Origin: Cyanobacteriota bacterium
GTDB taxonomy: Bacteria; Cyanobacteriota; Cyanobacteriia; Cyanobacteriales; Microcoleaceae
Assembly: GCA_025362325.1 (NCBI GenBank)
Contig: JANYGO010000290.1
Span: forward strand, 1 to 64,000
Direction of reading: 5' to 3'
Length of the DNA: 64,000 nt
The position numbers and the translations under genes were made by a program. The notes beneath the pieces are model-generated. The model was given only the letters and a program-made list of their open reading frames with translations, made no database searches and was not told the origin of the DNA. Below, piece by piece: positions 1 through 64,000 of this stretch. Within the stretch, counting starts at the first letter, position 1. Each line of letters starts with the position of its first letter.

Positions 1-783
1 CTGTCTTTCCCCTAAAATTTCGGTTTCTACCCCCGTCACTTCTCGCCCGGATTTGCTGGTATGCAGCCTCAAGACTTTGGCATTAGTTATTAGGGTAAAA
101 TTGTCATATTTTTCGCGGGTAGGGCGAATCGCATTCACCTCCGCATCGGCTTTCGCACCTACTAAACAAGGATAGCCGTCAAAAGTATCGCAGCGAATAC
201 AAGGGCTGTTTGTGCGATCGGCTTCATTCAGCTTTAATCCTAAAGGTAAATGAAACGGATTGTAACCGAGCGATCGAATATCATCTGCGAGTACCTGCAT
301 ATCCGGTTCGTGACTGACAGCAGGATAAGCATAAGGTTGGCTGCACGGCGGTTCAGTCGGATCGGTTCCTCGCGCTCCATGAACGTCATAGAGTGCTTCA
401 GCTTGCGTGTAATAAGGCTCAAAATCTGCGTATTTGAGCGGCCATTCTGGAGAAAATCCTTGCTTGTGAATTACGCGATCGAAATCTCGCTCCCGCAGCC
501 GCAACAAAGCAGCACCATAAACTTTTGTATTGCCACCAACCCAATAGCCAGTTTGGGGTCTAAACTCCTTACCTTCGCGATCGTACCAGCACTCATTCGT
601 ATGATAGCGCTCTTTTTGATAAACTTCCAGCGCACTCCAATTCGCTTTTTCCCTCGGCAAAAAGTCGCCTCTTTCTAGCACCAAAATCCTTTTACCAGTC
701 GGTGCGAGACGGTGAGCCAGCGTACCTCCGCCCGCTCCCGTGCCAATAATGATGATATCGTAGTGGTTCGCCGGATTTACCAT
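1..783 (-). CDS. GMC family oxidoreductase (3' end truncated by window edge)
   Basis: Reverse-strand translation from ATG at 783 reads MVNPANHYDIIIIGTGAGGGTLAHRLAPTGKRILVLERGDFL...; Rossmann GxGxxG plus GMC-type motifs; open to window start, so not in the ORF track. Confidence 0.88.
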   Translation of the reverse strand, partial: MVNPANHYDIIIIGTGAGGGTLAHRLAPTGKRILVLERGDFLPREKANWSALEVYQKERYHTNECWYDREGKEFRPQTGYWVGGNTKVYGAALLRLRERDFDRVIHKQGFSPEWPLKYADFEPYYTQAEALYDVHGARGTDPTEPPCSQPYAYPAVSHEPDMQVLADDIRSLGYNPFHLPLGLKLNEADRTNSPCIRCDTFDGYPCLVGAKADAEVNAIRPTREKYDNFTLITNAKVLRLHTSKSGREVTGVETEILGERQ

Positions 784-840
784 TGCCAAATTTTTGCCAA
801 ATTGTGGTAGTTTCGGAATGATTTTCCCTTAGCTCACTGG

Positions 841-1260
841 TTAAATTTTACCCAGAGATTTAGGAATCAAAACCATGTCAATGATGTGAATCACACCGTT
901 ATCTGCTGCCACATCGGGCGTGATGACCTTAGCATCGTTTACCTTAACTCCATCAGACGTATCAATCTTCAGCGTTGAACCTTCGGAGGTGGTGACGGAA
1001 TTAGTTTGGCCAATTTCTGCTGCTGTGATTTTCTGCTCTGGAATCACATGATAGGTTAAAACTTTAATCAACTCCGGGATATTTTCTAGCAAACCTTCTA
1101 CTGTCCCCGATGGCAGCTTAGAAAACGCTTCATCAGTTGGTGCAAACACGGTAAATGGGCCTTTCTCTTTTAAACCCTCTGCCAAGCCAGCAACATTCAG
1201 AGCTGTGACTAAAGTATCGAAGCATCCGGCATTGATTGCAGTATCTACAACATCTGGCAT
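841..1260 (-). CDS. Fasciclin (FAS1) domain protein without obvious signal peptide
   Basis: GPFTVFAPTDEAFSKLP...LTYHVIPE...DNGVIHIIDMVLIP FAS1 signatures. Confidence 0.93.
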   Translation of the reverse strand: MPDVVDTAINAGCFDTLVTALNVAGLAEGLKEKGPFTVFAPTDEAFSKLPSGTVEGLLENIPELIKVLTYHVIPEQKITAAEIGQTNSVTTSEGSTLKIDTSDGVKVNDAKVITPDVAADNGVIHIIDMVLIPKSLGKI

Positions 1261-1322
1261 TGTGATTCTCCTTAATATTTACAGGTTTTTTTACACTGAC
1301 AATTGAAATTGCCAACGAGGTT

Positions 1323-2498
1323 TTAGCTGCGATCGAGCAACACTTGCCCTGCATCAATTCGGATGCGAAATAGGCTATAAGGTTTCTCGCGCAAGTCTTC
1401 TCCATTATGATAGCTGGGATTCCGATTCCACTGATCTACCGTAAAGTAGAGATAGTCGTCTTGCGCCACAAACAGGCAATTCGGCCACAGCATTCGCGCA
1501 TCATGGGCGACTGTTTCCCACGTGCCATCGGGGAGGCGGCGCAAAATCGAATTGTTTTCGTAGTTGGTTACATAGAGGCGATTTTTGGCATCGGAAACCA
1601 TGCCGCCGGAAGCGCCTTTTTCACCGTGATCGATGACTGTTGCTGCCACCTCTTCATCAGGCATATTTTGATTAACTAATGCTTCTATGCTGACACTGTA
1701 AAGGTGTCGGCTTGCCAGGGGACAATAAAACAGTCTTTGACCGTCACCGCTGAGGGCAATGCCATCGCTACCGGTGTGGATGTGCTTGGGCGGTTTACCT
1801 GGATGTCGCACCATCATCGGTTGACCTTCGACTACTGGTAAAAAGCCGGGAATTGGTTTAGTTGAAGGATGATCGTTGAGTTTGCGCCAACTGTTTCCCG
1901 TGGCTAAATCTACGACAACAATGCCGTTAGGCCCTGCTTCCGATGAGTCGGTAATAAAGGCAATTCCATCCTCTCCCCAGCGCAAATCTACGCGCACGTC
2001 ATTCAGGGTAGAATTGGCTGAGGCGACGGATTCGGGGAAGAGAATTTTTTTGACAATACGATCGCCCTCCAGGTCAATTCCCATCAGTTTCGGGCCGCCA
2101 GGGGGCACTGAATTTTCCTTAATTTTTGCATGATCTAAGAGCCACAGCCGATCGCGCGCGTCGATGGTCATCCCTTGCACACACAGCAACCTTTCTGAGT
2201 GCGAGGCTGAATCCAGCTTGTGGATTTCTGCATTCGGGTAGGGAACGGGATTACCGTTTTTTTCCTGTGGCTGCTTGAGTTCGGCAACAGTAAATTCTAC
2301 ATCGTCAACCAGTCGGGGATAGCTGATGAAAATTCGCCCTTGCTTGGATACCGCAACACCGATCGGCATCGCATCCTCGAACAGCGCCACGAGTTCTAGA
2401 TTACCAGCGGATTTGTCGGTAGGCAGTGAAGGTACAGCAGCAATAGATTGGGTAGTGGCCAAGTTCACCATTGCACCCATCCTCTTGAGAATAGCCAC
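1323..2498 (-). CDS. Major royal jelly protein/Yellow-like beta-propeller protein
   Basis: 391 aa; MTIDARDRLWLLDHA, SDGIALSGDGQRLFYCPLASRHLYSV motifs typical of bacterial MRJP-like proteins. Confidence 0.75.
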   Translation of the reverse strand: MAILKRMGAMVNLATTQSIAAVPSLPTDKSAGNLELVALFEDAMPIGVAVSKQGRIFISYPRLVDDVEFTVAELKQPQEKNGNPVPYPNAEIHKLDSASHSERLLCVQGMTIDARDRLWLLDHAKIKENSVPPGGPKLMGIDLEGDRIVKKILFPESVASANSTLNDVRVDLRWGEDGIAFITDSSEAGPNGIVVVDLATGNSWRKLNDHPSTKPIPGFLPVVEGQPMMVRHPGKPPKHIHTGSDGIALSGDGQRLFYCPLASRHLYSVSIEALVNQNMPDEEVAATVIDHGEKGASGGMVSDAKNRLYVTNYENNSILRRLPDGTWETVAHDARMLWPNCLFVAQDDYLYFTVDQWNRNPSYHNGEDLREKPYSLFRIRIDAGQVLLDRS

Positions 2499-2705
2499 GA
2501 TTCAAATAACCAAAAAATCAAAGTTTCATTTCCTCTCCGACAGGTCGAGCCTGTTATTTATCAACAAAACTCAACTGTTTTATGAATAATTCAATGGGTT
2601 AAAAGTAACAATTTACAATTCAAAGATTTATCTATCTAATGGCTTAGTTGTAATTTATATCTCAAGATAGATATGTGGATTACTCATCCTTATCTAACTA
2701 TATAA

Positions 2706-3635
2706 ATGAGTATTAAATGGTATAGAATACTAATGCCTGAAGCCATCAGTATTTATGACGATCGCCTGAAACCGCTGCTGCGCCCTGGTGCTTCACTCCA
2801 GAAAGTTGCCAGCGGCGCAGTCTGGAGCGAAGGCCCGGTTTATTTCCATGAAGATGATAGCGTGGTGTGGAGCGACGCTCACGGCAACCGCTTGCTACGC
2901 TGGAGTCCCACTGAGGGAGTGAGCGTTTTGCGCGACCCCTCCGACTATCAAAGTGGCAATTACCGCGATCGCGAAGGTCGTCTCGTCTCCTGTTCGTCGG
3001 GTTTGCGCGCGATCGTCCGGCGCGAACACGGCGGCGAATGGGAGGTGTTGGTTGATCGCTACGCAGGAAAGCGCCTCAACAGCCCCAATGACTTGGTAGT
3101 GAAGAGTGACGGCACGATCTGGTTCACTGACCCCCCCTACGGCCTCACCCAGCCCAACCAGGGATACGGGGGTGAACAGGAACAGCCTGGATGTTTTGTG
3201 TACCGCTTCGATCCGGCGACGGGTGCGATCGATCCGGTGGTGACGGATATGTTGCGCCCCAACGGCCTCGCCTTCAGTCCTGACGAACGCATCTTATACG
3301 TGTCGGACAGTTCTGCTTTCAATATGCCCGAGGGGTATCACCACATCCGCGCCTATGATGTTGTGGGCGATCGCGATGTGCGCCACGGCCGCGTGTTCGC
3401 AGTCATCGATCCGGGTGTACCCGACGGCTTGCGAACCGACGAACACGGCAATATCTTTACCTGTTCCAAAGATAGCGTGCAGGTGTACGCCCCAGACGGC
3501 ACTCGCTTGGGGAAAATTTGGGTGCCGGAGACCTGCGCTAACCTGACTTTTGGAGGAACTCGGGGCGATCGACTTTTGATTGCTGCTGGCACGTCTTTGT
3601 ACGCGATCGACCTCAACACTCGCGGCGTGCAATAA
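2706..3635 (+). CDS. SMP-30/gluconolactonase/LRE family protein
   Basis: SEGPVYF, NSPNDLVVKSDGTIWFTDPPYGL, RPNGLAFSPDERILYVSD motifs. Confidence 0.92.
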   Translation: MSIKWYRILMPEAISIYDDRLKPLLRPGASLQKVASGAVWSEGPVYFHEDDSVVWSDAHGNRLLRWSPTEGVSVLRDPSDYQSGNYRDREGRLVSCSSGLRAIVRREHGGEWEVLVDRYAGKRLNSPNDLVVKSDGTIWFTDPPYGLTQPNQGYGGEQEQPGCFVYRFDPATGAIDPVVTDMLRPNGLAFSPDERILYVSDSSAFNMPEGYHHIRAYDVVGDRDVRHGRVFAVIDPGVPDGLRTDEHGNIFTCSKDSVQVYAPDGTRLGKIWVPETCANLTFGGTRGDRLLIAAGTSLYAIDLNTRGVQ

Positions 3636-3735
3636 ACCGCAGGAAAAATGCTGCAATTGTCGGCTATTTACGGATTTGCACTTGAGGTTTAATGATGTCC
3701 ATTTGGGAATATTTCAAACGATTGGAAATGACAAA

Positions 3736-4284
3736 ATGATTTACAAATTTGCTCTTGGCGTGGCGATCGCATTTCTATTCGCTAAAGTTTCACCTCACCA
3801 GGCAGAACTAAGTTTAAAAGTGTTCAGTTCACTCAATCCTGTTTTCCCGGCGGGGCTTCCCGGCTGGGCGCTGTTATTTTTGAGAGCGGGAGTCGGCGGG
3901 TTATTCTTGTTGCACGGCTACCCAAAAATAACACATCTTCGAGAGTGGTCTGCTGCTCTAAAAATGCCGCTGTTTCTTTGTTTCCTCTCAGCGGCGTCGA
4001 TGTTGGCTGGCGGAGTTTGCCTGATTGTGGGATTGCTGACGCTATTAGCAAGTCTGCCGATTCTCGGTTCGATGCTATTCGCGATTTATTTAGACTTATC
4101 CCATCGGTTGCCTTTGGTTGCTAGCGATCCTTATTTAATTCCTAAAGGGCAGTATGAAGGCCCTAATGGCAAGGGCGAACCGCCAAGCTGGGAGAAAGCG
4201 TTTATGTACTGTTTGATGCTGGTGGCGATCGCAGTTTTAGGGCCTGGTGCTTATTCGCTGGATGCTTTAATTTTTCGAGGGTGA
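3736..4284 (+). CDS. DoxX-like membrane protein
   Basis: LLFLRAGVGGLFLLHGYPKI and several TM segments; ATG at 3736 preferred over the track start at 3580, which overlaps the upstream gene. Confidence 0.72.
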   Translation: MIYKFALGVAIAFLFAKVSPHQAELSLKVFSSLNPVFPAGLPGWALLFLRAGVGGLFLLHGYPKITHLREWSAALKMPLFLCFLSAASMLAGGVCLIVGLLTLLASLPILGSMLFAIYLDLSHRLPLVASDPYLIPKGQYEGPNGKGEPPSWEKAFMYCLMLVAIAVLGPGAYSLDALIFRG

Positions 4285-4506
4285 GTTATTTGCAGTCCGC
4301 CAGCTTCGAGTATTACGATTTAGCGAGTGCTATACTCAAGGAAGCACCTTCCTCAAACCCGACCAAGCGGCGGCATCACCTCTTTTACCCGTAGCTCTGA
4401 TGGCGATAAATAGGATTAAAGTAGGAAATCCGAGCGTAATTGTGTTTCTGATGAGCCTGTCCATTATTTATCCTCTCGGCTGAGCTTTTTCGGATTTTAT
4501 GTGGCT

Positions 4507-4896
4507 CTAGATTTCATAGATTTCTAAGGGTAAATTGTCGGGATCTCTGAAAAAGGTAAACCATTTTTCTGTAATCTCGTCAAAGCGAATTTCTTCTACT
4601 TCTACTTTTTGCGATTTTAAGTAAGCAACGGATGCTTCTATATTTTCAACAGCAAATGCTAAATGTCTCAAACCGCAAGCTTCTGGATTGTTCACTCTTG
4701 CGAGAGGATGGGGAAATGAGAACAGCTCAATCATCGCGCTACTGTTTCCAACTTGCAAATCTAGTTTGTAAGAATTCCTCTCGCTGCGGAAAGTTTCTGT
4801 GATAATCGAAAATCCCAATACTTCTACATAAAACTTTTTTGATGCTTCGTAATCTGAGCAAATAATCGCTACATGATGTATTGCTTTTATTTTCAT
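4507..4896 (-). CDS. VOC/glyoxalase-I-like metalloprotein (YaeR/SMU1112c type)
   Basis: KAIHHVAIICSDYEASKKFYVEVLGF...GLRHLAFAVENIE...WFTFFRDPDNLPLEIYE. Confidence 0.88.
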   Translation of the reverse strand: MKIKAIHHVAIICSDYEASKKFYVEVLGFSIITETFRSERNSYKLDLQVGNSSAMIELFSFPHPLARVNNPEACGLRHLAFAVENIEASVAYLKSQKVEVEEIRFDEITEKWFTFFRDPDNLPLEIYEI

Positions 4897-5111
4897 TTGA
4901 AAAAAGTTAGTTGTTTTTTTTCAACAGCACAGCAGGTTATTGACAATTATATTTGACTCCGCAACAAAACCTGCTAAATTCAGCGCGATCGCCCTTTATT
5001 TTCCCCAGTCAAATCTTAATCTGTCAAATTCTGCAAAAAAAAGCACCCCACTTTGATAAAATGAGAGTTTTGCAGTCAATCACCCCATTTGCATCTCAGG
5101 AGACAAGCACC

Positions 5112-6110
5112 ATGGCCCGTATGTATTACGACACCGACGCCAACCTAGACCTCTTAGCCAACAAAACGATCGCGATCATTGGCTACGGTTCCCAAGGACA
5201 CGCCCACGCCCTCAACCTCAAAGACAGTGGCATGAAAGTCATTGTCGGTTTGTATCCCGGTAGCAAGTCTGCCGCCAAAGCCACCGACGCGGGTTTAACT
5301 GTTCACCCGGTAGACAAAGCAGCCGCCGCCGCTGACTTCATCATGATTTTATTACCCGATGAAGTTCAAAAAACTATTTACAAAGAACAAATCGAACCTA
5401 ACCTTTCAGCAGGAAATGTTTTAGCATTTGCTCACGGTTTTAACATTCACTTCGGCCAAGTTGTCCCCCCAGCCGACGTAGACGTAGTAATGGTAGCGCC
5501 CAAAGGCCCCGGACATTTGGTGCGCCGGACTTACGAACAAGGCGAAGGTGTTCCGAGTTTGTTTGCAGTATATCAAGATGCTTCCGGTCAAGCGCGCGAT
5601 CGGGCAATGGCCTATGCTAAAGGTATCGGCGGCACCAGAGCCGGCATCCTTGAAACCACTTTCCGCGAAGAAACAGAAACCGACCTTTTTGGCGAACAAG
5701 TAGTTTTGTGTGGCGGTTTAAGCGCCTTAATTAAAGCTGGATTTGAAACCTTAGTTGACGCCGGATACCAACCGGAATTAGCTTATTTTGAATGTTTGCA
5801 CGAAGTTAAACTTATCGTTGACTTAGTAGTAGAAGGAGGCCTCGCCAAAATGCGCGACAGCATCTCTAATACCGCAGAATACGGCGACTTAACTCGCGGC
5901 CCCCGCATCGTCACCGATGACACCCGCGCCGAAATGCGGAAAATTCTCAGCGAAATTCAATCCGGTCAATTTGCTCGCGAATTCGTTCTGGAAAACCAAG
6001 CCGGCAAACCGGGCTTTATCTCCATGCGCCGTCAGGAAGCAGAGCATCCGATTGAAGAAGTTGGTAAAGATTTGCGCGCCATGTTTAGCTGGTTAAAAAA
6101 GCACGGTTAA
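5112..6110 (+). CDS. ilvC: Ketol-acid reductoisomerase
   Basis: [40 protein letters not shown]; internal ATG at 5112 chosen over 4953 because the N-terminal extension is not IlvC-like. Confidence 0.97.
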
Positions 6111-6125
6111 TCGATTTTAGATTTT

Positions 6126-6157
6126 AGATTTTAGATTTTTTGTTCAATCTAAAATCT
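6126..6157 (+). terminator. Hairpin downstream of ilvC
   Basis: Perfect 12-bp stem AGATTTTAGATT / AATCTAAAATCT with 8-nt loop. Confidence 0.55.
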
Positions 6158-6173
6158 GAACTGCTAACTAATG

Positions 6174-6235
6174 GTAGGGTGCGTCAGGGAGAAAATTCTT
6201 TAGTGCTCAAAACATTCTGAGCTGACGCACCCTAC
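6174..6235. repeat. Inverted-repeat element GTAGGGTGCGTCAG...CTGACGCACCCTAC
   Basis: 14-bp perfect arms. Confidence 0.8.
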
Positions 6236-6254
6236 AATAACTTCCATCAGACTT

Positions 6255-6282
6255 CTGTCAACTGTCAACTGTCAACTGTCAA
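6255..6282. repeat. Heptanucleotide tandem repeat (CTGTCAA)x4, STRR-like
   Basis: Direct reading. Confidence 0.85.
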
Positions 6283-6284
6283 AA

Positions 6285-6509
6285 CTATCGACTGGGACTA
6301 GATTTTTTTTGCAAGTTATCAATATCCCGTTCCGTTTGCTTGTTTAAATCTCTCGGCTTCACCCATGAAGGCCACAACCCGACGAAGAACTTTCTACTTG
6401 CTACGCTGGTATCTCTTAGAGGTTTGGGGAGAAAAGTTAAACTGTCACCGTAAAGGGTAAACAGGGCTACAAACAGAATCAACAGCGGGATAATATTTTT
6501 TTTAGGCAT
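6285..6509 (-). CDS. Small conserved hypothetical membrane-anchored protein
   Basis: MPKKNIIPLLILFVALFTLYGDSLTFLP...; N-terminal TM; start at 6509 preferred. Confidence 0.5.
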   Translation of the reverse strand: MPKKNIIPLLILFVALFTLYGDSLTFLPKPLRDTSVASRKFFVGLWPSWVKPRDLNKQTERDIDNLQKKSSPSR

Positions 6510-6605
6510 AGCAGTTTGGGAGTTAAGTTTGTAAAAGTGCTTTTCTATATTTTGCCCTGGCGCGAACAAAAAATATCAGCGCTCAAGAAAAAGAAACCAG
6601 GCATA

Positions 6606-6684
6606 AGATGGGGAGGGCGGGTTTTGCCTTGATACATCGGCTGGTATCATAGATTGTTATCTAAACCCGCCCCTACAAAATGCT
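6606..6684. repeat. Dispersed repeat copy 1 (GGGCGGGTTTTGCC...ACCCGCCCCTACAAAATGCT)
   Basis: About 54 bp nearly identical to 6791-6870, with complementary GGGCGGGT/ACCCGCCC ends. Confidence 0.85.
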
Positions 6685-6790
6685 ATTGTTTTTTTAAAAT
6701 CACCTACTTAAATAGAAAAGTCGTATAAATTAAACCGGGTTTCTCGCCTGTGCGTGGGAAATCAAACTGTCAGAAGTACAAATAAATATT

Positions 6791-6870
6791 AGATGGGGAG
6801 GGCGGGTTTTGCCTTGATAAATCGGCTGGTATCATAGATTGTTAGCCAGCACCCGCCCCTACAAAATGCT
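6791..6870. repeat. Dispersed repeat copy 2
   Basis: See copy 1. Confidence 0.85.
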
Positions 6871-6882
6871 AATGACTAATGA

Positions 6883-8541
6883 CTACTTATTCCCTTGAAT
6901 GAAAGTTTGCACGACTGCATTAGTTTCTGGAGAAATTTCTGTTACTAGACGCACTGGAATTGCATTTATTGAAGCAAATTGTGCGTATTCTGGGGTTAGA
7001 AAAATAGCATATTTGTCAGCTTCATTCGTTAGTTGAGCAGCCATTGCTAGACTTATAGCTTTAATATAATTGCGGATGCTAACTGCTTTGTCGCCGACAA
7101 GTTCATCGCCAGTAATTACTGTGCTCGGCTTGCCAACTTGGTCTAAGGTTGTACTCGGATCTTTGACGCTTAAGTGGGTTCCTCCTACAAATCCGACTAG
7201 CCATTTGGGTGAGGGAATTTTGGGGAATCCGGCAATTTGTTCGACTAAGGCGGGTGTTGTTTTGTCGGCAGAACCTGCTACTATTAATGTGGGAATCTTG
7301 ATTTTACTTAGGCCTGTTTCTCCAAATAATAATGATGTTGTGGGATTCATGGCGATCGCCCTTTTAATCCTCACATCCCGCAATTGATACCGTTCTTGGG
7401 GCAATCCAGCCGCCGCGCACTGAATGCCTTCGCCCAAGCTGAACCCAATCAAATCCCCCTGACACCGCTGTTTGAGTCCGGTCAATTGCAGTTCCGCGCC
7501 GGCTAAGGACAAGGCTGTGGCGCCGCCGAAGGAATAACCAATTATCATCGATCGGTCGATCGCGATTTTCCCCCGTAAGTTATCATCCGTTTGGTTCAAT
7601 TTTGCAAGTTCGTCGAGCACAAAACTGATGTCTTTAGGACGGTCTAAAAACTCTTGAGGAGCTAACAACCGAGACTTACCCGCGATCGCAGCATTGGTGT
7701 TCGTTTCGTTGCTTCCGGGATGTTCTAAAGCAGCTATCACATAGCCGTGAGACGCTAAATGCTCGGCTAAATAACGCAAATCCGTGCGCACCGAACCCAA
7801 ACCGTGAGAAAAGACGATCGTTGGTTTGTCAGCCGTCGCAGCTTTTGACCAGTAGACATCAACCGGAATGCGCCGATTGCGGGCGCTGTCGTTCAAATCT
7901 AGCTTGAGTACCCGCACGGAATTCGGGCCTGGTAGGCTCGGGTCAAAAGGCAGGTTCAGGGCGGGTTTAACGGCTGCTAACTGAGGTGCGATCGCCGCCA
8001 TAAACCTCTGAGTTTGCCAAAAACCCGAGTTTAAATTTCCCAAAACTGCGAAAGCTCGATCGAGATCCACGACTACCCGCGAGCTGGGATAAGATTCTAT
8101 GAAACTCAATACCGATAAGCCTTCCGGCGCGTTCGCCCCCAACACCAAAGCCGCTCGCAGCGCTTCCACACCCGCACCGTCGCGCCTGGGTATGACTGTA
8201 GTCAAATCCGTCAGGATCGCAGTCCCGATCCCTGTATTTAGCAAGTTGCTCAAACCAACTACATTCAGCGGAATTTTCGCTCGCAGTGCTCCATAGATTT
8301 GACTGCGCTGTGCGTCAGACAGCAGATTGGCGTAGGCTTGCAGTCTGTCGGGGACTTTTCCGGTTTCAGCGAGCGATCGCAAATCTGCAACGGAGATTGA
8401 CGATTGTAAAATACCTTTGCGGACAACCACCGTTTCCGCAGCTTTTGCAGGGGATGTCAAGCCGCCGAAAGTGCCAATCGCGATCGCGCCACAAACACTC
8501 GCCACTGAGGAAAACCATCTGAAATTTGGTGTAATGCTCAT
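6883..8541 (-). CDS. DUF1400-containing alpha/beta hydrolase, secreted
   Basis: Signal peptide; DUF1400-like N-terminus; hydrolase core VFSHGLGSVRTDLRYLAEHLASHGY and GYSFGGATAL. Confidence 0.85.
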   Translation of the reverse strand: MSITPNFRWFSSVASVCGAIAIGTFGGLTSPAKAAETVVVRKGILQSSISVADLRSLAETGKVPDRLQAYANLLSDAQRSQIYGALRAKIPLNVVGLSNLLNTGIGTAILTDLTTVIPRRDGAGVEALRAALVLGANAPEGLSVLSFIESYPSSRVVVDLDRAFAVLGNLNSGFWQTQRFMAAIAPQLAAVKPALNLPFDPSLPGPNSVRVLKLDLNDSARNRRIPVDVYWSKAATADKPTIVFSHGLGSVRTDLRYLAEHLASHGYVIAALEHPGSNETNTNAAIAGKSRLLAPQEFLDRPKDISFVLDELAKLNQTDDNLRGKIAIDRSMIIGYSFGGATALSLAGAELQLTGLKQRCQGDLIGFSLGEGIQCAAAGLPQERYQLRDVRIKRAIAMNPTTSLLFGETGLSKIKIPTLIVAGSADKTTPALVEQIAGFPKIPSPKWLVGFVGGTHLSVKDPSTTLDQVGKPSTVITGDELVGDKAVSIRNYIKAISLAMAAQLTNEADKYAIFLTPEYAQFASINAIPVRLVTEISPETNAVVQTFIQGNK

Positions 8542-8960
8542 TTTTACATGATTTAACTAGAGGGATATCACCATATTCTCAGAATTTTCCCAGATACCGA
8601 GAAATTGTTCTAGATGCCGAGAAATTGTCGAGATTGCGATCGCAATTACTTGGCGGGAGTGCGATCGCAATTACTGTGCAAAAGTGCGATCGCCAATGCC
8701 TGTGGACATATTTACTTCCCGCTCCATAATCATGCTCGTATTTCCTCATTTTGAGCCATCAACAAGGATATTTAACTTTTTTATTACCCAAGATGACTGA
8801 TGATTTAACCTCAAATAAGTGAAAATTTAACTAAACAATAACACCAGACTACTTAACCTGTTTATTAAATTTTTGTGAACGGGAAATTGAACTCGCACAA
8901 GTCACTTTTTAACCGCGTTCACCGTGCTAAAGTAAGCTGTACGATACCTAACAAAAAATT

Positions 8961-11153
8961 ATGAGTTTCACAGGCAACACTCCCATCGTTGATGGCATTC
9001 AGCTTGCTGACGCCAACCCCACTAAAGCAGATACTGTTAACTACACCGTCACTTTCAATCAAAGTGTTACCGGAGTAGATATCGCAGACTTTACCCTGAA
9101 ATCTACCGCAGTAACGGGTGCAAATATCGCAGCAGTTACAGGTAGCGGTGCTTCCTACAACGTCAGTGTAAACACTGGCAAAGAATCTGGCACTCTGGGA
9201 TTAAATCTCGTCGATAATGACTCGATTAACAATTCCGTACTTGTACCGTTAGGTGACATAGGTCAAGGCAACGGCAACTTTACCGGACTAACTTATACTA
9301 TTGATAAAACTCCGCCGGCTGTCAGCTTTGCTCCAGTTGCTCCAGATCCGCGCAACACGAGTGTTACCACAATTCCCATTACTTTCAGCGAACCTGTAAC
9401 TGGCTTTAACACAGCCGATCTAAGTCTCACTCGCAACGGCGTAGCTGTTCCTCTCACAGGTGCTACCCTAAACAGCACTAACAATACTAATTGGACTTTA
9501 GACAACTTGACGGGATTGACCGACGCTGACGGCAATTACCAACTCTCTCTGACTGCTGCTGGTTCTGGTATTGTCGATCGAGCCGGCAACGCTCTCAATA
9601 CAAATGCTAGCAATATCTGGAGTGCCGACTTCACTGCGCCCACCGCCGCCAGCAGCTTCAGCAACATCAATGCCGCAGGTGGAAATACTTACAACTTCAC
9701 TGTCACCTATACCGACAATACAGCCCTCAATGTCAGTACCTTAGACAGTAAGGATATTTTGGTCGCTGGGCCTGATGGCAAAACCCAACAGGCAACTCTG
9801 GTAAATTTCACGCCCCTAGGTAACGGCACTCCTCGCAGCGCCACCTACTCCTTCGTTCCCCCCGGCGGCACTTGGGATACCGCAGATAATGGTATTTACA
9901 CGGTACAGCTACAACCTCAGCAGGTTAGCGACACTGTTGGTAATTTTGATGTAGCTGGCAATTTGGGGACATTTACAGTCAATATTGCACCTGCTGCACC
10001 TGCACCTGCTGTCACCGCAGCGCCTGCACCTGCTGCACCTGCACCCGCTATCACCGCAGCGCCTGCACCCGTTGTCACTGTACCCGTTTTCACCGCACCC
10101 GTTGTCACTGCACCCGTTGTCACCGCAGCACCTGCACCTGCTGCACCTGCACCCGCTATCACCGCAGCGCCTGCACCTGCTGCACCTGCACCCGCTATCA
10201 CCGCAGCGCCTGCACCCGTTGTCACTGCACCCGTTTTCACCGCACCCGTTGTCACTGCACCCGTTGTCACCGCAGCACCTGCACCCGTTGTCACCGCAGC
10301 GCCTGCACCCGTTGTCACTGCACCCGTTTTCACCGCAGCACCAACGCCACCGACACTGATCGTGACAGCAGCGACACCGATTGTGACACCGATCGCCACC
10401 GCAGCACCAACGCCACCGACACCGATCGTGACAGCAGCGACACCGATTGTGACACCGATCGCCAAAGCAGCACCAACGCCACCAACACCGATTGTCACCG
10501 CAACGCCGACGCCTCAACCAATCGTCACACCGACACCCGCACCGACGCCGATCGACACAATGACACCGGCACTAACATCGATCGGCACATTGATCGACAG
10601 GCTGACATCGATCGCCAAGACTGCACCGACTGCAACAACTGCGACGGCGACACCGATGCGGACACTGATCGCGATGACAACGCGAACACCTGTGTTTACC
10701 GCACCACCAACGAGCGCGCGCACAGTCAGCGATTGTCCGCCTGCGTCCATGCCGATCAGGCGATCGACATCCACTCCAATGCCTGTGAACCGCGATCGCG
10801 AATATGACCCCCTAACTTGCCCTCAGAACAATCAAGTCAATTACCGCAGCAATACTCCAGCACAGATTGCCAAGCCGATCGCACTTTCAGCACCTAATTG
10901 CCCTTCTGTTGCCGGCGATCGCGATAATGATGACTTTTTAATCGGCAGCCCGAAAAATACCAATGACGGCAATCAAAAGAGCGATCGAGTTTCAACTATC
11001 GGGTTTTCTTTGTTGGGTGAATTCTGTGCTTCTGGAACTCCGCAACGATCCACACTAAATAATGTTCAGAGTTTTGGTCTGACAACTCAGTTGCAATTTA
11101 GCCATACAACATTAGTAAATACCGCATCTCAATGCCAAATTCGCTTGATTTAG
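8961..11153 (+). CDS. Large Ig-like/cadherin-like repeat protein with Ala/Pro/Thr/Val-rich low-complexity stretch
   Basis: VNYTVTFNQSVTGVDIADFTL...DKTPPAVSFAPV...; then PAPAVTAAPAPVVTAPVF repeats. Confidence 0.7.
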   Translation: MSFTGNTPIVDGIQLADANPTKADTVNYTVTFNQSVTGVDIADFTLKSTAVTGANIAAVTGSGASYNVSVNTGKESGTLGLNLVDNDSINNSVLVPLGDIGQGNGNFTGLTYTIDKTPPAVSFAPVAPDPRNTSVTTIPITFSEPVTGFNTADLSLTRNGVAVPLTGATLNSTNNTNWTLDNLTGLTDADGNYQLSLTAAGSGIVDRAGNALNTNASNIWSADFTAPTAASSFSNINAAGGNTYNFTVTYTDNTALNVSTLDSKDILVAGPDGKTQQATLVNFTPLGNGTPRSATYSFVPPGGTWDTADNGIYTVQLQPQQVSDTVGNFDVAGNLGTFTVNIAPAAPAPAVTAAPAPAAPAPAITAAPAPVVTVPVFTAPVVTAPVVTAAPAPAAPAPAITAAPAPAAPAPAITAAPAPVVTAPVFTAPVVTAPVVTAAPAPVVTAAPAPVVTAPVFTAAPTPPTLIVTAATPIVTPIATAAPTPPTPIVTAATPIVTPIAKAAPTPPTPIVTATPTPQPIVTPTPAPTPIDTMTPALTSIGTLIDRLTSIAKTAPTATTATATPMRTLIAMTTRTPVFTAPPTSARTVSDCPPASMPIRRSTSTPMPVNRDREYDPLTCPQNNQVNYRSNTPAQIAKPIALSAPNCPSVAGDRDNDDFLIGSPKNTNDGNQKSDRVSTIGFSLLGEFCASGTPQRSTLNNVQSFGLTTQLQFSHTTLVNTASQCQIRLI
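9991..10340. repeat. Tandem low-complexity coding repeat (GCACCTGCACCCG.TATCACCGCAGC family)
   Basis: Repeated APAPAITAAPAPVVTAPVFTAPVV blocks. Confidence 0.85.
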
Positions 11154-11219
11154 TCAGGCAATTGAGCGAAGGAAATTAACTAGGTACGTACAATTTACGT
11201 GACGCCTAATTCCTGACAC

Positions 11220-11270
11220 AAAACGGAGACAAAGATAAAAACATCATTAATTTATCCCTGTCTCCGTTTT
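11220..11270 (+). terminator. Inverted repeat/terminator after the repeat protein
   Basis: AAAACGGAGACAAAGATAAA / TTTATCCCTGTCTCCGTTTT, 20-bp arms with 2 mismatches. Confidence 0.6.
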
Positions 11271-11474
11271 AGGCTCTCTCCGTGTGTTTTTATCCTTGTC
11301 TATTTGCTAAGTTTTCTGGCATTTAATTTGTACATTTCTGTCTGTTCAAACACTTGGGGTGGGCCGGAGAGCGCGATCGTACAGTTAAATTTAGACTGCC
11401 AGAACTTATTAGGTATAATTTCCTAGCAAATATCGCCATTTGGCTTAGTGCCTTAAGCTAAATTACGGTTGACG

Positions 11475-11580
11475 TATAGCGTTTTTCAAAAAGGTGAGGT
11501 ACGAATTTTGGCCTATAAAGCTTGACAATACAGGGTTTCTGTATACCTCATCAATCTGAGAACCGCTATAATATTGTATA
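11475..11580. mobile_element. MITE-like nested inverted repeat
   Basis: TATAGCG...CGCTATA ends and internal TGAGGTA...TACCTCA; TA-flanked. Confidence 0.5.
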
Positions 11581-11723
11581 TTTACTAGAATAAAAGAGAA
11601 AACCTATCAGATCGTTTCCGCTGGCATCGGAATCATAATTTTCCGAGTGCAGTGCGATCGCCACCATCGCATTCTATCGTTCCACTGGCCTAAAAAAACC
11701 ATCTATTTACCTCAGCTATAACG

Positions 11724-14700
11724 ATGAGATCAATGAATACGTTGACACTCCCAGGCTACAAAATCAGCACCTCCATCTCCGACGGCTTCAATACCAGCGT
11801 TTACCGGGGAATTAGAGAGTCAGACGAACAACCAGTCATCATCAAAATCCTCAAGGCAGAATTTCCCACCCTCGAACAAATTACCCGCTTAAAAAACGAA
11901 TATAAAATTACTCAGCATTTATACGTAGAAGGTGTCGTCAAATCCTACAGCCTCGAAACCTATCAAAACCGTCTCGCCCTGATTTTAGAAGACTTTGGCG
12001 GCAACTCCCTGGGTCAAATCATCTCCAAAAAGCTTGACTTAACAGCATTTTTAAACATTGGCATTCAGCTAGCATCAGCACTCAACTCGCTGCATCAAAA
12101 CGGCATCATCCACAAAGACATCAAACCCTCCAACATAATCATCAACCTGGAAACAGGAACAGTCAAACTCACTGACTTCAGCGTTGCTTCGCGGCTGAGC
12201 AAAGAAAACCCGCAAATTAACAGCACTAACTTAGTTGAAGGTACAGTCGCCTATATGTCTCCCGAACAAACCGGGAGAATGAACCGCATCTTAGATTATC
12301 GCAGCGATTTCTATTCCCTCGGCGTGACATTATACGAAATGCTGACAGGTGAATTGCCGTTTCACAGCAGCGATATTTTGGAACTCGTCCACTCTCACAT
12401 TGCCAAACATCCCGCACCGCCTTGTAATTGCAGAAGAAACTTAGAAAATAGCGATCCGGTTCCGCAAGTTGTTGCTGATATTGTGATGAAGCTATTGGCA
12501 AAAAATGCCGAAGATAGGTATCAAACTGCGGAGGGAATTCAAGCAGATTTAGAAAAGTGTTTGAATTGTTTACAAACAACTGGAGAAATTGCTTATTTTG
12601 TACCCGGAAAGTTGGATCGATCGCAACAACTGTCAATACCTCAAAAACTCTACGGGCGAGAAGCTGAAGTCGATCGCCTGTTGGCTGCTTTTGAACGAGT
12701 CAGCGGGATTGAAGAGGCGCAACCGCCAGAAACTGCGGAAAATCTACCGCCTCGTCCCCAAAGCGAAATTGTCCTAGTTTCCGGTTATTCTGGCATTGGC
12801 AAAACCGCGATTGTCAGCGAGGTACATAAGCCAATTGTCCGACAGCGCGGCTATTTTATCAACGGCAAATTTGACCAATTTAAGCGCAACATTCCCTATG
12901 CAGCTTTGATTCAAGCTTTCCACTCATTAATCGGGCAGTTGCTGACTGAAAGTACGGAAAAATTGCAAGCTTGGCGAGAAAAACTATCGGCTGCTTTGGG
13001 TGCAAACGGTGCAGTGATTGTTGATGTGATTCCTGAAATTGAGCTAATTATTGGCAAACAGCCGGAAGTGCCACAATTAGGGCCTGGCGAATCTCAAAAT
13101 CGGTTTAATCGAGTCTTCCAAGAATTTATCGGTGTCTTCACTCATCAATCACATCCGCTGGTGCTCTTTTTGGATGATTTGCAGTGGGCTGATTCCGCAT
13201 CGCTGAATTTAATGCAATTGTTGGTTGGCAATTCCGAAAGTCAATATTTGCTTTTGATTGGTGCTTATCGGGATAATGAAGTTAATCCGACTCATCCGCT
13301 GGTGCCGGCGATCGAGCAAATTGAAAAAACGGGCACTCCTGTTCATCATATCGTCTTGCAACCGCTGGATTTCGGCAACGTCTACGAATTAATCGCCGAC
13401 ACCCTCACCGCTAACGACAAGGTGAAATTGCTGGCTGAGTTAATCTTTCACAAAACGGGCGGCAATCCTTTCTTTATCACGCAGCTTTTGCAAGCACTTT
13501 ATCAAGAAAATCTGTTAAAATTTGAATTTAGCAGCGGTAGTTGGCAGTGGAATTTAGAGGAAATTCAGGCGATCGGCATTACTGACAAAAGTGTCGTGGA
13601 ATTGGTGGCCAGCCGCATCGAAAAACTGCCACAAACCACGCAACAAGTGTTAAAATTAGCCGCTTGTATTGGCGATACATTTAGCCTGGATGTCTTGTCA
13701 ATTGTCAACGAACAATCCCAGGCGCAAGCAGCTAGCGAACTCTGGGCGGCGCTGCAAACTGGATTGGTTCTCCCGCTGAGTAGTGCTTACAAGATTCCGC
13801 TGGTTGGAGGCTGGGGATTGGATAATTTGCGATCGATCCTTTCCGCTTCCCAATCTAAGATTTCCTACAAATTCCTGCACGACAGAGTGCAGCAAGCAGC
13901 TTATTCTCTGATTCCCGACGGCGAAAAGCAAGCAACGCACCTAAAAATCGGTCAACTGCTGCTCAACAATACTCCCGCTTCGGAGATTGAAGAAAATGTC
14001 TTTGATATTGTCAACCAACTGAATATTGGCGTTGAATTCCTCACAGGAAAAACCGCAAAAGATGAACTCGCAAAACTGAATCTGATCGCAGGGAAAAAAG
14101 CTAAAGCATCCAATGCTTACGAAGCTGCTGTCAGGTATTTGAATGTCGGTTTGGAACTCATCAATCCCCTTGGCGTGGTAAGTGTACCGGGGTCAAGTTG
14201 GCAGACTGATTATGACTTGACGCTGAACCTGCACGTAGAAGCAGCGGAGGCTGAGTATCTGAATACTAACTTTGGGCGATCGCAAGAATTAGCTGATGTC
14301 ATTTTGCAACAAGCTACAAACCTGCTAGATCAAGTTAAAGTCTACGAACTGCAAATGCAGTCTTATTTGTCTCAAAACCAGATGATTGAAGCAATAAATA
14401 CTGGTTTAAAAGCTTTGGAAATATTGGGATTTTCCCTATCAGAAATCCCCCCAGAAGGTTTGGCAGGAATTAAGTTACCTCAGCTTGAGGAACTAAAAAA
14501 CATTCCGGTAATAACTGATGCCTATCAGTTGGCCACAATGCGGATACTCTCGGCTGTTGTTTCTCCTGTTTTTGTGGCCAAACCAGAACTATTGCCGCAG
14601 ATCATCTTCACAATGGTTCATTTTTCTATTGAACGGGGTCATTCAGCACTTGGGGCGATCGCCTATAGTTGGCATGGCTTGCTGCTGACTGGAGCATTAG

Positions 14701-17255
14701 GAGAGATAGATGCTGGATATCATTCTGGACAGCTAGCTTTGAAGCTACTAGACCAATTCAATGCTAAAGAACTTAACTGCAAAGTTTCCCACCTGTTTAA
14801 CACTTTTATCCGGCACTGGAAAGAACACGCTAGAGAGACAATTGCACCCTTAATAGAGAGTATTCACAGCGGCCTCGAAACAGGAGATTTACAATTTAGT
14901 AGTTATTCTGCAATCAACAGTTGTTCTTATCCATTTTTGATGGGAGAACTGCTAGAAACTGTAGAAAAAAAACAAGTGCAATACTTCAATTTAGCGCAGA
15001 ATCTAAAACAAGAGCTTGCGATCGAGTCGCTGGTAATCTGGGGAAAAATTGTTTTAAAATTGCGAGGTGTATCCGCGAATCAATCTGAATTAAGAAGTAA
15101 TAAATTTAATGAACAAGAAATGTTGCTTCGGCTGCAAAAAACTAACAATTATATGTTAATTTTTAATGTTTATTTTTCTAGAATGCTCCTTAGTTACTTG
15201 TTTAAAAAATCAGAAAAAGCAGTTACAAACGCATCATTAGCGGCCGAATATGCACCAGCAGCAATTGGCTTCATGATGATCGGTACGCACAATTTTTACT
15301 ATTCGCTGGCCATCCTCGCTGTGTATCCAACTGCTGACAGTGGAGAACAAGAAAAACACTTGATGCAAGTAGCAGCGAATCAGGAAAAAATGCAGCACTG
15401 GGCGCACCACGCCCCCATGAACTATCAGCACAAGTACGACCTCGTAGAAGCCGAAAAAGCGCGGGTTTTCGGTAAAGATTGGGAAGCAGCAGATTATTAT
15501 GACAAAGCCATTCAAGGAGCAAAAGAGCAGGGATACATCCAAGAAGCAGCACTCGCCAACGAACTTGCAGCAGAGTTTTATTTGTCTCGCAACAAAGACA
15601 AAATCGCTAAAGTCTATCTCACAGAATCTTACTATGGTTACATCCACTGGGGAGCGATCGCGAAAGTCAAAGATTTAGAAGCCAGATATCCCCAATTAGT
15701 CGCCCAAACCCTCAACCGAGAAACAAAAAGCCGCAATTTAACTGTCACCACCACGACAACAACCACCAGCAGCGATTTTAGCAAGACTTTAGATATCGGC
15801 ACATTCATCAAAGCATCTCAAGCTATTACCAGCGAAATTGTCTTGGATAAATTGCTCGCCCGTTTAATCAAAATTTTATTAGAAAATGCCGCCGCTCAAA
15901 AAGCAGTGCTGATGCTCTACAAAGATGGCAATCTTTTGATACAAGCAGCTTGCACGGCAGAGCAAAATCACGCCGCCGTCTTGCAGGCCCTTCCCGTTGA
16001 AATTAGTCAAGATTTGCCCGTCTCGATTATTAACTATGTTGCCAGAACTCAAAAAGACTTGGTTTTAAACAATGCAGCCTCAGACGGCTTGTTTACCGAA
16101 GATCCGTATATTTTCAGCCGTAAACCCAAGTCAATTATTTGCAATCCCGTCATCTATCAGGGCAAACTCACAGGCATTCTTTACCTGGAAAACAACTTAG
16201 CTGCGGGTGCATTTACTCCAGAAAGATTGGAAGTTTTAAAGTTGCTCACTTGTCAAGTCGCTATCGCCCTAGAAAATGCTCAACTCTACGCGAAAGAACA
16301 AGAAAAGTCGCAGCAACTCGCACAATCTTTGCACAAATTGCAGCAAACCCAAGCTCAACTCGTGCAAACGGAAAAAATCTCTAGTTTGGGGCAGTTGGTA
16401 GCAGGTGTTGCTCACGAAGTCAATAACCCTGTTGGGTTTATTTCCGGCAATCTCCACCACGCTAGCGATTACGTACGAGACTTGATTTGCATTGTCAATC
16501 TTTACCAGCAGCACTATCCGAATCCTGTGTCGCCAATTGTAGAAGCAGCCGAAGATATTGAACTCGATTATCTGATGGAAGATTTGCCGAAAATGCTGGG
16601 TTCTATGCAGCTAGGAACCGATCGCATTCGTGATATCATGCAATCATTGCGGAACTTCTCGCGCATTGACGGGAACCAGAAAAAACCGGCTGACATTCAC
16701 GCAGGTATCGAGAGCACGTTGATGATTTTGCAGCACCGCTTGAAAGCTAAAGCCGAACGTCCCGCCATTCAAGTGATTAAAGAATACGGCGATTTGCCTG
16801 CGGTTGAGTGTTACAGCGGACAACTCAATCAGGTGTTTATGAATTTGCTCGGAAATGCGATCGATGCTTTGGATGAATCAAATGGCGATCGCACTTACGC
16901 TGAAATTGACCGACATCCGAATACTATCACAATTTGCACCGAAGTCAGTTCGACAGCGGATTTTGTAGCGGATGTAGCGGATGTAGCGGATGGTAGGAAG
17001 AAGGGAGAGGGAAGAGTGGGGAAAATCGATAGTTTTGCTGTGATTCGGATTAAGGATAATGGGCCGGGGATGGCTGAAGTAACGCGGTGTAAACTGTTTG
17101 ACCCGTTTTTTACCACTAAACCAGAGGGTAAAGGTACGGGATTGGGATTGTCGATTAGCTATCAAATTGTAGTCGAAAAACACGGTGGTGCGATTCAATG
17201 TATTTCGGAACCGGGAAAAGGTGCAGAATTTGCGATCGCAATTCCGTTGAATTAG
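11724..17255 (+). CDS. Hybrid Ser/Thr kinase - AAA ATPase - GAF - sensor histidine kinase
   Basis: HKDIKPSNIIINLETGTVKLTDFSVA (STK); SGYSGIGKTAIV (P-loop); GAF; GVAHEVNNPVGFISGNL (H box); GNAIDALDE, DNGPGM, GKGTGLGLSISY (HATPase). Confidence 0.95.
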   Translation: MRSMNTLTLPGYKISTSISDGFNTSVYRGIRESDEQPVIIKILKAEFPTLEQITRLKNEYKITQHLYVEGVVKSYSLETYQNRLALILEDFGGNSLGQIISKKLDLTAFLNIGIQLASALNSLHQNGIIHKDIKPSNIIINLETGTVKLTDFSVASRLSKENPQINSTNLVEGTVAYMSPEQTGRMNRILDYRSDFYSLGVTLYEMLTGELPFHSSDILELVHSHIAKHPAPPCNCRRNLENSDPVPQVVADIVMKLLAKNAEDRYQTAEGIQADLEKCLNCLQTTGEIAYFVPGKLDRSQQLSIPQKLYGREAEVDRLLAAFERVSGIEEAQPPETAENLPPRPQSEIVLVSGYSGIGKTAIVSEVHKPIVRQRGYFINGKFDQFKRNIPYAALIQAFHSLIGQLLTESTEKLQAWREKLSAALGANGAVIVDVIPEIELIIGKQPEVPQLGPGESQNRFNRVFQEFIGVFTHQSHPLVLFLDDLQWADSASLNLMQLLVGNSESQYLLLIGAYRDNEVNPTHPLVPAIEQIEKTGTPVHHIVLQPLDFGNVYELIADTLTANDKVKLLAELIFHKTGGNPFFITQLLQALYQENLLKFEFSSGSWQWNLEEIQAIGITDKSVVELVASRIEKLPQTTQQVLKLAACIGDTFSLDVLSIVNEQSQAQAASELWAALQTGLVLPLSSAYKIPLVGGWGLDNLRSILSASQSKISYKFLHDRVQQAAYSLIPDGEKQATHLKIGQLLLNNTPASEIEENVFDIVNQLNIGVEFLTGKTAKDELAKLNLIAGKKAKASNAYEAAVRYLNVGLELINPLGVVSVPGSSWQTDYDLTLNLHVEAAEAEYLNTNFGRSQELADVILQQATNLLDQVKVYELQMQSYLSQNQMIEAINTGLKALEILGFSLSEIPPEGLAGIKLPQLEELKNIPVITDAYQLATMRILSAVVSPVFVAKPELLPQIIFTMVHFSIERGHSALGAIAYSWHGLLLTGALGEIDAGYHSGQLALKLLDQFNAKELNCKVSHLFNTFIRHWKEHARETIAPLIESIHSGLETGDLQFSSYSAINSCSYPFLMGELLETVEKKQVQYFNLAQNLKQELAIESLVIWGKIVLKLRGVSANQSELRSNKFNEQEMLLRLQKTNNYMLIFNVYFSRMLLSYLFKKSEKAVTNASLAAEYAPAAIGFMMIGTHNFYYSLAILAVYPTADSGEQEKHLMQVAANQEKMQHWAHHAPMNYQHKYDLVEAEKARVFGKDWEAADYYDKAIQGAKEQGYIQEAALANELAAEFYLSRNKDKIAKVYLTESYYGYIHWGAIAKVKDLEARYPQLVAQTLNRETKSRNLTVTTTTTTTSSDFSKTLDIGTFIKASQAITSEIVLDKLLARLIKILLENAAAQKAVLMLYKDGNLLIQAACTAEQNHAAVLQALPVEISQDLPVSIINYVARTQKDLVLNNAASDGLFTEDPYIFSRKPKSIICNPVIYQGKLTGILYLENNLAAGAFTPERLEVLKLLTCQVAIALENAQLYAKEQEKSQQLAQSLHKLQQTQAQLVQTEKISSLGQLVAGVAHEVNNPVGFISGNLHHASDYVRDLICIVNLYQQHYPNPVSPIVEAAEDIELDYLMEDLPKMLGSMQLGTDRIRDIMQSLRNFSRIDGNQKKPADIHAGIESTLMILQHRLKAKAERPAIQVIKEYGDLPAVECYSGQLNQVFMNLLGNAIDALDESNGDRTYAEIDRHPNTITICTEVSSTADFVADVADVADGRKKGEGRVGKIDSFAVIRIKDNGPGMAEVTRCKLFDPFFTTKPEGKGTGLGLSISYQIVVEKHGGAIQCISEPGKGAEFAIAIPLN
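16946..17001. repeat. Dispersed repeat copy A (CAGTTCGACAGCGGATTTTGTAGCGGATGTAGCGGATGTAGCGGATG)
   Basis: Aligns with 32742-32794 and 61796-61850; lies within the kinase CDS. Confidence 0.75.
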
Positions 17256-17275
17256 AGAAGGATTAGAGAAGAAAA

Positions 17276-17413
17276 CCCGGCGAATAAAATTCGCGTCTAT
17301 ACAGACAAAACCCGCCTGCGCGGGTTGAAAACGGGGAAATTAAAATTACGTTCTTCTCTTCAACCGGCGTCGGCAGGTTTTGTTCGTATAGGCGCGAATT
17401 CTATTCGCCCGGT
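17276..17413. mobile_element. MITE-like element with ~46-bp imperfect terminal inverted repeats
   Basis: CCCGGCGAATAAAATTCGCGTCTATACAGACAAAACCCGCC versus reverse complement of GGCAGGTTTTGTTCGTATAGGCGCGAATTCTATTCGCCCGG. Confidence 0.7.
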
Positions 17414-17430
17414 ATTCTGCATCTACAAAC

Positions 17431-18828
17431 CTATTGAAAATCCAAAACCGGGAAAGGTTTCGCCGCTTCTATCTGCGCCGCCAAAGCAATTAAAGTAGCT
17501 TCCGCCGCCGGCCGCCCGATAATTTGAATTCCCACGGGCAAACCGTTACTATCTAAAATGGCCGGAAGTGCGATCGCAGGTAAACCGCTAGCATTAAACG
17601 GCGGACAAGGAGCAATCCAGTTAATAATCCGCTGCAAAGTTTCTTCGCAACTCAAATCTGCCCACTCGCCGATGCCAATTGGCGAGTGCATATAAGTCGG
17701 CAAAACTAACACATCAAAATTTTCAAAGAATCCCACAATCCGCCGTGAAATCACCTGCATTTGATTCACCGCCCGCAAATATTCCCCAGCCGAAACTGTT
17801 CTTTCCAACAACCAGCGATTCATCGGTTCCAAAACCTTGCCTGGAATGCCGCTTGCAGCCGGCCCAGACTGCCAAATTACCGTAAACGGTTCGATCAAAC
17901 CCGTAAAATCAGGGCATCCAGGTTCGACATCATGCCCCAAATCTGTCAGCAACTTGACGGTTTCGAGGACGGCTTGCTGACACACAGGCGCCGCCTCACC
18001 CACGGGTGAAATATTGGTAGAAAAAGCAATTCGCAGCTTGCCCAATTTTTCACCGGCAGCCTCTAGAAACGTGGGATTTGGGTCTGGTAGCCAGTACGGA
18101 TCGCCGGTTGTGTACCCTGACATTACGTCCAAAAGTGCGGCGGCGTCAGCGACAGTGCGCGCGAGAGGGCCGTTGGCAGAAATTCCGCTCAGATAATCTC
18201 CGACTGGTGCCCAGGAAACTCGCCCCCGCGAGGGTTTAATGCCCACTAAACCGCAGGCGGAAGCTGGGCCTCGGATCGAACCGCCACCGTCTGAACCTTG
18301 GGCGATCGCGCATAAACCCGCCGCTACGGCCGCCGCTGAGCCGCCGCTGGAACCTCCGGGCGTGTAGGCTAAATTCCAGGGATTGCGCGCGGGCCGGAAA
18401 CCTGGGGGTTCGGTGTAAGGCAATGAGCCAATTTGAGAGGTTGCTGTTTTGCCCAGAATGTTAAATCCGGCTGCTTCGATCCGCCATACGACTGACTCGT
18501 TGTAGGGAGATATGTTACCGTGCAGTGCTTGAGTTCCGTAGGTACAGGGAATGCCGGCAACTGGCGTCAAGTCTTTAATCGCGATCGGCACTCCGAAAAA
18601 AGGTGGCAATTCCTGTGACTTGTTTAACCCAGCTAGTTGTTCGGTTTGCGCTGTCGCCAGCTCGATCGCCCGATCGGCCGTTACTGTAAAATAACTACCA
18701 AGTTGATGGTTTAATCGATCGATCCGTTCCAAGTACAGATTGACAATTTCTAGAGGCGACACTTCCCGAGCGCGGATCGACTTCGCCAAATCTAAAGCTG
18801 AAGTAAAAGCCCGATCGACAGAATTCAT
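17431..18828 (-). CDS. Amidase (amidase signature family)
   Basis: [12 protein letters not shown]...[36 protein letters not shown]. Confidence 0.95.
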
Positions 18829-19133
18829 CGGTTTAAGTCCTTAATAGTTCTCACCAGTATCAATTTATACTTTTGTCTGGCAGAAAAGTTTTTGTGTGAA
18901 AAAAAATCCACAAATGTCGAAAATTCATATTCGATCGTAGATCGATTTTGCTCGCAGGAGTGCAAGCGACAGAATATTTCCTTACAGGTGCAGCAGTGTG
19001 ACCCCGTTTTAGGATAAACTGATCGCAACAGTTAAGCTTTTGTGCCAGAAACGCACTTCGGGCGATCGGCATTGTCCAACTTCCACAACTCATCTGTTCG
19101 AGTCAGCCTTCTCACCAAATCAAGGTAGCGCAT

Positions 19134-20417
19134 ATGACACAACAGCATCCGCCAGCACCTCGCCCACCCCTACCCGGAGCACCCCCACCACCAGGGCTGC
19201 CCCGCCCTCCAGCTCCAGGCATTCCCAGAGCAGCAGGAATGCCACCAGCACCGCCGCCGCCCGGCGCACCAGCACCGCCGCCCGCACCCGCACCGCCGCC
19301 CGCACCCGCGCCCCAATCCTTTGCCACACCTAAAAACCCCAGCTCCAGCAGCGGCGGAAATCCGACATTGAAAGAGCTAGTCATCCGAGCCAAAGAAGAA
19401 GGAGTATCCGACCTTCACCTCGGAGTAAACGAATTCCCCCGCTTCCGCACGCGGGGCGAGATAGCCGACATCGGCTATCCACCGACGGATTTAGATACGT
19501 TTTTTGGCTGGCTGCGCGAGTGCATGAGCGATGAAGAAATTGAAATTTTCCAAAAAACCCTAGACTTTGACGGCGCTTTCGACTTCGGCTTCGTCCGTAT
19601 TCGGATCAGTTGCATGGACTCCTTGGCCGGCCCGGCAATGGTGCTGCGGCTAATTCCTGCCAAAATATTGACACTGGAAGAACTGAAGCTGCCAGAGGTC
19701 TTTAAGAAAATATGCGGCTACCACAAAGGGCTGATTTTGGTGACGGGCCCGACAGGTTCGGGCAAGTCTACCACTTTGGCCGCCATGATCGACTACATCA
19801 ACAAGAATAAAGCTTACAACATCATCACGATCGAAGACCCGGTAGAATTCGTACACGAAAGCAAAAAATCCTTGATCAAGCACCGAGAAGTCGGCAGGCA
19901 CACCCTCAAGTTTATTAACGCTCTCAAAGGCGCTCTGCGGCAAGACCCGGACATGATGCTAGTAGGAGAAATTCGGGACAGAGAGACCGTGGAAATCGCC
20001 CTCAAAGCCTCTCAGACAGGTCACTTAGTTGCAGGAACCCTGCACACCAACAGTGCGATTAAAACCCTGAACCGGATTCTGGATATGTTCGGGGCGGAAG
20101 AACAGGAGGCCATACGGGTTTCAATTTCCGAATCCCTAGTGGCGATTATTGCTCAACTGCTGTGCAAAACCACAGACGGCAAACGCGCTGCTTTCCACGA
20201 CGTAATGATCAATACCGACGTGGTTAAGGAATACATTCTGAAGGGGCAGAATGAGGAAATCAATCAAATCATGATCAAAGATACTTATGAAGGCATGACG
20301 ACGATGAATAAGTCGCTCTACGGCCTTTATCAAGAAGGTCGGATTACTGAAGACCTTTGTGTAGAGAACTCGCCGTTCCCGAACGAAATGGCTCAGATGC
20401 TCCGAGGTCGAGTCTAA
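19134..20417 (+). CDS. pilT: PilT-like type IV pilus retraction ATPase with Pro/Ala-rich N-terminal extension
   Basis: GVSDLHLGVNEFPRFRTRGEI; Walker A GPTGSGKST; IITIEDPVEFVHESKKSLIKHREVG; LVAGTLHTNSAIKTLNRILDMF. Confidence 0.9.
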   Translation: MTQQHPPAPRPPLPGAPPPPGLPRPPAPGIPRAAGMPPAPPPPGAPAPPPAPAPPPAPAPQSFATPKNPSSSSGGNPTLKELVIRAKEEGVSDLHLGVNEFPRFRTRGEIADIGYPPTDLDTFFGWLRECMSDEEIEIFQKTLDFDGAFDFGFVRIRISCMDSLAGPAMVLRLIPAKILTLEELKLPEVFKKICGYHKGLILVTGPTGSGKSTTLAAMIDYINKNKAYNIITIEDPVEFVHESKKSLIKHREVGRHTLKFINALKGALRQDPDMMLVGEIRDRETVEIALKASQTGHLVAGTLHTNSAIKTLNRILDMFGAEEQEAIRVSISESLVAIIAQLLCKTTDGKRAAFHDVMINTDVVKEYILKGQNEEINQIMIKDTYEGMTTMNKSLYGLYQEGRITEDLCVENSPFPNEMAQMLRGRV

Positions 20418-20426
20418 AGATAGAGT

Positions 20427-20460
20427 GTTAACAGTTAACAGTTAACTGTTAACTGTTAAC
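20427..20460. repeat. Perfect 34-bp palindrome of GTTAACA/GTTAACT heptamers
   Basis: GTTAACAGTTAACAGTTAACTGTTAACTGTTAAC. Confidence 0.95.
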
Positions 20461-20478
20461 TTTTATTGGTGTACTTCT

Positions 20479-21282
20479 TTGAAAGTCGATCGCCCGATTT
20501 TGCCGGAATTTTTCAAAGGCATTGCACTATTTACACCGGGGGGAGACTTAATCTATTGCATAGACCCTCGCAAGCAAACTCAGTGGCACTTGCAGTTGTG
20601 CGTAGCTCTCCAGGAGATACTAGGTTTGTCGGAACCGCCGCATTTTCTGATACCTTGCTACACGGCAACCGTTGACTGCTGGATCGATCGCACCAATGGA
20701 CAGTTGCGGGTTGCTGCCGAGGCATACCCCCCCGTGCTGCGACATCAAACGCTACTAAATGCCATTTTTGGCACTGCTGACTTGGTTTGGGAAGCCCGCA
20801 GCGACGAAATGTGCGAACCGATGGCGATCGCAACTTATCACGAACAATTCCCCGAACTGTGGGAAAATCACGACTTAGTTGTACAGTATCCGATCGCCCA
20901 AGGTCGATCGGACTTGCTCAATGGTGCGATCGTACCTCCCTCGCGCTTCCGGCAATCGCAGCAGACGCCACCAACCAAACCAACAGCACTCACCCCACCG
21001 CCACAGACTCAAGGGTACGTTTTGCGGCTGTTTGTTTCCGGTAGCAACCCCAGCACCGAACGCACCCTCGAAACTTTACACCAATTGTTAGAGCAATGTC
21101 TCGATCGTCCCTACACTTTAAAAGTAATTGATGTGTTGAAACATCCCGAACAAGCTGAAGCAGATCAGATTTCAGCAACTCCTACTTTAATTAAAATCTG
21201 GCCGAAACCCCTGCGGCGAATTGTCGGGGAATTGAACGATGCTGAAAAAATAGTGCGGCTGCTGAGCAATTCGGAATTTTAG
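20479..21282 (+). CDS. KaiB-like (SasA/KaiB thioredoxin-fold) domain protein
   Basis: C-terminus YVLRLFVSGSNPSTERTLETLHQLLEQCLDRPYTLKVIDVLKHPEQAEADQISATPTLIKIWPKPLRRIVGEL. Confidence 0.82.
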   Translation: MKVDRPILPEFFKGIALFTPGGDLIYCIDPRKQTQWHLQLCVALQEILGLSEPPHFLIPCYTATVDCWIDRTNGQLRVAAEAYPPVLRHQTLLNAIFGTADLVWEARSDEMCEPMAIATYHEQFPELWENHDLVVQYPIAQGRSDLLNGAIVPPSRFRQSQQTPPTKPTALTPPPQTQGYVLRLFVSGSNPSTERTLETLHQLLEQCLDRPYTLKVIDVLKHPEQAEADQISATPTLIKIWPKPLRRIVGELNDAEKIVRLLSNSEF

Positions 21283-21358
21283 ATTTTTGCGATTATTGAA
21301 TACGGGCGATTCCCTACGGAATAGCTTCGCCGCGCGTACGACATCATAAAATTAGTTC

Positions 21359-21412
21359 GATCGTTCGGACTTCAGTCCTCTTAAAATTCAGAGGACTGAA
21401 GTCCGAACGATC
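21359..21412. repeat. Perfect inverted repeat (arms at least 22 bp)
   Basis: GATCGTTCGGACTTCAGTCCTC / GAGGACTGAAGTCCGAACGATC between convergent genes. Confidence 0.92.
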
Positions 21413-21424
21413 AAACCTTTGGGC

Positions 21425-23065
21425 TCAATCAGGAAGACAAACATCCGGCGCGCACAAACCGTGAAAATCTAAAGTTGTGACTTCCAAAGTATCCAACTCA
21501 ACTCGCCGAATCACGTGATTGTTCGTATCAGCAACAAATAAATGAGACCCGATCGCGCTCAACCCTGAAGGTTCAAAAAATCGAGCATTAAGACCTTTAG
21601 CATCAACCAAACCAGCCGTACCATCTCCGATCATCGTCCTGCACGTACCGCCCCGGTGGTCGATCCGCTTAATTTTGTGATTGTAAGTATCAGCAACCCA
21701 GAGGTAATTTTGAGCGTATTCAACACCCAAACAGTGCTGCAACCTTACCTCATCACCGCGGCCGTCTTTATCGCCAAAACCAAACAATTCACCGCTACCG
21801 CAGACAGTGCGCACCTTCGGGTCTTCATCGATACCAACAGCGCGAATCGAACTAATTTCGCTGTCAGCAACAAACAACTCCGATCGATCCGTAGACAAGC
21901 CGCTGGGCTGAGAAAAAGCAGATTCTGCAAGACTTCCGTCAACACAGGATTCTCGGCCAATACCCGCATAAGTGCCGATCGTACCAGTGTCTAACTGCAT
22001 TTCCCAAATTTGGTGCGAACCCGCCATCGCGATAAAAAGTCGATCGCCAACTCTTTCTAAATCCCAAGGCGAATTCAATTGCATCTCTAAACCCTTGCCG
22101 CTGCGGGGTGCAATTTCGTTACTTTGTTCGCCACTACCAGCAACAGTTTCCACCCGTTGAGTCGTAAAGTCGATCGTTCTGATAGCGTGATTTTCTGTAT
22201 CAGCAACATATAGAATTTGACTTTCTGCATCAAAAGCCATACCTTGAGGTGCAAAAAACTCAGCTTCTTCAAAGTTACCATCAGTTAAACCCGGTTTCCC
22301 AGTACCGATGACGTGCAGCACCTCACCTTCGATACTGCTGATAACAATGCGATTGTGTCCAGAATCCGCAATAAACAAGCAAGAACCGACCAAGTTTTGG
22401 ATAACTGAATTAGCAGGCCCGGGCAATACAGTTTCATCTACAGATCCACTGTCCTCAGTCATTTCCCCCAACAGCGCCTCATGTTGGTGAAGCTGTTTTG
22501 CCTCCGTTGGAGCGATCGCAAATGCCAGCACTTTACCAGGAAAAGCCAGCGGTGTTGATACAGGTTTGCGCTGTTTTTCTAAGCTGAAACGAAGTTCTTG
22601 AAAGGCGATCGCATTTTTATCTTTGTATTCAGCAATTAACTTGCCAACTAACTCGTCAAGTGCTTCTCTATTGCCTTCACCGGAAACAAAGCCAACGACA
22701 TAACTTTCAGGATCGATCACCATTAAAGTCGGCCAAGCGCGAACGGCGTAGTTTTGCCAAACTTTCATGCCGCTGTCTACGATTACCGGATGTTCGATAT
22801 CGTAGCGGAGGATAGCTTGGCGGATGTTTTCTACTTCTTTTTCGTTTTCAAATTTAGCCGAGTGAACGCCGATTACAGTTAGGGAATCTTTATATTTTTG
22901 TTCGAGGTATTTTAAGTCTGGGAGGACGTGCAAACAGTTGATGCAGCAATACGTCCAGAAGTCGAGAATGACGACGCGCCCTTTTAAGGATGCAATGGAT
23001 AAAGGTTTCTCGGTGTTCAACCAAGGGTATTTTACGGGGAATTCTGGTGCTCTGACGCGAGGCAT
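21425..23065 (-). CDS. Thioredoxin-like (TlpA) domain plus NHL-repeat protein (NHLRC2-like)
   Basis: VVILDFWTYCCINCLHVLPDLKYLEQ; repeated IADSGHNRIV / VADTENHAIR / VADTYNHKIKRID. Confidence 0.92.
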   Translation of the reverse strand: MPRVRAPEFPVKYPWLNTEKPLSIASLKGRVVILDFWTYCCINCLHVLPDLKYLEQKYKDSLTVIGVHSAKFENEKEVENIRQAILRYDIEHPVIVDSGMKVWQNYAVRAWPTLMVIDPESYVVGFVSGEGNREALDELVGKLIAEYKDKNAIAFQELRFSLEKQRKPVSTPLAFPGKVLAFAIAPTEAKQLHQHEALLGEMTEDSGSVDETVLPGPANSVIQNLVGSCLFIADSGHNRIVISSIEGEVLHVIGTGKPGLTDGNFEEAEFFAPQGMAFDAESQILYVADTENHAIRTIDFTTQRVETVAGSGEQSNEIAPRSGKGLEMQLNSPWDLERVGDRLFIAMAGSHQIWEMQLDTGTIGTYAGIGRESCVDGSLAESAFSQPSGLSTDRSELFVADSEISSIRAVGIDEDPKVRTVCGSGELFGFGDKDGRGDEVRLQHCLGVEYAQNYLWVADTYNHKIKRIDHRGGTCRTMIGDGTAGLVDAKGLNARFFEPSGLSAIGSHLFVADTNNHVIRRVELDTLEVTTLDFHGLCAPDVCLPD

Positions 23066-23275
23066 GGCATCTCCTGGGTAGGATGTGAATGATTTTTTTA
23101 CTTCTTTAATTTAGCGGGAAGTTTGGCAGGATGGGAAGAAAGCTTACTAAACCGGGGCTTTTGGAGACAGCGAAGATGGCTGGGGCCCAAGAGGGGGCCG
23201 AGGGAGGATGGTAAAACAGACACGGAGTCAAAACGATTTTTGCTTTTATAAAGCGGTTTCCACCGTCGAGCGACA

Positions 23276-24661
23276 TTAATGGCGATGGCGATGGTGTCTG
23301 TCATGACCGTGAGGGTGCAAATGGAATAGACCGATATGTTCGTGCGGATGGTTGTGGAATTCGCTCACAGCCATCGCTGGCTCATGGACGTGCTGATGGT
23401 GTTCGTCGTGGACGTGTTCGTGAGAGTGCAACATATAGTGCAAGTGTTCGTGTTCGTGGGGCTGGGGCTTGAGGGTGAGTTGTACGATCGCCAGTAGCCC
23501 TAAGCCCACCAAGCTACCGTACAGGAACTCATTCTCAGCAAATTGGGTTCCCAACCACCCGGCTAGGGGGTAGGAGACGGCCCACCACAGGTGACTCCAA
23601 GCGAAGTGTGCGCCGTAAACGCGCCCTTGTAACGCTGTTGGGATGCGGTCTGCAATCAAAGTTTCGGTGGGTAAGTTCACTAAGTTTTGCCCTGCACCGG
23701 CCACCGCCCAGAGAACCATCAATCCAGCCAAACTGACGTAGTTGGCAGGCATCAGGGCTAATGTTACGATCGCTGCACCAATCAGAACTTGTGTTGTACG
23801 CGGTATACGTGTATCGATCGCGCCCACAGCTACTGCACTAATAGTCGCACCAATCCCAAAAGCTGCCATCACCCAACCGTACTGCACCTCTCCCAATTTG
23901 AGTGTCCCCTGAACGTAGCCTACTGTGTTGACGAGGATTTGCGCTCCGGCGATCGAGGCGACTAACTGCATCGCCAGGGCGTAGCGAATCGGAGCATCGG
24001 TTAACAGACGAGTCGTACCTTCTTTGATGTCTTGCAAGGTTCTCCCCACTGTCCTTGACGCCTCTTGGTTCGACTCGACAGTAAGCTGACCGGGTAAGCT
24101 AAAGATGAGGATAGCTGCAACCACAAAGGTAATGGCATCCAGAAAGAAAACCTGCCTTGCTCCGATGAAAGCGGCGACCGCTCCGGCAAGACCGGGGCCG
24201 AGTACACTTAGTAATTGGTAAGTGGCGCTAGAAAGTGCGATCGCAGAAGGATAGTCGTTTTGTCCCGTCACTAAGGGAATTGTCGCTTTGTAGGTCGGCG
24301 TAAAGAAGGCATTGAAGACGTTGAGCGATAAAATCAGAGCATAGATTTGCCAGACTTGTGTTACGAATGGTAACAGGCTAACGATCGACATTCGGGCTAA
24401 GTGGGTTATGACCATGATCCGCTTGCGGTCAAAGCGATCGGCTAAAGCCCCCGCTAGTGGCGACAGCAACACGAAAGCCGTGACGCGCAGAGTCAGAGCT
24501 GTTGATAGCACTAAGCTAGAGTTTTTTCCAGCCAACTCAAAAACCAGGAGGGCTAAACCGACCCAGGTGAGTGCATCTCCTAAAAGACTGGTCGTTTGAG
24601 CTGCATAGAGCCTCGCAAACCTGGGGTTTCTGAGGCTGTGAAACAGACGAAAATTATTCAT
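23276..24661 (-). CDS. MFS transporter with His-rich C-terminal tail
   Basis: LLGDALTWVGLALLVFELAG...LADRFDRKRIMVITHLARM; tail PHEHEHLHYMLHSHEHVHDEHHQHVHEP...HPHGHDRHHRHRH. Confidence 0.9.
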   Translation of the reverse strand: MNNFRLFHSLRNPRFARLYAAQTTSLLGDALTWVGLALLVFELAGKNSSLVLSTALTLRVTAFVLLSPLAGALADRFDRKRIMVITHLARMSIVSLLPFVTQVWQIYALILSLNVFNAFFTPTYKATIPLVTGQNDYPSAIALSSATYQLLSVLGPGLAGAVAAFIGARQVFFLDAITFVVAAILIFSLPGQLTVESNQEASRTVGRTLQDIKEGTTRLLTDAPIRYALAMQLVASIAGAQILVNTVGYVQGTLKLGEVQYGWVMAAFGIGATISAVAVGAIDTRIPRTTQVLIGAAIVTLALMPANYVSLAGLMVLWAVAGAGQNLVNLPTETLIADRIPTALQGRVYGAHFAWSHLWWAVSYPLAGWLGTQFAENEFLYGSLVGLGLLAIVQLTLKPQPHEHEHLHYMLHSHEHVHDEHHQHVHEPAMAVSEFHNHPHEHIGLFHLHPHGHDRHHRHRH

Positions 24662-24698
24662 CTAATCATTTATTGTTAATCAAATTGTCAATCACAAT

Positions 24699-25667
24699 CT
24701 AACAGCAACCGCCGCCGTTATAGTGCCAAGTCGAATCAGTAATTAACACCTTATCCGGCATCAATCCCCCCAACTTTCCAGCAGTTTTATCGCACACCGC
24801 CGCCGGAACTCCCCGCTGCAAAACGTGACCAGCTCCGTCATCAAACAGCTCTTCAGACCCCGCATAAATCGCCGTCTTGCCAGTAAAAACGCAAGGGCCG
24901 TCCGGGGGAATGTCCACTTTAAAAGACACTGTATCAAGGCTTTCTAAGAGCAAATCTGCATCCAATTTGTAATTGTGTTTGTCCAGCAGTCGGTAAGGAC
25001 GGCGCGCCCGAACTTCCACTTGCCCAAAACCTACGTCTACAAGGTGTTGAACGTATTCTGCGTAGGTCAGAGCGCCGGACAAACATAGCGCCCGCAAGCG
25101 TTGGTCTTCTTTCAAATGTTGCGGAATTGGTCGAGTTGCGATCGGATCGCTCATCAACAACCTGCCCCCTGGCTTCAACACGCGATAAGTCTCTTTCAAT
25201 GCCTTAGCTAAATCCGCAGGTTCAAAGATATTAAACAAGCAATTTTGTGCGACAACATCGACAGAAGCATCCGGTACCGGCAACGCGAAAGCATCGCCTT
25301 CTATAATTTCGACAAAACTTGCATCAAACCATTCATTTTCATTAGCGGCAATTTGCAAGTTGCGTGCGGCAGCTTCTCGCATTGCTGCAACCGGATCGAC
25401 AGCAATTACTGCTCCTTTATGTCTAGAAAAATAAGCAAATTGCAGCGCTTCCAAACCGCCGCCGACGCCTACATAAAGCACGACTGGATTGCCCACAAGT
25501 TCGGCGGCGTGAACGGTTGTGCCGCAGCCGTAGTTCATTTCTTGCATTTGTTCGGGAATTTTTAATCCTGGCAGTTGCAAGGGGCTGCTTTGGACGCAGC
25601 AAAGACCGATTTGGGGAGTTTCGGCAACGTCGCTATAGAATTTGGCTGCTGTTTCGAGATAGGTCAT
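24699..25667 (-). CDS. arsM: Arsenite S-adenosylmethionine methyltransferase (arsenosugar-biosynthesis ArsM-like)
   Basis: MTYLETAAKFYSDVAETPQIGLCCVQSSPLQLPGLKIPEQMQEMNYGCGTTV; VLYVGVGGGLEALQFAYFSR; start at 25667 preferred. Confidence 0.82.
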   Translation of the reverse strand: MTYLETAAKFYSDVAETPQIGLCCVQSSPLQLPGLKIPEQMQEMNYGCGTTVHAAELVGNPVVLYVGVGGGLEALQFAYFSRHKGAVIAVDPVAAMREAAARNLQIAANENEWFDASFVEIIEGDAFALPVPDASVDVVAQNCLFNIFEPADLAKALKETYRVLKPGGRLLMSDPIATRPIPQHLKEDQRLRALCLSGALTYAEYVQHLVDVGFGQVEVRARRPYRLLDKHNYKLDADLLLESLDTVSFKVDIPPDGPCVFTGKTAIYAGSEELFDDGAGHVLQRGVPAAVCDKTAGKLGGLMPDKVLITDSTWHYNGGGCC

Positions 25668-25752
25668 TTTTGATTTTCCTGGTTGGTATTTTTGACCGCA
25701 GATGTAGGCAGATTTACGCGGATTAACGCTGATGGATGCAGAGATTTTTTTC

Positions 25753-27384
25753 TTAGGTTTCAAATTCGACTTTTTGTTCGGATTTGGGCTGATTTTTTGG
25801 TGGGGAAACTGTTGTTTCGGGAACGGCTAATTCGGCGCTTGGTTGACTGGGAGTTTCAGCGGCGCTTTCGGGAGCGGCAATCGGTGGCGCTGGCGCTACA
25901 AGATTGGGAGATGGTTCTGGTATCGCAGGAGCGACTATTTGTGGTTTTGGTGCTTTGTCTGTTATTTCTGGCAGTGTTGGCGCTGCTGAAGGAGTCGCAG
26001 GTTGGGTATCTTGATGCAAAAAGTTGCGGAACCGATTGTAGTATCCTTTATATTCCTGTTTCTGTGTTTGGGGAGTTGCTGCTGGTGTCGGTTCTATGAT
26101 TTTAACAGGTGCAAGAACTTTGGGGGTTTCTAACTGTGGAGTTGCTGTCGGTTTGGGTTCTATGACTTGAACGGGTTCCACAACTTTCGGCGCTTCTAGT
26201 TGGGGGGTTGCTGTCGGTTTGGGTTCTATGACTTGAACGGGTTCTAGAAGTTTCGGCGCTTCTAGTTGGGGGGTTGTTGTCGGTGTGGGTTCTATTATTT
26301 GAACGGGAGCAATTTTCGGCTCTAAGCTGGGCTGGGTAACTGGGGTTTCTGGAACCGCTGGTGAGGGTTCGGCTGCTGGTGTTTTTTCTGATGCTGGTGT
26401 CGGTGTTGGTTGGGGGGTTGGGGTTGGTTGGGGCTTGGGGGATTGGTAGGTGCGATCGACTATACCGCGAGTATCTGCTACTGTTAGTTCGCCCCGCACT
26501 AATTTTGAAAGAGGATCTTTGCCCTGCGGTTCGTAATTTATCAGTCTGACTGTATTATTAAAGGCGTTTTTGACGATATTTCCCCGTTCGTCGATTAATT
26601 CTAGCTGTACCCAATTTTTCCCTGGTTTGAATCCTTTAAGATATATAGGTTGCCATTGGTCGATCGCGAAACTTTCCCCGTTCACTGTGGCTCGAATTTT
26701 CCAGTCGAGTATTTCATCTTCGGAATTTTCTTGAGCTACTCGGTGCAAAGGCGCATTTGTCAAGTAAAAATCGAGCAGGATGGGTTCTGCCCCGTAGCTG
26801 CCTTGAGGGCTGTTATAGGTTAATAGGGGCAATGTTCGATCGGGCTTGTTGTCCTCTGTTTTGCTAAAAACGTGAAAGGTGGTTTGGGCGTATGCACCTT
26901 CGTTTTTAAAGCTTTCTTCCCAAGGGCTAGCGGCGAACACCCGCAGGGTATGGGTTCCGGGTTCTAAGTCCGAGAGCGTTACAGGCCCGTTGATGTCGTA
27001 AACTGCTGCATAAGGTTGGTTGTCTAATAAAACTTGCAGGTGGGGTCCCAAGCCCAAGTTTGCGTCTTGGAAAATGGGCAAGTCCTTAACTTGGAACTCA
27101 ACAGATACATTTATATCCTGAAGCACTTCGTCAGGTTTGGGATTCAAAATACTTATTTGAGGCTGGTAGATTAAGAGAGCCTGACGCAGTTGTTGTATGG
27201 CTTCTGGGGGAGAAACCTCTGAGATTTTGTTGATCTCGGCGGTAGCTGAGCCGCTCTTGTTCTCTGATTTGGGCATGGAGGGATCGCGCGCCCCACAGCT
27301 TGCTAAACCGAAAATTAATACTGCTGCTGCCAACAATGCCAGCAGCCTACCTGCAACCGTTCTGTGCCAATTGATGCCAATCAC
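25753..27384 (-). CDS. Putative lipoprotein with Pro-rich repeats, unknown function
   Basis: N-terminal MIGINWHRTVAGRLLALLAAAVLIFGLASCGA lipobox; four ~22-aa EPVQVIEPKPTATPQLEAPKVV repeats. Confidence 0.7.
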   Translation of the reverse strand: MIGINWHRTVAGRLLALLAAAVLIFGLASCGARDPSMPKSENKSGSATAEINKISEVSPPEAIQQLRQALLIYQPQISILNPKPDEVLQDINVSVEFQVKDLPIFQDANLGLGPHLQVLLDNQPYAAVYDINGPVTLSDLEPGTHTLRVFAASPWEESFKNEGAYAQTTFHVFSKTEDNKPDRTLPLLTYNSPQGSYGAEPILLDFYLTNAPLHRVAQENSEDEILDWKIRATVNGESFAIDQWQPIYLKGFKPGKNWVQLELIDERGNIVKNAFNNTVRLINYEPQGKDPLSKLVRGELTVADTRGIVDRTYQSPKPQPTPTPQPTPTPASEKTPAAEPSPAVPETPVTQPSLEPKIAPVQIIEPTPTTTPQLEAPKLLEPVQVIEPKPTATPQLEAPKVVEPVQVIEPKPTATPQLETPKVLAPVKIIEPTPAATPQTQKQEYKGYYNRFRNFLHQDTQPATPSAAPTLPEITDKAPKPQIVAPAIPEPSPNLVAPAPPIAAPESAAETPSQPSAELAVPETTVSPPKNQPKSEQKVEFET

Positions 27385-27448
27385 GCAACTATACTCCTAG
27401 AAGCCTTCTCATAGGGAACTATAGCCCAAAACCGAATTTAAGATTGGG

Positions 27449-27468
27449 GAATTGCCGATCGGCAATTC
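27449..27468. repeat. Perfect 20-bp palindrome GAATTGCCGATCGGCAATTC
   Basis: Direct reading; divergent intergenic region upstream of psaA. Confidence 0.9.
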
Positions 27469-27485
27469 GGGGGCCACTCTGCCCC

Positions 27486-27514
27486 GGATTGGTGGCTGCG
27501 CCAGCTACCAATCC
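27486..27514. repeat. 13-bp inverted repeat GGATTGGTGGCTG / CAGCTACCAATCC
   Basis: One mismatch. Confidence 0.75.
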
Positions 27515-27724
27515 GATCCCACTAATAACTCCTACAGCCGTTTTCTTAAACATCTCTCCATAAATGAGTATTTCTCAATTACCTAATCTTTGAGTTTTGT
27601 AAACTTAATGGCAATACCCCTTGACTTTTTTGAGGCACTGTGGAAATAAAAAGGCTTATTACATCAAGAAGAGAGGGTTTTTTAAGTATTGTTAACAAGC
27701 GATTCATACTCCTCGTAGCAGGCT

Positions 27725-27730
27725 TATAAT
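27725..27730 (+). promoter_or_regulatory. Possible psaA -10 element TATAAT
   Basis: Consensus hexamer about 300 nt upstream of psaA; no mapped start site. Confidence 0.3.
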
Positions 27731-28033
27731 TCATAAAACTCCCTCAAAAGGAGCAGCCGCATCAATCCTGAATCAATCTTGAATCAAGGAGGCGATCGGC
27801 GGCTCAAGGCGAGAAGAGTTGGCAGTACCCAGGGACATTGTTAGCGACACTGGGGAACTGGCTTCTTCAAAGAAGCAAAATGCTTGGGGAGACGATGCAG
27901 GTGCGTCTAACTCTGCAAAGAGTAAAGTGCAAGCAGTGTCGGTGAACCGAGAATCCCCCGCCTAATTAAGCGCCGGGAATGTCAGATACAGTATTCAGTT
28001 CTCGTTCCTTGTCTTACCGAGAGGAGAGTCTTC

Positions 28034-30328
28034 ATGACCATTAGTCCTCCAGAGCGAGAGGTAAAAGTTAGAGTAGTAGTCGATAAGAATCCGGTGCCAA
28101 CCTCTTTTGAAAAGTGGTCAAAACCAGGTCATTTCGATCGCACTCTAGCTAAGGGGCCAAAAACCACCACTTGGATTTGGAACCTCCACGCTAACGCTCA
28201 CGACTTCGACAGTCATACAAGTGACTTAGAAGACGTTTCGCGCAAAATCTTTAGCGCTCACTTCGGCCACTTGGCAGTAATCTTCGTTTGGTTAAGCGGC
28301 GCATATTTCCACGGCGCTAAATTTTCCAACTACGAAGCTTGGCTGACAGATCCAACAGCCATCAAGCCCAGTGCTCAAGTGGTTTGGCCGATTTTTGGCC
28401 AAGAAATTTTAAATGCAGATGTAGGCGGCGGCTTCCACGGAATTCAGATCACATCTGGTCTGTTTCAACTGTGGCGCGCTAACGGCATCACTAACTCATA
28501 CCAGCTATATTGCACTGCGATCGGCGCCTTGGTAATGGCAGCATTGATGCTATTTGCCGGTTGGTTCCACTATCACGTCCGCGCTCCGAAACTGGAATGG
28601 TTTCAGAACGTAGAATCGATGATGAACCACCACTTGGCAGTTTTGCTAGGCTGCGGCTGCTTGGGCTTTGCAGGACAACAAATTCACGTTGCTCTGCCGA
28701 TCAATGCTTGCATGGACGCGATCGATGCAGGCTCACCGTTGACAGTCGGCGGTAAGCTGATCAAAACAGTTACCGACATCCCCCTGCCGCACGAGTGGAT
28801 TTTGACGCCGGGCTTGATGGCTGACATCTACCCGAGCTTCGCTAAAGGTTTAACCCCTTTCTTCACCCTCAACTGGGGCGCATACTCAGACTTCCTGACC
28901 TTCAAAGGCGGTCTGAACCCAACCACAGGCGGTCTGTGGCTGACAGATACAGCGCACCACCACTTAGCTTTGGCAGTGCTGTTTATCGTCGCCGGTCATA
29001 TGTACCGCACGAACTGGGGCATCGGCCACAGCATGAAGGAAATCTTAGAGAACCATAAAGGCCCCTTCACTGGTGAAGGTCACAAGGGTCTCTACGAAAT
29101 CCTGACTAATTCTTGGCACGCGCAACTAGCCATTAACTTGGCAATGCTCGGCTCTGTGAGCATCATCGTAGCTCACCATATGTACGCGATGCCTCCGTAT
29201 CCGTACATCGCGACAGACTACCCGACTCAGCTATCCCTGTTCACCCACCACATGTGGATTGGCGGATTCCTGATTGTTGGCGCAGCGGCTCACGCAGCAA
29301 TCTTCATGGTGCGGGACTACAATCCGGCTGGAAATGTCAACAACTTGTTGGATCGCATGATCCGTCATCGAGATGCCATCATTTCCCACCTGAACTGGGT
29401 TTGCATATTCTTGGGCTTCCACAGCTTCGGTTTGTACGTTCACAACGATACAATGCGGGCTTTCGGTCGTCCTCAAGATTTGTTCTCAGATACCGGTATT
29501 CAATTGCGTCCGATATTTGCCCAATGGGTGCAAAATATCCACGCCTTGGCTCCGGGCACAACAGCTCCGAATGCTATGGAAATCGTCAGCCACGCTTTTG
29601 GCGGCGGTGCAGTAGTAGTCGGCGGCAAAGTAGCGATGATGCCTATAGAGTTGGGTACGGCGGACTTCTTGATCCACCACATCCACGCTTTCACCATTCA
29701 CGTTACAGTCCTGATTCTCTTGAAAGGCGTGTTGTTTGCACGCAGTTCACGCTTAGTTCCTGACAAAGGTAACTTGGGCTTCCGGTTCCCTTGCGACGGC
29801 CCCGGCCGTGGCGGCACCTGCCAAGTTTCTGGTTGGGATCACGTGTTCTTGGGCTTGTTCTGGATGTACAACTGCATCTCGATCGTGATTTTCCACTTTA
29901 GCTGGAAAATGCAGTCGGACGTGTGGGGAACAGTATCGCCAGACGGCACAATTTCTCACATCACCGGCGGCAACTTCGCACAAAGTGCGATCACGATTAA
30001 CGGCTGGCTACGGGACTTCCTCTGGGCGCAAGCTTCTCAGGTAATTCAGTCCTACGGTTCGGCACTGTCGGCCTACGGTCTGATGTTCCTAGCTGGACAC
30101 TTCGTATTCGCTTTCAGCTTGATGTTCCTGTTCAGCGGCCGCGGCTACTGGCAAGAACTGATTGAGTCCATTGTTTGGGCTCACAACAAACTCAAAGTGT
30201 CTCCGTCGATTCAGCCTCGCGCTCTGAGCATTATTCAGGGTCGGGCAGTGGGTGTAGCTCACTACCTCCTGGGAGGAATTGTCACTACGTGGGCATTCTT
30301 CCTAGCGCGAATCATCTCGGTAGGGTAA
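28034..30328 (+). CDS. psaA: Photosystem I P700 apoprotein A1
   Basis: 764 aa; [29 protein letters not shown]; ends ARIISVG. Confidence 0.99.
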
Positions 30329-30337
30329 ACTACCTTT

Positions 30338-30388
30338 AGGTTTTGGATTCAGGATTTGGGATCGATCTCAAACCCAGAATCCAAACCT
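30338..30388 (+). promoter_or_regulatory. psaA-psaB intercistronic hairpin
   Basis: AGGTTTTGGATTC...GAATCCAAACCT enclosing near-palindromic TTGGGATCGATCTCAA. Confidence 0.55.
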
Positions 30389-30436
30389 CGGAACCGAACC
30401 TCTTCAACGTTCAGGATTCAGGATTAATCAAGGCTT

Positions 30437-32665
30437 ATGGCAACGAAATTTCCAAAATTTAGCCAAGACCTTGCCCAAGACCCGACCACACGGCGGATCT
30501 GGTACGGGATTGCCACAGCGCACGACTTTGAAAGCCACGATGGCATGACCGAAGAAAATCTTTACCAAAAGATTTTTGCTTCTCACTTCGGCCACCTAGC
30601 AATCATTTTCTTGTGGACTTCGGGCAGCCTGTTCCACGTAGCATGGCAAGGTAACTTTGAACAGTGGATTAAAGACCCCCTAAATGTTCGCCCGATCGCT
30701 CACGCGATTTGGGACCCCCAATTCGGTGCTCCAGCAGTAGAAGCTTTCACTCAAGCGGGTGCTTCTAATCCAGTAGACATCTCTTACTCAGGTGTTTACC
30801 ATTGGTGGTTTACCCAAGGGATTCGGACAAACGCTGACCTGTATCAAGGAGCTATCTTCTTGCTACTGCTGGCTTCAGTCTTCCTGTTCGCAGGTTGGCT
30901 CCACCTTCAGCCTAAGTACCGTCCGAGCTTGTCTTGGTTCAAAAATGCTGAATCTCGCCTCAACCACCACTTGGCTGGTTTGTTCGGTGTCAGCTCTTTG
31001 GCTTGGACAGGTCACATGGTTCACGTTGCTATCCCCGAATCTCGCGGACAGCACGTAGGTTGGGAAAACTTCTTGTCTACCCCGCCTCACCCGGCCGGTT
31101 TGGCTCCGTTCTTCACTGGTAACTGGGGCGTATACGCCGAGAACCCAGATGCAGCGAGCCATGTCTTCGGTACTTCCGAAGGCGCTGGAACAGCAATTCT
31201 GACTTTCTTGGGCGGCTTCCACCCTCAAACAGAATCTCTGTGGTTGACAGACATCGCTCACCACCACTTGGCGATCGCAGTTCTGTTTATCGTTGCCGGT
31301 CATATGTACCGGACTAACTTCGGTATCGGTCACAGCATCAAAGAGATGTTGGATTCTAAGGCAGGTTTGGTCGGCGGCAAGAGTGAAGGTCAGTTCAACC
31401 TGCCTCACCAAGGCCTCTACGAAACCTACAACAACTCGCTGCACTTCCAACTGGCATTTCACCTCGCTGCTTTGGGCGTGATTACCTCCCTGGTTGCGCA
31501 GCATATGTACGCGATGCCTCCCTACGCTTTCATAGCGCAGGATCACACGACAATGGCTGCGTTGTACACGCACCACCAGTACATTGCTGGTTTCATCATG
31601 GTCGGCGCTTTCGCCCACGGAGCTATCTTCTTGGTGCGGGACTACGATCCTGAATCCAATAAAGGCAACGTGCTCGATCGCGTGTTGCAGCACAAAGAAG
31701 CGATTATCTCTCACTTGAGCTGGGTGTCGCTGTTCTTGGGCTTCCACACTCTCGGTCTTTACGTTCACAACGACGTTGTAGTGGCTTTCGGAACTCCTGA
31801 GAAGCAAATCTTGATTGAACCAGTGTTCGCACAGTTCATCCAAGCTGCTCACGGGAAGGCTCTCTACGGCATGGACGTGCTGTTGTCTAACCCTGACAGC
31901 ATTGCTTCTACCGCTTGGCCCAACTACGGCAACGTATGGCTCCCAGGCTGGTTGGAAGGCATCAATAGCTCTACTAACTCTCTGTTCTTGGCGATCGGAC
32001 CGGGCGATTTCTTGGTTCACCACGCGATCGCACTTGGCTTGCACACCACCACCTTGATCTTGGTCAAGGGCGCTCTGGATGCACGCGGTTCTAAGCTGAT
32101 GCCGGACAAAAAAGACTTCGGTTATGCTTTCCCTTGCGACGGCCCAGGCCGTGGCGGTACCTGCGATGTCTCTGCTTGGGACGCGATGTACCTGTCTGTT
32201 TTCTGGATGCTGAACACCCTAGCTTGGGTAACGTTCTACTGGCACTGGAAGCACCTGGGCATCTGGCAAGGTAACGTGGCTCAGTTCAATGAGTCTTCTA
32301 CCTACCTGATGGGCTGGTTCCGCGATTACCTCTGGCTGTATTCTTCTCAGTTGATCAACGGTTACAACCCGTACGGTACTAACAACTTGTCAGTCTGGGC
32401 TTGGATGTTCTTATTCGGACACCTCGTTTGGGCAACTGGTTTCATGTTCCTGATCTCTTGGAGAGGTTACTGGCAAGAGCTGATCGAGACTTTGGTTTGG
32501 GCTCACGAGCGCACTCCTCTGGCTAACTTGGTTCGCTGGAAAGACAAGCCTGTTGCTTTGTCGATCGTCCAAGGTCGTTTGGTTGGCTTAGTTCACTTTA
32601 CTGTGGGCAACATCCTTACTTACGGCGCGTTTGTAATTGCCTCGACGGCCGGGAAATTCGGGTAA
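30437..32665 (+). CDS. psaB: Photosystem I P700 apoprotein A2
   Basis: 742 aa; [29 protein letters not shown]; ends IASTAGKFG. Confidence 0.99.
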
Positions 32666-32697
32666 TTCCGAACTCTGGTTTCTAGGTAATTAACTGA

Positions 32698-32727
32698 AAT
32701 CCCCTGCCTTCTGGCGGGGGATTTTTT
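32698..32727 (+). terminator. Rho-independent terminator after psaB
   Basis: AATCCCCTGCC TTCT GGCGGGGGATT followed by T-run. Confidence 0.85.
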
Positions 32728-32741
32728 GGTATAGAAGAAGG

Positions 32742-32794
32742 AAGTTCGGCAACGGATTTTGTAACTGATGTAACGGATGTAATGGATTTCAGGA
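32742..32794. repeat. Dispersed repeat copy B
   Basis: AAGTTCGGCAACGGATTTTGTAACTGATGTAACGGATGTAATGGATTTCAGG. Confidence 0.75.
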
Positions 32795-33029
32795 GTCAGG
32801 AATCAGGAAAATGCAGTCCGATTAATGTTTATGGTCGGGAGAATGCGAAGCGGTTGGCTGAGTCTGTCAAGCACGAATAAAAGTGCCATCGATCAGTCCT
32901 AAAAACCTTCAGGCCAAAGCTTTTCGCGGTAATTTGCACCTACAGAAAAATTTATAGTGCGAGCGGGGTAAAATTAGTAGTTAGGTTCCCAAGTTTCGGG
33001 GATAAGTGGTTTATCGAGAGGACTGGGTT

Positions 33030-33815
33030 GTGAATACAATTATTGACACACAAGTGCTTTCATATCGTTTCAAGGAGATTGAGAACGATGTCCACGACGG
33101 AAGCCGAGCTATTTCATCAATTACAGCTAATGAATTTTTACTGGCTCAGCCCAGAGACTCAAAGCAACCTGACTACTACATTCTTCATCCAGCTAGATAC
33201 TCGGTACTAAATTCAGAAGAACGTGATTTTGGTATTCCCGAGCATTTTGGAAATCCTAAATGGGCCAAGGGAGGTGCTTGTCGGACAGACCAAGTGATTA
33301 TCGACTTTGGCAGTCAGCTCTCTGCATATCGTGAGTTTGGAAACGAAGCAATTGCTGAGGTTATTAACAAAAAAAACTATGGCGTATATGAACTCAGTGT
33401 TTCTCATTTATCTAAACAAAAGCAGAAGTACCTCAAAAAACGGTTGAAATACATTTTGGATAATAATTATCGTTGTTACTCTCTAACTAGAGCGACAATA
33501 GAAAATGGGTTGACTCTGTTTTCAGAGTTTGCTGCTCAACATAACTGCAAAAGCAATATTCGTAACACTATCAATGACATCTTAATACTGGCGACTGCTG
33601 TTGACAGACAAAAGAAATTTATAACATATGATAATGTGCTAAATCGTTTTGCTGCTGAGTATTATGAGGTGCCAGCTCACCAAAACGAAGATGAATTGAT
33701 AATCGATTTTTCAGAGGAGACAACTGAAAGTAGAAAAAGTAAGGAAAGTAAAGGATATGTCAATAGGGGTTGGAGTTACTCGGTTCGTAATAACCGAGAG
33801 GTACAGGGAACCTAA
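33030..33815 (+). CDS. PIN-domain-like protein (putative ribonuclease)
   Basis: IIDTQVLSYRF; ITANEFLLA; NDILILATAVDRQKKFITYDNVLNRFA; GTG start at 33030 inferred. Confidence 0.65.
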   Translation: MNTIIDTQVLSYRFKEIENDVHDGSRAISSITANEFLLAQPRDSKQPDYYILHPARYSVLNSEERDFGIPEHFGNPKWAKGGACRTDQVIIDFGSQLSAYREFGNEAIAEVINKKNYGVYELSVSHLSKQKQKYLKKRLKYILDNNYRCYSLTRATIENGLTLFSEFAAQHNCKSNIRNTINDILILATAVDRQKKFITYDNVLNRFAAEYYEVPAHQNEDELIIDFSEETTESRKSKESKGYVNRGWSYSVRNNREVQGT

Positions 33816-33981
33816 CAACCCGCTTGTACCCAACCGCATTAAGATTGTCTATTGGAAGCAAGAAGGTATCTGTGGTGGGTGAAGCGAAAGCTTATGACAT
33901 GGTTCTTACAACTATAGTGGCTGTAGGAGCGATCGCCCTTTTCACTTCACTAAAAGTGCGATCGCTCTCTCAACCTGATTC

Positions 33982-35013
33982 TTAGGGGGAGTTGAGTTTT
34001 AATTGAAGCCTTTCTCTATTATTCGAGCAAACATCGGGATTAGTATTGCAAATCTCTTCAACTAAAGCAAAATCATCGCTCTGACTATAAATAAACCTAG
34101 AGCTCTGGAGTACCTGAAGGCGGTTGTAGTCAAGCACATATTCCTTTGTTAGAGGAACTAATGTTCGCTCCAGGTTTAGCTTGTGCCGGAAATATTTCTT
34201 TTCCAACATGATTAGGATCAGCTTACTGTTAATAGGAAATACTACCTCGATTCCCTCTGAAGAATAACCACTTGACTCTAAATGGGGAGCCATTACAACT
34301 GGATTATCGGATGTAAAAAATAGTTTATCTGTACTATTTACTCCTATCAACCAAATATGATTTAAAAGAATCTCTGCAAGCTCTTTGTAATGATCAAAAA
34401 TAAATTTTGCTTGTGTGATAGGCATACCATCATTTTCCAAGGCTGATAATGTAGACATACACTGATTCAGTCGGTCTTTTTTTATTTCATTAGCCAATGA
34501 TTCGTCAACCTTAATAGAATTGTCTTCTTCAAACTTATTGATGCCTCTTGATAATTCATCTTCTACTTCTTCTACTATATTGGGTATCAATGGTTGAGTT
34601 TTTTGCCAAACCTCGTTTGAAAAATCTCTAAAATCTTTTGTACGGAGAGATTGAACGGCTACCCAATATGCTAAATCAAGCTTCTGGTCTTGAGTTAAAA
34701 CTTGAAGATAATCCACTTTTTCTGAGGGCTTCAGACTGCGGATGCCTTGTATTTTCTTCTGGATATGATTCATAAACTTAGAAGCTTTTGTTTCAAGTTC
34801 TGAGAACCACTTTTCCATCGGTTGTTGGCGCTCTTTAGTGCCAGATTGTTGAGGAAAATCATAAAAATATTTTTCACACGCTAAATTTTTGACGTTAGTA
34901 AATGGGAGCATTTTCTTTTCAAATTTATCAAAAGTACACAGTTTTTCTTGCTGGTTAGTAAAATACTTTAGGTAAAATTGAGGTACATAGTGTTGATTTT
35001 TAACATTTGACAT
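33982..35013 (-). CDS. DUF4238-like protein
   Basis: NQHYVPQFYLKYFTN...; FFTSDNPVVM; start at 35013 preferred. Confidence 0.75.
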   Translation of the reverse strand: MSNVKNQHYVPQFYLKYFTNQQEKLCTFDKFEKKMLPFTNVKNLACEKYFYDFPQQSGTKERQQPMEKWFSELETKASKFMNHIQKKIQGIRSLKPSEKVDYLQVLTQDQKLDLAYWVAVQSLRTKDFRDFSNEVWQKTQPLIPNIVEEVEDELSRGINKFEEDNSIKVDESLANEIKKDRLNQCMSTLSALENDGMPITQAKFIFDHYKELAEILLNHIWLIGVNSTDKLFFTSDNPVVMAPHLESSGYSSEGIEVVFPINSKLILIMLEKKYFRHKLNLERTLVPLTKEYVLDYNRLQVLQSSRFIYSQSDDFALVEEICNTNPDVCSNNRERLQLKLNSP

Positions 35014-35214
35014 ACGGTTTAGCACCAATAAAGATTATTTTATATTTTTATTGTAACACAAAATATTCTCTAGGGAGAATATTAAATAGAATCTTTTTGA
35101 GGGATTAGTAATTATTAATTAAACTTGTAGAGGTAGGTTCACTAGAATCTCTTATTTTTTAGCAACGATCGCCCCGAACCTCACTTCACCAAAAGCGCGA
35201 TCGCCCTCAACCCC

Positions 35215-35409
35215 TCAAATCTCCCCATTAACCTGCATCTGATGCACCTTGTCCGCCAATTCTTGCAAGCGCTTTTCGTCCAACTCGTCGATCGCCAGCA
35301 TTCCGACATAGATGATTTCCTTCAGCGTTAGTCTGGTTGCTAGCGCCTTTTTCTGCACAAGATCCTTGATAATTGGGCTGACTCCGATCGCGGTACTGGC
35401 TCTAGTCAC
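35215..35409 (-). CDS. Small ribbon-helix-helix-like protein, paralog of 35561-35755
   Basis: MTRASTAIGVSPIIKDLVQKKALATRLTLKEIIYVGMLAIDEL... Confidence 0.55.
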   Translation of the reverse strand: MTRASTAIGVSPIIKDLVQKKALATRLTLKEIIYVGMLAIDELDEKRLQELADKVHQMQVNGEI

Positions 35410-35560
35410 AAAACTAACGGGAGATTAACAACTTCGACTAAATCTTAGCACCTTTAAGTTAAGGTTTTAGCTGCGATGCAAAATGTTTAAGCGCGTCTTG
35501 ACAAGACGAGACACGAAGGTTTATATTGAAGATGTGGAAAGAGCGATCGCCCTCAACCCT

Positions 35561-35755
35561 TCAAATCTCACCATTAACCTGCATCTGGTGCACCTTGTCC
35601 GCCAACTCTTGGCGGCTTTCCTTATCGAGTGCATCAATTGCCAGCATTCCCAAGTACACGACTTCCTTCTGGGTGAGTCTGGTCGCTTGCGCTTGTTTTT
35701 GAATGACTTCCTTAATCACGGAACTGACCGCGATCGCAGTATTAGTTTTTGCCAC
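35561..35755 (-). CDS. Small ribbon-helix-helix-like protein, paralog of 35215-35409
   Basis: MAKTNTAIAVSSVIKEVIQKQAQATRLTQKEVVYLGMLAIDAL...; same last 15 residues ELADKVHQMQVNGEI. Confidence 0.55.
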   Translation of the reverse strand: MAKTNTAIAVSSVIKEVIQKQAQATRLTQKEVVYLGMLAIDALDKESRQELADKVHQMQVNGEI

Positions 35756-35909
35756 GAAGAATAATCAACTATGAATAACTTTCCTTGATGTTAGCATCCT
35801 CGGTTAGATTAATTGCGATAATGTTTGACAAATCACAGTTAATCACGCTATAGTATAGAAAATACAAAAAAGCGATCGCCTCACGTCTGGACAACTTAAG
35901 GTCGATCGG

Positions 35910-36122
35910 CTATTCTTCCAAAACCTCAACCAAATCCTCAATCATCACATCAAAAGTCCGAGCTAACCTCCGCAGGCAAGTAAAATCAACCATTGCCATT
36001 TCAGGACGACGAGCATAGCTTCTGACGGTGCTATAAATTACCCCAGAACGATCGGATACTTCCTTAAGCGTCCAGCCCTTCTCCGCCGCTAGTTCCCGAA
36101 TTTTTAGCCTGACTAAACCCAT
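35910..36122 (-). CDS. XRE-family helix-turn-helix regulator
   Basis: MGLVRLKIRELAAEKGWTLKEVSDRSGVIYSTVRSYARRPEMAMVDFTCLRRLARTFDVMIEDLVEV. Confidence 0.88.
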   Translation of the reverse strand: MGLVRLKIRELAAEKGWTLKEVSDRSGVIYSTVRSYARRPEMAMVDFTCLRRLARTFDVMIEDLVEVLEE

Positions 36123-36252
36123 GCTTGACAGTTGATGCAATTGCGTCGTATAATTGTATATGTAAAGAGCGATCGCCCCCCGGCCTAGATAACTAAAGGG
36201 CGATCGTCTTTAAAACCTAATTTAGACAGATTTTTTTCTGTCTTAAACACCT

Positions 36253-36362
36253 ACCATCAATAGACTTATCACCATCAAGAGACTTATCTAGCATCAGAAT
36301 AGGCAATTACCACAATAGGCACTTACCACAAAGGCACTTACCATATAGGTACTTACAATGAT
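36253..36362. repeat. Two-phase tandem array: 2 x 18 bp then 4 x 15-16 bp
   Basis: ACCATCAATAGACTTATC/ACCATCAAGAGACTTATC; then AGGCAATTACCACAAT/AGGCACTTACCACAA/AGGCACTTACCATAT/AGGTACTTACAATG. Confidence 0.88.
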
Positions 36363-36828
36363 ATCAGATACTCCGAGAAAATCATCGGCGATCGGCGAAT
36401 CAAAAATTATCCACAAATCGCCAGTGCTGCATCCGCTGGCGAGATTCGTCACCGAAGACACAGTAGCACTGCTGTTCAACATCTCAACAGACGACATTTA
36501 CCGGATTGAGTGCTGCCGCCACATGGTGTATGTCCACGCCAAAGGCATCAGCCGGTTTGTCAGCTACGCCGATTTTCCCCCAATTTTAGAAGTAAATCCG
36601 CCTTCCCCTCAAGATTTTGCCCGGTGGTACAAACGCTGGAAAGGCAAGCAAGCACCAGGATTTTGGACTAAATTTTATACGCACAACTTCCAGGCGGCTG
36701 TTTCAGTTGACAGCTTGCTTGAGTGGGGCAAATTGGTAGCTACTGTGAAATCGGCAATCTCTGCCTCAGCGCTACAACAGCTACGGGATGTTTATGCTCA
36801 AGAAAAAGATTTGATGGAAAAATTTTAA
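36358..36828 (+). CDS. Conserved hypothetical protein
   Basis: 156-aa ORF with coherent sequence HPLARFVTEDTVALLFNISTDDIYRIECCRHMVYVHAKGISRFVSYADFPPIL. Confidence 0.65.
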   Translation: MISDTPRKSSAIGESKIIHKSPVLHPLARFVTEDTVALLFNISTDDIYRIECCRHMVYVHAKGISRFVSYADFPPILEVNPPSPQDFARWYKRWKGKQAPGFWTKFYTHNFQAAVSVDSLLEWGKLVATVKSAISASALQQLRDVYAQEKDLMEKF

Positions 36829-36907
36829 AGTGCGATCGGACGAGCAACTGCGAAAATGAGTACAGGCACAATTAAAAATGTAAAACTAAATATGGAGAAA
36901 ACTTTGA

Positions 36908-37147
36908 ATGGCTGAGAATACCGTGAAAATAGACATCTCATTTCAATCACTGCTGGCAGCAATTTCGTCACTGGAAATTGCGGAAAAACAGAAGCTTTGG
37001 GAACTGTTGGAAGCTGAATTATTCCCGGATGAGGAAGATTCTCCCGAAGATATTGCTGAAATTGAGGCCGCCCGTGCTGATTATAAAGCCGGTGACTACA
37101 TCACGTTTGACGAATACACGATTCAACGGGCAAGAAAGTCAACATGA
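36908..37147 (+). CDS. Putative antitoxin of RelE/ParE-type pair
   Basis: 79 aa acidic protein; stop overlaps the toxin start by 4 bp. Confidence 0.72.
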   Translation: MAENTVKIDISFQSLLAAISSLEIAEKQKLWELLEAELFPDEEDSPEDIAEIEAARADYKAGDYITFDEYTIQRARKST

Positions 37148-37407
37148 CTTATACAATCATTACGCCCAAAGCTGTGCAAAAGCAGCTAGATGCCTTGCCC
37201 GATGATGTCTATGAGCGTATTGCTGTCAAAGTCCAGCAACTTGCGGAAAACCCGCGCCCTGATGGAGTTGTTAAACTAAAAGGTTATGAAAATGAATACC
37301 GTATTCGCATCGGTGATTATCGCGTTCGTTATAAAATTGAAGATCGAGAGCTAACGATTCTGCTGTTGCAATGCAAACATCGGAAGGACGTTTATAGAGG
37401 AGGTTGA
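37144..37407 (+). CDS. RelE/ParE-family toxin
   Basis: MTYTIITPKAVQKQLDALP...VKLKGYENEYRIRIGDYRVRYKIEDRELTILLLQCKHRKDVYRGG. Confidence 0.92.
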   Translation: MTYTIITPKAVQKQLDALPDDVYERIAVKVQQLAENPRPDGVVKLKGYENEYRIRIGDYRVRYKIEDRELTILLLQCKHRKDVYRGG

Positions 37408-37479
37408 TTCCTCACCCACGATCTCACCGCAGTTGGCAATATTGTTAGCGGAACTCGACGACTTAAAGGAGGAAGATTC

Positions 37480-37698
37480 ATGAATCGATACAGTATGATC
37501 GTCCAATGGTCTGACGAAGAGCAACTTTGCCTAGTGACGATTCCAGAATTGGCCGATCGCGTGATCATGCCCTGTACACACGGTGAAACTCGCGAAGCAG
37601 CCATCAGACATGGCGAAGAAGTGCTCGAAATGTATCTAGAAGCTTGGCAAGAAGAAGGTGCACCCATCCCGGAACCTAGCATTCTTCAAATTGCCTGA
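37480..37698 (+). CDS. HicB-family antitoxin-like protein
   Basis: YSMIVQWSDEEQLCLVTIPELADRVIMPCTHGETREAAIRHGEEVLEMYLEAWQEEGAPIPEP. Confidence 0.88.
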   Translation: MNRYSMIVQWSDEEQLCLVTIPELADRVIMPCTHGETREAAIRHGEEVLEMYLEAWQEEGAPIPEPSILQIA

Positions 37699-37843
37699 GT
37701 AAAATCCCAAGCCGAAAAGTTTGTGAATCGCAGCTATCCCTCTTCAGGAATCGCCTGTTCTCTTTGTCTATTAAACTGAGACAACTAGATGAGGGAATTA
37801 GACTATTGATAAATTTCTGATTTTACCGATCGCGATTTAACTT

Positions 37844-38050
37844 TTAAAACACTTCATCTTCAATTCCCACCCACCATTCGCCCAGATTCATTAAATCCCG
37901 GTGGAGATCGGCAAGTTCTATCATATATTCTTCAGTCGAAATCTCCGATCGCCTTTCTTGCAGTTTTTTCAGCCGCAGTTGCACCAACAGCCAAGGTTTA
38001 GAAATCCCGTCCGTTGCTTCGATATATTTGGCTACATCTTTGCTGTTCAT
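37844..38050 (-). CDS. Small hypothetical protein
   Basis: 68 aa ORF, coherent charged helical sequence. Confidence 0.45.
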   Translation of the reverse strand: MNSKDVAKYIEATDGISKPWLLVQLRLKKLQERRSEISTEEYMIELADLHRDLMNLGEWWVGIEDEVF

Positions 38051-38170
38051 AGTTATTAGTTATTAGTTGTTGGTTATTGGTTATTGGTTATTAGTTGTTG
38101 GTTATTGGTTATTAGTTGTTGGTTATTAGTTATTGGTTATTAGTTATTGGTTGTTAGTTATTAGTTATTA
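38051..38170. repeat. STRR-like tandem array of GTTATTG/GTTATTA/GTTGTTG heptamers
   Basis: About 120 bp of 7-bp repeats. Confidence 0.92.
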
Positions 38171-38300
38171 TTCTTTAGACCTCTTGCATAAATCTTTGAG
38201 GGATGGAAACCGCAGATTAACGCAGGTGGATTTCAAGATTGTTTGCGATTTTTGCAAAAAGTCTACTAATGACTAATGACCAATAACTAATTACTAATGA

Positions 38301-39623
38301 CTATCTGTAATCTGAAGTCTGAATGTTCTTCAACTTCGCCGCATATTTCATGCCGTATTCCGGGCGGCAGAAGCGATCGATCTGAGACTCAAAAAACGCC
38401 CGATTCGCCTTCAAATGCTTCGGATTTGGATCGTCCAAAGGATACAGCAGGGCAGCCCGCAAAGCTTGAATCACCGCCGAAGTAACACAGTACATCGATC
38501 GCTGGAACGTCACCCCAATTTGATTCAGGACATCATCTTCGCCGCGACACCGCTGTTTGTAGAAATCCATCAAATAAGGCGGCAGGAAGTGCAGCATATC
38601 TTGGGCTAGCAAAGTCGGCGGAATCCCCGCAGTACCTACCGGGAATTTATCTGCATACAAAACTCCGTAGTGGAAGTCTTTTTGGTCGTCGGGAACTTCC
38701 CTGGCTTGCGCGTTGTACGATTTGGTTCCTCGGAACGGCGAAGTGCGGTAAAATATAGCTTCTACATAAGGTAGTGCTGCTTCATACAGCCAAGTGAAAC
38801 CTTTAGATTTGGGGATGATTTCGTAGGTTTCGCCGTCGATGAGAACATGGTGGTAAATCGGACGACCGGCGATCGCAAATATGCCATTTGTGATGAAATC
38901 CATCGCCTGCGGGACAGTGGTAACTTTGCCTTCGTCGTACAAGTCGGAAACTTCAAAAAACACCGGGGCCATGACTTCCCAAAACAAGCCTAGATTGCTG
39001 TAATAAGACATCTGGCGGCACTGTTCTAAAAACATTTCGGGGAATGCTTTGTGCATAGCCAGCATGAACGGGTCTTTTTTGAAGTAAGCTTTAATGGCGC
39101 GATCGGCATTAGCTTTGTATTCGTCAGTGTCGAGATAGGGGTCAAACTGGTTGACTGGAACGTACATCCCCCGGTGCCAAAGCATCGACCTCATGACCTC
39201 TTCGGCAAATTCCATGTTAATGCGATCGTGCCACAAATGGTGCACCAGGCGTGGGAGTTTGCCCATTTCTCCTTTTTCCATAAACTCCAGCAATTCCGGG
39301 TGAGCACTGCCAGTCCCCCGCCAAATCCGCAAATCTGCACCGTCGCCTGAATAGTGATTTTGCAAGTCTAAATACTCCTGGGGTAAGAAGTATTTAAAGA
39401 AAGGCAGCGGGTGTAAAAATACCCGTTCGGCGATATAAAGCAAATCCCGCCAGTAAAAGTCCATCGGCACCGCGTAGGCTTTCCAAATAGCGATGATTTG
39501 CATCAGATTTTCCGGCGTATCTGGAATCATTGCGCCGCCAGCTTCCAGTCTGTGAATTACTTCAGCAAATTCGTGCTTGGAAGGAGGCAATTTAGTTGCT
39601 GGTTTAGTAGGAGTTTGTACCAT
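38301..39623 (-). CDS. CO2 hydration protein (ChpX/ChpY; CupA/CupB family)
   Basis: WRDLLYIAERVFLHPLPFFKYFLPQEYLDLQNHYSGDGADLRIWRGTGSAHPELLEFMEKGE; beside ndhD/ndhF. Confidence 0.93.
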   Translation of the reverse strand: MVQTPTKPATKLPPSKHEFAEVIHRLEAGGAMIPDTPENLMQIIAIWKAYAVPMDFYWRDLLYIAERVFLHPLPFFKYFLPQEYLDLQNHYSGDGADLRIWRGTGSAHPELLEFMEKGEMGKLPRLVHHLWHDRINMEFAEEVMRSMLWHRGMYVPVNQFDPYLDTDEYKANADRAIKAYFKKDPFMLAMHKAFPEMFLEQCRQMSYYSNLGLFWEVMAPVFFEVSDLYDEGKVTTVPQAMDFITNGIFAIAGRPIYHHVLIDGETYEIIPKSKGFTWLYEAALPYVEAIFYRTSPFRGTKSYNAQAREVPDDQKDFHYGVLYADKFPVGTAGIPPTLLAQDMLHFLPPYLMDFYKQRCRGEDDVLNQIGVTFQRSMYCVTSAVIQALRAALLYPLDDPNPKHLKANRAFFESQIDRFCRPEYGMKYAAKLKNIQTSDYR

Positions 39624-39855
39624 TGTTTGTTCCTTGATTTGAATGAATCTCACTATTTAGAAATATTCGGAATTATGCCTAGGGCTTACGCACAGGCAGT
39701 CAGAAATTTGGTTCCTTTACGAATATTCTTCGTTAAAGTCACGACGAAGGGTAAAAAACTAAGGTTTGAATGTTTTTATGCCTCCAGGAATGTCGGAGGC
39801 AATCTTCTTGTTCGCAATCCCAGGCTGTGCGGACAAATAGCGCAAAATTTTGCAG

Positions 39856-40245
39856 TTAATTGTCCTCCTTGCCCTCCCAAGGCTCCGGGCCTTTGGGAGA
39901 GCGGATGTTAATTACTGAGCCGTTCGAGCGAGTAATAGAAAAAGCATCAAATTCACCGTCGTCCATCTCGCCAACAACTCTGATTGTTTCACCTTTTGAT
40001 ACATTAATATTGCGCCACGAGCGGGGGCCGGCATCGACTCTAATTCGAGCGCTGCCGTCGTCAATAATCCACTCATTGTCATCAGCGTCTCCCAAACCGA
40101 CTACTTTCCCAGAGATGGTAATTGGTGTTTTCGACGGTTGCAAATCGCTGATTCGAGTTAGCGCTTGTGCAAAGGCAGAAGCGGCTGCTCCAGATGAAAG
40201 AATGGTTGTCACTGCGAGCCAACTAAAAAGTTTTTTCCCTTTCAT
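39856..40245 (-). CDS. Secreted OB-fold-like protein, unknown function
   Basis: Signal peptide MKGKKLFSWLAVTTILSSGAAASAFAQ; ITISGKVVGLGDADDNEWIIDDGSARIRVDAGPRSWRNINVSKGETIRVVGEMD. Confidence 0.7.
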   Translation of the reverse strand: MKGKKLFSWLAVTTILSSGAAASAFAQALTRISDLQPSKTPITISGKVVGLGDADDNEWIIDDGSARIRVDAGPRSWRNINVSKGETIRVVGEMDDGEFDAFSITRSNGSVINIRSPKGPEPWEGKEDN

Positions 40246-40451
40246 GAGTTTTCATTTCCTGGCAATCAGTGCTATTTTGTCAGTTAGCTAAAACTCTAGC
40301 GTCTATTTTTGAAGCTGCCGTCTGGGACTGCTATCTCCTATTTTAACACATTTATAATCTGCTGGAACCAGGAAGAAGAAGAAAGTAGAAAGAAGAAGAA
40401 AGCAGAATCATCAAAGACTCGTACTTTTTCCATCCCCCACTTTCTCACGCT

Positions 40452-41957
40452 CTATTTCTCCGGCTGATAGCTAACAGCTACTTGAGCAATTCTGTCAGTC
40501 GGAAGAGTTGCGGCTATCGCATTTGTAGTAGATTCGCTCCACTTCAGCAGCCACACTGGTTGAACTCCCAAGAAGAAGATGATGCCCGCTAAAACTAGGG
40601 CTGGCATATTTTCGGCAAACTTAACTGGAGGATAGTAAGCCGTGGCGTTGTCCAACTTTCCAAAACAGGTGCGGTTGAGCAGAATTACAAAGTAAACTGC
40701 TGTTAACCCGGAGGCTAAAATGCACAGTAAAGTCGGAATTGGAAATTTTGAGAAACTACCCTGAAATACTAAGAATTCGGCGATAAAACCGACTAAACCG
40801 GGAATTCCGGCGCTTGCCATGCCGCCCAAAACTAATAGCGAACTCGCCGTGGGCAAACCCCGCAGCGGATTCATCAAGCCGTTGAGCACGTCCAAATCCC
40901 GCGTGCCGACTTTGGTTTCGATGAGCCCCACTAAATAAAATAGCAAGGCTAAAATTAAGCCGTGGCTGACCATTTGCCCGACAGCACCGATTAAGGCGAG
41001 TTTTGTTCCCGCGGCGCAGGCGACGAGGATGTAGCCCATATGCCCGATCGAACTATAGGCTACCATGCGCTTGATATCTTTTTGGGCGATCGCGCTCAAA
41101 GCACCGTACATCACGCTCACTGTGCCAATTATCGCTAAACCCGGAGCGACAATCCGCCAAGTTTCGGGGAACATCTGCAAACCAAACCGGATTAAACCGT
41201 AAGTGCCCAACTTCGCCAACACGCCTCCCAACAGAATTGCAGTTGCTGGCGAAGCTTCGACGTAGGCATCAGGCAGCCAAGTATGCAGGGGAACTAAAGG
41301 AATTTTAATTCCCAACCCCAGCAGCACAATTGTTAGCAGGATTAATTGCGTTTTCAAGGGCAAGTCTTGAGTAGTAATCGCACTGTAATCGAAGTTTAAA
41401 GAGCCGCTCAGCCAAGCTACACCCAAAAATCCCGCTAAAACTAAAAGTCCCGAAACTGCTGTGTAAATCAGAAACTTCATCGCAGCGTATTCGCGCTGCT
41501 TGCCGCCCCAAATCGCAATTAACAGGTAAAAAGGAATTAATTCTAGCTCGTAAAACAAAATGAACAGCAGCAAGTTTTGAGACATCAAAGCTCCCGCTAC
41601 CCCGGCATTTATCAGCAATATCAAAGAGTAGTAAAGCTGGGGGCGAGCAATGTTTTCTCCAGTGCCGTTGATTACTAATAGCGTCAGGAATCCGGTTAAA
41701 ACTAACAGTGGCAAAGACAAGCCGTCAATGCCTAGGTTGTAGCTCAAACCCAATTGCGGAATCCAAGCCAAATATTCTTGAAATTGCAGGCTGGAATTAG
41801 TCGTGTCAAATTGAGTCAGCAGCAAGATATTCAACAGGAAAACGGCAGCAGCGAAGGCGGAGGCTACTGAGCGCACTCGCATCGCATTCATTTTTCCGGG
41901 CAAGAACCCGACTACCGCAGCGCCCAACGCAGGCAACCAGAGCAAGGCACTAAGCAT
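40452..41957 (-). CDS. ndhD: NAD(P)H-quinone oxidoreductase subunit D (NdhD3/D4 CO2-uptake type)
   Basis: YELELIPFYLLIAIWGG; IPLVPLHTWLPDAYVEASPATAILLGGVLAKLGTYGLIRF. Confidence 0.93.
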   Translation of the reverse strand: MLSALLWLPALGAAVVGFLPGKMNAMRVRSVASAFAAAVFLLNILLLTQFDTTNSSLQFQEYLAWIPQLGLSYNLGIDGLSLPLLVLTGFLTLLVINGTGENIARPQLYYSLILLINAGVAGALMSQNLLLFILFYELELIPFYLLIAIWGGKQREYAAMKFLIYTAVSGLLVLAGFLGVAWLSGSLNFDYSAITTQDLPLKTQLILLTIVLLGLGIKIPLVPLHTWLPDAYVEASPATAILLGGVLAKLGTYGLIRFGLQMFPETWRIVAPGLAIIGTVSVMYGALSAIAQKDIKRMVAYSSIGHMGYILVACAAGTKLALIGAVGQMVSHGLILALLFYLVGLIETKVGTRDLDVLNGLMNPLRGLPTASSLLVLGGMASAGIPGLVGFIAEFLVFQGSFSKFPIPTLLCILASGLTAVYFVILLNRTCFGKLDNATAYYPPVKFAENMPALVLAGIIFFLGVQPVWLLKWSESTTNAIAATLPTDRIAQVAVSYQPEK

Positions 41958-42123
41958 AATTAAAATGTGAAGTGTAGTGTTTCAATTGAAGATTTGGCTG
42001 ATTTTGAGTTGTGAGTTAAGTTTTTTGGGAACATCGAGTTTTTGACTAATTATGTAATCTCACGTCTGGCTGCATGATGAAAGTTAAGCCGTATCAATAG
42101 CTAGGCATACAATCTCTCTTACC

Positions 42124-42263
42124 CTGCGATTGCTTTGAACTCACTTATCGCTTGCGAACAAGGTTCTACTCGCGAGATATTACATAAATTGACTGGGCAC
42201 GATGTAAAACAGATGCTGCGATTGCTTGGATCTCACTTATCGCTAAGCAAGATTGTTCCTCTA
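42124..42263. repeat. Pair of ~40-bp direct repeats spaced 92 bp
   Basis: CTGCGATTGCTTTGAACTCACTTATCGCT and CTGCGATTGCTTGGATCTCACTTATCGCT at 42124 and 42216. Confidence 0.85.
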
Positions 42264-42366
42264 TTCGCACAGAAATACGTTAGGAATACGTAAGCCCTGT
42301 TTTTTTAATCGGTTTGGCTCCCAAAATTCAATGTTTTCTATTTCTTAACTCAAAACTCAAAACTAT

Positions 42367-44232
42367 TTAGCCGCCCACAATCAGCGACAGGCGAGCCAAC
42401 AGAGGCCAACTTACCAGCAGTCCCAACAGTGCAACTCCGAACAGAATTGTCAGGGCATAAAATTGAGTTTGACCGCTAACGTTGTACTTGAGGCTCTGCC
42501 CGCCAAAAACTGTGGCAAAGCCGACTAAGTTTGCAAATCCGTCAACAATATTGCGATCGAACCAGGATATGATTTGGGAAACGAGACCGACTGCAAATAT
42601 TACTGTCACGCGGTAAAGTTGGGCGGTGTAAAAGTCGTAGGCAAAGAAGTCTTGCACGGCTTGAGAACCAATTCGCACTGGTTTTTCCCACTTCTGGTTC
42701 AGGTAAACAAATGCTCCGGCACCGATGCCGATCGCACTTGACAAAGCTAACAGCCCGGCCGCAGTATAATTTAAAGTTGCCAAAGGCAGCAAATTCCAGG
42801 CGGCGAGGAAGTGTGGGACGTGCAAAGTAAATCCCATTAACACTGTCATCGGCAAGATAAAAGGCCAGTGAACTTCGGGCGAACGTTCAGTCATTTGCTT
42901 GGGTTTGCCACCGAAAACTAAACCGAAAACGCGCACTAAGCCAAAAGCAGTCACGCCGTTGACAAACAACACTACTACTAACAGTGAAGGGTGAGTTTCC
43001 GAAAGCCCGCCTGCTAATTCTGATAAAGCCCAGAAGCAGCCGAAAGGCGGCAGTCCAATCACTCCAGCAGCGCCCACAAGAAACGATATTCCCGATATCG
43101 GCCGCTTTGCCCACAAACCGCCGAGAGCTCGGACATCCTGAGTGATGCTGTTCCAAACTACTGAACCGATGCTCATCACCAACAAACCCATTGCCAAGGT
43201 GTAGGCAAACATTAATGTCAAAGCTGTCTGGGTTTGTCCGGTACCGACGGCGATAAATACTAAGCCCATGTAAGAGCTAACTATATAAGATAGCGTGCGC
43301 TTGATGTCGATTTGGGCGATCGCGATTAAGGAAGCACCCACGGCCGTTGCAGCACCTACAATAATAGTTGTCTTCAGTCCCACGGGCGACAAAGCGATGA
43401 CCGGCTGCAATTTAATCAAAATCCAAGCACCAGTTTCCACAACTACCGTGTTCCGCAAAATCGTTGCGGGAAGAGGGCCTTCCATCGCCTCGTCTAGCCA
43501 CAGGTGCAAGGGAAACTGGGCGCATTTGCCCATAGGGCCAGCAATCAAAGTTAAACTCAACAGCGTTGCGACTACGGGGTCGATGTTTGCAGTCTTAGCC
43601 CACAGGGCCAACTCGTCAAAATTCCAAGTTCCAGCTAGCGGCAGAATTGCGACTACTCCCATCAACAGAAACAAGTCTCCCACGCGCTTAGTCAAGAAAG
43701 CGTCGCGGGCTCCCGTCACCACCAAAGACTGATTGAACCACAGCCCGATTAGCAGGTAAGTTCCCAGAGTCAGGACTTCCAAAATCATGTAGCTGAAAAA
43801 CAGAGAGTTGGACAATACCAAGCCGCACATCCCCGCTTCAAACAGCCCCATCAGGGAAAAGAACCTAGCCCAGCCCCAGTCCATTTCCATGTAGCCGATT
43901 GCATAAATCTGCGCCAGAAAATTCAGTCCGGTAATCAAAACTGTCGCCCCGACGGTGACAGCAGAGATTTCTACGGGAATGGTGAGGTCTAAACCTGCTA
44001 CGTTCAGCCAGGGAATAAACTGCTGTTGCGCTGGTTGGTTCCAGATAGCTGTTAGGGCGATGACGCCGTGGACGAAAGCGAAAAAAGTTAAGATGGCGTT
44101 CACGTAACCGGAGGGTCTGGGCCCTGTGCGGCGAGTTACTGCTGGAAACCACAGTATCGACAAAACTGCGCCGATGAGTGGATAGCAAGGTATGAACCAA
44201 ACGGTCTGGAGTAGGATTTGAGCCATTGGCAC
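42367..44232 (-). CDS. ndhF: NAD(P)H-quinone oxidoreductase subunit F (NdhF3/F4 CO2-uptake type)
   Basis: LFEAGMCGLVLSNSLFFSYMILEVLTLGTYLLIGLWFNQSLVVTGARDAFLTKRVGDLFLLMGV; GPMGKCAQFPLHLWLDEAMEGPLPATILRN. Confidence 0.93.
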   Translation of the reverse strand: MPMAQILLQTVWFIPCYPLIGAVLSILWFPAVTRRTGPRPSGYVNAILTFFAFVHGVIALTAIWNQPAQQQFIPWLNVAGLDLTIPVEISAVTVGATVLITGLNFLAQIYAIGYMEMDWGWARFFSLMGLFEAGMCGLVLSNSLFFSYMILEVLTLGTYLLIGLWFNQSLVVTGARDAFLTKRVGDLFLLMGVVAILPLAGTWNFDELALWAKTANIDPVVATLLSLTLIAGPMGKCAQFPLHLWLDEAMEGPLPATILRNTVVVETGAWILIKLQPVIALSPVGLKTTIIVGAATAVGASLIAIAQIDIKRTLSYIVSSYMGLVFIAVGTGQTQTALTLMFAYTLAMGLLVMSIGSVVWNSITQDVRALGGLWAKRPISGISFLVGAAGVIGLPPFGCFWALSELAGGLSETHPSLLVVVLFVNGVTAFGLVRVFGLVFGGKPKQMTERSPEVHWPFILPMTVLMGFTLHVPHFLAAWNLLPLATLNYTAAGLLALSSAIGIGAGAFVYLNQKWEKPVRIGSQAVQDFFAYDFYTAQLYRVTVIFAVGLVSQIISWFDRNIVDGFANLVGFATVFGGQSLKYNVSGQTQFYALTILFGVALLGLLVSWPLLARLSLIVGG

Positions 44233-44467
44233 TACCTGTAAATGTTACAAAACTTTAAAAATCTGAGAATAATTTCGATCGCTAGGTTGAGGGCATTCGG
44301 CAGAAGTCAAGAAATTTTGTGGTCTGCCTGCGAGTATCTTGTCGTTTTCAAGCCCAGCGCTTTGGAGTAGTCTTATTAATTTTATATTACGGATTACAAT
44401 AAATTTTCATATTTCCTGATGCAGCATACTTATATACAGATAAACTGTACTTATAGATAGGACGTAC

Positions 44468-44766
44468 GGTTGAAACCGCTTCTTGTCAAACGATGTCCGC
44501 CGGACGCCGACTAAGAGAGGAGAACATAGGTCTTCAACCCGCAGGCGAGTGGGTTTTGCCTGTATAGACGCGGTTTCAACCGCCCAGTCTTCTAAAGATT
44601 AAAGCTATCAGACGGCGGTTGAAACCGCGGAGTTTACGGGCACACAAACGATGTCCGCCGGACGCCGACTAAGAGAGGATAACATAGGCCTTCAACCCGC
44701 GCACCATCCGGGTTTTGCCTGTATAGACGCGGTTTCAACCGCCCAGTCTTCTTCTAAAGATTAAAG
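44468..44766. repeat. Two tandem copies of a ~140-150 bp dispersed repeat
   Basis: Both contain ACGATGTCCGCCGGACGCCGACTAAGAGAGGA.AACATAGG and GGGTTTTGCCTGTATAGACGCGGTTTCAACCGCCCAGTCTTC. Confidence 0.9.
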
Positions 44767-45714
44767 TCGCTCAATGTCCCAAGCTAGTTCTGGAAGTTTG
44801 GCTTGTCGTTGTCCGATCGCCCTGGCTCTCACATTCAAAAGACCGATCGGCGTATTTAACAAATCTACCAGATCGGCGCGGGCGATCGCGCATTTGGCAG
44901 CAGCAACCGGCAATTCCTTTAACAGCCACCTAGCCAGCCGGTGCAAATATTCCCCTGTTGTGAATTCTCGCATCAAATCGACACCGTGGAGTTCGTGCAA
45001 ATATTTATTCGACTCGCCGTACCGGTGCCATTGACTTTGCAACTGTTTCGGTGTACTGCGGTGGCGGTGTCGGGCGATCGCATTTTCGGCAAAATACATT
45101 TTATAGGATGTTTCCCGCAAAATCCGCCAGCACAAATCCGCATCGCCGCCACTCGTAAGGTATGGGCGAAATAAACCGACTTGTGCTAAAATCTGCCTGC
45201 GTACAGCTAAGTTAGCCGTTTGACCGTAGGGACAAAAAGGGTGAGCGAGAGTATGTTTTTGAGATAAAGTATTTTCGCGGGCGGCGTGTTTTTCTAAGAG
45301 AGTGTTACCGGGGAGGGCGAGGATTTCCCCGCAGGTAATTCCTATTTCTAAGTCAGCGAATGGTTTAACTAAATTTTCCAACCATTGAGATTCGGGGCGA
45401 CAGTCTGCGTCGGTAAAGGCGATGATTTCGCCTGTTGAGGCGCGAATTCCTTTGTTTCTGGCGGCGTAGGAACTTTGAATCTGATTTTCAGCGAGGGGGC
45501 GAATATTGATATCTCGTTCCCGGGCAGAATCTGATAATGTTTCGAGGATGGTTGAAGTGCGATCGCAACTGTTGTTGTCTACTATGAGATATTCTACTCT
45601 GTGTGGCGGATAAGTTTGCGATCGCAAACACTCGATCAAATCCGGCAAATCTGTCTCGCCGTTGTAAACAGGCACCACAACCGAAACAATCGGTAAAAAC
45701 TCCTCACTGTTCAT
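44761..45714 (-). CDS. Glycosyltransferase family 2
   Basis: VSVVVPVYNGETDLPDLIECLRSQTYP...IIAFTDADCRPESQWLENLVKPF. Confidence 0.95.
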   Translation of the reverse strand: MNSEEFLPIVSVVVPVYNGETDLPDLIECLRSQTYPPHRVEYLIVDNNSCDRTSTILETLSDSARERDINIRPLAENQIQSSYAARNKGIRASTGEIIAFTDADCRPESQWLENLVKPFADLEIGITCGEILALPGNTLLEKHAARENTLSQKHTLAHPFCPYGQTANLAVRRQILAQVGLFRPYLTSGGDADLCWRILRETSYKMYFAENAIARHRHRSTPKQLQSQWHRYGESNKYLHELHGVDLMREFTTGEYLHRLARWLLKELPVAAAKCAIARADLVDLLNTPIGLLNVRARAIGQRQAKLPELAWDIERL

Positions 45715-45982
45715 GATTTGCCCTTAACTTCTCTTGCCTGTTTGATCGTTCGGACTTCAGTCCTCTCTTACAGTTTTTAGTAAGGACTTCATTCCTTTTT
45801 GCTAGTTCTTGAGTCTATCAGGACTTGCATTCCTTACTCCGAACTCTTTTTTTATTCTAAAACTGGCAAAATGCCCGTTCCACAACTGCATTTAGTTAAT
45901 GTGGAACGGGCATCTTATTTGTTGTTTAACATGGCACCAAACATCTGTTATCTTTGCGATAAAAGCCCTTACCAATCTCCTG

Positions 45983-47098
45983 TTAACTGTTGCCAGTAAA
46001 CATCAAAATCAGTAATACTAGCACGGCGTTAGTTAGATAAAAGATACCAACAACCTGAGTTTCCAGCCAGCCGGACAGTTCTAAATGGTGGTGTAACGGA
46101 GCCATTCTTAACAGACGCTTGCCAATGCCATCGGGCCCTTTTGTAGCTTTGTAATAACCTACTTGAGCAATTACTGACAGGGTTTCAATAAAGAAAATCC
46201 CGCTGATTATTAATAATATCCAAAGGCTATTTGTTAATAAAGCTACCGCAGCCAACGCACCGCCCAAAGCCAACGCACCTGTATCACCCATAAACACGCG
46301 CGCAGGATTGCGGTTGTGGGCCAAGAAACCCAGACAACTGCCACTGATGCAGGCGCAAAATATCATTAATTCTGGCGAAGTTGAGGCTACAGATGCGCCT
46401 AATCCCAAAAGTGCGATCGCCCCCAAGCCTCCCATCAACCCGTCAACACCGTCAGTTATATTAGTAGCATTGCTTTCAGCTACGAGTACAAAACCCGCCA
46501 GAGGCCAAAACAGCAAACCTAAAGGCAATACCCAACCGAAAGGCAAAGCAATGCTGGTAGAAATACCTGGTTCCCGGAACATCAGCCACAGACAAAATAG
46601 AGTTGCAAAACCTACTTGCAAAGCCAATTTCATCCGAGGTGAAATACCTTTATTCGACTTGCGGCGGAGAATTTGCCAGTCGTCTATCCAGCCGATGAAA
46701 CCGTAAGCTAAAGTTAAAGCTGATACGGCAACAACATCTGAGTTAAATCTAGACCAAAGCAAGGCGACTGCGACCCCTGCGGGCACAAAAAACACGCCTC
46801 CCATTGTCGGCGTTCCCGCTTTTTTCAAGTGGGCTTGGGGGCCGTCTTCGCGAATTATTTGTCCTGCTTTCAGTTGCTGGAGTAGGGGCACTACTAGATA
46901 ACCCAAACCGGCTGCAACTACAGCACAAATAGCTAGTGGCATAAATAGCGATGCAGGTGAATTCAAAAGTCTACCCGCTGCTACATCTAAACCGATCGCT
47001 ACAATGCCCTGCCCCAAACCCAGCAGCAGGAATAAATTCCTGCCTGTAAGTTTGAAAGGCATACTAAAAGGGACTTTTTCATCCACAAAGTTATCCAT
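45983..47098 (-). CDS. mraY: Phospho-N-acetylmuramoyl-pentapeptide-transferase
   Basis: KKAGTPTMGGVFF; NATNITDGVDGLMGGLGAIA; APLHHHLELSGWLETQVV; start at 47098 preferred. Confidence 0.95.
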   Translation of the reverse strand: MDNFVDEKVPFSMPFKLTGRNLFLLLGLGQGIVAIGLDVAAGRLLNSPASLFMPLAICAVVAAGLGYLVVPLLQQLKAGQIIREDGPQAHLKKAGTPTMGGVFFVPAGVAVALLWSRFNSDVVAVSALTLAYGFIGWIDDWQILRRKSNKGISPRMKLALQVGFATLFCLWLMFREPGISTSIALPFGWVLPLGLLFWPLAGFVLVAESNATNITDGVDGLMGGLGAIALLGLGASVASTSPELMIFCACISGSCLGFLAHNRNPARVFMGDTGALALGGALAAVALLTNSLWILLIISGIFFIETLSVIAQVGYYKATKGPDGIGKRLLRMAPLHHHLELSGWLETQVVGIFYLTNAVLVLLILMFTGNS

Positions 47099-47228
47099 AT
47101 CACTCCTCAACACACACCATTTGAGTATAAGCAATTCACAATTTGAGAGTAGGGTGCGATACAGGAGATTGGGGAATCTCTTATTTTTTCTTCCCTGTTT
47201 CCGGTTGATTCTTTCACCCTGTTACCAG

Positions 47229-47468
47229 TTATTCCTCGCCTACACCCGCATCCTCTTCTGCTTCTTCTTCTAAATCATCGTAAGGACTGTCGTCAACTGC
47301 CATTAGTTCAGAAATTTCTTCTTCGTGCAGGTAGTCGGGTTCTTGAACATCCCTTGCTAACAGGCGATTGTTAGATTCCAACCAGTCTAAAAGAGATGAT
47401 TGCTGCTTTAATGGAATTACGTCCGCAGGCAAGTGGCGAGGGATTTGGCGCAGAGATGGGTTGTACAT
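47229..47468 (-). CDS. DUF3134-like protein
   Basis: MYNPSLRQIPRHLPADVIPLKQQSSLLDWLESNNRL; acidic tail. Confidence 0.7.
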   Translation of the reverse strand: MYNPSLRQIPRHLPADVIPLKQQSSLLDWLESNNRLLARDVQEPDYLHEEEISELMAVDDSPYDDLEEEAEEDAGVGEE

Positions 47469-47861
47469 GATTCTCGGTTTCTAAACAGAAAGACGCGATC
47501 GAGTAGAGGTAATGTCTTGCCGACTGCCTGCAATGATCGATAGAGCGCTTGCAGATAGGGCATTTAGCAGGGCTAGGGCATTATACCACAAGCACTGTTT
47601 GGTTCCGGATCGGTATAGGATGGCAGACCGAAAAGGAGGTCGCCCCAAGCATGGGCCTCAGAATAACACTAAAATCCGCTCTTGCCAATCCTTCTTTAGC
47701 CGTAAGTATTGTAAGCTGAAACGATCGTATTTAAGATCTCCCAGGACACACGGCGGGCAAACGGTTGATTCAGAGCACTCTCCAGGTTTTCGATCGCAGC
47801 CCGATCGCCCGTATCCCGACGATCGCCGAATTCAGTCAACTCTCAAGCAATAAATTTCAGG

Positions 47862-49541
47862 ATGGATACAACGGCTGCTGTTTTATACAATAAAGAGGGT
47901 TACGATACCGGAGGGCAAAGACTTCTGGGGCGTCATTCAGCCGGAGAAGGATTTCTCAAAAGCTTAGTCCAACACGGAACCGGTGACGGACTCTACTGTT
48001 GTGCAGATAGCGAAGCAACGTTTAAAGAGTTTTGTTCGCGCATCCAACCGTGGCTGCAACAACCCCGGAAAGTCCGCTGGATTCCCACGGAACGACCGGA
48101 TTTGCTATCTCAACCGGGCACAATTTACCGACCCGACCCCGCCCTTGCCGATCTGGTTTGGGCGCGCAGATTTGTCGATCAGCGGGCTTACAGCGTTTGT
48201 GGCGTTACTCATACCATTGGTACAAAATACGTTATGGGGGCGATCGGTGATTTGATCACTGCTCCCATGCAGCCTTGGGACGCGCTGATCTGCACCTCTA
48301 ACGCCGTGAAAACAGCAGTAGAAGGAGTTCTGACCGAGTGGTCTGAATATTTAGCGCAGCGCAACGGCGGTCAACCCGAAATTGTGGTCAAATTGCCCGT
48401 TATTCCCCTGGGAGTGGATTGCAGCGCGTTTCCGCAGGGTGCAGAAGCAGTTGAGGCGGGCGATCGACAACGGCAAGAACTCGGCATTTCTGCTGGCGAT
48501 ATTGTCGTGCTATTTGTCGGCCGATTGACTTTTTCTGCCAAAGCTCATCCGGTACCAATGTACATCGCCCTGGAACGGGCCGCCCAACAGACCAAAGCCA
48601 AAATCCATTTAATTCAAGCTGGTTGGATCGAAGATCCGAGAGAAGAACCCGACTTTAAAAATAGCGCACAAATCTTTTGTCCCTCGGTAAATGCTATTTT
48701 TTTAGATGGCAGAAAGCCGGAAATTAGAATTAATATTTGGTCGGCTGCTGATATTTTCATTTCGCTTTCCGACAACATTCAAGAAACCTTCGGACTAACG
48801 CCAATCGAAGCAATGGCGAACGGACTGCCGGCAATAGTCTCCGATTGGAACGGATACAAAGATTCAGTACGCCACGAAATCGACGGCTTCCGCATTCCCA
48901 CACTCATCCCGCCGCCGTCCGCTTGTTTAGATTTAGCCTTAAATTATCTCGATGACAGCTTAAATTGGCCGACTTACATGGGTCACACTTCCCTAGCCAC
49001 AGCAGTTGATATTGATGCCTGCACCCGCGCTTTATGCAAATTAATTGAAAACCCAGAATTGAGAAAGCAGATGGGGGAAAACGCGAGACAAAGGGCGAGG
49101 GAAATTTATGATTGGAAAGTAGTAATTGCTGCTTACGAACAGTTGTGGCGGGAATTAGCAGAAATTCGCGTTTGGGCACCGGAGTCAGCACCTGTAAAAG
49201 CTGGGAAACCGCCTTATCCGCTGGGCGACGATCCGTTTCGAGTGTTGGGCCATTATGCAACTAGAACTTTAACCAATGATATGATGCTGACTCTGGATGC
49301 GATCGCCACACCACAAATTTTCAAAGAATTGCAAACAATTTGGTTTACCAGCTTCGGTCAAGACAGGAGAATCTCTGTTAAGATTCAGATGGAGATGTTG
49401 AATGCGATCGAGCAAAAGGGTGCTGTCAGCGCAGGCGAACTTCTCAGGTGTTATGCGGCAAATGAGCAAGAATCAGCATACCTATATCGGACGATGCTTT
49501 ACCTGGTGAAATTTGGTATCTTAGTCATTGGAAATGGGTAA
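47862..49541 (+). CDS. Glycosyltransferase family 4
   Basis: GDIVVLFVGRLTFSAKAHPVPMYIAL...DIFISLSDNIQETFGLTPIEAMANGLPAIVSDWNGYKDSV. Confidence 0.93.
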   Translation: MDTTAAVLYNKEGYDTGGQRLLGRHSAGEGFLKSLVQHGTGDGLYCCADSEATFKEFCSRIQPWLQQPRKVRWIPTERPDLLSQPGTIYRPDPALADLVWARRFVDQRAYSVCGVTHTIGTKYVMGAIGDLITAPMQPWDALICTSNAVKTAVEGVLTEWSEYLAQRNGGQPEIVVKLPVIPLGVDCSAFPQGAEAVEAGDRQRQELGISAGDIVVLFVGRLTFSAKAHPVPMYIALERAAQQTKAKIHLIQAGWIEDPREEPDFKNSAQIFCPSVNAIFLDGRKPEIRINIWSAADIFISLSDNIQETFGLTPIEAMANGLPAIVSDWNGYKDSVRHEIDGFRIPTLIPPPSACLDLALNYLDDSLNWPTYMGHTSLATAVDIDACTRALCKLIENPELRKQMGENARQRAREIYDWKVVIAAYEQLWRELAEIRVWAPESAPVKAGKPPYPLGDDPFRVLGHYATRTLTNDMMLTLDAIATPQIFKELQTIWFTSFGQDRRISVKIQMEMLNAIEQKGAVSAGELLRCYAANEQESAYLYRTMLYLVKFGILVIGNG

Positions 49542-49552
49542 TTAGTTCAAAA

Positions 49553-49680
49553 AGACTCGGCGGTTGAAACCGCAACTACACAAACGAAGTCGGCGGAGGC
49601 CGACTGAAGAATAATAAGACTCGGCGGTTGAAACCGCAACTACACAAACGAAGTCGGCGGAGGCCGACTGAAGAATAAAA
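49553..49680. repeat. Perfect or near-perfect tandem duplication, 64-bp unit x2
   Basis: AGACTCGGCGGTTGAAACCGCAACTACACAAACGAAGTCGGCGGAGGCCGACTGAAGAATAA repeated. Confidence 0.95.
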
Positions 49681-49682
49681 AA

Positions 49683-50267
49683 ATGCTTAAAAAATCAGGA
49701 CTATTAGAGATAATTGCTGGTAAGAATCGCGGTTTGCTGGCCACTCCCAGCGACAAACAGGCGATTTTAAGTGCGATCGCCCAATTGGAAGATTATAACC
49801 CCACACCACGCCCTGTGGAAGCCGCAGAGCTTTTAGATGGGGATTGGCGGTTATTGTACACCAGCAGCCGCGCCCTGCTGAATCTTGACGGTTTTCCGTT
49901 GTTAAAACTTGGTCAAATTTATCAATCTATCCGCGTCAAAGAATCTAAAATTTATAACATTGCCGAACTTTACGGTTTGCCTTATTTAGAAGGAATAGTC
50001 AGCGTGGCGGCGAGATTTGAGGCGACTTCGGAACGGCGAGTGCAGGTGAAGTTTGAGCGATCGATCTTGGGTTTACGCAGCTTGATTGGCTATGAATCTC
50101 CGGTAAAGTTTATTAGTGAGATTGAGTCGGGGAAAAAGTTTGCTGCTGTAGATTTCGGGCTGGATACTCGCGAACAGCAGGGATGGTTGGATGTTACTTA
50201 TTTGGATGGCGATTTGCGGATTGGGCGCGGCAATGAAGGGAGTGTTTTTGTATTAACAAAAGAGTGA
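49683..50267 (+). CDS. PAP/fibrillin family protein
   Basis: LLDGDWRLLYTSSRALLNLDGFPLLKLGQIYQSI...LDVTYLDGDLRIGRGNEGSVFVLTK. Confidence 0.92.
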   Translation: MLKKSGLLEIIAGKNRGLLATPSDKQAILSAIAQLEDYNPTPRPVEAAELLDGDWRLLYTSSRALLNLDGFPLLKLGQIYQSIRVKESKIYNIAELYGLPYLEGIVSVAARFEATSERRVQVKFERSILGLRSLIGYESPVKFISEIESGKKFAAVDFGLDTREQQGWLDVTYLDGDLRIGRGNEGSVFVLTKE

Positions 50268-50340
50268 TTTTGTGCTGTTGCGGTGCAGGACGATATTTTG
50301 CTCAAAAGTTGACTAAAATTATCCTGGGAGGGATATAATT

Positions 50341-50781
50341 ATGACATCAACAATCCAAGAAACAATGGGCAAAATTACTACAACGCTGACAATCACGAAT
50401 CATGCCGATCAAATTCGCTGTGAAGATGGCACGATTTCGGCTGAGCAAATACGTTCTATTACCATCAAAAATGTGCTGGTTGATACTGGGGCGACTACTT
50501 TATGTCTGCCGCAGGATGCAATCGCACAACTCGGTTTAAAACTCCTGAAAACAGTGCCTGTAGCAACGGCAACAGGCATCGGTACAGCACGCATTTTTGA
50601 AGATGCAAAAATTTCGTTAATGGGAAGAGACGCGACTTTTGAGTGCATAGAACTGCCCGTAGGAGCCGATCCGTTATTGGGTGTCATCCCTTTAGAAGCG
50701 TTGGGAATTGAATTAGATTTGCAGAAACAAACACTGCTGTTGTTGCCGTTAAGTCCGACGGCTAGCTATTTAAGAATTTAA
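50341..50781 (+). CDS. Retropepsin-like (clan AA) aspartic protease family protein
   Basis: NVLVDTGATTLCLPQDAIAQLGL (DTGA); LLGVIPLEALGIELDLQKQTLLLLP. Confidence 0.85.
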   Translation: MTSTIQETMGKITTTLTITNHADQIRCEDGTISAEQIRSITIKNVLVDTGATTLCLPQDAIAQLGLKLLKTVPVATATGIGTARIFEDAKISLMGRDATFECIELPVGADPLLGVIPLEALGIELDLQKQTLLLLPLSPTASYLRI

Positions 50782-51016
50782 ATTTTGTAGAGGTTTGGAA
50801 ATTACCTCAAAGGCGATCGACTTTAGTAATTCCCGATCTTAAATCTCAAATATAAAATGGTATTAATCCGTCAGTTTTGTCTGTGTTTTCTTTTGAGTCG
50901 GCATTGCTGACGGGGTGACAACCCCGAGTATAACCCAGATTTGTCAAGCGTTGAGTCTCTTGAAGCTACAAAAAGATGCCAGCGATTGTAATAGTTGGAT
51001 TGATATTAACTATTGT

Positions 51017-51050
51017 AATACCAGTTTCCAAAAAGAATGCAACTGGTATT
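51017..51050 (-). terminator. Hairpin downstream of slt
   Basis: AATACCAGTT / AACTGGTATT 10-bp stem. Confidence 0.5.
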
Positions 51051-51064
51051 ACTAAAAACAGAAT

Positions 51065-53299
51065 TTATTGAGGCTTGGCTTTTTTCTGAGAAGCAGCATA
51101 ATGCTCAGTCATTAACTGATTGACTTCGGGATTGTAAATCCGCAGATAATTCCAGTAATTCTCAAACACCGATTTCACGTACCCTTTCGTTTCAGGAAAC
51201 GGAATCTTTTCCGCAAAAGCATCCGCGTCACTAAAACTAAACCTCTTCAACCAATCTGCTACTGCATTCGGCCCGGCATTGTAACTCGCCACAGCTAACA
51301 TCGAGTTATTCTTGTATTCGTCGTGAGTGTGATCTAAATACCAGGTGCCGAGTTTAATATTGTCGTCTACATTTTCCAGTGAATACTTTTTGAGGTTAAT
51401 TTTCCCGGCTACCCAACTGGCAGTTTCTGGCATTACCTGCATTAAACCTGTCGCGCCAACTGCTGATTTTATCCCGGGCATAAACCGCGATTCTTGCCGG
51501 ATTAATGCTGTTACTAATACTGGATTTATTTGGCGTTCTTGCGACCATTTGGTAATGTTTTCTAAGTAAGGAAAAGGATAAAGTGCTTGCCAATAAGCTG
51601 GCTGTTGTCTGAGAGCGAGGTATTGGGTTTTATCATCGGGTTTGTCCCGCTGCCGCAAACTCCCAATCATCCACAAACCGTCTAAATTGTCTCCGACTCC
51701 AATTCGCATTAAACCGTCGGTAAACTGTTCGGCAATACTCGGTTCTACGCGGTTTGTAAATTCTATTTGCCACAGATTCCAAGCATCTCTATCTTGACCT
51801 AATTGATAGAGCTCTTTTAACGCAGGAGATCCGGCGGTTGGTTCGGGGCGCTGAGGGGGGCGCACTACGTTGGGAGACAAATCTCGGACTGTGGTAAAGT
51901 CGCCTACTGGCCAGCCGAGAAGTACGGCCGATCGCCACGCAAAATATGATTCTGGATAACGTAAAATAGTGTAGTCAAATGCTGTTTTTGCATCTTCTTC
52001 TCGACTGAGTTGAAGAGCCCATTTCCCGACCCAAAATGCTGCTTCTGGTGCTTGTTCGCTGTCGGGATTGTTGGTGGTTAGTTCTCTCGCCCACTGCCAA
52101 GCTGATTTTAAATCTGCGGCTTTGGCATACTGTTGGGCGATCGCCCAACGCAATTCGCCGGCTTTATCAGAATTGTTGTATTTTGTCAATAGCAACTTGC
52201 GGGTTTCTGAGGCAGATTGACCACTACCTGCTTTGTCGAGAAGTTTGGATTTATCTAGCAAAGCTTCGGCGGCATAATTGGGGAATTTGCTAATGGCGCG
52301 ATCGAGATAAACGATCGCATCCTTGGCATCACTCACCCGCGACAGCCGGATTAAACCCATACCAGTATCTTCGGAATCGGGAAACTCCCGCACTAATTCT
52401 TGATAGGCAATTCTCGATTCCGGGATTTTGCCGTCGAGCCACAAACCGCGAGCTTTGCGGTAAAGATTTTTAGCAGTGCGGGGAGCTTTCCCGTAAGCCA
52501 TAGCTCCTTTGCCGTAATCCTGTTTTTCCCAATAGCCAAATGCTATTTCTTCCCAATCTTCTGGTTTCAAAGCAGCGCTGTTTTGCTGCACTAATTGTTC
52601 TAAAACAGTGCCGTAATCTTTGACATAGTGACCGTGTTTCGCTACTAGCAGCATCAACTCCGGCTGATTGGGATTTTCTTTTAACTTGTTTAGGGCAATT
52701 TCTACGCTGCGCGGATGTGCGGGAAATTCAGTAATTGCCTGCTGCCAATATTCCGGTTTTGACTTGCCTAAAACATACAAACCTTCGGCAGCTACTGGGT
52801 CGCTTGGATAGTTTTTTAGCAGTTGTTCCCAAGCTTTTTGTGCTTGGTCTTTGTCGCCGCTTAATTGGTAAGCTTGCGCGCGTTTTAGGGCAATTTGAGC
52901 AGCTAAAACTGGATATTCTGGCTCTAGTTTGTCCAATAATTTTAATGCTTTGGCGGCATTTCCTTGCTGGATTAAATCGCTAGCCAGCAGGTAGCGGGCG
53001 CGGCTTTGAGGGGAGATTTGCTGCTGCGGGCTCGTAGTTGCAGATTCAGTGGCTGCGAGTTCAACTAATTTCGCCGATCGCTCGCTAGGTGACAGCGATA
53101 CCAGCATTTTGACTTCAGATGCGGAATTCGCTGCATCCACGGGCTGCTGAGCCTTATGGAAGGGGCCGACACCCATCCATTTCGCCGCACCAACCACAGA
53201 GGCGATCGCCATTACGCAAACTGAAACGCTGATTAAAACAGAAACTCGGGTTTTGCGTCGCTTCTTCATGGGAAAATTTAAGAAAATAACAATCAACAA
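51065..53299 (-). CDS. Lytic murein transglycosylase with TPR-like repeats (Slt70-like)
   Basis: VLVTALIRQESRFMPGIKSAVGATGLMQVMPETASWVAGKI...YNAGPNAVADWLKRF. Confidence 0.95.
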   Translation of the reverse strand: MLIVIFLNFPMKKRRKTRVSVLISVSVCVMAIASVVGAAKWMGVGPFHKAQQPVDAANSASEVKMLVSLSPSERSAKLVELAATESATTSPQQQISPQSRARYLLASDLIQQGNAAKALKLLDKLEPEYPVLAAQIALKRAQAYQLSGDKDQAQKAWEQLLKNYPSDPVAAEGLYVLGKSKPEYWQQAITEFPAHPRSVEIALNKLKENPNQPELMLLVAKHGHYVKDYGTVLEQLVQQNSAALKPEDWEEIAFGYWEKQDYGKGAMAYGKAPRTAKNLYRKARGLWLDGKIPESRIAYQELVREFPDSEDTGMGLIRLSRVSDAKDAIVYLDRAISKFPNYAAEALLDKSKLLDKAGSGQSASETRKLLLTKYNNSDKAGELRWAIAQQYAKAADLKSAWQWARELTTNNPDSEQAPEAAFWVGKWALQLSREEDAKTAFDYTILRYPESYFAWRSAVLLGWPVGDFTTVRDLSPNVVRPPQRPEPTAGSPALKELYQLGQDRDAWNLWQIEFTNRVEPSIAEQFTDGLMRIGVGDNLDGLWMIGSLRQRDKPDDKTQYLALRQQPAYWQALYPFPYLENITKWSQERQINPVLVTALIRQESRFMPGIKSAVGATGLMQVMPETASWVAGKINLKKYSLENVDDNIKLGTWYLDHTHDEYKNNSMLAVASYNAGPNAVADWLKRFSFSDADAFAEKIPFPETKGYVKSVFENYWNYLRIYNPEVNQLMTEHYAASQKKAKPQ

Positions 53300-53459
53300 T
53301 CGATCGCCAGCAGACTTGGCTGATATAGTACCAGAATTTATTTGGATGTGTAGGGGGGAATTTGTGCGATCGATCTATTTATCCGCACCAAGGAAAAAAC
53401 ACAAACCACCAACGACAAAGTACAATCAAAAATCTAAAATATAAACTGAAAATCAAAAC

Positions 53460-54938
53460 ATGGAATTTCTAGTCACCGATATACCCCGCTCTGGTTGGAC
53501 GGGAGACGCCCTGGCAATTGGTCTGTTCGAGGATGCAGTAGAGCTCACCGGCGACTTGGCAGAATTAGATGACAAGCTGGCAGGCACGTTGAAAGAGCTG
53601 ATTCAGGAAGTAGACTTTAAGGGCAAAGCGGGCCAAAGCGCGATCGCCCGCGTCGGCGGCAATAATCCGATCCGCAAAATTGCGATCGTCGGTTTGGGCA
53701 AAGCAGAGGACTTAAAATTAGACACCGTGCGGCAAGCTGCGGGTGTGGGCGCCAAACTAGCCAAAAAGGAGAAATGCCAAACCCTGGGAATTAGCTTTCC
53801 TGTGTGGAAAAACGCGCCGGAGGCTACAGCAAGTGCGATCGCCGAAGGTGTAGAATTATCCCTGCATCAAGACAACCGTTTCAAATCGGAACCCGACGAT
53901 AAAAGCCCGCAAATCGAAGAAATTCATTTGCTCGGTTTTGCAGGTACCGAAAGTGCGATCGCCCGCGCCCGCCAAATCACTGCCGGAGTCATTTTAGCAC
54001 GGGAATTAGTCGCAGCGCCGGCCAATTATGTGACCCCGATTACCATGGCCGAAACCGCTCAAAGTCTAGCGGCTGAATGCGGTTTAGAATTAGAAATATT
54101 AGAGCAAGAAGACTGCGAAAAACTCGGCATGGGAGCCTTTCTCGGTGTTGCCCGAGCATCCGATTTGCCACCTAAATTCATCCACCTGACTTACAAACCC
54201 GCAGGCACACCGCGCCGCAAAATTGCGATCGTCGGCAAAGGATTAACCTTTGATTCCGGCGGCTTGAACATCAAGGGTGCGGGCAGCGGCATCGAAATGA
54301 TGAAAATAGATATGGGCGGCGCTGCGGCTACTTTGGGAGCGGCAAAGGCGATCGGACACATCAAACCAGATGTCGAAGTTCACTTTATCAGCGCCGTCAC
54401 CGAAAACATGATTAGCGGCCGCGCCATGCGCCCGGGAGACATCCTCACAGCTTCCAACGGCAAAACAATTGAAGTCAACAATACCGACGCAGAAGGCCGT
54501 TTAACCCTGGCTGATGCGTTGGTATTTGCTGATAAATTGGGAGTTGACGTAATTGTCGATTTAGCAACTCTGACTGGTGCTTGCGTAGTTGCTTTGGGCG
54601 AAGATATCGCGGGTTTGTGGAGTCCTGAAGATAGCGTCGCCGCCGAAATCGTCGCCGCCTCAGAAAAAGCCGGCGAAAAGTTTTGGCGGATGCCGATGGA
54701 AGAGAAGTATTTTGAAGGCTTGAAAGCATTGCACGCTGACATGAAAAACACTGGGCCCCGTGCTGGTGGTTCGATTACGGCGGCACTATTTTTGAAGCAG
54801 TTTGTCAAGGATACTGCTTGGGCGCATTTAGATATTGCTGGCCCGGTTTGGATCGAGAAAGAAAATGGCTACAACGGCCCCGGAGCCACTGGTTTTGGGG
54901 TTCGGACTTTGGTGCATTTGGTACTGGGTGACGCTTAG
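53460..54938 (+). CDS. pepA: Leucyl aminopeptidase (M17)
   Basis: [30 protein letters not shown] signatures. Confidence 0.97.
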
Positions 54939-55009
54939 GAATGGCAACTAAATAACTTAAGCAATTTGCTTGTTGCTTGTTACTTTCGCTCTGCCTGGTA
55001 ACGCAGATC

Positions 55010-55029
55010 AGGAGGCTCTGCCTCCTTTT
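55010..55029 (+). terminator. Terminator-like hairpin after pepA
   Basis: AGGAGGC TCT GCCTCCT TTTA. Confidence 0.75.
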
Positions 55030-55184
55030 ACCTCGCAGCTTAATAGGAGAAAGGACTGTGGAAGGTGTTTAAGTTATTAAATTTTCGTTCCTTAGTTAAT
55101 CGGGGATTTGCTAGGGTAAAAGTCAGGGGTTAAAAACTCTTGGCTCATAGAAAATAGGGCGGTTTCAAGGGCCGTCTGCATCTG

Positions 55185-55331
55185 TTTTTCACCACAAAAC
55201 AGATGGGGGAAAGCACTGGTTTGGGGTTAGCTATCAGTTACCGGATTATCGTCCGAAAACATGGCAGAACCTTGATATGCCGTTTGGTTTTGGGTGAATG
55301 GACGGAATTTGCGATCGAGCTTCCCTTATAA
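55185..55331 (+). pseudogene. Decayed histidine-kinase HATPase C-terminal fragment
   Basis: Open frame FFTTKQMGESTGLGLAISYRIIVRKHGRTLICRLVLGEWTEFAIELPL* with G2 box; no kinase upstream; not in ORF track. Confidence 0.8.
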
Positions 55332-55342
55332 AAAATAAGTTT

Positions 55343-55393
55343 GTAGTGAGGACTTCAGTCCTCTGTTTTTATGAGGAATAAATTCCTCACTAC
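55343..55393. repeat. Inverted repeat GTAGTGAGGA...TCCTCACTAC
   Basis: 10-bp perfect arms; contains GGACTTCAGTCCTC shared with 21359-21412 and 45744-45766. Confidence 0.8.
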
Positions 55394-55402
55394 GAACCTA
55401 TT

Positions 55403-56416
55403 TTATTCCCCGTGATATCCGCCAGCAACCTTACCCCGAAATACAATGTAATTGTATATGTTGTAAAAAATCATAATCGGGATGAGGAAGCCGATAAACA
55501 CAATCATAAACACCAGCGCGCTCGGAGAAGCTGCGGCTTGATAAATCGTGATTTGCGTCGGGATAATATAGGGAAAAACAATCAATCCCAAGCCGATAAA
55601 ACTCAGCAAAAAAATCAGAATTGTCCAGACAAACGGCGTCCGTTCTTCTTTATTTTCGAGACTTTTCAGCAGCATTCCCACAAACAGCGCTCCCAGCAAA
55701 GGAATCGCTACAAAGACATAAACCAGCGGTTTATCGAACAACCTCGCCCGCGTACTTTCGTAAAATACCGGAGTGGCGATGGTAATTAAAACTGCTCCGA
55801 TTAAAGTCGTCACCGCCGCAATTTTAGCCGTGCGATAGTGAGTTGTTTGCAGTTCCCCGTCAGTTTTCATGATCAAATAGGTTGAACCGATCAAAACATA
55901 GCCTTGAACCAGCGTCAAAGCCACCAAGATCGATCGCCAATCCAGCCAATCCCAAGTAGTACCCACAAAGTGACCCGCTTCGTCAACTGCAATGCCTTCG
56001 AGCACCGCACCGAGGGCGAATCCTTGAGCTAAAGACGCCAAAAAACTGCCAGCACCGAAGGCGTAATTCCAGAACTTTTTCCGGTTAGAATGCTCGCGAA
56101 ACTCAAACGCCACAGCCCGAAAAATCAAACCGAAAAGCATCATGCAAATCGGGATGTAAAGCGCCGTCAAAATCGTGCCGTAAGCGAGGGGAAAAGCCCC
56201 AAACAGAGCGCCTCCCATCAAAACTAGCCACGTTTCGTTAGCATCCCAAACATTGCCCAGACTCGTCATTAAAATACCCCGGCGTTCCTCGTCGCTCGCA
56301 GTCAGAGACAAAATTCCGACTCCCAAGTCAAAACCGTCTAGCATGACATAGAGCAAGAGAAAAATGCCTAAAATTACGAACCAAACCTGCGGGAGAAAAT
56401 GCTCCAAAGCTTGCAT
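55403..56416 (-). CDS. cydB: Cytochrome bd-type quinol oxidase subunit II
   Basis: WFVILGIFLLLYVMLDGFDLGVGIL; GNVWDANETWLVLMGGALFGAFP. Confidence 0.95.
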   Translation of the reverse strand: MQALEHFLPQVWFVILGIFLLLYVMLDGFDLGVGILSLTASDEERRGILMTSLGNVWDANETWLVLMGGALFGAFPLAYGTILTALYIPICMMLFGLIFRAVAFEFREHSNRKKFWNYAFGAGSFLASLAQGFALGAVLEGIAVDEAGHFVGTTWDWLDWRSILVALTLVQGYVLIGSTYLIMKTDGELQTTHYRTAKIAAVTTLIGAVLITIATPVFYESTRARLFDKPLVYVFVAIPLLGALFVGMLLKSLENKEERTPFVWTILIFLLSFIGLGLIVFPYIIPTQITIYQAAASPSALVFMIVFIGFLIPIMIFYNIYNYIVFRGKVAGGYHGE

Positions 56417-56424
56417 AAAATCTC

Positions 56425-57867
56425 CTATTGCTGTGCTTCTACTGGACGTTGATCGGGAATGTGTTCTGCGGGTTCAGTTTCGATTGCAGGTTGATTGTCT
56501 AAACCTGGCACCGGCAGACTTAAATTCGGTCCTTGGCGGATAATTCTGCTGCCGAAATACATGGCACAAACAAACAAAAAGCTGTAGATAACAGCAAAGA
56601 AGCTCAGGGAAACTAAAACATTGCTAGCAGGGATTACTGATACAGCATCAGCAGTACGAATTTGCCCGTATAAAACCCACGGTTGTCTGCCGACACAGCG
56701 TACAATCCAACCCGATTCTACAGCAATATATCCCAGGGGAGCAGCTAATACCCAAGCCCGCATCAGCCAAGGTTGACTGCCGATATTTTCAGCAGCAAGT
56801 TTGCCCCGCATCCACTGAATTATACTGAACAACATCAAACCTACAAAGAAGAATCCAATGCCGGACATGATGCGGAAACAATAGTAGATTAAACCCACCA
56901 TCCGGGGTCTATCTTCAGGTTTCCATTCCTTCAAGCCGAGTACGGGTTCAGAGAGTTTTTGTTTGAATTCCAGAACGTATCCTAAGCCATTGGGAACCTT
57001 AATTTCCCAATCATTTTTTTGGGCTTTTTCATTAGGCAAAGCTAGCAAAGTCCAATCAGCAGATTCTCCGGCTGCTGAAGTTTCCCATTTAGCTTCGATT
57101 GCTGCTAATTTAGTGGGTTGATAGTGATAAACTTGTTCGGCGCTCAAATGTCCGATGTATATCTGCAAAGGTGCAACGGCGATTGCTGTGGCTATGGCAA
57201 TTTTTAGAGACTTGGAAAAAAAAGCTTCGTTGCGCTTATTCAGAATGTACCAAGCGCTAATGCCCCCAATCACAAACAGTGAAGTTTCCAGCGTCGCAAA
57301 AAACATATGAAGAATGCTGTTTAATGCGAACGGGTTCATAATTGCTTGAAAGTAATCGGTGACAATAAACTTGCCATTGACCATTTCTCCGCCCGCCGGA
57401 GTTTGCAGCCAAGAATTAGCGACTAAAATCCAAACTGTTGATAGGTTGGCGCCGAAGGCTACCATGACTGTAGCGAACAAATGAACTAGCGGGTGAACGC
57501 GCTCCCAACCAAACAGCATTATTCCTAAAAAGCCAGCTTCTAGCATAAATGCCATTGAAGCTTCAAATCCTAAAATGCTGCCAAAAAAGTCGCCTGTAGC
57601 TTCAGAAAATGGTGCCCAATTAGTACCAAATTGAAATTCCATCGGAATTCCTGAAGCTACACCAATCCCAAAATTGAGTACGTAGAGTTTAGACCAAAAA
57701 CGAGCGTGGTGGTAGTAGTCGGGATTGCGAGTTTTCAGCCACATTCCTTCGACAATTACCAGATAAATTCCCATTCCAGTAGTCAGAACTGGCCACAGCA
57801 TATGAAATATGGCGGTTAGCGCAAATTGCATCCGCGAGAGCGCCACGGTATTAGATAAGATATCCAT
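56425..57867 (-). CDS. cydA: Cytochrome bd-type quinol oxidase subunit I
   Basis: LSRMQFALTAIFHMLWPVLTTGMG; GWIVRCVGRQPWVLYGQIRTADAVS; 8 nt from cydB. Confidence 0.95.
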   Translation of the reverse strand: MDILSNTVALSRMQFALTAIFHMLWPVLTTGMGIYLVIVEGMWLKTRNPDYYHHARFWSKLYVLNFGIGVASGIPMEFQFGTNWAPFSEATGDFFGSILGFEASMAFMLEAGFLGIMLFGWERVHPLVHLFATVMVAFGANLSTVWILVANSWLQTPAGGEMVNGKFIVTDYFQAIMNPFALNSILHMFFATLETSLFVIGGISAWYILNKRNEAFFSKSLKIAIATAIAVAPLQIYIGHLSAEQVYHYQPTKLAAIEAKWETSAAGESADWTLLALPNEKAQKNDWEIKVPNGLGYVLEFKQKLSEPVLGLKEWKPEDRPRMVGLIYYCFRIMSGIGFFFVGLMLFSIIQWMRGKLAAENIGSQPWLMRAWVLAAPLGYIAVESGWIVRCVGRQPWVLYGQIRTADAVSVIPASNVLVSLSFFAVIYSFLFVCAMYFGSRIIRQGPNLSLPVPGLDNQPAIETEPAEHIPDQRPVEAQQ

Positions 57868-58213
57868 CGTTATCTCCTTGGGTCAGTTCAACAGAGGTGA
57901 GTTTGCACAAATTCCAAAATTGACACTGACAATGTAACGCAGAAATTTACATAGTGCAGAATGAAGCGACTTATCTTCATTAAAAATTAAGATTTGCTGT
58001 TTGTAATAGCCATTGAGCTAACTCATCTATTATGTACTCGCGTCGCCTTCAAATAGAAAACTTGCTCTAAATTTTTCTCTTCCTTTCTCCCTTTTGCGTT
58101 CTCTGCGCCCTCTGCGTTTAAGAAAAAATATCTCTATTGATACAGAGATATTTTGCGATCGCATCCCAGTTGCCCATCAGCGATCAAACGCAACTACAAA
58201 CAGGATTTATCAA

Positions 58214-58687
58214 TTACCTAACGGTGACAGTGTAATTCAGTTCAAACGGTTTAAAATTAGCTCCAGCTTTTGCTGTGCCGCTCAATTCAAGTTCGTAAAT
58301 ACCCGCTTTGGGAAACACGATATCAGCCCCGGGAATGCCTTGATATTTCTCGGCAGATATGGCTTTTAGAGGTGGCTGCATCAGCGGCTTATCCCCCTCT
58401 TTGTGCTCTTTTGGATAAACCGCTAATTTACAATTGCACTGCTCTAAAGGGATAATTTGACCGCCTCTGCGAGTCAGCGCAAACCACGCTCTCGCAGGCT
58501 GTCCGGCGCGGGGATTGTGGTTGGGTTCTAGGTGAAAAGTAGCAGCTACATCTCCGGAGACTTCGACTTCGTGCGCCAAAACTGCGATGGAGTTTAACTG
58601 CGGCGCAGTCGGAATAGCTGCTTCCACTAGCAATCCTAAAAAAACTAACAATCCCAAAATTTTACTTTTGTTTGACAGGCGAAACAT
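58214..58687 (-). CDS. Secreted/anchored hypothetical protein, possibly oxidase or copper related
   Basis: N-terminal hydrophobic segment; HEVEVSGDVAATFHLEPNHNPRAGQPARAWFALTRRGGQIIPLEQCNCKLAVYPK; overlaps next gene. Confidence 0.65.
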   Translation of the reverse strand: MFRLSNKSKILGLLVFLGLLVEAAIPTAPQLNSIAVLAHEVEVSGDVAATFHLEPNHNPRAGQPARAWFALTRRGGQIIPLEQCNCKLAVYPKEHKEGDKPLMQPPLKAISAEKYQGIPGADIVFPKAGIYELELSGTAKAGANFKPFELNYTVTVR

Positions 58688-59867
58688 AGAACTTCTCCAG
58701 TGATAAAATTGACCAAAACAAGCGCGATCGCACTAACAAGACACCCAAGGCTATAATTCCCAACAGTAGCGCCCGCAATTGACTAACCGCCGTCCATTCA
58801 AAACCGCCGAGATAGTGGGAACCGATGAGTGTTGCGTGTACAGCGCACAGCAAGAAAGCTGGAACGCTTAACAGGTGAATTTGCCGCCACAGTTTGCCTA
58901 AATGATGCTGAATTCGATCGACACTGGTGACAGCAGCCGGTAGCATCAACAGCAGCGACAACATCCCAGCAACCATCCCCAACTGATGCTGCGGCACCAT
59001 GAAAGACACAGCATCAAAATTCCACTTCAGCGTATGATCCAGCAGATGAAACGTGTGGGCGACTGCTAGGACAAACGCACCCACACCCAAGGCGCGGCGG
59101 TAGCGCAGCAGTTGCGGCAAAAACTTGCTCGCCGGACGTGCCAACAGTGCTAGCATCAAGCACAACAGCGCTGCGTGGCCGGTAAAATCGACCATTTCAT
59201 CGGTTCGCAGCAGGGTAACAATGCCGATCGAAATTGTCACCCACCCACCCATCCGAAACAGTTGACTCCGCCTGTCCGCGCTCAATCTGCCAGCAAAAAA
59301 ACCCACTCCCAGCATAGTTGGCAGCGTGCCGAGTCCGAAGGCCAGCATCGTCGCCGCACCCAAAACCGGGTTTCCGGTTTCCGCTGCCTTAATCTGCGCC
59401 GCGTAGAGGAAACCGCAGGGAATCAAACCCCAAAGCAAACCCAAAGCCACCGGTACCCACCAGTGTTTTTGCGCCGAAAGCTTGTTCATTGCTTGTCCGA
59501 CTCGATCGTGCGACAGCGGGTGCAACAGCGGCAATCGCGGCAACCAATTTGGTTTAATTTGCACTACACCGAACCAAATCAGCATTGTACCTGTCAAAAG
59601 TGCGATCGCCCGCCGGAATTCGCTACCCGTACCAGCCATTTGTCCGCCAGCAATTAACACCGAACCCAGTCCGCCAATTCCAGCGCCCACTAAGCCGTAA
59701 GCAGCAATTCTGCCCAAATTCAGCAGCAAATGAAAGCGGAAAGTAGCTAATTTATCATTGCGGGAACTAGATAGCGAAAACGCTACTGTCAGCGGGCCAC
59801 ACATCCCCGCACAGTGACCGAAACTACCGAGAAATCCCAAAGTGCTAATTAGTAGCAGGTCTAGCAT
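58662..59867 (-). CDS. Sulfite exporter TauE/SafE (UreH-like/CcdA-type) membrane protein
   Basis: LGFLGSFGHCAGMCGPLTVAFSL; LLWGLIPCGFLYAAQIKAAETG. Confidence 0.85.
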   Translation of the reverse strand: MLDLLLISTLGFLGSFGHCAGMCGPLTVAFSLSSSRNDKLATFRFHLLLNLGRIAAYGLVGAGIGGLGSVLIAGGQMAGTGSEFRRAIALLTGTMLIWFGVVQIKPNWLPRLPLLHPLSHDRVGQAMNKLSAQKHWWVPVALGLLWGLIPCGFLYAAQIKAAETGNPVLGAATMLAFGLGTLPTMLGVGFFAGRLSADRRSQLFRMGGWVTISIGIVTLLRTDEMVDFTGHAALLCLMLALLARPASKFLPQLLRYRRALGVGAFVLAVAHTFHLLDHTLKWNFDAVSFMVPQHQLGMVAGMLSLLLMLPAAVTSVDRIQHHLGKLWRQIHLLSVPAFLLCAVHATLIGSHYLGGFEWTAVSQLRALLLGIIALGVLLVRSRLFWSILSLEKFYVSPVKQK

Positions 59868-60037
59868 TTTGCTGTTTTTTTCCCAAACAACGCTATCAAG
59901 ATATTAACAATATTTGCTTTGGCTATTGCCCGCTGGTTTCTTGACTTTGTACAAATATTGATCTCAGTCGATCGCTTTGTCAAAAGACAGGTTGTCAAAC
60001 TTCTTTCCAATCTCACCCATATCAAAGTTCGTCGTTC

Positions 60038-60130
60038 ACTATCAACTATCAACTGTCAACTATCAACTGACAACTATCAACTGACAACTGTCAACTGACA
60101 ACTCTCAACTGTCAACTGACAACTGACTAC
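60038..60130. repeat. STRR-like tandem array of (ACTATCA/ACTGTCA/ACTGACA) heptamers
   Basis: About 90 bp of 7-bp repeats running into the stop codon of the LOG gene. Confidence 0.92.
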
Positions 60131-61194
60131 TTTTGTTCTGGATGCGCTGCCGCTGGCGAAGCTGCACCCATTTGATTGATCGCAGCGATGAACTGATAAA
60201 GCCGCCCCGCATCCCGCTGGTTGAAGTGCAAAACTAGGCGCGGCAAATCGAAGGTTTCATCTGCGGCTTCGGCGGGGAAAGCTTTACTTTTTTCAATTTT
60301 TCCTGTTACCACAATATCGCTAAAATCAGTATTTAGCCGATCGACATTCTCATCAGAAAGTTGAGACTTCAATCGAAGTACCAGTTTTCCATCCACGTAG
60401 CGACAGGAGTGATAAACCAGATAAAAACTCGCGATCGCCTCGCAAGCCACATTTATATCGTCAGTAATCGTGTACAGGCTGCGATCGTCAGCAGAAATTA
60501 AACCTCTACCCCGCAATTGTTTTTGCACAAAAGTATTCCAATCGTGCCAATAATCGCCTCCCGGTCGATCGATCAAAACCAGAGGAGCGGGCCCAAACTT
60601 GCCAGTTTGAGTCAAAGTCAGACACTCAAAAGCCTCATCCAGAGTGCCGAAACCGCCGGGAAACAGAGCCAAAGCATCGCTTTCCCGGAGAAAAAATAAC
60701 TTGCGAGTGAAGAAGTATTTAAAATTGAGCAGTTTGGGATCGCCCGCAATGAAAGGATTAGAACCCTGCTCAAAAGGTAACTGAATGTTCAGCCCAAAAG
60801 AACGTTCGGCAGTCGCGCCCTCGTTCCCCGCTTGCATGATCCCCCCGCCGCCGCCAGTAATCACCATAAACCCCTGCTGGGCGATCGCCCGCCCAAAGTC
60901 TCTGGCCATCAAATATTCCGCCGATGTCGGCGACACTCTCGCCGAACCAAAAATTACAATTTTGCGAACGTGGCGGTAAGGATAAAACATCTGAAAAGCC
61001 TTTTCCATATCTCGCAGAGACGACGAGATAATTTTCCAGTCAAGGCGATCGAGTTCCTCTCCGGCCATTTGCACTATAGTAGAGAGCGATCGTTCGATCC
61101 ACTCAGAGTGCTTTAACATGGGCAGGCGATCGATCAACTTGATCGCTTCAGATTGGAATGACTCAAAATCTTGACCAGGCCCAGAAGGAATCAT
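60127..61194 (-). CDS. LOG family (TIGR00730-like Rossmann) protein
   Basis: IVIFGSARVSPTSAEY; MVITGGGGGIMQAGNEGA; ALFPGGFGTLDEAFECLTLTQTGK. Confidence 0.93.
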   Translation of the reverse strand: MIPSGPGQDFESFQSEAIKLIDRLPMLKHSEWIERSLSTIVQMAGEELDRLDWKIISSSLRDMEKAFQMFYPYRHVRKIVIFGSARVSPTSAEYLMARDFGRAIAQQGFMVITGGGGGIMQAGNEGATAERSFGLNIQLPFEQGSNPFIAGDPKLLNFKYFFTRKLFFLRESDALALFPGGFGTLDEAFECLTLTQTGKFGPAPLVLIDRPGGDYWHDWNTFVQKQLRGRGLISADDRSLYTITDDINVACEAIASFYLVYHSCRYVDGKLVLRLKSQLSDENVDRLNTDFSDIVVTGKIEKSKAFPAEAADETFDLPRLVLHFNQRDAGRLYQFIAAINQMGAASPAAAHPEQK

Positions 61195-61385
61195 GAATTT
61201 TTCCGCAACGGTAACAATTTGTCAAATCATCAAAATTAAGGGGCAAAAGCCAAATTTAGAAGCTAATAGCCACCAGCAAATTGCGCTGCTAGCAACTAAT
61301 AACTTTTCTAGTAGCTTTGCCCCGGTTTTTAAGCGATGGCGGCTTTCGCGACAAAAAAAACAGCGCGAAACCCCTCGTAGTTCAG

Positions 61386-61709
61386 TTAAATGTACTTTTC
61401 CAGAGTGTTAGCCAGAGTAGTTTTCGGAACTGCCCCAACCACCATATCCACCCGCTGACCGCCCTTAAATATCATCAGCGTCGGAATGCTGCGGATACCG
61501 TATTGGCTGGCCACGTTAGGATTCTCGTCGGTATTAACTTTTACTACCTTCACCTGCCCTTCATATTGCTGGGCAATTTCGTCTACGACGGGCGCCACCA
61601 TCCGACAGGGCCCGCACCAGGGAGCCCAAAAATCCACTAGAACTGGAACTTCGCTATCGAGCACTTCCTGTTTAAAGGTAGAGTCGGTTACTTGCGCGGC
61701 TGCTGACAT
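61386..61709 (-). CDS. trxA: Thioredoxin
   Basis: [27 protein letters not shown]...[20 protein letters not shown]. Confidence 0.97.
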
Positions 61710-61795
61710 CCCTAGCCATCCTTGTAAATACTATTTCTCGGATAACAAGTCTAGCAAAAAGTGTAACCACTTGCGTCAACGATTTTAAAAGAAAG

Positions 61796-61850
61796 AAGTT
61801 CGACAACGGATGTTGTAACGGATGTAACGCATTGAACGGATTGAAGGAAG
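61796..61850. repeat. Dispersed repeat copy C
   Basis: AAGTTCGACAACGGATGTTGTAACGGATGTAACGCATTGAACGGATTGAAGGAAG. Confidence 0.75.
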
Positions 61851-62029
61851 AGGGCGCAAGACCTTCAGCACGGGGCGATCGGGTAGAACGCAGAATTAGA
61901 AATACTTTTAGCTCAAAACTTACAACTATTCCCCACTCACCCCCTCCCCACTCTCCCCGACAATCCGGAGCAAACAGCCTTAACCCCGTACCTAGTCAGT
62001 AAAGAGGAGCGACAGCGGTAAAAGAGGTC

Positions 62030-62101
62030 AAAAAGGAACCGCCCGAACAGTAGTCCGGGCGGAGTGTGGTGTGAGGAGTGAACGGAAACTTGTGTCTCCG
62101 C
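62030..62101 (-). ncRNA. yfr1: Yfr1 small regulatory RNA
   Basis: Reverse strand GCGGAGACACAAGTTTCCGTTCACTCCTCACACCACACTCCGCCCGGACTACTGTTCGGGCGGTTCCTTTTT: 5' hairpin, ACTCCTCACAC motif, 10-bp terminator stem plus U-run; guaB-yfr1-trxA context. Confidence 0.93.
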
Positions 62102-62105
62102 TTAT

Positions 62106-62111
62106 TCTATT
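62106..62111 (-). promoter_or_regulatory. Possible yfr1 -10 element (TAGAAT)
   Basis: Reverse strand GTCAGAATAGAATAAGCGGAGAC just upstream of the Yfr1 5' hairpin. Confidence 0.45.
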
Positions 62112-62206
62112 CTGACATCTCCTTCTCGATAATTCCACAACATTCTGTAAACTTCGAGACTCTTGAACAAATTTTGTCAAGATAGGCTAGTGTTTAGTCG
62201 GTAAAT

Positions 62207-63370
62207 CTACTTACCCATGCCCAACTGCTGAGCTTTTTGATAAACTTTACCCTCAGTCAGCAGAGAAGGAGCAATTACCACTTCCACTTGCTGCATCTCC
62301 TTAATATCCTTAGCGCCCAAAGTACCCATGCTCGTTTTCAGAGCTCCGAGCAAGTTGTGCGTGCCATCATCTAGGAGAGCCGGCCCCCGCAAAATTTGCT
62401 CCACAGTCCCAGTAGTCCCCACGCGAATCCGAGTGCCGCGTGGCAAAACCGGGCTGGGAGTAGCCATCCCCCAGTGAAAGCCGCGGCCTGGAGCTTCGGC
62501 AGCCCTAGCAAAGGGCGAACCAATCATCACTCCATCGGCGCCGCAGGCAATGCACTTGCAGATATCGCCACCGGTAATTAAACCGCCGTCAGCAATCACC
62601 GACACGTATTTGCCTGTTTCGCGATAGTAGTCGTCCCGCGCGGCGGCGCAGTCTGCTACCGCTGTCGCTTGGGGAACGCCGACACCCAATACGCCCCTAG
62701 ATGTGCAAGCAGCACCCGGCCCGATGCCCACGAGAATGCCTGCGGCGCCAGTTTTCATTAAATTCATGGCGACTTCGTAGGTGACGCAGTTGCCCAAAAT
62801 TACTGGTATTGGCATCTCTTGACAGAATTGGGTCAAGTCTAAAGATACGATCGACTCTGGGGAAAGAAAAGCTGTCGAGACTACAGTTGCTTGCACAAAA
62901 AATATATCGGCTCCTGCTGCGGCAACTTTTAAGCCGTATTTGCTCGCACCGGCCGGTGTACCGCTGACAGCGGCAATCCCTCCTCCGGCTTTAATTTCTT
63001 TAATTCTCAGCTCGATTAATTCTGGCTTGATGGGTTCTGCATAGAGTTGCTGCATCAGGGACACAAATTCGTGGTTCCCGACATTCGCGATACGCTCTAA
63101 TATTGGCTGGGGGTCGGCATAGCGGGTTTGAATTCCTTCTAGGTTGAGCACGCCCATTGCTCCCAATTCCGATAGCAAAATCGCCATGCGGACATCGACT
63201 ACTCCGTCCATAGCGCTGGCGATAATCGGAATTTCTCGATCGATCCCGCCAATCTGCCACTTGGTATCTGCCAAACTCGGATCGAGAGTACGCAGTCCCG
63301 GTACAAGCGCGATTTCATCTATGCCGTAAGCTCTGCGGGCGCTTTTGCCCCGCCCAATTTCAATATTCAC
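62207..63370 (-). CDS. guaB3: GuaB3 family IMP dehydrogenase-related protein
   Basis: ARRAYGIDEIALVPGLRTLDP; IPIIASAMDGVVDVRMAILLSELGAMGVLNLEGI; ADGGLITGGDICKCIACGADGVMIGSPFARAAEAPGRG. Confidence 0.93.
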   Translation of the reverse strand: MNIEIGRGKSARRAYGIDEIALVPGLRTLDPSLADTKWQIGGIDREIPIIASAMDGVVDVRMAILLSELGAMGVLNLEGIQTRYADPQPILERIANVGNHEFVSLMQQLYAEPIKPELIELRIKEIKAGGGIAAVSGTPAGASKYGLKVAAAGADIFFVQATVVSTAFLSPESIVSLDLTQFCQEMPIPVILGNCVTYEVAMNLMKTGAAGILVGIGPGAACTSRGVLGVGVPQATAVADCAAARDDYYRETGKYVSVIADGGLITGGDICKCIACGADGVMIGSPFARAAEAPGRGFHWGMATPSPVLPRGTRIRVGTTGTVEQILRGPALLDDGTHNLLGALKTSMGTLGAKDIKEMQQVEVVIAPSLLTEGKVYQKAQQLGMGK

Positions 63371-63480
63371 GCTGTTTCACTTCCACAATGTATTTAAATT
63401 AGACTAACAAAAAGTTAGCCGACCTGCGGGTAGCGATCGCACAACGGTGTTTAAAAAAGTTCAGCACTGAGTCTGATTTT

Positions 63481-64000
63481 ATGAAATCCAAGGGAATACT
63501 TTTCCTCAGCAACGGCCACGGGGAAGACGCGATCAACTGTCAAATTCTCAAAGCTTTGAGAGCATCTGGCGCGGATATTGATGTGGCTGCGATGCCGCTC
63601 GTAGGTGACGGGGCTGCTTACAGGCGATCGACCCTACCAATTATCGCGCCCACCAGTCAAATGCCATCTGGGGGAGTTTTTTACATGAATCCCCTGTATT
63701 TGCTCAAAGACGTTGGGGCGGGGCTAATTGCCTTGACTTGGCAGCAACTGCGGGCTGTTTGGACGCATGGACAGAGTTGCGATTTAGTGGTGGCGACTGG
63801 GGATATTGTCGCGGCAGGGTTCGCTTATGCCACAGGCCACCCCTATATAATTTTTCTGTCAGCTCATTCTAGTTATTACGAAGGGCGAGTCGATTTGGGT
63901 GTAATCTTGTGGCAGTTGCTTTGCTCACAGAAATGTGTGGCGGTTTTTACTAGAGATGCTTTGACTGCTGCTGACTTAAACCGACAGGGTTTAAAGAAAG
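63481..64000 (+). CDS. Lipid-A-disaccharide synthase-related protein (3' truncated by window)
   Basis: MKSKGILFLSNGHGEDAINCQILKALRASGADIDVAAMPLVGDGAAYRR...; open to window end, so absent from ORF track. Confidence 0.85.
   Translation, partial: MKSKGILFLSNGHGEDAINCQILKALRASGADIDVAAMPLVGDGAAYRRSTLPIIAPTSQMPSGGVFYMNPLYLLKDVGAGLIALTWQQLRAVWTHGQSCDLVVATGDIVAAGFAYATGHPYIIFLSAHSSYYEGRVDLGVILWQLLCSQKCVAVFTRDALTAADLNRQGLKK

Follow-up and report, generated by a model that had tools for sequence, protein, structure and literature searches.

How can one short sequence stand between genes and also, without breaking the reading frame, inside the ATPase domain of a histidine kinase? The question is raised by the window, i.e., the whole 64,000-nucleotide stretch of cyanobacterial DNA analysed here, which belongs to a 6.37-Mb draft genome of 396 contigs. 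The initial annotation had placed a dispersed repeat in a kinase coding sequence and at two intergenic places. All three occurrences were recovered, and their exact limits were set at 16947-16991, 32743-32787 and 61797-61841, each on the forward strand. By searching with a 21-base core and up to three mismatches, five matches were found in the window, all at these three places, and none were found in 100 shuffles.

Window copies and the architecture of the repeat

The kinase-gene copy (AGTTCGACAGCGGATTTTGTAGCGGATGTAGCGGATGTAGCGGAT) is read in frame as SSTADFVADVADVAD, corresponding to residues 1742-1756 of a forward-strand open reading frame (11724..17255) that encodes 1843 residues with a Ser/Thr kinase - AAA - GAF - histidine kinase organization. 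It is adjoined by a purine-rich tract (16992 to ~17025, forward strand) coding for GRKKGEGRVGKI. The first intergenic copy is preceded by GAAGAAGGA and lies just 3' of a terminator-like hairpin and T-run, and the second is partly decayed. About 200 bases from the latter, at 62037-62101 on the reverse strand, is the Yfr1 small RNA gene (RF01116), which was the only match to Rfam and is unrelated to the repeat.

The element follows the formula GAAGGAAGTTCGGCARCGGATTNTGTARCGGATKTARCGGAT(GTARCGGAT)n. The anatomy set contained 90 copies from the source genome and 186 others, and the profile of the 268 copies with enough flank reads GAAGGAAG-TTCGGCARCGGAT-TNT-GTARCGGAT-KTARCGGAT, usually continued by 0-3 more 9-base units. 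Alternatively, it can be parsed as a series of GYARCGGAT 9-mers, the first of which is separated from the next by the 3-base spacer TNT. The total length is about 36-70 bp, composed of direct units and including a constant head of 27-30 bases that contains the non-periodic TNT spacer. The consensus of about 50 bp described initially thus reflects a genuinely shared sequence but not a fixed 50-mer, as the number of 9-base units that come after the fixed head differs between copies. The 3' end is ragged, with 0-6 further units and many different following sequences. The building units (12, 12 and 9 bases) are all multiples of three, so that the frame is kept when units are gained or lost. A second, related form of the repeat also exists (GGCAACGAGCAATGTACGGGATTTAACGGAT).

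Most positions of the core are 96-100% constant. The middle base of TNT (position 17 of the 36-base core) is nearly free, with counts of T136, C62, A41 and G37, and all four bases were seen there in otherwise perfect copies from complete congener genomes. At three purine positions and one G/T position, variation is nearly independent; variable positions are linked weakly, and a division into discrete subfamilies was rejected. In coding copies N is the second codon position, and protein selection therefore does not explain which core bases stay constant. Simple copying also leaves a free base within a conserved core unexplained, which hints that some factor recognises the element.

The surroundings of the repeat are polarized. 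Of 241 copies, 107 have a purine anchor, GAAGGAA, in the 18 bases preceding them, compared with 0 of 241 at a control distance and 0 on the opposite strand, and its reverse occurred downstream in 1 of 241, no more than background. The polarity of the repeat relative to the purine tract is fixed. No terminal inverted repeats were visible in the consensus of 276 copies. In addition, neither the consensus (z -0.9) nor the three window copies folded into hairpins better than shuffles, and an identity as an RNA or DNA hairpin was rejected on this ground.

Other repetitive DNA was also observed in the window. Directly 3' of the kinase gene (17260-17415), similar sequences in opposite orientation (GGCGAATAAAATTCGCGTCTATACAGACAAAACC ... 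GGTTTTGTTCGTATAGGCGCGAATTCTATTCGCC) resemble a large imperfect palindromic repeat; an inverted-repeat search of 17250-17430 at default settings reported none. A 64-base unit is perfectly duplicated in tandem at 49552-49678, and positions 9986-10593 hold long, highly repetitive 15- to 147-base tandem arrays with units of the CACC/GCACCTG type.

Distribution among genomes, genes and reading frames

Further copies are abundant beyond the window. With a 19-base core and up to two mismatches, 95 matches were found in the whole genome, against one for the reversed control. Among 60 relatives searched at up to one mismatch, the repeat was present in all 29 same-genus genomes (2 to 134 matches), in one of seven other genera of the family and, within 23 further families of the order, in three genomes with 1 to 3 matches each. 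In named records, almost all loci belong to Microcoleus, Tychonema, Lyngbya CCAP 1446/10 and Oscillatoriales/Microcoleaceae assemblies, which places the host in Microcoleus in the broad sense; the complete Microcoleus vaginatus HSN003 genome is one of the carriers. Since most of the genomes compared are draft or metagenome assemblies, some of the tandem unit numbers may be wrong. No match was found in viral contigs or phage records, and the sole plasmid match, to a short related array, came from Calothrix. No replication-strand bias was detected by a best-two-arc test in two single-contig genomes. Altogether, the repeat constitutes a family of very small dispersed elements that is specific to one genus, being nearly confined to Microcoleus in the broad sense. 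No paper describing it was found in a literature search that reached few subscription papers.

Within the source genome, 21 of 90 copies, in at least 13 genes, lie in same-strand open reading frames of at least 120 residues, and a single copy lies on the opposite strand. No orientation bias was seen for intergenic copies flanked by co-directional genes, 24 running with the genes and 18 against. Hosts with Pfam support include DNA polymerase I (PolA), a PHO4 phosphate transporter, CobB, ComEC, a two-domain glycosyltransferase, PlsY-PPDK and PMT, together with EAL, TPR, GH116, glutamate synthase central domain (GltS), ABC and UvrC proteins, as well as Lnt and an ABC exporter. The Pfam domains usually span or flank the insert on both sides.

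One open frame, giving the peptide KEEG-SSATDFVTDVTD, is used in 19 of 21 Pfam-supported families; the 19 are an approximate count because in L205, L244, L247 and L124 the Pfam support lies downstream of the insert only. The other open sense frame is used in one family, a pyridine nucleotide-disulphide oxidoreductase (L058), and the antisense strand in one, an NRPS adenylation domain (L031) from a different genus. The third sense frame always contains a stop, as do two antisense frames in some variants. This bias has a p of ~4e-11 if five frames are equally likely, and of ~4e-5 against the second open sense frame alone. Many conserved, unrelated genes thus contain the repeat in frame, and its strong strand and frame bias inside genes has no counterpart between them. 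Judged from its translation, the product of the preferred frame is a small polar, acidic segment, which would add a mild acidic loop to proteins. The initial proposal that a dispersed repeat entered a gene in frame is supported by these results, and its extent was understated.

Orthologous sites and the kinase loop

Comparison of six kinase orthologs (80-88% identity) revealed a site with a varied history. Two tandem repeat copies are present in G001, short copies in G018 and G004 (the latter preceded by a long purine tract) and a decayed copy in G008, and only a purine tract (KEEG..) without the repeat occurs in G009 and G017. One copy is found in a named assembly (L114), and in more distant paralogs the connector is of the usual short kind. 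The repeat-encoded residues are thus absent from orthologs and paralogs that lack the repeat. The insertion of some 25-30 residues into the kinase, ascribed initially to the repeat, was confirmed in size, with about 28 extra residues, but has two sources, approximately 15 residues coming from the repeat and 12 from the purine tract. Similarly, the insert is repeat-derived, but the site has been long used, with 0, 1 or 2 copies depending on the species, rather than marking a single recent entry.

Within the kinase, Pfam assigns HATPase_c to residues 1700-1842. In an AlphaFold2 model of residues 1546-1843, the insert falls between strands 189-197 and 226-233 of the modelled stretch, where pLDDT is below 50 at 203-220, and the remaining ATPase domain is well predicted. 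Both the repeat and the purine tract are therein placed in a predicted low-confidence hairpin loop, and the ATP-binding motifs NAIDAL, DNGPGM and GTGLGL lie outside the insert. The repeat would accordingly be expected to lengthen a hairpin loop of the ATPase domain and to leave the ATP-binding motifs intact. A second in-frame insert, RDSLRDSCAA (GCGATTCCCTACGGGATAGCTGCGCC), precedes the repeat by ~40 residues in the G004 and G001 kinases (L064, L066) and is absent from the window's kinase; it is probably another dispersed repeat.

Comparable differences were found in other genes. Of 26 species compared for UvrC, the repeat is present in 11, a purine tract alone in 14 and neither in one; because the purine motif is found in species without the repeat, it is independent of the repeat there. 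Filled and empty UvrC sites differ by 33 bases net, and sites with a second copy are 54 bases longer still, each difference being divisible by three; target duplication at this site is ambiguous, as both flanks are purine-rich. The repeat is present in PolA in 7 of 25 species and in a CruA-like gene in 9 of 28, the remainder of the latter having a purine tract. Orthologous sites thus differ in presence and copy number, with linkers containing none, 1-3 copies, only a purine tract or other repeats. In the PolA linker of L351, L352, L355, L370-L373 and also L165, the unrelated repeats SGTGILPV, GGQDAHPTI and TPPYPPQGG were observed, which implies that several repeat families use the same protein linkers.

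The intergenic copies of the window are also restricted in distribution. The copy at 32743, downstream of a psbC-like gene, occurs only in G000 and G006 among the 16 genomes having the site, and that at 61797 is shared only with the close relative G006, other congeners having purine or heptamer repeats at this site. Where the two sites lack the repeat, unrelated or simple repeat sequence is found instead. For a copy on the genome's own contig C236, a clean empty site was available, where the repeat is inserted directly after AATGCAAG, with no target duplication visible at this one site. The purine anchor is absent there and is consequently not strictly required. A DNA uptake sequence was rejected as an identity of the repeat, since orthologous sites differ in inserted length rather than by point changes.

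Origin of the repeat and comparison with known systems

The reading we favour, with a probability of about 0.7, is that a small repeat family multiplies in Microcoleus and is tolerated inside genes where it falls in a linker or surface loop in a harmless frame. Selection would remove intragenic copies that bring stops or unsuitable peptides, sparing the (KEEG)SSATDFVTDVTD reading. Less certainly, the repeat may spread without a transposase of its own, by copying or recombination that often starts from purine anchors (AAG, GAAGGAAG), and local tandem growth could follow through slippage or unequal exchange; no spreading event or enzyme was seen, and this mode of spread is one that we infer. The frame may also be set without selection, because AAG GAA GAA GGA codes for KEEG in register with the anchor. 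Selection and anchoring are inseparable in the present data as sources of the frame bias, which could partly come from the anchor.

Several alternatives were weighed against this interpretation. A non-autonomous transposon (MITE), moved by a transposase in trans into purine-rich targets, would fit the dispersed copies, the empty and filled orthologous sites and the fixed polarity relative to the purine tract, and the conserved core with one free base suggests recognition by a protein. It is nevertheless unlikely, given a consensus that lacks terminal inverted repeats and folds at shuffle level, a ragged 3' end and the clean site with no evident target duplication, one site being too few to exclude a MITE. 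Slippage acting separately at each place, favoured in flexible linkers, could produce a local minisatellite of 9-base units, and the 3' part is indeed such an array, its copy number differs between orthologs and the purine tracts at the same places resemble slippage products. However, one 27-30 base head is shared by ~95 unrelated loci of a single genome and is found in every congener searched, and since independent slippage cannot repeatedly make the same head, this origin is highly improbable.

A cellular function placed by selection, for example as the target of a protein that binds DNA or RNA, or as a useful flexible, acidic protein tag, would be in keeping with a free base that resembles part of a binding motif and with an encoded peptide that is nearly always the same. 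This explanation is improbable, however: the occupied genes vary by species and their orthologs work without the repeat, intergenic copies have no orientation preference relative to genes or chromosome halves, genomes of the genus carry between 2 and 134 copies, and the position of the free base in the codon means that coding does not explain the conservation pattern. A more speculative and rather doubtful extension of the favoured reading, that of a multiplying and tolerated family, is that a trans-acting factor recognises GGCARCGGATTNTGTARCGGAT while ignoring N, and that the frame-neutral build of 12, 12 and 9 bases was selected for life inside genes. If true, a DNA parasite has evolved compatibility with proteins.

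Proteins throughout the genus, among them products of DNA-repair and metabolic genes, are being reshaped by an apparently selfish repeat. The genus offers about 30 genomes for comparison, numerous natural pairs with and without the insert for each gene, and a clear frame preference; the filtering of selfish protein inserts thereby becomes testable, as does the functional effect of inserts in PolA, UvrC and glutamate synthase. Furthermore, lineage-specific inserts will be encountered when Microcoleus proteins are compared automatically, and these are repeats, not functional domains.

Heptamer STRRs are tandem short units in the intergenic DNA of filamentous cyanobacteria. The Microcoleus repeat likewise contains tandem short units, and heptamers fill the same sites in its relatives, but it differs in its 9-base units, its constant non-periodic head, its dispersal and its frequency inside genes. 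With a 7-base unit, heptamers would keep the frame only in multiples of three units. Small dispersed repeats (SDR) of cyanobacteria (Elhai et al., 2008, as cited in PMC4390886 and PMC3116915) are similar in being very small, numerous, non-coding on their own and apparently inserted in a short sequence context. Precise insertion inside HIP1, GCGATCGC, is reported for SDR5 (PMC4390886); compared with this description of SDR5, the left junctions of the Microcoleus repeat are AAG or GAAGGAAG rather than GCG/ATCGC. REP/REPIN elements, described in PMC3116915 as palindromic, mainly extragenic small dispersed repeats linked to RAYT transposases, share the character of a small non-autonomous dispersed bacterial repeat, whereas the Microcoleus element is non-palindromic and often intragenic. 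Rickettsia palindromic elements (RPE; Ogata et al., 2000, 2002) are palindromes of ~150 bp found in frame in unrelated genes, according to PMC10969869. Like them, the Microcoleus repeat is dispersed in frame in unrelated conserved genes, as well as between genes, and its inserts seem compatible with protein folding; unlike them, it is 36-70 bp long and non-palindromic, with direct units of variable number, and belongs to free-living cyanobacteria. The lesson of the RPE, that coding genes can survive the entry of selfish DNA, is thereby extended to a free-living and well-sampled cyanobacterial genus. Among the very small mobile repeats of cyanobacteria, the element is ordinary in kind and unusual in its extent and frame-neutral build.
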